From Pelagibacteraceae bacterium AG-345-F21 (GTDB taxonomy: Bacteria > Pseudomonadota > Alphaproteobacteria > Pelagibacterales > Pelagibacteraceae), in the NCBI GenBank assembly GCA_003281795.1, contig QCAW01000012.1, forward strand, positions 1 to 33,877: a stretch of 33,877 nt of DNA, given 5' to 3'. Below are positions 1 through 33,877 of this stretch, piece after piece. A model generated the notes under the pieces. The model made no database searches, was not told where the DNA came from, and was given only the letters and a program-made list of their open reading frames with translations. Both the position numbers and the translations under genes were made by a program. Position 1 is the first letter of the stretch. Each line of letters begins with the position of its first letter.

Positions 1-393
1 TTTAGACTACAGATGTTATTGATTTTTTTAAAGAATCAAATTAAAAAATTAATTTTTCCTAATAGTATAATTATATCCAAGTATAATAATCAAAAAATTT
101 CAGATAGTTTTATAAATTCAGTCATAGTTTTTATTTTTTCATTTTTATTTATTTTTTTTATTATAGCTTTACTTTTATCTATTTCTGGACTAGATTTTTT
201 AACAGCTATTTCGGGGGCAGCTAGCGCTATATCAAATGTTGGTCCAGGTCTAGGTGAAATGATTGGTCCAAATGGTAATTATAAAGCTATACCAGATCTT
301 TCAAAATGGATATTATCTATTGGTATGTTGTTTGGAAGATTAGAGTTATTTGCTGTTTTAGTTTTATTTTTTCCTTCCTTTTGGAGAAATTAA
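1..393 (+). CDS. trkH: Trk-type potassium uptake protein TrkH, C-terminal part (5' cut by window edge)
   Basis: Membrane subunit of a Trk K+ uptake system; the family works with the cytosolic NAD-binding regulator TrkA. The frame is open from base 1, so the first ATG (base 13) is internal and the gene starts outside the window. About 130 residues are visible. They include the fourth pore-loop filter SNVGPGLG, preceded by the typical SGAASAI, and the family's C-terminal ending GMLFGRLELFAVLVLFFPSFWRN. One strong transmembrane helix lies before the pore loop and one after it. The gene stops 12 bases before the AmpG-like gene, so the two are probably cotranscribed. Identity as TrkH/KtrB superfamily is firm; TrkH rather than TrkG or KtrB is based on the ending. 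Confidence 0.9.
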   Translation, partial: FRLQMLLIFLKNQIKKLIFPNSIIISKYNNQKISDSFINSVIVFIFSFLFIFFIIALLLSISGLDFLTAISGAASAISNVGPGLGEMIGPNGNYKAIPDLSKWILSIGMLFGRLELFAVLVLFFPSFWRN

Positions 394-405
394 GAAAATT
401 TATTT

Positions 406-1779
406 ATGGAAATATATAAAAAACAATCTTTATCTGAAACTTTCTCCGTTTATTTTGATAAACGAATGATCAGAATATTATTACTGGGAGCTATTAGCGG
501 TTTTCCGTGGGTAATAATAGGTAGTAGTTTAAGTCTTTGGCTTAAAGAAGATGGTTTAAGTCGAAGCACAATAGGTTGGGCAGGATTAATTTTTGCAGTT
601 TATGCTTTTAATTATTTATGGGCTCCAATAATAGATAGAATCAGAATTCCCTGGTTAACAAATAAAATAGGTCATAGAAGGGGTTGGATTGTTACGATGC
701 AAACTATAATTTTATTAAGTTTAGTTTGCTGGAGCTTTATAAATCCTACTGCAAACTTAACTATGGTTATTGGGATAGGTTTGATAATTGCGATTGCATC
801 AGCCACTCAAGATATAACTGTTGATGCTCTTAGAATTGAACAAATAGGAGAGCACGAAGGAAAGTCAATGCAAGCTGGAGCCGCCATGGCGGTTGTTGGA
901 TGGTGGACTGGATATAAATTAGGAGGAGTAATTGCTCTAAATGTTGCAGAATATTTTGAATTAGCTGGATTTCAGAATTATTGGCAAATTACTTTTTTAA
1001 TTTTAGGGATTGTAATAATTGCCTGTAATATTGGTTTAATGTTTGTACATGAACCACTACCCACGGATAGAAAAGTTTCACAAGCTCAAACCGACAAAAT
1101 GATTGAGAAAAAGCTAGGTTCATCTAATTCTATCACTAAAACTGTAGCGTGGATTACCGGGACAGTAATTGGACCTATAATAAGTTTTTTTAAAAAAAAT
1201 GGTTTTAATGTCGCTCTTGCTATTTTGGCTTTTATATTTCTTTTTAAAATAGGTGAAGCTTTTTTAGGCAGAATGTCAGTAATTTTTTATAAAGAAATAG
1301 GATTTACTAAATCAGATATAGCTCTTTATTCAAAAGGGTTAGGATGGGTGACCACAGTGATTTTTACACTTCTTGGAGGATTGTTTGCTATTCGTTCTGG
1401 AGTAATTAAAGCTATGTTTGTTTCTGGGGTCTTGATGGCTTCAACTAATTTATTATTCTCGTTATTAGCGTGGTCTGGAAAATCAGAAGTATTATTTGCG
1501 ATTGCTGTGATATTTGATGATATGGCAGCTGCTTTTGCGACAGTTGCTTTTGTTGCTTTCATTTCAATGCTAGTTGACAGAACTTATACTGCTACACAAT
1601 ATGCTCTTCTCGCCTCAATTGGAACTGCAGGACGAACTACTTTGGCTGCATCTTCTGGAGCTTTGGTTGATTGGTTGAATGGAGATTGGGGTATATTTTT
1701 TATAATTACTGCAGTAATGGTAATACCATCTCTTATTTTTCTTTATATGATAAAAGATAAACTTAAGTTGAATGACTAA
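406..1779 (+). CDS. AmpG-like MFS transporter (PAT family, muropeptide permease type)
   Basis: A 457-residue inner-membrane protein with about 12 hydrophobic helices, of the MFS PAT family that includes AmpG, which imports anhydro-muropeptides from the periplasm for cell-wall recycling. Family marks include the N-terminal GAISGFPWVIIGSSLSLWLK segment, a helix with YLWAPIIDR ending in the charged MFS loop, GHRRGW after it, and ATQDITVDALRIE in helix 4/5. PAT members of this size also include acetyl-CoA transporters, so the substrate is inferred. The next gene overlaps by 8 bases and encodes a cytosolic-looking NlpC/P60 peptidase, which favours peptidoglycan recycling. The ATG start sits 12 bases after trkH with little Shine-Dalgarno, as is common in this window. 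Confidence 0.82.
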   Translation: MEIYKKQSLSETFSVYFDKRMIRILLLGAISGFPWVIIGSSLSLWLKEDGLSRSTIGWAGLIFAVYAFNYLWAPIIDRIRIPWLTNKIGHRRGWIVTMQTIILLSLVCWSFINPTANLTMVIGIGLIIAIASATQDITVDALRIEQIGEHEGKSMQAGAAMAVVGWWTGYKLGGVIALNVAEYFELAGFQNYWQITFLILGIVIIACNIGLMFVHEPLPTDRKVSQAQTDKMIEKKLGSSNSITKTVAWITGTVIGPIISFFKKNGFNVALAILAFIFLFKIGEAFLGRMSVIFYKEIGFTKSDIALYSKGLGWVTTVIFTLLGGLFAIRSGVIKAMFVSGVLMASTNLLFSLLAWSGKSEVLFAIAVIFDDMAAAFATVAFVAFISMLVDRTYTATQYALLASIGTAGRTTLAASSGALVDWLNGDWGIFFIITAVMVIPSLIFLYMIKDKLKLND

Positions 1780-2512
1780 ATATTTAACGAACAATTTTTC
1801 AATTATTAATCTACATAAAAGACCTTCAACAAAATCTGAAGTAGTATCACAAATGATTTTTGGGGATAGTTTTTCAATTTATAAAAGAACAAAAAAATGG
1901 CTTAAAATTAAAATTAAAGAAGATAATTACAAAGGTTATATACAAAACAAAAAGTTTTCAAGTTTTTTAAAACCAACATATAAAATTGCTTCTTTGAAAG
2001 CAAACGTATACAAATTTCCAAATAAACAAAAAAAAATCAATGTGATATCGTTTGGTTCGAAAATAAAAGTACTAAATAAAAAACTTAAATTTTTAAAATT
2101 TTCAAAAGGTTGGGTAAATAAAAATGATGTAGAGCAAATTTCGTTTAAAAGTAAAAATCCTTTTAAAAAAATAACTATTTTCAAGAATATTAGATATAAA
2201 TGGGGGGGAAAATCTTTTAAAGGGATTGATTGTTCAGCTTTGATACAGGTGTTTTTAAATTTTAACAATAAGTTTTGCCCAAGAGATGCTAAGGACCAGG
2301 TTAAATATTTTAAAAAAAATATTAAATTAAGCAATGTAAAGAAAAATGATATTATTTTTTGGAAAGGTCACGTAGCAGTAGCTCTTTCAAACAAAAAACT
2401 TATACATGCTTATGGACCAATGAAAAAGACAGTTGTTATGGGAATTAATCAAACAATTAAAAAAATTGAGCAAACTGCTAAGTTAAAAGTGATAGGAATT
2501 AAAAGGTTATAA
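1772..2512 (+). CDS. SH3-domain NlpC/P60 family cysteine peptidase, probably cytoplasmic
   Basis: A 246-residue protein with two bacterial SH3-like segments (about residues 8-65 and 70-122) followed by an NlpC/P60 domain (about 130-246). The catalytic triad is visible: Cys154 in [10 protein letters not shown], His200 in WKGHVAVAL and His212 in LIHAYG. The WGGKS stretch before the Cys is typical of the fold. No signal peptide or membrane anchor is present, unlike secreted wall hydrolases. The architecture resembles YkfC/gamma-D-glutamyl-diamino acid peptidases, which trim recycled muropeptides in the cytosol. The start overlaps the end of the AmpG-like gene by 8 bases (ATGACTAA), indicating translational coupling. 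The family is sure; the substrate is inferred from context. Confidence 0.85.
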
Positions 2513-2514
2513 AA

Positions 2515-2549
2515 GGCAAAGGCAGCTTCAGTCTCCCTCCACTGCCCTT
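2515..2549. other. GC-rich hairpin between the NlpC/P60 gene and tRNA-Ser, possible sRNA or terminator
   Basis: A GC-rich island in very AT-rich surroundings, just after the NlpC/P60 stop codon. Bases 2518-2525 (AAAGGCAG) face 2542-2549 (CTGCCCTT). In minus-strand RNA all eight positions pair with one G-U; in plus-strand RNA one position is an A-C mismatch. The 16-base loop contains a second nested pair (CAGT/ACTG, 2529-2532 and 2541-2544 on the plus strand) enclosing CTCCCTCC. The plus-strand loop is complementary to Shine-Dalgarno sequence; the minus-strand loop reads as a purine-rich GGAGGGAG. It may be a terminator for either flanking transcript or a small RNA. The structure is seen; its role is inferred. 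Confidence 0.4.
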
Positions 2550-2582
2550 AATTATAATTTAATCGATTCGAGACTAAATATT

Positions 2583-2600
2583 AAAACTTTTTTAAGTTTT
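2583..2600. terminator. AT-rich hairpin downstream of tRNA-Ser
   Basis: Perfect inverted repeat AAAACTT-TTTT-AAGTTTT lying 14 bases beyond the encoded CCA end of tRNA-Ser. It has only one G-C pair per arm and no long U tract, so it would be a weak terminator or 3'-processing signal for the long minus-strand operon. It could equally serve the plus-strand transcript from the NlpC/P60 gene. Confidence 0.3.
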
Positions 2601-2614
2601 ATGTGGATTATTAA

Positions 2615-2704
2615 TGGCGGAGAGAAAGGGATTCGAACCCTTGAAACGGTTGCCCGTTTACACGCTTTCCAAGCGTGCGCCTTCAACCACTCGGCCACCT
2701 CTCC
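2615..2704 (-). tRNA. tRNA-Ser(GGA)
   Basis: A 90-base class II tRNA with a long variable arm. On the minus strand it opens with GGAGAGG, which pairs with TCTCTCC before discriminator G and an encoded CCA (the last pair is G-U). The anticodon stem CACGC/GCGTG closes a seven-base loop TTGGAAA, with anticodon GGA at plus-strand 2668-2670, reading UCC and UCU codons. The T loop GTTCGAATC is present. Its mature 5' end lies two bases from the lepA stop codon, so it is probably cut from the operon transcript by RNase P. Confidence 0.96.
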
Positions 2705-2706
2705 TT

Positions 2707-4515
2707 TTAAGTTTCTTTATTTATTTTAAGTACTCCAATGAATGCTTCTTGTGGTATCTCAACTTTTCCGAATTGTTTAGATCTAGCTTTTCCCTTTTTT
2801 TGTTTTTCAAGAAGTTTTCTTTTTCTATCTGTGGCTCCACCACCGTGAATTTTTGTCAAAACATCTTTTTTAAATCCTTTTATAGACTCTCTTGCAACAA
2901 TTTTTCCCCCTATTGCTGCTTGAACTGGTATCATAAAATTATGTCTTGGAATTAAGTCTTTCAATTTTTCACAAACTTGTCTTCCGGTTTTCTGTGCAAA
3001 TTCTTTATGAATAATCATGGCTAAAGCATCAACGGGTTCGGAGTTAACTAAAATTCCTAATTTAACAAGATCTCCCTCTTTGTAACCAGAAATTTCATAA
3101 TCAAAACTCGCATATCCACTTGAAACTGATTTGAGTCTGTCATTAAAATCAAAAACAACCTCATTCAAAGGCAAATCATAAGATAATACTGCTCTATTTC
3201 CCGAATAAGACAAATTTGTTTGTACGCCTCTTTTATCCTGGCAAATTTTTATAATTGATCCTAAATATTCATCTGGAGTAATAATTGTCGACTTGATCCA
3301 CGGTTCTTCAATTTTATCTATTTGTGATGGATCAGGCATATTAGATGGGTTTTGTAGATTTAAAATTTTTCCTTTAATTGTGTGAACTTTGTAAATTACA
3401 CCAGGGGTAGTTGTAATTAAATTAACGTCAAATTCTCTTTCTAATCTTTCTGTGATAATTTCAAGGTGAAGCAATCCTAGAAATCCACATCTAAAACCTA
3501 AGCCTAAAGCACTAGAGGACTCGGGTTCATATGAAAAACTAGCATCATTTAATTTTAATTTAGCTAAACCATCTTTAAGTTTTTGATACTCTGAGCTATC
3601 AACTGGGAATAAACCACAAAATACTACTGGTTTACTTGGCTTAAAGCCAGGAAGCGGGTCATCAATTGGGCTAGTTGCATCACATATTGTATCTCCTACT
3701 TTTGTTTCTGATAAAGATTTTATTCCAGTTATTATAAAACCAATTTCACCTGAGTTTAATTCTTCTATATCATTGGGTTTAGGTGTAAAAACTCCAACTT
3801 TTTCAATTACGTGCTCTTGATTGTTTGACATAAGTTTTATCTTCATGCTTTTTTTTAACTTACCATTTATAACTCTAACTAATATAACTACTCCTAAATA
3901 ACTATCGTACCAGCTATCTACTAATAAGCATTTTAACTTTTCATTTGATAGCCCTGTTGGAGCAGGTAACTTATGTATTATCGCCTCCAAAATATTATCT
4001 ATTCCTTCACCAGTTTTTCCAGAGCATGAAATTGCATTTGATGTCTCAATACCGACAACATCCTCGATCTCTTGTTTCGTTTTTTCGATATCGGATGCAG
4101 GTAGGTCGATCTTATTTAAAACTGGAACAACTTCATGATTTATTTCTAAAGCCTGATAAACATTTGCTAATGTTTGAGCTTCAACACCTTGAGTACTATC
4201 TACGATCAAGAGCGAGCCTTCACAGGCTGATAATGAACGGCTCACTTCATAGCCAAAATCAACATGTCCAGGAGTGTCAATAATATTTAATGTATATATA
4301 TGACCGTCTTTAGCTTTATAATTTAGTTTTACTGTTTGAGCCTTAATTGTTATTCCACGTTCTCTTTCTATGTCCATTGAGTCTAAAACTTGTTGTTTCA
4401 TTTCACGATCCGTAAGACCGCCACATTTATGAATAATTCTATCTGCGATAGTTGATTTGCCGTGATCTATATGCGCAATTATAGAGAAATTACGTATTCT
4501 TTTTACATCTGTCAT
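2707..4515 (-). CDS. lepA: Elongation factor 4 (LepA), ribosome back-translocating GTPase
   Basis: A 602-residue translational GTPase, the usual length for LepA. The G1 loop AHIDHGKST is at residues 14-22, followed by the G2 stretch [13 protein letters not shown]3 DTPGHVDF and G4 NKIDLP. Domains II, III and V follow, and the C-terminal LepA-specific domain holds [21 protein letters not shown] and the basic tail [21 protein letters not shown]. The family acts on stalled or misassembled ribosomes at the membrane. The ATG immediately follows the pheT stop codon with no spacing, and tRNA-Ser begins two bases after the lepA stop. It is likely the last protein of the thrS-infC-rpmI-rplT-pheST operon. 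Confidence 0.98.
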
Positions 4516-6918
4516 TTAGGACCTAATGGTAGCGCCAGTTTTTTGTTTAACTGTTTCAATAATTTTTTTGCTAATTTGATCTAAATCTCTTTCACTTAAT
4601 GTTTTATCTAAAGCCTGGAGTGTAACACTTATTGCAACAGATTTTTTATTTTTTGGAATATTTTCTCCTTCGTAGACATCAAATGTAGCAACTTCTTGAA
4701 TGATATTACCATCTGTTTCTTTTATAATTTTCTCCAGCAAACCAATTTTAAACATTTTATCTATTACAAACGCAAAATCTCTCTCTGATTTTTGGAAATT
4801 TGAAGCTTGAAAACTTTTCTTATTTAGTCTGATTTTTTTATTAGGTTCATTAATATTTGCTAAAAATATTTCAAAACCATAAATATTTGGTTCTTTTAAA
4901 TCTATTTTTTTTACTACAGCAGGATGAATTTCTCCAAAATATGCGAGGAGAGGGCCTTTTTCCGATTTTAAATTTACAGAACCTGATCTCCCTGGATGAT
5001 AACAATATTTAGTTTTGTCACCTATAATTAAATTTTTTTCTTCTACACCAAGTTCAATTAGAGTTTTTATCGCATCGGCTTTTATATCAAATACATCAAT
5101 GTTCCTCTCTTTTCCTATCCAGCTTTTTCTTGCAACTTTACCAGATCTTAAACCACCTAACATGGTTTGTTGATCTCCTGGGTTCATTCCGTAGAAAATT
5201 GGTCCTACTTCAAATAAAGATAAATCTTCGTATCCTCTGTCTTGATTTCTTTTTAGATGAATAGCGAGATTGGAATAAATCGATCTTCTTAGAACATCGA
5301 GATCAGATGAAATTGGATTTAAAATTGGTAGCTCTTTTTCACCTTTTGAAAATAGTGTATCAATTTTAGAGTCAGTAAAAGACCAGGTAACAGTCTCGAG
5401 ATATCCTTTAGAAGCTAAAGATCTTTGAGATAAATGAAACAATTTTTGACTAAAATTAAGAGTATCTTTCTCTCTCTTTCTTTCTGGCTCAATAAACTTT
5501 ATCTTATCAAAACCTTTTATTCTTATTAGCTCTTCAATTAAATCGACATCTAGTGAAATATCGGGTCTCCAAGAAGGAATTTCTACTTTTAAATCTTTTT
5601 TATTTTTCTTACATTTAAAGCCAAGAGAGGACAAAATTTTACTAGCTTCGCCAGTTGAAATTGGAATTCCTATTAAATTTTCAAATTTACTTATCTCAAA
5701 ATTTATAATGTTATTTTTTTTATATTTTTTTCCTGAAATAACAAATTTGCTGGCTTTACCTCCGCATATTCTGACAATTAGGTCTGCAGCAGTCTCTAAT
5801 CCTTCAGTAATTGAATTAGGGTCAATTCCTCTTTCAAACCTATGCTTAGCATCAGTATTAATACTTAAATCTCGAGCTGTTTTTCTAATTGATGTAGGTA
5901 AAAAGTAAGCTGACTCAAGTAAAAGATTTTTTGTATCAAATTCAGTGGAGGTTTTAGTTCCACCAATAATTCCTCCGAGTCCTAAAATATTTGACTTATC
6001 CGAAATTACACACATTCCTTTTTTAAGCTTGTATTTTTTATTATCAAGGGCTTCGAATTCTTCTCCTTCTTTTGCGACCCGTACTATAATCTCTTTATCT
6101 ATTTTGTCTGCATCATAAGCATGCAAAGGTCGATTAAGATCAAACATTACATAATTTGTTATATCAACTATTGCTGAAATAGGTTTTAGCCCTAAGGCTA
6201 AAAGTTTCTTTTTCAACCATTCAGGGCTTTCTTTATTTGTAATATTTTTAATATAACAACTGCCAAAGACTTCGCATCCTTGATTTTTGTCTTTTGTGAT
6301 AGATGTTTTAATTAAGTGCTTCGCAGATTGATTTATTTTTTTCTTTTTAAGTGGAAGTAATTTGCCAATACCAGAAGATGACAAATCCCTTGCTATTCCT
6401 CTTACCCCCAAACAGTCAGCTCTATTAGGAGTAATAGAAATATCGATGGAATTTTCTGATTTATTTTTAAAAAAGCTTTTTCCTATTGCATTTTCTTTGT
6501 TTTTTAATTCAATAATTCCTTCGCTTTCATTGGATAAATTTAATTCACTTTCGGAACATAACATTCCCGTTGACTCTACTCCTCTGATTTTGGCTATTTT
6601 CAATTCAATTTTTGTTTTTGGAATTATAGCTCCTGGCGGAGCATAAATTGTTATTAAACCATCTCTAGCGTTTGGTGCTCCACATACTACTTTTAATATT
6701 TCATTTCCTCCGATATTTACATCACAAACTTTTAATTTATCTGCATTAGGATGTTTATCGACTCTTAAGATCTTGGCTATTTTAAAATCACTCAACTCTC
6801 CTACTTTTTTTTTTACTTTTTCAACTTCAAGTCCAATATTAGTAAGTTTATCAATAATTTCTGACTCATTAGCATTTGTTTTAAGATGCTCCTTCAACCA
6901 TGGAATTGTAATTATCAT
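4516..6918 (-). CDS. pheT: Phenylalanine--tRNA ligase, beta subunit
   Basis: An 800-residue protein of normal length for the bacterial beta chain of the (alpha-beta)2 enzyme that charges tRNA-Phe. In order, it has the PheT N-terminal region, an EMAPII-like tRNA-binding OB fold (about residues 40-150, with [11 protein letters not shown] and VVCGAPNAR), the B3/B4 editing domain (about 210-380, with [15 protein letters not shown] and [11 protein letters not shown]), B5, the catalytic-like core (SLFEVGPIF), and the C-terminal ferredoxin-fold anticodon-binding domain (about 700-800, with [10 protein letters not shown] and TLSERDL). Its ATG overlaps the pheS stop by four bases (ATGA), giving coupled 1:1 synthesis. 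Confidence 0.98.
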
Positions 6919-7982
6919 TTGCTTAACCCTCTATAATTTGTTGGAACATCAAGAGGATCGAAGCCGAAATGACTTAACCAACGATAATCTGTTTCAAAAA
7001 AAGCACGCAAATCATTTATTCCATATTTGAGCATTGCTAAACGATCAATTCCCATGCCAAATGCAAATCCTTGGTATTTTTTTGAATCCACTTTAACATT
7101 CTTGAGAACATTGGGGTGAACCATACCACAGCCTAGAACTTCCAACCATTTATCTCCCTCACCAATTATAATTTTATTGTTTTCAATTCTATAACCTATG
7201 TCAACTTCAGCCGATGGTTCTGTAAATGGAAAGTGACTAGGTCTAAATCTCATTTTTACATTTTTGACTTCAAAAAATTCTTTAACAAAGTAGTTCAAAC
7301 ATCCTTTTAAATGTCCCATGGTAATATTTTTATCTATATGCAATCCTTCCAATTGATGAAACATCGGAGCATGTGTTTGATCACTATCACAGCGATAAGT
7401 TCTTCCTGGAACAATAATTTTAAAAGGAGGTTTGTCATTAAGCATTGCTCTAATTTGAACTGGAGAAGTGTGAGTTCTTAATAATAACTTTTTATTTTTG
7501 TCTAGGTAAAAAGTATCGTGCATATCTCTAGCAGGATGATTGTCTGGTGTATTCAAAGCAGTAAAGTTATTATACTCTGTTTCAACGTCAGGACCTTCTG
7601 CAACAGAGAAACCGATCTCAGAAAATATAGATGTAATTTCATCTATTACTTGAGAAACTGGATGAATTTTTCCTTGGTGATATGGCCTTATAGGCAAAGT
7701 AACATCTACTTTTTCATTTTTTAATTTTTCATTGATTTCAGTGTTTTCTAATTCAAAACTTTTTTGCTCAATTTGATTTGATAGATCATCTTTAATTCTA
7801 TTCAAATTTGAAGCAAATTCTTTTCTCTTATCAGGATCTAAAGTACCTAAAGTTTTGAATTGCAAAGTAATTTGACCGTTCTTACCAAAAAATTCAGTTT
7901 TAATATTTTGTAACTCGTCTCTAGTTTTGACAGAATCAATTTTGGCATTAAAAATAGAATTTATTTTTTGCAAATCACTCAT
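6915..7982 (-). CDS. pheS: Phenylalanine--tRNA ligase, alpha subunit
   Basis: The 355-residue catalytic subunit, a class II synthetase. The N-terminal coiled-coil tRNA-binding arm spans about residues 1-90. The class II signature regions follow: [49 protein letters not shown] (motif 2) and [17 protein letters not shown] (motif 3). The C-terminus [13 protein letters not shown] is standard. It follows rplT after 48 bases and overlaps pheT by four. The gap before it holds no obvious attenuator with a Phe-rich leader peptide, so control by phenylalanine starvation of the E. coli type is not supported here. Confidence 0.98.
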
Positions 7983-8030
7983 CGGGATATTGATTTTTTA
8001 TATTAAGTTGAAGTTAAATCAAAGACCCTT

Positions 8031-8387
8031 TTAGCTAAGGGAGGATTGAACCTTTTTTACTATAGATTTAAAGACTTCTGGATTGTTATACGCCAATTCT
8101 GCTAACACTTTTCTGTCTAGTTTGATCTTAGATTTAGCCAAACCATTAATAAATTTAGCATATGTTAATCCTTCCATCCTAACTCCAGCGTTGATTCTTT
8201 GTATCCATAAAGATCTAAATTCTCTTTTTTTTGCTTTTCTATCTCGGTAAGCATATTGCATTGCTTTTTCCATTGCTTGACGAGCTATACGTATGGTGTT
8301 TTTTCTTCTTCCGTATTGACCTTTAACAGATTTTAAAACTTTTTTATGTTTTGCTCTACTGACAACGCCCCGTTTTGTTCTAGCCAT
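8031..8387 (-). CDS. rplT: 50S ribosomal protein L20
   Basis: A 118-residue basic protein matching L20 along its whole length. The N-terminal extension [19 protein letters not shown] is followed by [20 protein letters not shown] and RRINAGVR-type motifs (here [21 protein letters not shown]). L20 binds 23S rRNA early in 50S assembly and, in several bacteria, represses its own operon by binding the mRNA. It starts one base after the rpmI stop codon. Confidence 0.98.
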
Positions 8388-8388
8388 T

Positions 8389-8595
8389 TTATCCTCTTAA
8401 ATTATAAGGCATATACGATTTTACGATTTTAGAATCTTGTTTAGTCATTATCGTTGTGCCTCTTTGCTTTCTTATTTGCGAATTTGTTCTTTTAATCATA
8501 CCGTGTCTTTTTCCAGCTTGAGGCATTTTAATTTTTCCAGAAGCAGTAAATCTAAATCTTTTTTTTGCAGAACTTTTAGTTTTTAATTTTGGCAT
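8389..8595 (-). CDS. rpmI: 50S ribosomal protein L35
   Basis: A 68-residue basic protein. The start [20 protein letters not shown], followed by [19 protein letters not shown], is diagnostic for L35. The infC-rpmI-rplT order is the conserved bacterial IF3 operon. The 59-base gap upstream, after infC, carries two small inverted repeats that may matter for control (separate entry). The tail SYMPYNLRG is shorter than in some relatives but complete. Confidence 0.97.
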
Positions 8596-8618
8596 AAATA
8601 TTTGGGTTTTATATAGGC

Positions 8619-8650
8619 AAAGATAAATCTTTACAAGATGATATTATCTT
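8619..8650 (-). promoter_or_regulatory. Paired inverted repeats between infC and rpmI, possible L20 leader
   Basis: Two inverted repeats lie next to each other in the 59-base gap: AAAGAT-AA-ATCTTT (8619-8632) and AAGAT-GATATT-ATCTT (8635-8650). Because the arms share the same sequence, arms of one repeat can also pair with arms of the other, allowing alternative folds before rpmI. In E. coli and Bacillus, L20 binds a leader in this region to repress rpmI-rplT. The repeats are seen; the L20 role is inferred, and in such AT-rich DNA chance is possible. Confidence 0.25.
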
Positions 8651-8654
8651 AAAT

Positions 8655-9200
8655 TTAGATAGGTTGAATGATCATTACCATCTGCCTACCCTCAAATTTT
8701 GGCTTGCTTTCAATTTTTGCAATGTCTTTTGTTTCCTCTATAATCCTGTCCATTAAATCTTTACCCAATTCTGTATGTTGCATTTCTCTTCCTTTAAATT
8801 TGACAGTGAATTTAACCTTGTCTCCTTTAGTGATAAATTTTTTTGCATTTTTAATTTTAAAATTATAATCATGAGCCTCAGTACCGGGTCTCAACTTAAT
8901 TTCTTTGAGTGAAACAGTTTTTTGTTTTTTCTTCGCTAAATTAGCTTTTTTTTGTAAATCATATTTATACTTTCCCATGTCCATAATTTTACAAACAGGA
9001 GGATTTGCGTTCGGAGAAATTTCGATTAAATCTAGTCCCTCTTGTTTAGCAAGTTCAATTGCTTTGTTTAGAGGCATAGCACCAAGATTTCCTCCATTAC
9101 TTCCTATGACTTGCACATCTAAGGCTCTTATCCTTTCGTTGGCTTTAGGCCCTTGAGGTTTGCTTCTTCTTTGAAAATAGTTTGGTTTAAAACTAGACAC
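8655..9200 (-). CDS. infC: Translation initiation factor IF-3 (GTG start)
   Basis: A 181-residue IF-3, near the family's usual size. The N-domain shows ANERIRALDVQVIGSNGG and the helix LNKAIELAKQEGLDLIEISP, then NPPVCKIMDMGKYKYDLQKK. The basic linker runs into the C-domain with EIKLRPGTEAHDYNFKIKNAKKFI and GREMQHTELGKDL. It binds the 30S subunit and checks the start codon. Here the start is GTG, one base after the thrS stop, with no strong Shine-Dalgarno, so translation probably relies on coupling. IF-3 genes often use non-ATG starts for self-control; a GTG is milder than the AUU of E. coli. Confidence 0.97.
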   Translation of the reverse strand: MSSFKPNYFQRRSKPQGPKANERIRALDVQVIGSNGGNLGAMPLNKAIELAKQEGLDLIEISPNANPPVCKIMDMGKYKYDLQKKANLAKKKQKTVSLKEIKLRPGTEAHDYNFKIKNAKKFITKGDKVKFTVKFKGREMQHTELGKDLMDRIIEETKDIAKIESKPKFEGRQMVMIIQPI

Positions 9201-9201
9201 T

Positions 9202-11121
9202 TTAGTTTAAGGGTAATTTATTTGATGTCATCATTTTTTTTATTAAATCTTCTCTTTTGATAGTCTCCTGCTTTTCGGAACCTAGTCTTCTTATAGTGAC
9301 AGTTTTATCTAAAGCTTCCTTTTTTCCACACACCATTATAATTGGAACTTTCGCTAAAGAATGTTCTCTTATTTTGTAACTTATTTTTTCGTTTCTTAAA
9401 TCCACTTCGCATTTTATACCTTCTTTAAATAAATCTTCAAATATTTTTTTTACATATTCATTATTCTCTTCTGCTATAGAACACACTACTGCTTGTGTAG
9501 GAGATAACCAAAAAGGCAATTTTCCAGCGTAGTTTTCAATTAGAATTCCGATAAACCTTTCTAAAGAACCAAACAGAGCTCTATGTAACATTACCGGAAC
9601 TTTTTTTGTTCCATCTTTATCAACAAATGTGGCGCCTAATCTATTAGGTAAATTTAAATCAACTTGTAGTGTACCACATTGCCAATCACGTCCAATAGCA
9701 TCTCTTAAAACAAATTCTATTTTTGGACCATAAAATGCTCCTTCTCCTTTGTTAATTGAATACTCAAGCTTTGATTTTTTAATAGCTGATAAGAGAGCAG
9801 CTTCAGATTTATCCCAAACACTATCATCTCCTACTCTTTTTTCTGGTCTATCTGAATATTTTAATATTACATTTTCAAAACCGAGAGCTTTATATATTTC
9901 TAAAATTAATTTCGTAACTTCGAGAGACTCTTGAGTTATCTGATCTTCAGTACAAAAAATATGTGCGTCGTCTTGAGTAAATGCTCTTACTCTAAGAAGC
10001 CCATGAAGTGCTCCGGACGGTTCATACCTGTGAACTTTTCCAAATTCTGATAATTTAAGAGGCAAATCTCTGTAACTTTTAAGCCCTTGATTAAATACTT
10101 GAACACATCCTGGGCAGTTCATTGGTTTTACCGCAAATGTTTTTTCATCTGGGGTTTCAGAAGTAAACATATGTTCACCAAATTTTTCCCAATGGCCAGA
10201 TTTTTCCCATAATGATTTGTCTAAAAGTTCAGGAGTATTAATTTCTTTATATCCAGCTAAACGCTGTTTCATTCTCATGTATTCGACTAATCTTTGAAAT
10301 AATGTCCATCCCTTTTCATGCCAAAAGACTGATCCGGGACTTTCTTCCCTAAAATGAAATAAATTCATTTCTTTTCCTAATTTTCTATGGTCTCTTTTTT
10401 CTGCTTCTTGAAGTCTATGTAAATAATCGTCTAACTCTTTCTTAGTGCTCCAACAAGTGCCATAAATTCTTTGAAGCATTTCATTATCTGAGTCACCTCT
10501 CCAATAAGCTCCTGAAACTTTTGTTAATTTAAAAGCTTTGCCAATTTTACCAGAAGAAGCTAAATGAGGACCTCTACACAAGTCATGCCAACTATCACCA
10601 TGATGATATACTGAAAGTTCTTCGTTTTTTGGAATGCTTTCAATGATTTCTGCTTTATAGGTCTCACCAATTTTTTTAAAATGAGAAATTGCTTTGTCTC
10701 TTTGCCAAACTTCTCTTCTTGTTTTCACATCTTTATCAATAATTTCTGACATTTTTTTTTCAATTTTTTTTAAATCATCTTCTGTAAATGGATCTTTTCT
10801 TGCAAAATCGTAAAAGAATCCATTTTCTATAACTGGACCAATAGTCACCTGGGTCCCAGGATAAAGTTCTTGAACAGCCATAGCCATAATATGTGCCGCA
10901 TCATGTCTTATAACTTCTAAGCCTTCTTTGTCTTTTGCAGTAATAATCTTTACGTTAGAGTCTGCTTTAATTTCATGACTTAAGTCTTTAAGCTGGCCAT
11001 TGACCTCCATAATTAGAGCATTTTTTTCCAAAGATTTACTAATTTTCTTTGTTAAATCGAAACCGTTAATCGATTTTGTAAAAGATATTTTTTTTCCATC
11101 TAATAATTGAACTTGTGGCAT
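9202..11121 (-). CDS. thrS: Threonine--tRNA ligase
   Basis: A 639-residue class II synthetase of normal length. The TGS domain (about residues 1-60) is followed by the editing domain, with RHDAAHIMAMAVQELYPG and SWHDLCRGPHLASSG, and then the catalytic core. Likely zinc ligands are the Cys in KPMNCPGCVQVF, the His in RAFTQDDAHIF and the His in PVMLHRALFGSLERF. The C-terminal anticodon-binding domain contains KVPIIMVCGKKEALDKTVTIRRLG. It follows a glycosyltransferase gene with no spacing (stop codon directly before its ATG) and leads into infC. No T-box or operator-like leader can exist in that zero-length gap, so any control must act from further upstream. Confidence 0.98.
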   Translation of the reverse strand: MPQVQLLDGKKISFTKSINGFDLTKKISKSLEKNALIMEVNGQLKDLSHEIKADSNVKIITAKDKEGLEVIRHDAAHIMAMAVQELYPGTQVTIGPVIENGFFYDFARKDPFTEDDLKKIEKKMSEIIDKDVKTRREVWQRDKAISHFKKIGETYKAEIIESIPKNEELSVYHHGDSWHDLCRGPHLASSGKIGKAFKLTKVSGAYWRGDSDNEMLQRIYGTCWSTKKELDDYLHRLQEAEKRDHRKLGKEMNLFHFREESPGSVFWHEKGWTLFQRLVEYMRMKQRLAGYKEINTPELLDKSLWEKSGHWEKFGEHMFTSETPDEKTFAVKPMNCPGCVQVFNQGLKSYRDLPLKLSEFGKVHRYEPSGALHGLLRVRAFTQDDAHIFCTEDQITQESLEVTKLILEIYKALGFENVILKYSDRPEKRVGDDSVWDKSEAALLSAIKKSKLEYSINKGEGAFYGPKIEFVLRDAIGRDWQCGTLQVDLNLPNRLGATFVDKDGTKKVPVMLHRALFGSLERFIGILIENYAGKLPFWLSPTQAVVCSIAEENNEYVKKIFEDLFKEGIKCEVDLRNEKISYKIREHSLAKVPIIMVCGKKEALDKTVTIRRLGSEKQETIKREDLIKKMMTSNKLPLN

Positions 11122-12279
11122 TTAGATATTCAGTAATTTTTTATATTCTCTTAAAGTTGAGTCACACATAGCTTCTACATCGTATTTTTTGGTAATATTT
11201 TTTCTACCTTCTTTGCCATAAGAGTCTAATACATCTTGATCTAATTGAATAACAGTATTTAAAGTTTTAGCAAGTTCTCGAGGATCGTTATGCTTGTATA
11301 AAAAACCTGTTTTTTTGTTTATTATCGTTTCTTTAGAACCTCCAATATCGCTCGCTATAATAAGTTTAGCCATTGCTTGAGCTTCAACTGAGACTCTTCC
11401 AAATGCTTCGGGTTCTATAGAAGCAGAAACAATTACGTCAGATAATGAATAGGCAATAGGCATTTCCTTACAATGTTCGATAAATTTTATTTTTTGATTT
11501 AATCTATACCTTTGAACTAAATTATTAAGTTTTTTTTTATACACTTTTCTCCCTTGATCTGAACCAAGTATTACTGCTTGAAAATTTGATATATTATAAT
11601 CTTCAACTAATATGTTTAAAGCTTCAATAAAATTTTCTTGACCTTTCCAAACAGTTAATCTACCCGGCATAAGTATGGTAAATTTTCCTGGATCAAGACC
11701 CCAGTCCTTTTTTACATTTTCTAGTTTTAAAATTGAAATATTTTTTTTATTAAAATAGTCTAGATTGATTCCTCTAAAAATAACTCTTAATTTTTTCTTT
11801 TTACTTAAATGCTCACTATAGTTTTCATTGATATGCTTAAAAATAAAATTAGACCCTGCGATTGTTAAATTTGATTTAAGCATTATGCTATTATAAAGTT
11901 TTTTCAATTTATTTTTAAAATTATAGGTCCCGTGAAATGTAGTTATGAACACTCTTCTAGTTATTAAACAAGCAAAATAACAAGACCAAGCTGGTGCTCG
12001 ACTTCTCGCATGAATAATGTTTATGTTGTTTAATAAAATATACAAAGATAAGACAATTGTGTTAAACAAAATTAGAAATGGATTTTTTGAATGAACAGGC
12101 AACAGAAGCACTTTTACTTTATTCTTTTTTACAAATTTTAATAATTGTCCTCCAGAAGTAGCGATAAATGAAACGCAATCTTTCTCTTTTAAAAAGTGAG
12201 CAAGATCATAACATCCTGTTTCAGCTCCTCCGTACCCCAATTTAGGAATTACTTGAAGTACTTTGATTTTTATGGCCAT
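11122..12279 (-). CDS. GT-B fold glycosyltransferase (GT4-like)
   Basis: A 385-residue retaining glycosyltransferase. The N-terminal Rossmann-like half opens with VIPKLGYGGAETGCYDLA, typical of GT4. The C-terminal half has ILMPGRLTVWKGQENFIEAL and the donor-binding region EPEAFGRVSVEAQAMAK, an E-x7-E motif, then ASDIGGSKETI and NKKTGFLY. There is no signal peptide; a hydrophobic stretch near residues 65-85 may associate with the inner membrane. Likely products are lipopolysaccharide or another envelope glycan; the donor sugar cannot be told. It is the first gene of the minus-strand block that continues into thrS, an odd companion. Its ATG is 34 bases from the divergent hydrolase start, so both promoters share that short gap. 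Confidence 0.88.
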   Translation of the reverse strand: MAIKIKVLQVIPKLGYGGAETGCYDLAHFLKEKDCVSFIATSGGQLLKFVKKNKVKVLLLPVHSKNPFLILFNTIVLSLYILLNNINIIHARSRAPAWSCYFACLITRRVFITTFHGTYNFKNKLKKLYNSIMLKSNLTIAGSNFIFKHINENYSEHLSKKKKLRVIFRGINLDYFNKKNISILKLENVKKDWGLDPGKFTILMPGRLTVWKGQENFIEALNILVEDYNISNFQAVILGSDQGRKVYKKKLNNLVQRYRLNQKIKFIEHCKEMPIAYSLSDVIVSASIEPEAFGRVSVEAQAMAKLIIASDIGGSKETIINKKTGFLYKHNDPRELAKTLNTVIQLDQDVLDSYGKEGRKNITKKYDVEAMCDSTLREYKKLLNI

Positions 12280-12288
12280 ATTTTAATA

Positions 12289-12294
12289 TATAAT
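12289..12294 (+). promoter_or_regulatory. Possible -10 element for the hydrolase gene in a 34-base divergent gap
   Basis: TATAAT ends 19 bases before the hydrolase ATG. No convincing -35 box stands upstream; that position would fall inside the divergent glycosyltransferase gene. The whole gap is A/T, so a match by chance is quite possible. The minus-strand block must also start its transcription here or from within the hydrolase gene. Confidence 0.25.
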
Positions 12295-12313
12295 AACAAA
12301 TTAAAATACTTAT

Positions 12314-13069
12314 ATGAAAAAATTTAAATATTTGAAAATTTCAAACTCAAAAAAGCTTAGATATATAGACAATTATTTTAAAAAAAAACTATATATAATT
12401 TTTCTTCCCGGATTTATGTCTGATATTGATGGAAAAAAACCAACAGCTTTTAAAAATTACGCAGTTAAAAATAAATTGGGGTTTTTAGCTATTGAATATT
12501 CTGGTCATGGTAAGTCATCAGGTAGTTTTACAAAAGGAAATATAACGGGTTGGTCTATCGATGCTAAAAATTCAATTAAAAAAATCGTAAAAAAAAATAA
12601 ATTTATACTTATAGGTTCTAGCATGGGCGCTTGGATTGCTGTAAATCAATTTAAACATTTTAAAAATCAAATTTTAGGATTTGTTGGAATAGGCTCTGCT
12701 CCTGAGTTTCTTGAAAGGTTAATGTGGAAAAAGTTTCCAAAAAAAACAAAAAATGAAATTATTACTAAAGGATTAAGTGTTATTAAAAATGGAAAATATA
12801 AGTATCCTATTACTGCTCAACTAATAAAAGACGGAAGAAAAAATAAAATCTTATCTAAAAAATTAAGATCAAAAATCAAAGTAATTATGGTTCATGGCAA
12901 TAAAGATGAGGTTGTGCCTGTATCTTTTTCAAGAAAAATTCTTTCAATATTTCCAAATGCACAAAAAAAATTAGTGATAATTAGAAGTGGTGACCACAGT
13001 TTATCAAATCGAAATCACCTAAGAAAAATAATTAAAGAACTAAACAATATTGTTAAAGATATAGTTTAA
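12314..13069 (+). CDS. Alpha/beta hydrolase, serine esterase/thioesterase type
   Basis: A 251-residue cytosolic alpha/beta-hydrolase. After strand YIIFLPGF, which supplies the oxyanion-hole region, comes YSGHGKSSG and the nucleophile elbow GSSMGAW with Ser103. The acid is probably Asp198 in VHGNKDEVVPV and the base His228 in SGDHSL. It is closest in pattern to small acyl-protein thioesterase/ABHD10-like or YqiA-like esterases; the substrate is unknown. It stands alone on the plus strand between two minus-strand blocks. Its last 30 bases overlap the end of the SDR gene tail to tail. Confidence 0.85.
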   Translation: MKKFKYLKISNSKKLRYIDNYFKKKLYIIFLPGFMSDIDGKKPTAFKNYAVKNKLGFLAIEYSGHGKSSGSFTKGNITGWSIDAKNSIKKIVKKNKFILIGSSMGAWIAVNQFKHFKNQILGFVGIGSAPEFLERLMWKKFPKKTKNEIITKGLSVIKNGKYKYPITAQLIKDGRKNKILSKKLRSKIKVIMVHGNKDEVVPVSFSRKILSIFPNAQKKLVIIRSGDHSLSNRNHLRKIIKELNNIVKDIV

Positions 13070-13918
13070 TCCTTCAACATAAGTCGGGTATTTTAATTTG
13101 TAATTAAAAAATTCTTTCATTTTTTTATTATCTACTTTTTTTGAGTCTTTATAAAAATTTTTCAACATTTCACTTTCTAATTCGTGAACTCCAGTAGTTT
13201 TTGGTTTTTCAATCTTAAGTAACCTAGATCCGTAAGAAACTAATTCTTCCTGAGACGCTGGCTTATCATCAGAAATATTATATATTTCATTTTTTTTAAA
13301 TTTATCAAGGGATTTAAATAAAATATTCGCAATATCTTGTAGGTGTATTCTTGAAAAAAAATGATTTTCTTTGCTAACAAGTTGTACTTCTCCAAGTTTA
13401 AGTCTTTTAAGAATATTAAGTTCGTTAGAGTAAATTCCAGAAAGCCTAAATATTTGTAAAGGCAAGTTAAACTTTGATGCTAAATTTTGCCAAGATTTTT
13501 CAGCTTTTAATCTATTAATGCCATTCAGAGAAGAGGGTCTTGTTTTGCTTTTTTCATTAACCCACTCTCCATTATGGTTGCCATAAACACTCGTTGCAGA
13601 AAGATATGTTATCCATTTGCAATTATTCAATTCTTTAAAAGTTTGTTCAAAATATTTAATTACAATATCATCTCCATTAATAGGTGGAATCGAAACTAGT
13701 ATGTAATCAGCGGATTTGATTTCATTTACGACTTCTTTATCAATATTTTGTTCATTAAACTGATATGAATTAAATTGTATTTTTTCAAAAGTTACCTGAC
13801 CTGTTTCTTTCCTGGACGTAATACTAAGATCTATTTCAATTTTCTCAGAATTAATTTTATTAATAAAATTTTTTGCTACTTGGCCAAATCCAAAGCAAAA
13901 AATTTTGATTTTACTCAT
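13040..13918 (-). CDS. SDR-superfamily NAD(P)-binding protein (YeeZ-like epimerase/dehydratase)
   Basis: A 292-residue Rossmann protein of the extended/atypical SDR group. The dinucleotide-binding loop near the N-terminus is FGFGQVAKNF. ADYILVSIPP and the active-site region WITYLSATSVYGNHNGEWVNE follow, with NRLKAEK about 25 residues later and IFRLSGIYS further on. It resembles E. coli YeeZ, whose substrate is unknown. Its ATG overlaps the gltB stop by one base (TAATG), so it is the third gene of the gltD-gltB operon. A link to nitrogen metabolism is only positional. The final 30 bases overlap the opposing hydrolase gene. Confidence 0.8.
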   Translation of the reverse strand: MSKIKIFCFGFGQVAKNFINKINSEKIEIDLSITSRKETGQVTFEKIQFNSYQFNEQNIDKEVVNEIKSADYILVSIPPINGDDIVIKYFEQTFKELNNCKWITYLSATSVYGNHNGEWVNEKSKTRPSSLNGINRLKAEKSWQNLASKFNLPLQIFRLSGIYSNELNILKRLKLGEVQLVSKENHFFSRIHLQDIANILFKSLDKFKKNEIYNISDDKPASQEELVSYGSRLLKIEKPKTTGVHELESEMLKNFYKDSKKVDNKKMKEFFNYKLKYPTYVEGLNYIFNNIV

Positions 13919-16900
13919 TAACCCGCTTTCTTTGATTGTAATTTGAAGCTAATTGGATTGTCTAGCTTATCAAGCATTTCTATAGGACAAACCTGTTTAA
14001 AATTTTTTAATTCAGACTCAAAATCATTTAATATTTTTTTAGCAATTTTTGAGTCGGTTTTGGTTAAAAATTCATTTAATTTTTCTTTTAAAAATTGTTT
14101 CCAAAAATCAGTTTCTAATGATTGCCAAATTATTGAGGTAGGGTTAACGTATTTTTCAAAATTATTTTCTTTGTCATACACGAATGCCATTCCCCCGGTC
14201 ATTCCTGCTCCAAAATTGTCCCCAACTTGTCCTAATATAATTGCAGTACCGCCTGTCATATATTCACATCCATGAGCTCCGCAGCCCTCGACAACTGCTA
14301 AGCTGCCAGAATTTCTAACAGCAAATCTCTCTCCGGCTTGGCCAGAAGCAAAAAGTTCGCCTGATGTAGCTCCATAAAGAACTGTGTTACCAATAATTGT
14401 ATTGAGATCAGAAGCTAAACTGCTTTTTGAAGATGGTTTTACAATAATTTTACCTCCTGATAAGCCTTTGCCGACATAGTCGTTGCAGTCACCTTCTACT
14501 GTCAAACTTATACCTTTTGTTAAAAAAGCTCCTAAAGATTGTCCTGCAGATCCAATTAATTTTATATTTAGAGTATTGTCTGTTAGTTTTCCATTGCCAA
14601 ATTTTTTATATACATAATGAGAAAGTCTTGTTCCAACTGATCTAAAAGTATTTTCAATTTTATACTCAAAGAAATTTTTTTCTTTTATATTAATTTTTTC
14701 TTTAATATCTAACCAGATTTTCTCGTCTAGTGTCTCTGGAACTTTATTAATATGCTTATCTTTACAATATCTTAGGTTTTCACCTGGATCAGCTTGAACT
14801 AATAGTGGATTTAAATCGAGATCATCTAGATTAGATGCGCCTTTATTTACTTGAGTTAATAAATCTGTTCGTCCTATAATTTCTTTAATAGATTTAAATC
14901 CAAGAGATGCTAATATTTCTCTTACCTCAGTCGCTACAAACTTAAATAAATTTACTACTTTTTCTGGGGTTCCATTAAATTTTGCTCTTAATAAGGTGTC
15001 CTGACTACATACCCCAACAGGACAAGTGTTAGAATGACATTGTCTTACCATTATACACCCCATGGCTACTAAAGATGAGGTGCCTAAACCATATTCCTCT
15101 GCTCCCATCATTGCTGCAACTACAACATCTCTTCCAGTTTTTAAACCTCCATCAGTTCTCAGTGTAACGTTGTGTCTTAAGTTATTTAATGTCAAAATTT
15201 GATTTACTTCAGTAAGTCCCATTTCCCAAGGTATTCCAGCATACTTAATACTTGTTTGTGGACTTGCACCAGTTCCTCCAGAGTGACCAGAAATTAAAAT
15301 TATATCAGCTTTCGCTTTAGCAACTCCAGCTGCAATGGTGCCTATTCCTGTTGAAGCTACTAGCTTGACTCCAACTCTTGCGCCTGGATTGATTTGTTTT
15401 AAATCGTAAATCAATTGAGCCAAGTCTTCGATAGAATATATATCATGGTGAGGCGGAGGAGATATTAAAGTTACTCCAGGTGTAGAGTGTCTTAACCTAG
15501 CTATTTCATTTGTAACCTTAAATCCAGGCAATTGCCCACCCTCTCCTGGCTTTGCGCCTTGAGCAATTTTAATTTCTATTTCATTAGCATTATTTAAATA
15601 GTCAACTGTAACACCAAATCTTGCTGAGGCTATTTGTTTAACTCTTGAGTTGGAACTATCGCCATTAGAAAGAACTTTAAACCTTTTAGAGTCTTCCCCT
15701 CCTTCTCCACTACATGATGCTCCTTTTATTCTATTCATTCCTATTGCTAATGTTTCATGGGCTTCAGCTGATAAAGCTCCATGAGACATGCTCCCGCTGC
15801 CAAATCTTTTTAAAATTTCCTCTAACGGTTCAACTTCGTCAACATTTTTTGAATTTTGAATTTTTTTAAATTCTAATAAGTCTCTGATATTTATTGGAGG
15901 TAAGCTCTGTATCCCGGAAGAATATTTTTTGTACTGGTCATAGGATCCAGTTGTTACTGCGCTCTGTAAAAGATGAATAAGTTTGCCTTGATGCTGGTGA
16001 TCTTCTCCACTTTTTCTATATCTATAGAGACCTCCTATAGGTAAAGAAAAAACATTTTTTGAATTAAATTTTTCATGCAATTCTTTAATTTTTTTCTCAA
16101 TTCCTATTATGCCTATACCTGATATTCTCGAGGACATCCCAGAAAAATAATCTGAAACTATCGCCCTGCTTAATCCGACTGCTTCAAAGTTACAACCTCC
16201 TCTATATGAACTAATTACCGAAATACCCATCTTAGACATAATCTTTAATAATCCTGCATCAATAGATTTTTTGAATTTAATCACACAGCTTTCAAAATCA
16301 GATTTTCCAAATAATTTTTTCTCAAACCTTTGATAGATGCTATCTATTGCTAAATATGGATTTACAGTTGTTGCGCCGACTCCAATTAAAACAGCAAATG
16401 AGTGAGTATCTAGCGCATCGGAACACTCCACATTTAAAGAACAGTATCCTCTCAAACCTAATTTTACCAAATGAGAATGTATTGCTCCTGTAGCTAAAAT
16501 ACTTGGTATACTTGCTTTTTGATTAGTTATATTTTTATCAGACAGTATTAAGCAAGAACTGCCCTCTCTAACATAAGTTTCGGCTTCTTCCCTAATATTT
16601 TCTATTCTATCCTTTAATGAAGATGAAATATCAAAAGTACAATCAATAATTTTAGTTTTTTTACCAAAAAACTTTTTAAATTTTTTTAATTGAGAATTTG
16701 TAAGTATAGGACTATCTAATACATAAATATTTTCCTCTGTTAAATTATCAAAATCTAAAATATTTCCTAAGTTTCCAAATCTAGTTTTCAAACTCATTAC
16801 CTTGTTTTCTCTGAGCGAGTCTATTGGAGGGTTTGTGACCTGACTAAAATTTTGTCTAAAATAATGTGATACCGGTCTATAATGACTAGATAAAACAGCC

Positions 16901-18414
16901 ACAGGGGTGTCATCTCCCATTGAACCCGAAGCTTCTTTGCCTTCTTCGGCCATTGGATGTAATATTAATTCTAAATCCTCAATACTTAAACCAGATAGAT
17001 ACTGTCTTTTTCTTAAGTCTTCGCTTGTAAAATTAGGTTTTTCATCTTCGTTTGAAATTTTTTTATCTAAATCAATTATCTGCTTAGAATATTTTTTATA
17101 ATCTTTTGCTAGCAAATCTTTTATAGCTTTATCTTTAAATAATTTTCCTTTTTTTAGATCTATAGCAATAATTTGACCTGGACCTAACTTGCCTTTTTCA
17201 ACAATCTTTTCTTCAGGAATGCTAATCATGCCAGTTTCTGAACCTGCGAAAAATAAATTATCTGAAGTAATTGAGTACCTTAAGGGTCTTAATCCGTTCC
17301 TATCTGATGAGGCTAGAACCCACTTAGCGTCAGTAGCGCAAATTGCAGCTGGACCATCCCAAGGTTCGATCGTACTATTAAGAAAATTAAATAAATCTTG
17401 ATGATTTTTAGGAACTGTTTTACTCCTTTTAGACCAAGCGTCTGGTATCATCATCAGCTTTATTAAAGGAGCCAATTTTCCAGAGTGAACTAGTAATTCA
17501 AAAACGTTATCAAGTGCACCTGAATCTGATGTGCTTCTTATCACTGGTTTCAGATCTTTTACATTTTTAAATAAAGAACTTGACATATCCTGTTCATGAA
17601 TTTTCATCCAATTAATATTACCTTTAAGGGTATTAATTTCTCCATTATGAGCTAATGTTCTAAAAGGTTGCGCTAAATCCCAACTTGGAAAAGTGTTGGT
17701 TGAATATCTTTGGTGAAATACTGCAAATCTTGATGTTAACTTTTTATCGTTAAGATCAAGGTAAAAATCTGAAAGCATTTCAGCTAAAAACATTCCTTTA
17801 TAAACAATCGACCTTGAGCTAAAAGAACATATATAAAAATCTTTAAGTTGGCTTTCTCTTGCAATCTTTTCTATTTTTTTTCGTGTTTCAAAAAGATCTC
17901 TCTCAAGGTCATTGGTCTCTAAATCATTGTTTTTTTTGAACATAACCTGAGCAATTTCTGGTCTGCTTTGGTCTGCTGTTTTACCAAGAACGTTTGGATT
18001 AATTGGAACTTGTCTCCAGCCATAAATATAATAATTATTATCTAATAAAGCTGACTCGATTATTTCTCTACACTTTTCTTGCTCTGAGTAATCAGTTCGT
18101 GGCAAAAAAACCATGCCTACACAAATTCTTCTATCTTTGTCCGGAGAGTGTCCAGTTGATAAAATTTTTTCTTTAAAAAAATCAGGTGCAATTTCGATTT
18201 GAATTCCTGCTCCATCTCCTGATTTGCCATCAGCGTCGACAGCGCCTCTGTGCCAAATAGCTTTTAATGCTTCAATTCCATGTTCAACAATCTTTCTTGA
18301 CTTTTTTCCGTCAGTCGCAGCTATTAATCCTACGCCACAAGCATCATGCTCCATATCAGAACTATAATTATGAGTTTGTTCTAAAAGTAATTTATTTTTT
18401 TTATAATTTTTCAT
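13918..18414 (-). CDS. gltB: Glutamate synthase [NADPH], large subunit
   Basis: A 1498-residue alpha subunit that releases ammonia from glutamine and adds it to 2-oxoglutarate to give glutamate. The class II glutaminase domain begins at Cys26 (DACGVGLIA), the residue exposed after removal of a 25-residue propeptide. The central domain and the FMN-binding synthase domain follow (SPPPHHDIYSIEDLAQLI, VKLVASTGIGTIAAGVAKA, SGHSGGTGASP). The [3Fe-4S] ligands are Cys1120, Cys1126 and Cys1131 in CIMVRQCHSNTC. The C-terminal beta-helix has repeated GxxxG-type turns. The ATG directly follows the gltD stop codon. Length and motifs are complete. Confidence 0.98.
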   Translation of the reverse strand: MKNYKKNKLLLEQTHNYSSDMEHDACGVGLIAATDGKKSRKIVEHGIEALKAIWHRGAVDADGKSGDGAGIQIEIAPDFFKEKILSTGHSPDKDRRICVGMVFLPRTDYSEQEKCREIIESALLDNNYYIYGWRQVPINPNVLGKTADQSRPEIAQVMFKKNNDLETNDLERDLFETRKKIEKIARESQLKDFYICSFSSRSIVYKGMFLAEMLSDFYLDLNDKKLTSRFAVFHQRYSTNTFPSWDLAQPFRTLAHNGEINTLKGNINWMKIHEQDMSSSLFKNVKDLKPVIRSTSDSGALDNVFELLVHSGKLAPLIKLMMIPDAWSKRSKTVPKNHQDLFNFLNSTIEPWDGPAAICATDAKWVLASSDRNGLRPLRYSITSDNLFFAGSETGMISIPEEKIVEKGKLGPGQIIAIDLKKGKLFKDKAIKDLLAKDYKKYSKQIIDLDKKISNEDEKPNFTSEDLRKRQYLSGLSIEDLELILHPMAEEGKEASGSMGDDTPVAVLSSHYRPVSHYFRQNFSQVTNPPIDSLRENKVMSLKTRFGNLGNILDFDNLTEENIYVLDSPILTNSQLKKFKKFFGKKTKIIDCTFDISSSLKDRIENIREEAETYVREGSSCLILSDKNITNQKASIPSILATGAIHSHLVKLGLRGYCSLNVECSDALDTHSFAVLIGVGATTVNPYLAIDSIYQRFEKKLFGKSDFESCVIKFKKSIDAGLLKIMSKMGISVISSYRGGCNFEAVGLSRAIVSDYFSGMSSRISGIGIIGIEKKIKELHEKFNSKNVFSLPIGGLYRYRKSGEDHQHQGKLIHLLQSAVTTGSYDQYKKYSSGIQSLPPINIRDLLEFKKIQNSKNVDEVEPLEEILKRFGSGSMSHGALSAEAHETLAIGMNRIKGASCSGEGGEDSKRFKVLSNGDSSNSRVKQIASARFGVTVDYLNNANEIEIKIAQGAKPGEGGQLPGFKVTNEIARLRHSTPGVTLISPPPHHDIYSIEDLAQLIYDLKQINPGARVGVKLVASTGIGTIAAGVAKAKADIILISGHSGGTGASPQTSIKYAGIPWEMGLTEVNQILTLNNLRHNVTLRTDGGLKTGRDVVVAAMMGAEEYGLGTSSLVAMGCIMVRQCHSNTCPVGVCSQDTLLRAKFNGTPEKVVNLFKFVATEVREILASLGFKSIKEIIGRTDLLTQVNKGASNLDDLDLNPLLVQADPGENLRYCKDKHINKVPETLDEKIWLDIKEKINIKEKNFFEYKIENTFRSVGTRLSHYVYKKFGNGKLTDNTLNIKLIGSAGQSLGAFLTKGISLTVEGDCNDYVGKGLSGGKIIVKPSSKSSLASDLNTIIGNTVLYGATSGELFASGQAGERFAVRNSGSLAVVEGCGAHGCEYMTGGTAIILGQVGDNFGAGMTGGMAFVYDKENNFEKYVNPTSIIWQSLETDFWKQFLKEKLNEFLTKTDSKIAKKILNDFESELKNFKQVCPIEMLDKLDNPISFKLQSKKAG

Positions 18415-19860
18415 TTAAGCAGCCTTAATAGATTTGTCTTTACAATCTTTTGATTTTAAGTATTTTTCGATTTGAATTGCTGCATCTCTACCATCTCTAA
18501 TCGCCCATACTACTAGTGAAGCTCCTCTAACAATATCTCCAGCAGCAAATACTCCATCTAGATTAGTTTGCATAGTTGTTAAATCAATTTTTAATGTACC
18601 CCATTGAGAAATCGCTAATTCTTCAGCATTAAAAAGTTTTGGAAGATTTTCTGGATCAAAGCCCAAAGATTTTATAACGAGATCTGCAGAGATTTTATAT
18701 TCAGCGCCTTTTTCAATTTCAGGTTTTCTTCTACCCGATGAATCTGGTTCCCCCAATTTCATTTTATTTACTTCAACCGCAGAAACTTTGGTATCTCCGA
18801 TAAATCTTTTCGGACTTGTTAACCACACAAATTCTACACCCTCTTCGATAGCATTTCCAACTTCTCGAGCTGAACCTGGCATATTTTCTCTGTCTCTTCT
18901 GTACAGACACTTTACTGATTTGGCTTTTTGTCTTATCGATGTTCTTACGCAATCCATTGCGGTATCTCCCCCACCTATTACAACCACATCTTTTCCTTCT
19001 GCATTTAATGTTCCGTTATCAAATAACTCAACTTTATCTCCTAGTCCTTTTCTATTTGATGCAGTTAAAAAATCCATGGCAGGAAAAATATTTTTCAATT
19101 TATGGCCAGGAATATCAATTTCTCTTGACTTATAAACTCCAGTTGCAATTAAAATTGCTTGATGCTTTTTTTTTAGTTCATATAGTGATTTATCTTTTCC
19201 AACCTCAAAATTTTGAACAAATTTAATTCCACTATCTTTTAAAAGCTTTGTCCTTCTTTCTACTACAAACTTTTCAAGTTTAAAATTTGGTATTCCGTAA
19301 ATCAAAAGACCGCCAGGCCGATCGTATCTATCGTATATAGTTACTTGGTAGCCAGATTTTCTCAGTTCTTCGGCACAGGCCAGGCCAGCTGGACCTGCCC
19401 CAATTATTCCTACGGATTGGTCTAGCTCTCTATTAATTAATATTGGTTTAACCCATCCTTTTTCCCAAGCCGTATCATTAATATATTTTTCAATTGATCC
19501 AATAGTAACCGTCCCATGCCCTGACTTCTCTATCACACAATTTCCTTCACAAAGTCTATCTTGAGGACATATTCTTCCACAAACTTCTGGCATATTATTT
19601 GTACTTTGTGAAATCTCATAAGCTTCTTTTAATCTGCCTTCAGCTGTGAGTTTTAACCAGTCGGGAATATTATTGCTTAGAGGGCAATGTATCTGACAGA
19701 AAGGAACTCCGCATTGCGAACACCTGCTAGATTGATCTTTTGCTTTATCGGTAATGAATTCATTATAAATTTCATTAAAATCACCTGTTCTTTTGTTGGT
19801 GCCCCTCTTTTCTGGAGTCTCTTGTTTTAAACCAACAAATTGAAGCATTTTTTTTGTCAT
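18415..19860 (-). CDS. gltD: Glutamate synthase [NADPH], small subunit
   Basis: A 481-residue beta subunit that feeds NADPH electrons to GltB. Two N-terminal cysteine clusters bind [4Fe-4S] centres: Cys47/50/55/59 (CSQCGVPFCQIHC) and Cys94/98/104/108 (CGRICPQDRLCEGNC). The FAD-binding loop GAGPAG is at residues 154-159, and the NADPH-binding loop GGGDTAMD starts at 296. The C-terminal GVFAAGDIVRGASLVVWAIRDGR closes the flavin site. It is first in the operon gltD-gltB-SDR, an order opposite to the gltBD of enterics. Its 167-base upstream region is shared with uppP and contains two palindromes. Confidence 0.98.
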   Translation of the reverse strand: MTKKMLQFVGLKQETPEKRGTNKRTGDFNEIYNEFITDKAKDQSSRCSQCGVPFCQIHCPLSNNIPDWLKLTAEGRLKEAYEISQSTNNMPEVCGRICPQDRLCEGNCVIEKSGHGTVTIGSIEKYINDTAWEKGWVKPILINRELDQSVGIIGAGPAGLACAEELRKSGYQVTIYDRYDRPGGLLIYGIPNFKLEKFVVERRTKLLKDSGIKFVQNFEVGKDKSLYELKKKHQAILIATGVYKSREIDIPGHKLKNIFPAMDFLTASNRKGLGDKVELFDNGTLNAEGKDVVVIGGGDTAMDCVRTSIRQKAKSVKCLYRRDRENMPGSAREVGNAIEEGVEFVWLTSPKRFIGDTKVSAVEVNKMKLGEPDSSGRRKPEIEKGAEYKISADLVIKSLGFDPENLPKLFNAEELAISQWGTLKIDLTTMQTNLDGVFAAGDIVRGASLVVWAIRDGRDAAIQIEKYLKSKDCKDKSIKAA

Positions 19861-19907
19861 AATTTTTATATAATTATAAAAAAATACAAAGATTTCATAG
19901 TAAAAAT

Positions 19908-19926
19908 AGGTAAGTTATAATTACCT
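19908..19926. promoter_or_regulatory. Palindrome AGGTAA-N7-TTACCT upstream of gltD
   Basis: A perfect inverted repeat with six-base arms and a seven-base spacer, 48 bases upstream of the gltD ATG in the divergent gltD/uppP gap. The spacing suits a dimeric regulator. On the plus strand the spacer and next base also form TATAAT. Binding by a particular protein is not known; the symmetric sequence is what is seen. Confidence 0.4.
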
Positions 19927-19962
19927 TTTATTGATAAAACCTTGAATTTTCGTCTAAATATT

Positions 19963-19979
19963 TGCATACCAGATATGCA
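19963..19979. promoter_or_regulatory. Palindrome TGCATA-N5-TATGCA upstream of uppP
   Basis: A perfect inverted repeat with six-base arms and a five-base spacer, 48 bases before the uppP ATG and 102 bases before the divergent gltD ATG. It contains more G/C than its surroundings. It could be an operator for either gene. No regulator gene lies beside it. Confidence 0.4.
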
Positions 19980-20027
19980 TCTAGATTTGTCGTTAAATAA
20001 ACAAGATTAAATCTTAACCCTTGTTGA

Positions 20028-20786
20028 ATGGTTGAAATAATTATTTTATCTGTAATTCAAGGGATAACTGAATTTCTTCCCGTTAGCTCTTCTTCTCACC
20101 TTATTTTAATCGGTAATTATTTAAATTTTCAAAATCAAAATCTTTCTATTGATGTAAGTTTGCATATTGGATCTTTTTTAGCTGTAATTACTTACTTTAG
20201 AAATGAAGTAATAAATTTTATGATGAATAAACTCTTATTTTTAAAAATTGCCATATCTTCAATCCCTGTGATGATAGCTGGGTATTTTTTAGTAAAATTT
20301 GATTTAATTGAACAACTAAGAACTATTAAAGTCATAGGTTGGACAACTTTAATATTTGGTATTATTCTTTATTTAAGTGACAGAGTTGAGATAACAAAAA
20401 AACTAAATAGTGATTTTAATTATAAGTCAGCAATTGTAATAGGCATTTTTCAAATTTTATCTCTTGTACCAGGTGTAAGTAGATCAGGGATAGCGATTTC
20501 TATTTCTAGGATTTTAAAATTTAATAGATACGATGCATCAAAAATTTCTTTTTTAATTTCTATGCCAATTTTATTGGCTGTAAGTATATTTGGTATAAAT
20601 AATTTGATATCATCAAAAGATTTAAGTTTTTCCATATATAACTTAATATCTATTCTTTTCTCTTTTATTTTTTCTTTTTTTACAATTAAATTTTTTTTAC
20701 AATATATTAATAAATTTAGCTTAAATATTTTTGTAATTTATAGGATAATATTAGGAATTATTTTATTATTATTTGTTTATCTATAA
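20028..20786 (+). CDS. uppP: Undecaprenyl-diphosphatase
   Basis: A 252-residue inner-membrane enzyme that dephosphorylates undecaprenyl diphosphate so that the lipid carrier can be reused for peptidoglycan and O-antigen. The N-terminal signature VIQGITEFLPVSSSSHLIL carries the catalytic Q/E-x3-E and Ser-rich motif; SSSSH replaces the commoner SSSGH. The second signature VPGVSRSGIAIS holds the catalytic Arg region, with Ala where Thr is usual. About eight hydrophobic segments are present. The length is slightly short for the family (about 260-280) but complete. The ATG gives the standard N-terminus. Confidence 0.95.
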   Translation: MVEIIILSVIQGITEFLPVSSSSHLILIGNYLNFQNQNLSIDVSLHIGSFLAVITYFRNEVINFMMNKLLFLKIAISSIPVMIAGYFLVKFDLIEQLRTIKVIGWTTLIFGIILYLSDRVEITKKLNSDFNYKSAIVIGIFQILSLVPGVSRSGIAISISRILKFNRYDASKISFLISMPILLAVSIFGINNLISSKDLSFSIYNLISILFSFIFSFFTIKFFLQYINKFSLNIFVIYRIILGIILLLFVYL

Positions 20787-20858
20787 AATAATACTTAAAC
20801 AAAACAATAACAAGAAAACAATGATAAAAAATACAATAACTGCTTTTTGTAAAGACAT
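20781..20858 (-). CDS. Possible 25-residue hydrophobic peptide downstream of tRNA-Arg
   Basis: A 26-codon reading frame, with ATG 60 bases past the tRNA-Arg 3' end and its stop overlapping the end of uppP. The peptide starts MSLQKAVIVFF and is otherwise almost wholly Ile/Val/Leu/Phe, one transmembrane helix. No Shine-Dalgarno precedes it. Such peptides arise easily in T-rich DNA, so this is only a candidate. Confidence 0.15.
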   Translation of the reverse strand: MSLQKAVIVFFIIVFLLLFCLSIIL

Positions 20859-20917
20859 AAAAGTTTTTAAACAGTTTATATACCTACATATTAAAAATTA
20901 CAATATCAATGAAAAAT

Positions 20918-20994
20918 TGGTGCGCCTGCTAGGATTTGAACCCAGAACCTCCTGGTCCGTAGCCAAGCGCTCTATCCAGTTGAGCTACAGGCGC
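20918..20994 (-). tRNA. tRNA-Arg(ACG)
   Basis: A 77-base tRNA with encoded CCA. On the minus strand the acceptor GCGCCTG pairs with CAGGCGC. The D arm AGCTCAACTGGATAGAGC and T loop GTTCAAATC are standard. The anticodon stem CTTGG/CCAGG closes the loop CTACGGA, giving anticodon ACG. The A at position 34 is expected to be converted to inosine by TadA, to read CGU, CGC and CGA. It lies on the minus strand between two plus-strand genes, so it must have its own promoter within 20995-21083 or beyond. Confidence 0.96.
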
Positions 20995-21083
20995 ATAAAA
21001 ACTTCTGATCTTTTTCTAAATTTAAATCATGGCAAAAATATATTTTTATTGAAGAAATGTAAATTATAATAAATAGTAATAAA

Positions 21084-22415
21084 ATGGTTTCTAAATTAAT
21101 TAAACGTTTATCTAAAAATCAATTTTTAAGTCTAGTATTTGCACTTATTCCTGCAAGTTTTATAGCAGGAAATTTGGTTTTAAATCTAAATATTCTAATA
21201 TTTATAATTACAGCTTTAATTTTTCATCGGAAAAAAATATTTAAAATTAATTTAGAATTCATAGACAAATCAATTATTGTTTTTTTCTTATTTATTTTAT
21301 TTACCGGAATTTTTAATTCTATAGAAAATTATTTTTATATGACAAGTATTAGTATCGCTCCAAATCACGACTATACTATTTTGTACAAAACAATTTTTTA
21401 CTTAAGGTATTTAATACTTTATTTTTGTATAAGGTATTTGATAAGAAATGGTTTTATCAATCTAAAATATTTTTTCTACTCTTGTTTCATCTGTTCATTA
21501 TTTGTAGGCTTAGATATTCTTTATCAATTAAAATTTGGTAAAGATATTTTTGGTTACAAGGGTATTTTCATTCATTCTGCTTCTAGATTATCTGGGCCTT
21601 TTGGAGATGAGCTTATTGCTGGTTCTTACGTACAACGATTTGGAGTTATTGCACTTTTTTTCTTTCCATTTTTTTTTAAAAATTTGGATAAGAAAAAATT
21701 AGTAATTATTGTTGTAGCTTTATTCATGCTTTACTTTGTCACTATTATTTTATCTGGAAATCGAATGCCATTAATCATGTTTATGGGATTAATAATTTTA
21801 ATTATAATTTTTGAAAGAAGAATAAGAAAATATTTATTAACTCTTTCTTTATTGGCCTCTTTATTATTTGCGATAATTTATTCTCAGAATAGAAATATAG
21901 AAAGTCAAATGAATACTTTCTTTTTACAAACCAAAAAATTATCATCAGTTCTTTTTAGTGAAGAAATAGATAGGTATCAGTTGCCAGATCACTTTGCAGA
22001 GTTTGAGTCTTTCTACGATACTTGGTTAATGAATAAATATATTGGTGGTGGTGTAAGGTCATTCAGAATTAATTGCCCTCATAGACTTAATTTACACCCA
22101 GATGAAAGGAAAAAATGTAATACTCACCCACATAATTACTATTTAGAAATTCTCGCCGATATTGGATTAATAGGCTTCATTCTTACCTTAATAATATTTT
22201 TTTTAGTTTTTTATAAAATTTTTATAAAAAAATATTTTTTAAAATCCGATTTGAATTCTAATATTTTAATTACACCTTTTATTTATCTGTTTTTAATAGA
22301 GATATTTCCCATTAGAAGCTCCGGAAGCTTTTTTACAACCACTAATTCGACTTATATTTTTTTAATTTTAGCTATTTTAATTGGTTTATCAAAAAAGCAA
22401 AAAAAAATTGAATAA
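21084..22415 (+). CDS. O-antigen ligase/polymerase-like membrane protein (Wzy_C family)
   Basis: A 443-residue protein with about 11-12 transmembrane helices. The pattern of the O-antigen ligase family (WaaL/Wzy) is visible: GPFGDELIAGSYV, SGNRMPLIMFMGLIIL, then a large periplasmic loop (about residues 265-345) ending in the family motif HPHNYYLEILADIGLIG. These enzymes transfer or polymerise undecaprenyl-linked glycans on the periplasmic side. uppP, which recycles the released carrier lipid, lies 300 bases upstream and a glycosyltransferase lies elsewhere in the window. Ligase and polymerase cannot be told apart from sequence. A possible -10 (TATAAT) is at 21065-21070, 13 bases before the ATG. 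Confidence 0.85.
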   Translation: MVSKLIKRLSKNQFLSLVFALIPASFIAGNLVLNLNILIFIITALIFHRKKIFKINLEFIDKSIIVFFLFILFTGIFNSIENYFYMTSISIAPNHDYTILYKTIFYLRYLILYFCIRYLIRNGFINLKYFFYSCFICSLFVGLDILYQLKFGKDIFGYKGIFIHSASRLSGPFGDELIAGSYVQRFGVIALFFFPFFFKNLDKKKLVIIVVALFMLYFVTIILSGNRMPLIMFMGLIILIIIFERRIRKYLLTLSLLASLLFAIIYSQNRNIESQMNTFFLQTKKLSSVLFSEEIDRYQLPDHFAEFESFYDTWLMNKYIGGGVRSFRINCPHRLNLHPDERKKCNTHPHNYYLEILADIGLIGFILTLIIFFLVFYKIFIKKYFLKSDLNSNILITPFIYLFLIEIFPIRSSGSFFTTTNSTYIFLILAILIGLSKKQKKIE

Positions 22416-22441
22416 TTATATTTAATATATAGATTAACAAT

Positions 22442-23620
22442 ATGGAAAAAAAAGAAGTTATCATTACATCTGCAGTTAGAACCGCTGTAGGATCTTTGGG
22501 TAAATCCCTAAAGAACGTTCAAGCAGACGAACTGGGATCAGTAGTAATTTCAAAAGCGGCACAAAACTCAAAGCTTGAGAAGCAGTCAATTGATGAAGTG
22601 ATAATGGGACAAGTGTTGACAAGCAATACTGGGCAAAATCCTGCGCGTCAGGCGGCTATGAAATCTGGAATTCCCAAAGAAAAACCTGCACATATCGTAA
22701 ATCAAGTTTGTGGATCTGGAATAAGATCTATAGCTTCAGGTTTTCAAAGTATTAGAAGTGGAGACTCAAAAATTGTAATAGCAGGAGGGCAAGAAAGTAT
22801 GTCTATGGCTCCTCATGCTATACATCTAAGAGATGGAAAAAAATTAGGTGATGCAAAAATAATTGACACTATGATTAAAGACGGGCTTTGGGATGCATTT
22901 TATGGTTATCACATGGGTTATACAGCAGAAAATGTTGCAGAAAAATTCCAAGTTACTAGAAACGAACAAGATAAATTTGCATTAAACTCTCAAGAAAAAG
23001 CTTTAAAAGCTAAAAAAGAAAAAAGATTTAAAGATGAAATAGTTAATTTTAAAATTAAATCCAAAAAATCTGAAATAAATTTTAATGAAGATGAACATCC
23101 AAGAGAAGGTATAAATATTGAAGCCTTAGAAAGACTGAAACCAGTATTTAAAAAAGATGGAACTGTAACCGCCGGTAATGCTTCTGGTATAAATGATGGT
23201 GCAGCAGCAGTGACTTTAATGACTAATGACGAGTCAGAAAAAAGAAATTTGAAAAAACTTGTTTCAATAAAATCTTGGGCAAGCTGTGGTGTAGATCCTG
23301 CTATTATGGGCACAGGTCCAATACCATCAACAAAAAAAGCTTTAGATATAGCTGGATGGTCTGTGAAAGATGTAGATCTTTTTGAAATTAATGAAGCGTT
23401 TGCAGCCCAAAGCATAGCTGTTTTAAAAACACTCTCGATACCAGAGGAAAAAATAAACGTAAACGGAGGTGCAATTGCTTTAGGACACCCCATTGGAGCT
23501 TCTGGAACTAGAATTCTTGTAACGCTAATCCATGAAATGATAAAAAGAGACTCTAAAAAAGGTTTGGCTACCTTGTGTATTGGGGGTGGCATGGGTATTG
23601 CAATGTGTGTAGAAAGATAA
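22442..23620 (+). CDS. Acetyl-CoA C-acetyltransferase (thiolase)
   Basis: A 392-residue biosynthetic-type thiolase that condenses two acetyl-CoA to acetoacetyl-CoA, or the reverse. The acyl-accepting Cys90 is in NQVCGSGIRS, followed by IVIAGGQESMSMAPH. The second active-site loop GGAIALGHPIGASG carries His349, and LCIGGGMGIA carries the proton-transferring Cys379. The NEAF motif (INEAFAAQ) is present. Length and residues match PhaA/AtoB proteins. No PHA synthase, reductase or CoA transferase is nearby, so the pathway (ketone-body, leucine or fatty-acid metabolism) is open. The 44-residue gene follows immediately. Confidence 0.96.
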   Translation: MEKKEVIITSAVRTAVGSLGKSLKNVQADELGSVVISKAAQNSKLEKQSIDEVIMGQVLTSNTGQNPARQAAMKSGIPKEKPAHIVNQVCGSGIRSIASGFQSIRSGDSKIVIAGGQESMSMAPHAIHLRDGKKLGDAKIIDTMIKDGLWDAFYGYHMGYTAENVAEKFQVTRNEQDKFALNSQEKALKAKKEKRFKDEIVNFKIKSKKSEINFNEDEHPREGINIEALERLKPVFKKDGTVTAGNASGINDGAAAVTLMTNDESEKRNLKKLVSIKSWASCGVDPAIMGTGPIPSTKKALDIAGWSVKDVDLFEINEAFAAQSIAVLKTLSIPEEKINVNGGAIALGHPIGASGTRILVTLIHEMIKRDSKKGLATLCIGGGMGIAMCVER

Positions 23621-23755
23621 ATGGAAATATCAAAACCTTATAAAGGAAAAGGTAAAAGAAAATTAAAAAAAATGCCTTTTACAGTAAAAGGCTACATTTT
23701 ATATTATGCTTTTTTTTGGATATTAATAATTTCTATTTACTTAAGTTATAATTAA
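23621..23755 (+). CDS. 44-residue single-helix membrane protein, unrecognised
   Basis: The ATG follows the thiolase stop codon with no spacing, so it is probably translated by coupling. The N-terminal half is very basic (MEISKPYKGKGKRKLKKM) and the second half is one transmembrane helix with aromatic residues (GYILYYAFFWILIISIYL), ending SYN. By the positive-inside rule the N-terminus is likely cytosolic. I recognise no family. The tight link to the thiolase and the sharp basic/hydrophobic division argue for a real gene rather than chance. Confidence 0.6.
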   Translation: MEISKPYKGKGKRKLKKMPFTVKGYILYYAFFWILIISIYLSYN

Positions 23756-23998
23756 TTTTTAGTTGAGATATTTTTTTAATAGAATCTTTTGAACAATAAT
23801 TGCTCTGGTTGATTTTATTTCTCTTTTTTTGAACAATAAGTTAATTAGCCATTTCATAACTGATTTGACTAATTTTTGATGACAAAAAATAGCATAAAAT
23901 GTGTCCAAAAATGAACTTATCAAGCAATTTGTCCTACTCTTTATAGTTTATTATTAGCCCCCTTTTTTATATGTTCCAACCAGTTTATAATAGGACTT
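23756..23998. promoter_or_regulatory. Upstream region of aceEF with a 13-base direct repeat
   Basis: 243 bases, the longest intergenic stretch in the window. The 13-mer TTTTGAACAATAA occurs at 23787-23799 and again at 23827-23839, exactly 40 bases apart, close to four helical turns. This suggests two binding sites on one face of the DNA. A TATAAT at 23986-23991 ends seven bases before the aceE ATG, so a transcript from it would be almost leaderless; AGGA at 23992-23995 could instead act as a closely spaced Shine-Dalgarno. A 32-codon minus-strand frame (23759-23857) also lies here, without a ribosome-binding site. Confidence 0.35.
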
Positions 23999-26900
23999 AT
24001 GGCTCAAAATATTTCTGTACCTGATATTGGTGAATTTAAAGACGTAGAGGTGATTGAGGTTTTGGTTAAACCTGGGGATAAGGTAAATAAAAACGACCCA
24101 ATAGTAACTATAGAAAGTGATAAATCGAGTCTTGAAATTCCTACGCCCTCTACAGGTCTAATAAAAGATTTAAAAGTTAAAGTTGGAGACAAAGTATCAG
24201 AAGGTAGTATTTTAGCTACAATCGAAAATGGGCAAGCACTCACGTCACCAGAAAAAGAAAATCCAAAAAACAAAACTGTTGAGGAAAAAAAAAAAATTAA
24301 CGGAAATTTAAGTCCAATTAAAAAAGTTAAAAAAGTCTTTGCCGAACCGGCATCAAAAGATGACATAGATCCTATAGAAACTAATGAATGGATTGAATCT
24401 TTAAATTCAGTAATTGAAAATGATGGATCGCCTAGGGCAAGTTACTTACTTAATAAAGTAATAGATCAAGCTTACAAATCTGGTTTGGTTCTTCCCGATA
24501 CTAGAACTACTCCATATATAAATACTATTCCTCCTGAAATTGAAATTAAATCACCAGGTGATCAAAAAATTGAAAAAAAAATACGGGCTTATATCAGGTG
24601 GAATGCAGCTGCCATGGTAGTTAAAGCTAACAAGAAAAGTCCAGAGTTAGGTGGTCATATAGGAACTTTTGCATCAGCTGCAACTTTGTACGATGTCGGT
24701 ATGAATCATTTTTGGAGAGCTAAAAATAATAAATTTGGTGGAGATCTAATTTATTTTCAAGGTCATTCTGCTCCTGGAATGTATGCTAGAGCTTTTTTAG
24801 AAGGAAGACTAAGTGCCAATCAACTAGATGGTTTTAGACAAGAAGTTTCTAAAGGTGGATTGTCATCCTACCCTCATCCATGGTTAATGCCAAACTTTTG
24901 GCAGTTTCCTACTGTTTCTATGGGGCTTGGGCCCATAATGGCAATTTATCAAGCGCGTTTCTTAAAATATTTAATTAATAGAGGTTTAGTAAAAGATGAG
25001 GGAAGAAAAATTTGGGTTTTTTTAGGAGATGGTGAGATGGATGAACCTGAGTCACTAGGTGCAATAGGATTAGCTGCTAGAGAAAAACTTGATAATTTAA
25101 TCTTTGTTATTAATTGTAATTTACAACGATTGGATGGACCAGTCAGAGGAAATGGAAAAATTATTCAAGAATTAGAGGGAAGCTTTAGAGGCTCCGGTTG
25201 GAATGTAATTAAAGTTATATGGGGTTCTTATTGGGATCAACTATTAGCAAAAGATAAAACTGGTTTGCTAGTTAAAAGAATGAATGAATGTGTAGATGGT
25301 GAATATCAAGCATTTAAAGCAAAAGGTGGGTCGTATGTAAGGGAAAAATTTTTTGGTAAATATGGTGAATTAAAAGAACTAGTATCAACTATGACAGATA
25401 AAGATATTTGGAGATTAAACAGGGGTGGGCATGATCCTCATAAAGTTTATTCTGCTTATCATTCTGCAATGCAACACAAGGGTTCTCCAACAGTTATACT
25501 TGCAAAAACAATTAAAGGATACGGTATGGGTAAATCGGGTGAAAGTATAAATACAACACATCAGCAAAAAAAACTCGATGAAAAAGATTTGCTATACTAT
25601 AGAGACAGATTCGGTGTTCCTCTTACAGATAAACAAGTTAAAAATATAGAATATTACAAACCTAACGAAAACTCTGAAGAAATAAAATATTTAAAAGATA
25701 AACGATTAAAACTTGGAGGGTTTATTCCAGAAAGATCGTCTTTCTCAAAATCAATCAAAGCTCCTCCTAAGGATATTTTTGAAAATTTTATGAAATCTAC
25801 CGAAGAAAAAGAAATGTCCACAACAATGGCACTTGTTAGAATGCTCACTGCATTATTGCGAGATAAAAGTCTATCACCAAGATTAGTTCCTATAATCCCT
25901 GATGAAGCGCGAACTTTTGGTATGGAGGGATTTTTTCAAAAAATTGGAATTTATGCACATGAAGGTCAAAAGTATGAACCGGTTGACTCTGAACAATTAA
26001 GTTCATACCGAGAAGATAAAAGTGGACAAGTATTAGAGGAAGGAATAACTGAGTCCGGCGCGATGTCATCATGGATTGCTGCAGGCACATCTTACACAAA
26101 TCATGATCTCGAAATGATACCAATTTATATTTTTTATTCTATGTTCGGTTTTCAAAGAGTCGGGGACTTAGCTTGGGCTGCGGGAGACTCACAAGCTAGA
26201 GGCTTTTTAATTGGCGCTACTGCGGGTAGAACAACATTAGCAGGAGAAGGGTTGCAGCACCAAGATGGTCATAGTCATTTATTAGCTTCAAATATTCCTA
26301 ATTGTGTAAGTTACGATCCAACTTTTGCCTACGAAATGGCAACGATATTTAGAGATGGAATTAAAAGAATGCATGAAAAAAAAGAAAATATCTTCTATTA
26401 CATTACTGCAATGAATGAAAATTATTCTCATCCTGAAAAACCAAAGGGTTGTGATGAAGGTATTTTAAAAGGAATGTATCTTTTTAAAGAATTTAATAAA
26501 AAGGGAAAAACAAAAGTTCAACTTTTAGGCTCAGGAACAATATTAAGAGAAATTATATCAGCAGCAAAAATTTTATCTGAAGATTATGGAATAGACTCAG
26601 ATGTATGGAGTATTACAAGTTTTAATGAATTAAGAAGAGACGGTATGGAAATAGAAAGATGGAACCTTTTAAATCCTGACGAAAAAAGGAAAAAATCTTA
26701 TGTTCAACAATGCTTAGAGAAAAGAGATGGCCCAATTATTGCTGCATCTGATTATACAAGATCTTTTTCAGACCAAATAAGACCTTATACTGAAAAACCA
26801 TTTTATTCTTTAGGGACTGATGGATATGGAAGAAGCGATACAAGAAAGAATTTGAGAAAGTTTTTTGAAGTAGACAAAGAGCACATAGTTGCCTACACCT

Positions 26901-27004
26901 TAAGTGCTTTAGCTAAAGAACAACTAATAGAGACAAAACAAGCAGAAAAAGCAATTAAGAAATATAAAATTGATAAAAATAAAGATTTTCCGTCAAACTT
27001 ATAA
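23999..27004 (+). CDS. aceE: Pyruvate dehydrogenase E1 (homodimeric AceE type) with fused N-terminal lipoyl domain
   Basis: A 1001-residue protein that decarboxylates pyruvate with thiamine diphosphate and passes the acetyl group to lipoyl-lysine. Residues 1-78 form a complete lipoyl domain, with lipoylatable Lys42 in ESDKSSLE. A charged Lys/Glu/Pro linker (about 80-120) leads to a full-length E1 beginning DDIDPIETNEW at 121. E1 features include His220, His256 (QGHSAPG), the ThDP motif GDGEMDEP at 343 running to NCN at 372, RLDGPVRGNGK, and DEARTFGMEGFF. Normal AceE is about 890 residues without a lipoyl domain, so the extra 120 residues are a fusion. aceF follows after two bases. No lpd is adjacent, so E3 must be encoded elsewhere. 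Confidence 0.95.
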   Translation: MAQNISVPDIGEFKDVEVIEVLVKPGDKVNKNDPIVTIESDKSSLEIPTPSTGLIKDLKVKVGDKVSEGSILATIENGQALTSPEKENPKNKTVEEKKKINGNLSPIKKVKKVFAEPASKDDIDPIETNEWIESLNSVIENDGSPRASYLLNKVIDQAYKSGLVLPDTRTTPYINTIPPEIEIKSPGDQKIEKKIRAYIRWNAAAMVVKANKKSPELGGHIGTFASAATLYDVGMNHFWRAKNNKFGGDLIYFQGHSAPGMYARAFLEGRLSANQLDGFRQEVSKGGLSSYPHPWLMPNFWQFPTVSMGLGPIMAIYQARFLKYLINRGLVKDEGRKIWVFLGDGEMDEPESLGAIGLAAREKLDNLIFVINCNLQRLDGPVRGNGKIIQELEGSFRGSGWNVIKVIWGSYWDQLLAKDKTGLLVKRMNECVDGEYQAFKAKGGSYVREKFFGKYGELKELVSTMTDKDIWRLNRGGHDPHKVYSAYHSAMQHKGSPTVILAKTIKGYGMGKSGESINTTHQQKKLDEKDLLYYRDRFGVPLTDKQVKNIEYYKPNENSEEIKYLKDKRLKLGGFIPERSSFSKSIKAPPKDIFENFMKSTEEKEMSTTMALVRMLTALLRDKSLSPRLVPIIPDEARTFGMEGFFQKIGIYAHEGQKYEPVDSEQLSSYREDKSGQVLEEGITESGAMSSWIAAGTSYTNHDLEMIPIYIFYSMFGFQRVGDLAWAAGDSQARGFLIGATAGRTTLAGEGLQHQDGHSHLLASNIPNCVSYDPTFAYEMATIFRDGIKRMHEKKENIFYYITAMNENYSHPEKPKGCDEGILKGMYLFKEFNKKGKTKVQLLGSGTILREIISAAKILSEDYGIDSDVWSITSFNELRRDGMEIERWNLLNPDEKRKKSYVQQCLEKRDGPIIAASDYTRSFSDQIRPYTEKPFYSLGTDGYGRSDTRKNLRKFFEVDKEHIVAYTLSALAKEQLIETKQAEKAIKKYKIDKNKDFPSNL

Positions 27005-27006
27005 AT

Positions 27007-28272
27007 ATGACTAGTGCAAAAATTTTAGTTCCTGATATGGGCGACTTCAAGGATGTAGAAGTTATTGAAGTTCTTGTAAAAGAAGGTCAGCAAGTTAAAA
27101 AAAATGATTCTTTAATAACATTAGAAAGCGATAAATCTAGTGTAGAAGTACCCTCTACTCATGAGGGAATGATAGAAAAAATTAATATAAAAGTCGGCAA
27201 TAAAGTAAATCAGGGAGATTTAATTCTTAGTCTTAAATCAGAAAACAAAACTGAAGAAAAAAAGGTAACAGTAAATAAAGATAAAAAAATTGAAAGAAAA
27301 GTAGAAGATAAAAAGTCAGAAGAAATTAAAAAAAAAAAGGAGATTATTCCAACCGCTCCTACCTCACAAGGTGGAACTAAGTCCGCTAGTCCAAAAGTTA
27401 GAAAATTTGCAAGAGAATTAGGCGCAAATGTTCTTGAAATATCTGGATCACAAAGAGCAGGAAGGGTTTCTGAAGAAGATGTAAAAAATTTCATTAGATC
27501 GCAAGTTGCTGTTAGTGGTGGTAGAGTAGAAAAAAAAATCCATAAAGAAGAGTATTCTCATGAAGAGTTTGGAGAAATTGAGTTAAAAGATATTCCGCGA
27601 GTCAAAAAATTATCAGGGCCGCAGCTAGTTAGATCTTGGACAGAAATCCCTCATGTTACGCAGCATGAAGAAATTGATATTACAGAAATGGAACAATTTA
27701 GATCATCTTTGTATGATTATTACTCTGGAGAAATGATAAAAGTAACTCCCCTCGCATTTATATCAAAAGCTTTGGTAAGTGCACTTAAGACTTTTCCAAA
27801 TTTTAATGCCTCGATTGACCCTATCCACAATAAAATAATTTATAAAAAATATTTTCACCTAGGTTTTGCGGTTGACACTCCCCATGGCTTAATGGTGCCT
27901 AAAGTTAGAAATGTAGATCAAATGAGTATAAAAGAAATAGGTGAAGCATTAAAAAAAACAAGTAAACTTTGTAGAGAATTAAAGATAGACAAAAAAGAAT
28001 TTTTTGGGGGATCCATGACAATATCTAGTTTAGGAGGCATTGGAGGAACTTTTTTTACTCCTATAATCAATCCTCCTGAAGTAGCCATACTGGGTATTGG
28101 TAAAAGTTTCGACAAACTAGTGAGATTGAAGGGCAAAATTACCTCTAGAAAAATTTTACCTATTTCTTTGTCTTATGATCACAGAATAATTGATGGTGCA
28201 GAAGGAGCAAGGTTTTGTGTTTATTTGAGCGAATGTTTGGGTAAAGATTTTGCTTTCAAACTTGCTGTTTAA
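27007..28272 (+). CDS. aceF: Pyruvate dehydrogenase E2, dihydrolipoamide acetyltransferase
   Basis: A 421-residue E2 that transfers the acetyl group from lipoamide to CoA and forms the complex core. It has one lipoyl domain (residues 1-78, Lys43 in ESDKSSVE), a Lys/Glu-rich linker (80-120), the peripheral-subunit binding domain (about 127-164, SPKVRKFARELGANV) and the catalytic domain from about 190, with His392 and Asp396 in SYDHRIIDG. The E. coli enzyme has three lipoyl domains; here E2 keeps one and the upstream E1 carries a closely similar one, sharing the run FKDVEVIEVLVK. It is cotranscribed with aceE (two-base gap). Confidence 0.96.
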   Translation: MTSAKILVPDMGDFKDVEVIEVLVKEGQQVKKNDSLITLESDKSSVEVPSTHEGMIEKINIKVGNKVNQGDLILSLKSENKTEEKKVTVNKDKKIERKVEDKKSEEIKKKKEIIPTAPTSQGGTKSASPKVRKFARELGANVLEISGSQRAGRVSEEDVKNFIRSQVAVSGGRVEKKIHKEEYSHEEFGEIELKDIPRVKKLSGPQLVRSWTEIPHVTQHEEIDITEMEQFRSSLYDYYSGEMIKVTPLAFISKALVSALKTFPNFNASIDPIHNKIIYKKYFHLGFAVDTPHGLMVPKVRNVDQMSIKEIGEALKKTSKLCRELKIDKKEFFGGSMTISSLGGIGGTFFTPIINPPEVAILGIGKSFDKLVRLKGKITSRKILPISLSYDHRIIDGAEGARFCVYLSECLGKDFAFKLAV

Positions 28273-28295
28273 TTTAAATTACAATAATTAAAATT

Positions 28296-29192
28296 ATGAA
28301 TAAAAGTTTAATTTCGTTAATTTGTGCTATTTCTTGTTCTTTTCTATGGGGGACTGCTTTCATAGCGCAAGATACTGGAATGGACTATATAGGTCCCTGG
28401 ACTTTTTCCGCTGCAAGATTATTTTTAGGCTTTTTTGCTTTATTGCCTTTCTTTTTTATTTTTGAATTTAATAAATTAAGAAAAATTAAATCAAATTTAA
28501 AGATTATTTTAATTAATATGTTTTTATTAGGTTTCTTTTTAGCTGGTGGAAATATTTTTCAACAAATTTCTCTTTTATACACTGATGTTGCAAACTCAGC
28601 AGTATTTACAGTTTTATACGTTGTAATAGTCCCAGTACTAGCTTATTTTCTTTTTTCAAAAAAAATTCATAAATCTGTTTGGCCTGCCGTTGTCATGTGT
28701 TTATTGGGAGGCTTGCTTCTTAGTGAATTAGATAATTATAGAGTTAGAATTGGAGACTCCCTTGTAATTATTGGAGCCTTTTTTTGGGCGCTTCATATTG
28801 TTTATGTTTCAAAATTTTTAAAAATATTTAATTTTCCTATAACTATAGCTGCTTTTCAGTGTTTAATCGCTGCAGTATTATCAGCTTTACCTGCGGCTTC
28901 ATTAGAGCTAATTACTTTTAAGCTTTTATCTTTAGAGTTGGGTGAACTACTTTATGCGGGTATTTTATCCAGCGGGTTTGCTTTTCTGCTTCAAATCATA
29001 GCTCTTCAAAACTTATCTCCAGCTCCTGCAGCGATAATTTTTTCTTTGGAGGGTGTATTTGCTTCTATCGCAGCTTGGATTTTGCTAGATCAATATTTAA
29101 ATGAATTTAAAGTATTAGGAATAATTATTATATTATTAGCAGTAATTTTCTCTCAACTAGCGCCAATTTATGGTAAAAAATATTATGGATGA
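28296..29192 (+). CDS. EamA/DMT-superfamily permease
   Basis: A 298-residue inner-membrane protein with ten predicted helices in two EamA halves. The first half has CSFLWGTAFIAQDTGMDYIGPWTFSAARLF near the N-terminus. The second has GAFFWALHIVYVSKF and SGFAFLLQIIALQNLSPAPAAIIFSLEGVFASIAAWILLDQ, typical of the family. Relatives export or import amino acids, nucleosides or other metabolites; the substrate cannot be told. It lies 23 bases after aceF and overlaps the following thioesterase gene. Confidence 0.9.
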   Translation: MNKSLISLICAISCSFLWGTAFIAQDTGMDYIGPWTFSAARLFLGFFALLPFFFIFEFNKLRKIKSNLKIILINMFLLGFFLAGGNIFQQISLLYTDVANSAVFTVLYVVIVPVLAYFLFSKKIHKSVWPAVVMCLLGGLLLSELDNYRVRIGDSLVIIGAFFWALHIVYVSKFLKIFNFPITIAAFQCLIAAVLSALPAASLELITFKLLSLELGELLYAGILSSGFAFLLQIIALQNLSPAPAAIIFSLEGVFASIAAWILLDQYLNEFKVLGIIIILLAVIFSQLAPIYGKKYYG

Positions 29193-29559
29193 AACTAAAA
29201 AAGGTTTTATGCAAAATATTGGAGATTTGTCTTTTAAAAAAATAGATGAGTCAAATTTTGAATATAGTATAAAAATTTTAGAAAAATTTTTAAATACCGG
29301 TGGTATAGCACATGGTGGGTTTATCGCAACAATAGCTGACACGGGTATGGGAAATGCAGCCCATATTGCGGCGGGTAATAAAAGATGCGTAACAATAAAT
29401 CTAGACATCAAGTTTATTTCAGCCGGAAAATTAAATGAAAAATTAGTTGGAAAAGTAAAAGTTTTAAAAAAGACAAAATCATTAGTTTTTATTTCAAGTG
29501 AAATATTTGGATCAGAAAAAATAGTTGCTACCGCCTCTGGAACTTGGAAAATTCTTTAG
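29185..29559 (+). CDS. PaaI-like hotdog thioesterase
   Basis: A small hotdog-fold protein of 124 residues from the chosen ATG. The 4HBT/PaaI signature GGIAHGGFIATIADTGMG carries the central-helix Asp region, and TINLDIKFISAGKLNE forms the typical strand. Such proteins hydrolyse acyl-CoA thioesters as dimers or tetramers; the preferred acyl chain is unknown. An in-frame ATG at 29170 would add five residues (MVKNI) and overlap the EamA gene by 23 bases. The 29185 start overlaps by 8 (ATGGATGA) and gives the more usual N-terminus MDETKKGF. The end overlaps the opposing 49-residue gene by four bases. Confidence 0.88.
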   Translation: MDETKKGFMQNIGDLSFKKIDESNFEYSIKILEKFLNTGGIAHGGFIATIADTGMGNAAHIAAGNKRCVTINLDIKFISAGKLNEKLVGKVKVLKKTKSLVFISSEIFGSEKIVATASGTWKIL

Positions 29560-29705
29560 CTTTTTTTCCTTAATTTTTTAATTCCACAATCTTTACATTT
29601 TACCGTTTCAGTTGAACCTCCTGGTCCAAAACTAAAGTTAATATCTACTTTTTCATACCTATGCAATCCCACGTAGCAAAATAACAAATACAACCACTTA
29701 ATCAT
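29556..29705 (-). CDS. 49-residue Cys/His protein, probable zinc-binding (DUF1660-like pattern)
   Basis: A 50-codon gene convergent with the thioesterase. The N-terminus MIKWLYLLFCYVGLHRYEK has Cys10 and His15. After a Gly/Pro turn (FGPGGS) comes CKDCG with Cys37 and Cys40, then a basic tail KKLRKKS. Cys-x4-His plus Cys-x2-Cys would give four zinc ligands, and the C-x4-H-x-Y/W...CxxCG layout resembles small DUF1660-type proteins, though I cannot confirm membership. The complete ligand set and low-complexity-free sequence argue against chance. Its start is 45 bases from the divergent 18-residue frame. Confidence 0.6.
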   Translation of the reverse strand: MIKWLYLLFCYVGLHRYEKVDINFSFGPGGSTETVKCKDCGIKKLRKKS

Positions 29706-29738
29706 AATTTTAACAAAAAAAAAATTTAATATAATATT

Positions 29739-29744
29739 GGAGGT
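29739..29744 (+). promoter_or_regulatory. Consensus Shine-Dalgarno GGAGGT before the 18-residue gene
   Basis: GGAGGT lies six bases before ATG 29751, an optimal spacing. Most genes in this window have weak or no Shine-Dalgarno, so a perfect site in an A/T background is notable. An out-of-frame ATG at 29746 is only one base away and too close to use it. Confidence 0.6.
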
Positions 29745-29750
29745 AATGAA

Positions 29751-29807
29751 ATGTCTGGTTGGGAAATATTAATTGTTGTTGCTATTATAGTAGCATTAGT
29801 AAATTAA
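29751..29807 (+). CDS. 18-residue hydrophobic miniprotein
   Basis: A 19-codon frame encoding MSGWEILIVVAIIVALVN, a short hydrophilic start followed by a 12-13-residue aliphatic helix. It is preceded by a perfect GGAGGT at ideal spacing, the strongest ribosome-binding site in the window, and lies alone between the divergent 49-residue gene and the convergent TRAP permease. A TATAAT at 29730-29735 is too near to supply a leader containing that site, so transcription probably starts further upstream. The function is unknown; a membrane-bound micropeptide is likely. The reading frame is below the size that gene finders report. Confidence 0.45.
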   Translation: MSGWEILIVVAIIVALVN

Positions 29808-29832
29808 AACAAAAAAACATTAAAATATTTTT

Positions 29833-32181
29833 TTAGTGAGTTTTATCAAGGGGAGAACTTTTTCCAAATTTGTAATTTGTATATCCAAACAGAGATAGTA
29901 ATAGTAAAGCGAAAGGATAAACAATCCATTTGTTCGGTCGATCTGGATTTTCTATCTTAAAATTACTAATTATATCACCCATTTGCATACCTGACTTTTT
30001 TGCAAGTCCCTTCCAGTTCAGTTTGTCTACAACAACTTTATTATTATCTTTACCTAAATTAACTCCAAAGTCCTCTAGATTATAATCATTTTCAAACATT
30101 CCTGTATCAATCACAAATAATTTGTATCTTTCTCCGTATTCAGTAACTCTGGTTACTTTAATATGTACTTCTTTTGAAGGATCAAAAGTTAAACTTTGGA
30201 TTGATTTAGATGATAAATTTTGTTCATTAAATTTAGGATAAAATTTACTTAAAACATAATCTGGAGCTAAAAAAGACAAAGCAATAATTAAGAAAGCTAT
30301 AATTTCATACCATCTTAATTTATTTATAAACCATTGTTGAGATGCTGCAGTAAAAACTAAAATCCCAATTAAAGAAGTGACTATAACTATTAAAGCTTGC
30401 CATATATTATCTACCCCAATTAATAAAAGCTCATGATTAAACAAAAAGACTATAGGCAGTATACCTGTTCTTAAACTGTACCATATGGCTTGAAGTCCTG
30501 TTCTTAAAGGATCTCCACCTGAAATTGCTGCTGCAGCATAAGATGCAAGACCTACTGGTGGCGTTACATCAGCCATCAAACCAAAATAGAATACAAATAA
30601 ATGAACTGCAATTAATGGAAAAATAAAACCAGAAGCGTTCCCAACATCAACAAGAACTGTCGCCATAAGCGAAGCTACTACAACATAATTTGCAGTAGTT
30701 GGAAGACCCATGCCTAGAAGCAAACAAAGTATAATAGTAAGTAATATCAATATTATTACATTGTCTCTAGCGATTGTCTCTATTACTATAATTAAATTAG
30801 TACTCAATCCTGTAGAACCAACTGCTCCTACTATTATACCAGCTGTTGCAATAGCAATTCCAACACCCACCATATTAATTGCTCCTTTTTGAAGGCCTAC
30901 TATGGTTTGATTATACCAATCAATTAATCCAGTTTTGAAATTTGGATTTTTAATAACTCTATTGACTAAATTAACTAATATTAGTGAGATAGTAGCATAG
31001 AAAATTGAAAAGCCTGCGGTATATCTCATGTAGACAAGTAAAAAAATTAAAACAAAGATTGGAATTAAAAAATGCAAGCCAGATAAAAATGTTTTCTTTA
31101 AATGTGGTACATCAGCATCATCCATTCCTTTAAGACCTAACTTAAGAGCTTCAAGATGAGATATATAAAACAAAGCAATATATGAAATCACAGCGGGTAA
31201 AAAAGCATGTTTTACTACTTCAAAATAAGTAACTCCAATAAAACTTGCCATCACAAATGCTGCGGCACCCATAACTGGGGGCATTATTTGTCCATTGACA
31301 GAAGATGAAACTTCAATTGCTCCCGCTTTTTCCTTGGAGAAACCAGTTTTTTTCATGATAGGAATTGTAAAAGTTCCTGTTGTAACTGTGTTAGCAATAG
31401 ATGAGCCTGAAATCATGCCTGTCATTCCTGATCCCAAAATAGCTGCCTTTGCCGGTCCACCTCTCATCTTCCCCACCATCGCAAAAGCTAGATCTAAAAA
31501 ATATTTTCCACCACCTGCTGTTTCTAATAAAGCTCCAAATAAAACAAATAAAAATATGAAATCTACCGAGACGCCTATCGGTATCCCAAATATTGCTTCT
31601 TGATCAAACCATTGAAATCCTACTAATCTTTTTACAGATAGACCGCCATGAGAAATTATATCTGGAGCATATTTCCCAAAATAAGAAAATAGTAAAAAAC
31701 AGACTGCGATAACGACTAGAGGCAAACCTATTGCTCGTCTTGTAGCTTCTAAAAGTATTAAAATACCAATTGCACCTATAATAAGTTCAACTGGAATTTT
31801 AAATCCAAATATATCTTTAACTAAAAGTATTCCGCCTCTATTAACTAAATCATCGTAAAAAAAATAAATATATAAACAACAAAATGCAGCTACTATACTA
31901 ATGAGTACATCAAATGCTGAAATTTTTTTTCCCTTAATTGCTGGAAAAATCAGAAAAGTTAACGTTAAAGCAAACCCTAAATGAATAGCTCTAGCAGGTA
32001 AACCTTTAAACATTCCAAAATTAAACCAAAAAGGAAATGGAGAAGCGTACCAAAGTTGAAATAGTGTCCAGAGAATAGCAATACCAAAAACTATTTTTAA
32101 ATGAATGCCCGACAAGTTTCGTGTAGGTGAAATATCTTCTTGAATTTTATCTTTAATCTTATTTTGAATTTTTTGGCTCAT
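29833..32181 (-). CDS. TRAP transporter fused permease, TAXI type (DctQM fusion) with C-terminal DUF3394-like domain
   Basis: A 782-residue inner-membrane protein. The N-terminal part (about residues 25-190) is the four-helix small permease. The large DctM part follows, with GALLETAGGGKYFLDLAFAMVGKMRGGPAKAAILGSGMTGMISGSS and SSSVNGQIMPPVMGAAAFVMA-like ion/substrate loops, and further GLPTTANYVVVASL and ADVTPPVGLASYAAAAISGGDPLRTG. From about residue 660 a soluble domain holds a PDZ-like patch (KKSGMQMGDIIS), then a final helix, matching the DUF3394 tail of some TRAP permeases. It uses Na+ or H+ to import a small organic acid bound by the TAXI protein encoded upstream. Confidence 0.94.
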   Translation of the reverse strand: MSQKIQNKIKDKIQEDISPTRNLSGIHLKIVFGIAILWTLFQLWYASPFPFWFNFGMFKGLPARAIHLGFALTLTFLIFPAIKGKKISAFDVLISIVAAFCCLYIYFFYDDLVNRGGILLVKDIFGFKIPVELIIGAIGILILLEATRRAIGLPLVVIAVCFLLFSYFGKYAPDIISHGGLSVKRLVGFQWFDQEAIFGIPIGVSVDFIFLFVLFGALLETAGGGKYFLDLAFAMVGKMRGGPAKAAILGSGMTGMISGSSIANTVTTGTFTIPIMKKTGFSKEKAGAIEVSSSVNGQIMPPVMGAAAFVMASFIGVTYFEVVKHAFLPAVISYIALFYISHLEALKLGLKGMDDADVPHLKKTFLSGLHFLIPIFVLIFLLVYMRYTAGFSIFYATISLILVNLVNRVIKNPNFKTGLIDWYNQTIVGLQKGAINMVGVGIAIATAGIIVGAVGSTGLSTNLIIVIETIARDNVIILILLTIILCLLLGMGLPTTANYVVVASLMATVLVDVGNASGFIFPLIAVHLFVFYFGLMADVTPPVGLASYAAAAISGGDPLRTGLQAIWYSLRTGILPIVFLFNHELLLIGVDNIWQALIVIVTSLIGILVFTAASQQWFINKLRWYEIIAFLIIALSFLAPDYVLSKFYPKFNEQNLSSKSIQSLTFDPSKEVHIKVTRVTEYGERYKLFVIDTGMFENDYNLEDFGVNLGKDNNKVVVDKLNWKGLAKKSGMQMGDIISNFKIENPDRPNKWIVYPFALLLLSLFGYTNYKFGKSSPLDKTH

Positions 32182-32203
32182 TTCGAATAAGATACATTAT
32201 TCT

Positions 32204-32238
32204 AAAAAAAAAGGCCCAATTAAAATTGGGCCTTTTTT
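32204..32238. terminator. Strong intrinsic terminator between TAXI protein and permease genes
   Basis: GGCCCAAT-TAAA-ATTGGGCC (32213-32232) is flanked by A9 on the left and T6 on the right, so it works as a terminator on both strands. In the minus-strand direction it sits 25 bases after the solute-binding protein stop and 31 before the permease ATG. Partial read-through would leave the permease at a lower level than the binding protein. Confidence 0.9.
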
Positions 32239-32257
32239 ATTTAATAAAATTGTTAGA

Positions 32258-33262
32258 TTACATTAATCCAGCTTCTTTATAGTACTTAATTGCACCAGGA
32301 TGTAATGGAGCTGATAAACCATCAGCTATCATGTTTTTCTTTTCCAAAGGTCCAAATGCAGGATGTTGATCTCTAAAAGAATCAAAGTTTTCCATAACTG
32401 CTTTAGTTACCAAGTATACAAGTTCTTCAGAAACATCAGCACTTGTTACAACTGTAGCTTTTACACCAAAAGTTGTGGCATCTTTTTTCTGATTTGAGTA
32501 AGTACCTGCTGGAATTACAGCTTTAGCATAATAGTCAGCTCCGTCAATTAAACCTTGAACTGGCGCGCCAGTTAAATTAATCGGGCTAGCTTTCGCTTTA
32601 CAAGTTGCTGCTTGCTCCATAGCACCATTAGGAAATCCTACTGAATATCCGAAAGCATCTATTTTACCATCACAAAGAGCTTTTACTTGTTCTGATGAAG
32701 TAAGTTCAGTAGTAGCTTTAAACATACTCATGTCTGCTCCCATAGCTTTCATTAGTTCTTCCATAGTACCTCTTTGACCAGAACCTGGATTACCAATGTT
32801 AACTGTTTTTCCTTTTAAGCCTTTAAAATCTTTAATTTTAGATTTTTTACTTGCCCAAATTTGAAATGGCTCATTGTGGACTGAGAACACAGCTCTTAAA
32901 TTGCTAAATTGTTTGCCTTCCCATTTGCTTGATCCGTTGTAAGCATGGAATTGCCAGTCAGACTGTGCAACACCAAATTGAAACTCGCCATCTTTAATTT
33001 GTCCAATATTATAGTTTGAACCACCTGTTGAAGGTGCAGTACATCTGTATGCTTTAGCTGTACCTTTTTTTCTACCGTGATCAGCGCTTATTGCTGATTT
33101 GTGAAGCATTTTACAAATAGCATTACCTGTTTGAAAATAAACTCCAGTCGGTCCGCCTGTTCCTATCGTAAAGAACTCAGCTGATTTTGCGATTGAAGTA
33201 ATAGAGCTTGAAAAAGCAAACATTACTAGTATCGCAGAAATCAATGACATTATTTTTTTCAT
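32258..33262 (-). CDS. TAXI-family TRAP transporter solute-binding protein
   Basis: A 334-residue periplasmic protein. The signal peptide is MKKIMSLISAILVMFAFSSS with probable cleavage after SIAKSA (about residue 28). The mature start EFFTIGTGGPTGVYFQTGNAIC is the TAXI family hallmark. Other family marks are QFGVAQSDWQFHAY, KGLKGKTVNIGNPGSGQRGT and VYLVTKAVMEN. TAXI proteins feed TRAP permeases; known ligands are mostly glutamate-like or other small carboxylates, not predictable here. Cys51 and Cys72 may form a disulfide. It has a strong promoter and GGGGGA Shine-Dalgarno and is followed by a terminator, all consistent with high expression. Confidence 0.96.
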   Translation of the reverse strand: MKKIMSLISAILVMFAFSSSITSIAKSAEFFTIGTGGPTGVYFQTGNAICKMLHKSAISADHGRKKGTAKAYRCTAPSTGGSNYNIGQIKDGEFQFGVAQSDWQFHAYNGSSKWEGKQFSNLRAVFSVHNEPFQIWASKKSKIKDFKGLKGKTVNIGNPGSGQRGTMEELMKAMGADMSMFKATTELTSSEQVKALCDGKIDAFGYSVGFPNGAMEQAATCKAKASPINLTGAPVQGLIDGADYYAKAVIPAGTYSNQKKDATTFGVKATVVTSADVSEELVYLVTKAVMENFDSFRDQHPAFGPLEKKNMIADGLSAPLHPGAIKYYKEAGLM

Positions 33263-33288
33263 ATGATCCCCCGTTTGTTAATTAAATA

Positions 33289-33317
33289 ATTTAACTATGG
33301 ATAAAGACTAAGGTCAA
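33289..33317 (-). promoter_or_regulatory. Sigma70-type promoter of the TAXI-TRAP genes
   Basis: On the minus strand TTGACC (33312-33317) is separated by 17 bases from TTAAAT (33289-33294), matching five and four of the six consensus bases. The predicted start would give a leader of roughly 20 bases ending in GGGGG (33268-33272), five bases before the ATG. An inverted repeat GTTAA-N9-TTAAC (33277-33295) overlaps the -10 and could be an operator. Confidence 0.55.
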
Positions 33318-33326
33318 AGAGAATCT

Positions 33327-33877
33327 TTAGAGATTTTTAGCCCAATTTGATAATTTTTTGACACCTTCAACAACATTTGGTGCATATTTTTCAATAATTT
33401 TGTCATCTAGCATTTTGCCATTAATGTTAGCTTTAAGAAATTCAGCTCCATCAAAGTCTATATAACATAGTCTGGTTAACATCCTTTTTTTGCTAAATCC
33501 AAAATCAGATGCTGGCAACATTGCTACGCCAGTCTCTTCTAAAATAGTTTCACATAATTCCGTTGAACTTTTAAATTTTTTATTTGGGAATTCAGGCATC
33601 AAATAAAATGCTCCTTGAGGATAATTTATTAAAACTTTATTCGATTTTAGATTATTGTAAACATAATTACCGACTGATCTTAAAATATTTATAGTTTTAG
33701 ATTTGTATTCACTAAAATCTCCATTGTATGCCTCAACTGCAGCAAATTGTGCTGGACTGTTAACTGTTGAATATGACTCACTAGCTAAAGTTTTTATATT
33801 TTCTAAAAGTTCTGACAGTTCATCTGGAACTGCAAAAAATCCTACTCTCCATCCTCCTGCTCCACACCATTTACTTA
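33327..33877 (-). CDS. Class I/II PLP-dependent aminotransferase, C-terminal part (5' cut by window edge)
   Basis: The frame is open from the right edge to its stop, about 183 residues. The internal TTG near 33600 is not the true start. The PLP-binding lysine lies at the very edge in SKWCGAGGWRVGFF, the class I S-K-x(5)-G-x-R-x-G pattern. ASESYSTVNSPAQFAAVEAY and NYPQGAFYLMPEF follow, then a C-terminal small domain with GVAMLPASDFGF and LTRLCYIDFDG, typical of aspartate/aromatic aminotransferase-like enzymes. The amino donor cannot be told. It ends 64 bases before the TAXI gene, which has its own promoter, so joint expression is not required. Confidence 0.88.
   Translation of the reverse strand, partial: SKWCGAGGWRVGFFAVPDELSELLENIKTLASESYSTVNSPAQFAAVEAYNGDFSEYKSKTINILRSVGNYVYNNLKSNKVLINYPQGAFYLMPEFPNKKFKSSTELCETILEETGVAMLPASDFGFSKKRMLTRLCYIDFDGAEFLKANINGKMLDDKIIEKYAPNVVEGVKKLSNWAKNL

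Follow-up and report, generated by a model that had tools for sequence, protein, structure and literature searches.

In the SAR11 family Pelagibacteraceae, and nowhere else in the sample examined, the E1 component of pyruvate dehydrogenase (AceE) carries a lipoyl domain fused in frame to its N terminus. Throughout this family the fusion is present, and 34 of its loci encode an E2 (AceF) that has no lipoyl domain at all. Textbooks define 2-oxoacid dehydrogenase complexes, and E2 itself, in part by a swinging arm that E2 carries. We consider it fairly likely that in several SAR11 lineages the arm has moved wholly from E2 to E1, leaving an armless E2 that would only dock its partners and transfer acetyl groups to CoA.

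The window, which is the whole stretch of DNA analyzed (33,877 nucleotides), comes from a SAR11 bacterium (Pelagibacteraceae). The features relevant here are as follows.

23999..27004, + strand: aceE fusion gene (lipoyl domain, linker and homodimeric-type pyruvate dehydrogenase E1), 1001 aa
23999..24232, + strand: E1 lipoyl domain of the AceF type (VPDIGEFKDVEVIEVLVK...ESDKSS), aa 1-78, from PF00364, alignment and predicted beta fold
24122..24124, + strand: codon of Lys42, the predicted lipoylation site (Lys of ESDKS)
24233..24361, + strand: charged linker, predicted to be disordered, about aa 79-121, from sequence and AlphaFold2
24353..26992, + strand: AceE catalytic body, aa 119-998 (TIGR00759)
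24362..24487, + strand: AceE N-terminal segment, aa 122-163, presumed to dock on E2; aligns with 9h1n_C residues 6-48
27007..28272, + strand: aceF (E2, 421 aa), starting 2 nt after the aceE stop
27019..27231, + strand: sole lipoyl domain of the window E2, aa 5-75 (Pfam)
27385..27486, + strand: peripheral-subunit (E1/E3) binding domain of E2, aa 127-160 (Pfam PF02817)
27592..28239, + strand: acetyltransferase catalytic domain of E2, aa 196-411 (Pfam PF00198)

The original prediction, made from the letters of this DNA, was that a complete lipoyl domain with Lys42 and a charged linker precede a full-length AceE in one reading frame. This is borne out by profile searches. The frame begins with ATG, has no internal stop and yields 1001 aa. 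The Pfam Biotin_lipoyl profile matches aa 4-75 from profile position 2 to 73 of 73 (E 1.1e-20, 73.7 bits); this PF00364 domain is complete, and the lysine of its DK motif is K42. NCBIfam TIGR00759 (aceE) matches aa 119-998 from profile position 2 to 882 of 885, scoring 1443 bits where the cut-off is 859.9. The protein is thus a homodimeric-type E1, matched at full length above the curated cut-off. The exception model AKGDH_not_PDH, which bears on whether pyruvate or 2-oxoglutarate is the substrate, scores 1275 against its own cut-off of 1408 and is outscored by TIGR00759. Pfam finds Transketolase_N (192-407), PDH_E1_M (600-812) and Transketolase_C_1 (825-959), and residues 121-998 align with residues 6-883 of a solved E. 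coli-type AceE. The AceE N-terminal segment also matches, by sequence only, the solved E1 chain 9h1n_C, which is 49 residues long. AlphaFold2 folds residues 1-78 into a beta domain (block pLDDT 70-88) and gives low confidence to the stretch that comes next; its models of the E1 body and of E2 were poor, and that of the E1 body was left unused. The window E2 has the canonical AceF make-up of lipoyl, binding and acetyltransferase domains.

A scan of genomes returned at least 541 relatives, the best 80 of which were kept; all are Pelagibacteraceae or Pelagibacter. An assembly error or frameshift that joins two genes, the pitfall raised with the prediction, does not account for the fusion, because all 80 of these best relatives have the lipoyl domain in frame before AceE. 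The same holds for every further Pelagibacteraceae aceEF locus fetched in which the aceE start is in view, and the fusion occurs in the one-contig genomes G158, G267, G357 and G842. At locus L037, the contig start cuts through the fused lipoyl domain. TIGR00759 matches were found in 255 of 297 genomes of the family, and among the 150 family matches listed, 146 have frames of at least 998 aa (998-1071 aa). The four shorter frames (G875, G827, G944 and G959; loci L105-L108) reflect contig-end cuts (L105-L107) or a frameshift (G959, L108). The frameshift of L108 lies in the A-rich part of the linker, with an intact lipoyl domain in its own frame just upstream; at L105-L107 and at L153, a contig end cuts where the lipoyl domain would be. 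Profile search of genome G022 gave an AceE frame with internal stops. Two lipoyl domains are present on E1 in genus g5 (L102 and L104, with frames of 1113 and 1111 aa). One g5 genome also has a second AceE copy (L103), which has neither a lipoyl domain nor an adjoining E2.

Beyond the family, the only other sampled family of the order (24 genomes, G037-G060) gave only weak transketolase-like matches to aceE. AceE was detected in 11 of 385 genomes of an Alphaproteobacteria sample, five of these 11 being Pelagibacteraceae, and in 161 of 398 genomes of a phylum sample. None of 23 AceE loci inspected outside Pelagibacteraceae has an N-terminal lipoyl domain, so the fusion is not the usual form of AceE in most bacteria, a concern that had accompanied the prediction. 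These 23 loci comprise all 15 listed frames of at least 957 aa (14 from the phylum sample and one from the Alphaproteobacteria sample) and eight shorter ones, where the phylum sample is represented by the 150 matches listed; outside frames below 957 aa beyond the eight fetched were taken as too short for a fusion.

The E2 genes next to these fusions differ in whether they carry an arm. Among the best 80 loci, E2 has one lipoyl domain in 49 (including one E2 cut by a contig end) and none in 27, and in four no E2 is in view. In total, 34 SAR11 loci (L108 included) have an armless E2 directly after aceE. Three further armless E2 genes were found, at L157 and L158, which both have the fused lipoyl domain, and at L153. 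The 34 armless frames are 304-323 aa long. Their first Met lies 0-6 nt past the aceE stop and only 7-10 residues ahead of the binding-domain motif; thus, there is no space for a lipoyl domain. All 34 retain the binding-domain motif and the catalytic SYDHR[IVL]IDG (H-x-x-x-D-G). These E2 proteins therefore fall outside the canonical definition of AceF, with only the binding and catalytic domains left.

A census of the family detected E2 in 254 of 297 genomes. Among the 149 genomes in the 150 rows listed, 41 have frames of 300-325 aa (armless by length) and are spread over nine genera, 106 have frames of one-domain length and two fall between, counts that give no estimate of the armless share because the rows were ordered by their score to a profile built mostly from armless E2. 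In genus g460 (L106, L109 and L118), E2 carries two lipoyl domains, of which the second lacks the lysine. Pelagibacteraceae thus show four arm states: one arm on E1 and one on E2; two on E1 and one on E2; one on E1 and two on E2, one of which is without lysine; and one on E1 and none on E2. The suggestion that one arm sits on E2 and one on E1 is correct for the window genome, but describes only one of these four states. Outside Pelagibacteraceae, 15 of 15 E2 proteins in view have one to three lipoyl domains.

The motif ESDKS is found in 97 of 97 fused lipoyl domains (95 loci, near-copies included), and the acids E and D ahead of the lipoyl lysine (ESDK) are thus conserved. According to PMC8421416, E242 and D244 of the lipoyl domain of E. 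coli E2p contact R407, and K391 and K396 are further lipoyl-contact residues of that interface. E. coli R407 aligns with an arginine that is invariant in 14 of 14 E2 proteins, 13 of them armless; the equivalents of K391 and K396 are not conserved in these SAR11 E2 proteins. Over 13 locus pairs, pN was 0-0.10 versus pS of 0.18-0.75 for the E1 lipoyl domain, and 0.02-0.17 versus 0.18-0.71 for E2, armless or not. The E1 body likewise showed a far lower level of nonsynonymous than of synonymous change over the 13 pairs, and the linker was looser. The E1 lipoyl domain, the E1 body and E2 are all under purifying selection.

The E1 linker measures 50-69 in 12 armless rows versus 45-56, plus 66 and 67 in g460, in 22 other rows (Mann-Whitney p 3e-4), which is suggestive of linker lengthening with loss of the E2 arm. 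When phylogeny is taken into account the trend is not significant: five supported pairs gave a mean of 3.3 going the same way and 0.0 the opposite way (median sign-test p 0.25). At locus L011, the E1 linker is not lengthened.

For phylogenetic analysis, 50 of 112 E1 rows were retained: of rows that share a state and exceed 96% identity, surplus ones were dropped, as was any row in which a contig end truncates E2. The trees also leave out loci where no E2 is visible, for example L034. On a quick tree of the AceE body (50 rows), a branch with full support separates the fused clade from the remaining rows; the fusion appears to have been gained once. Presence and absence of the E2 lipoyl domain, mapped on this tree, require at least six changes, five of which are forced by well-supported branches. 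The tree of E2 binding plus catalytic domains requires at least eight changes, five of them forced. Recombination of the N-terminal segment could inflate these counts. A single armless clade is rejected on the E2 core tree (AU p 1.1e-53); spread of one armless E2 allele by recombination is thereby rejected for the binding-domain-plus-core part.

Changes on trees alone give no direction. Two observations favor loss of the E2 arm over regain. Lipoyl domains are present on every outside E2 in view and in the g5 and g460 lineages, and in a weakly resolved comparison of 71 columns the majority of SAR11 E2 lipoyl domains are placed separately from those of E1. In g5, the second E1 lipoyl domain groups beside the E2 domain of the same genome (85/70). 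The candidate donors of the E1 lipoyl domain are an AceF lipoyl domain or a lipoyl-bearing E3, which 71 columns are too few to separate. An origin from a resident alphaproteobacterial E1-beta was rejected, as the domain is of the AceF class. In the phage collection searched, the best match had 59.1% identity and none was close. Genome streamlining would be consistent with E2 losing its domain repeatedly, yet longer E1 linkers tend to accompany an armless E2.

The explanation that we regard as probable, from sequence comparison, is that the E1 arm is functional, that the E2 arm was no longer needed as a result and disappeared on at least five independent occasions, and that E1 is the sole carrier in the lineages concerned. 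The AceF-type lipoyl domain at the N terminus of AceE would be lipoylated on Lys42 and would receive acetyl at an active site of E1. E1 would be docked on the E2 binding domain, presumably through the AceE N-terminal segment (aa 122-163), and the linker would let the E1 lipoyl domain reach the E2 core and then E3. With an arm already present on E1, the arm on E2 may have been redundant and open to repeated loss, which would have reduced E2 to a binding domain and an acetyltransferase in the armless lineages.

Because an armless E2 could in principle be served by another protein, the remaining lipoyl proteins of these genomes are relevant. The window genome (974,939 bases, 85% complete) has four biotin/lipoyl matches, namely AceE, AceF, a SucB-like E2 and a 156-aa BCCP-like frame. 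The PF00364 search covered 18 plus 22 armless genome entries, 40 in all, of which at least five are shared, as judged by identical coordinates, leaving at most 35 distinct. Other than a strong match in a cut 216-aa frame near a contig end in G919, these 40 entries contain no strong PF00364 match beyond the AceE, SucB-like (434-469 aa) and BCCP-like (119-167 aa) frames, where the SucB and BCCP labels are assigned by frame length except in the window genome. A few weak, partial matches of about 20-23 bits also occur, and the AceE-side match of G959 is a frameshifted 104-aa frame. Some incomplete armless genomes are without one or two of the three matches; G1080 has the AceE match alone, and G812, whose aceE is cut by a contig end, the BCCP-like frame alone. 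Among the 22 entries, eight are rated as 90% complete or more with contamination of 5% or less; they all belong to genus g6, and each has all three matches. E3 was found in nine of 11 genomes searched, in each case without a lipoyl domain, and LipA in eight of 11, the exceptions being G805, G1080 and the window's own genome. A search of the window genome with NF008854 (E1-beta) at E <= 1e-60 gave no match.

In the armless lineages, pyruvate dehydrogenase might borrow the lipoyl domain of SucB, the E2 of 2-oxoglutarate dehydrogenase, and the E1 domain might serve only in assembly or regulation. Use of lipoyl groups in trans is established for OdhA, according to PMC10415282 and PMC7568260. Most of the armless genomes searched do contain a SucB-like lipoyl frame, and in the window genome E3 is encoded next to sucB. 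However, the lipoyl-lysine motif is kept in every fused domain, the E1 domain belongs to the AceF type and the SucB domain examined from SAR11 to a different one, and loss of the E2 arm while the E1 arm is kept fits a working E1 arm better than borrowing. We therefore regard such borrowing as unlikely.

It is quite improbable that the E1 domain is a passive relic, with the pyruvate dehydrogenase of armless lineages inactive or its E2 serving another role. Four of the best 80 loci do have no aceF in view, three of them at contig ends and one (L034) with none in 4.5 kb downstream, but the armless E2 proteins are under purifying selection with intact catalytic motifs, and the spacing of the aceE-aceF operon is intact at armless loci. 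As for an artefact of assembly, sequencing or gene calling, most of the genomes are single-cell or metagenome assemblies, frameshifts and internal stops do occur (L108, G022), and none of the one-contig genomes among the rows listed has an armless E2. Nevertheless, the same fusion recurs in all the best relatives and in four one-contig genomes, and armless E2 genes recur at 34 loci and, by length, in nine genera, including on contigs of 263 kb and 563 kb; an artefact has almost no credence. An E1 arm that works, and on which armless E2 proteins would depend, is the reading that we prefer.

The SAR11 system resembles the AceE-AceF complex of E. coli and its relatives in having a homologous homodimeric E1 (TIGR00759), AceF-type E2 domains and an aceE-aceF operon. 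In those relatives, however, E2 has one to three lipoyl domains (15/15) and E1 none (0/23), whereas in SAR11 there are one or two on E1 and between none and two on E2. The original prediction also held that in the well-studied complexes lipoyl domains sit on E2 or sometimes E3, and that E1 only acylates them. E1-borne lipoyl domains do occur in a different E1 type: alphaproteobacterial E1-beta (NF008854/PRK11892) often carries a lipoyl domain fused N-terminally to its chain. Among 96 genomes searched, 74 have an E1-beta match, and in 52 of these it starts within the first four profile positions. That protein belongs to another E1 family, its lipoyl domain is of a different class (MPALSPTMTEG...ETDKATMEVE), and the E2 lipoyl domain is kept in 17 of 17 E2 proteins in view at its loci. 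Like actinobacterial OdhA/KGD, as described in PMC10415282, an armless SAR11 E2 would be an acyltransferase reliant on lipoyl groups of another protein; unlike OdhA, which takes lipoyl in trans from E2p, its candidate arm is on E1, the partner from the same operon. Lipoyl-bearing E3 proteins (for example, chain 5u25) likewise have the domain fused to a component other than E2, but their arm is on E3, whereas here the E3 genes found are without one and E1 has it.

According to PMC10030771, no other heterotrophic bacterioplankton in the oceans is as abundant as SAR11. The same source reports aceEF in subclades I, II, IIIa and LD12, with several aceE copies in IIIa, and its main text contains no words beginning with "lipoyl." Searches of the open-licence literature turned up neither a lipoyl-AceE fusion nor an armless pyruvate dehydrogenase E2.

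If our reading is true, the lipoyl-free E2 of SAR11 pyruvate dehydrogenase would demonstrate that the loading enzyme can itself bear the arm. It would mean that a 2-oxoacid dehydrogenase complex organized around an E1-borne arm was reached at least five times after one fusion. The family, with two, one or no arms on E2 and one or two on E1, is a natural series in which arm number, arm position and linker reach become directly testable.

The number and state of the lipoyl domains vary among genera of the Pelagibacteraceae. In genus g5, the E1 proteins of two loci (L102 and L104) carry two lipoyl domains in tandem, and the second of these in L102 is closest to the lipoyl domain of E2 from the same genome. 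In genus g460, the second lipoyl domain of E2 is strongly divergent and has lost its lipoyl lysine in three loci (L106, L109 and L118), with EDEENAYE or a similar sequence at the position of the ESDKSS motif. Judged by its sequence, this would be a dead or repurposed lipoyl domain.

Two aceE loci appear to have missing or broken parts:

L034:4495-7533, lipoyl-AceE
G022:C4:4904-7545, AceE with internal stops (two TGA, one TAA)

No aceF was found within 4.5 kb downstream of the lipoyl-AceE gene in L034, and the next long frame lies on the opposite strand; thus, aceF has been either moved or lost. The G022 gene is either a pseudogene or the product of sequencing errors.

AceE was not found in the 24 genomes searched from another family of the same order (G037-G060). 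An E1-beta match at E <= 1e-60 is likewise absent from all but one of them; the sole exception, G041, has a match that scores below the profile's cut-off and contains an internal stop.

The window also contains two adjoining transporter genes:

window 29833-32181, (-) strand, fused TRAP transporter permease whose C-terminal domain is DUF3394
window 32258-33262, TAXI solute-binding gene

The g5 genome that holds L102 has a second AceE:

L103:5425-8112, (-) strand, second AceE

This protein lacks a lipoyl domain, and no E2 gene adjoins it. Extra aceE copies are described in SAR11 subclade IIIa in PMC10030771, and the L103 AceE is possibly of the same kind.
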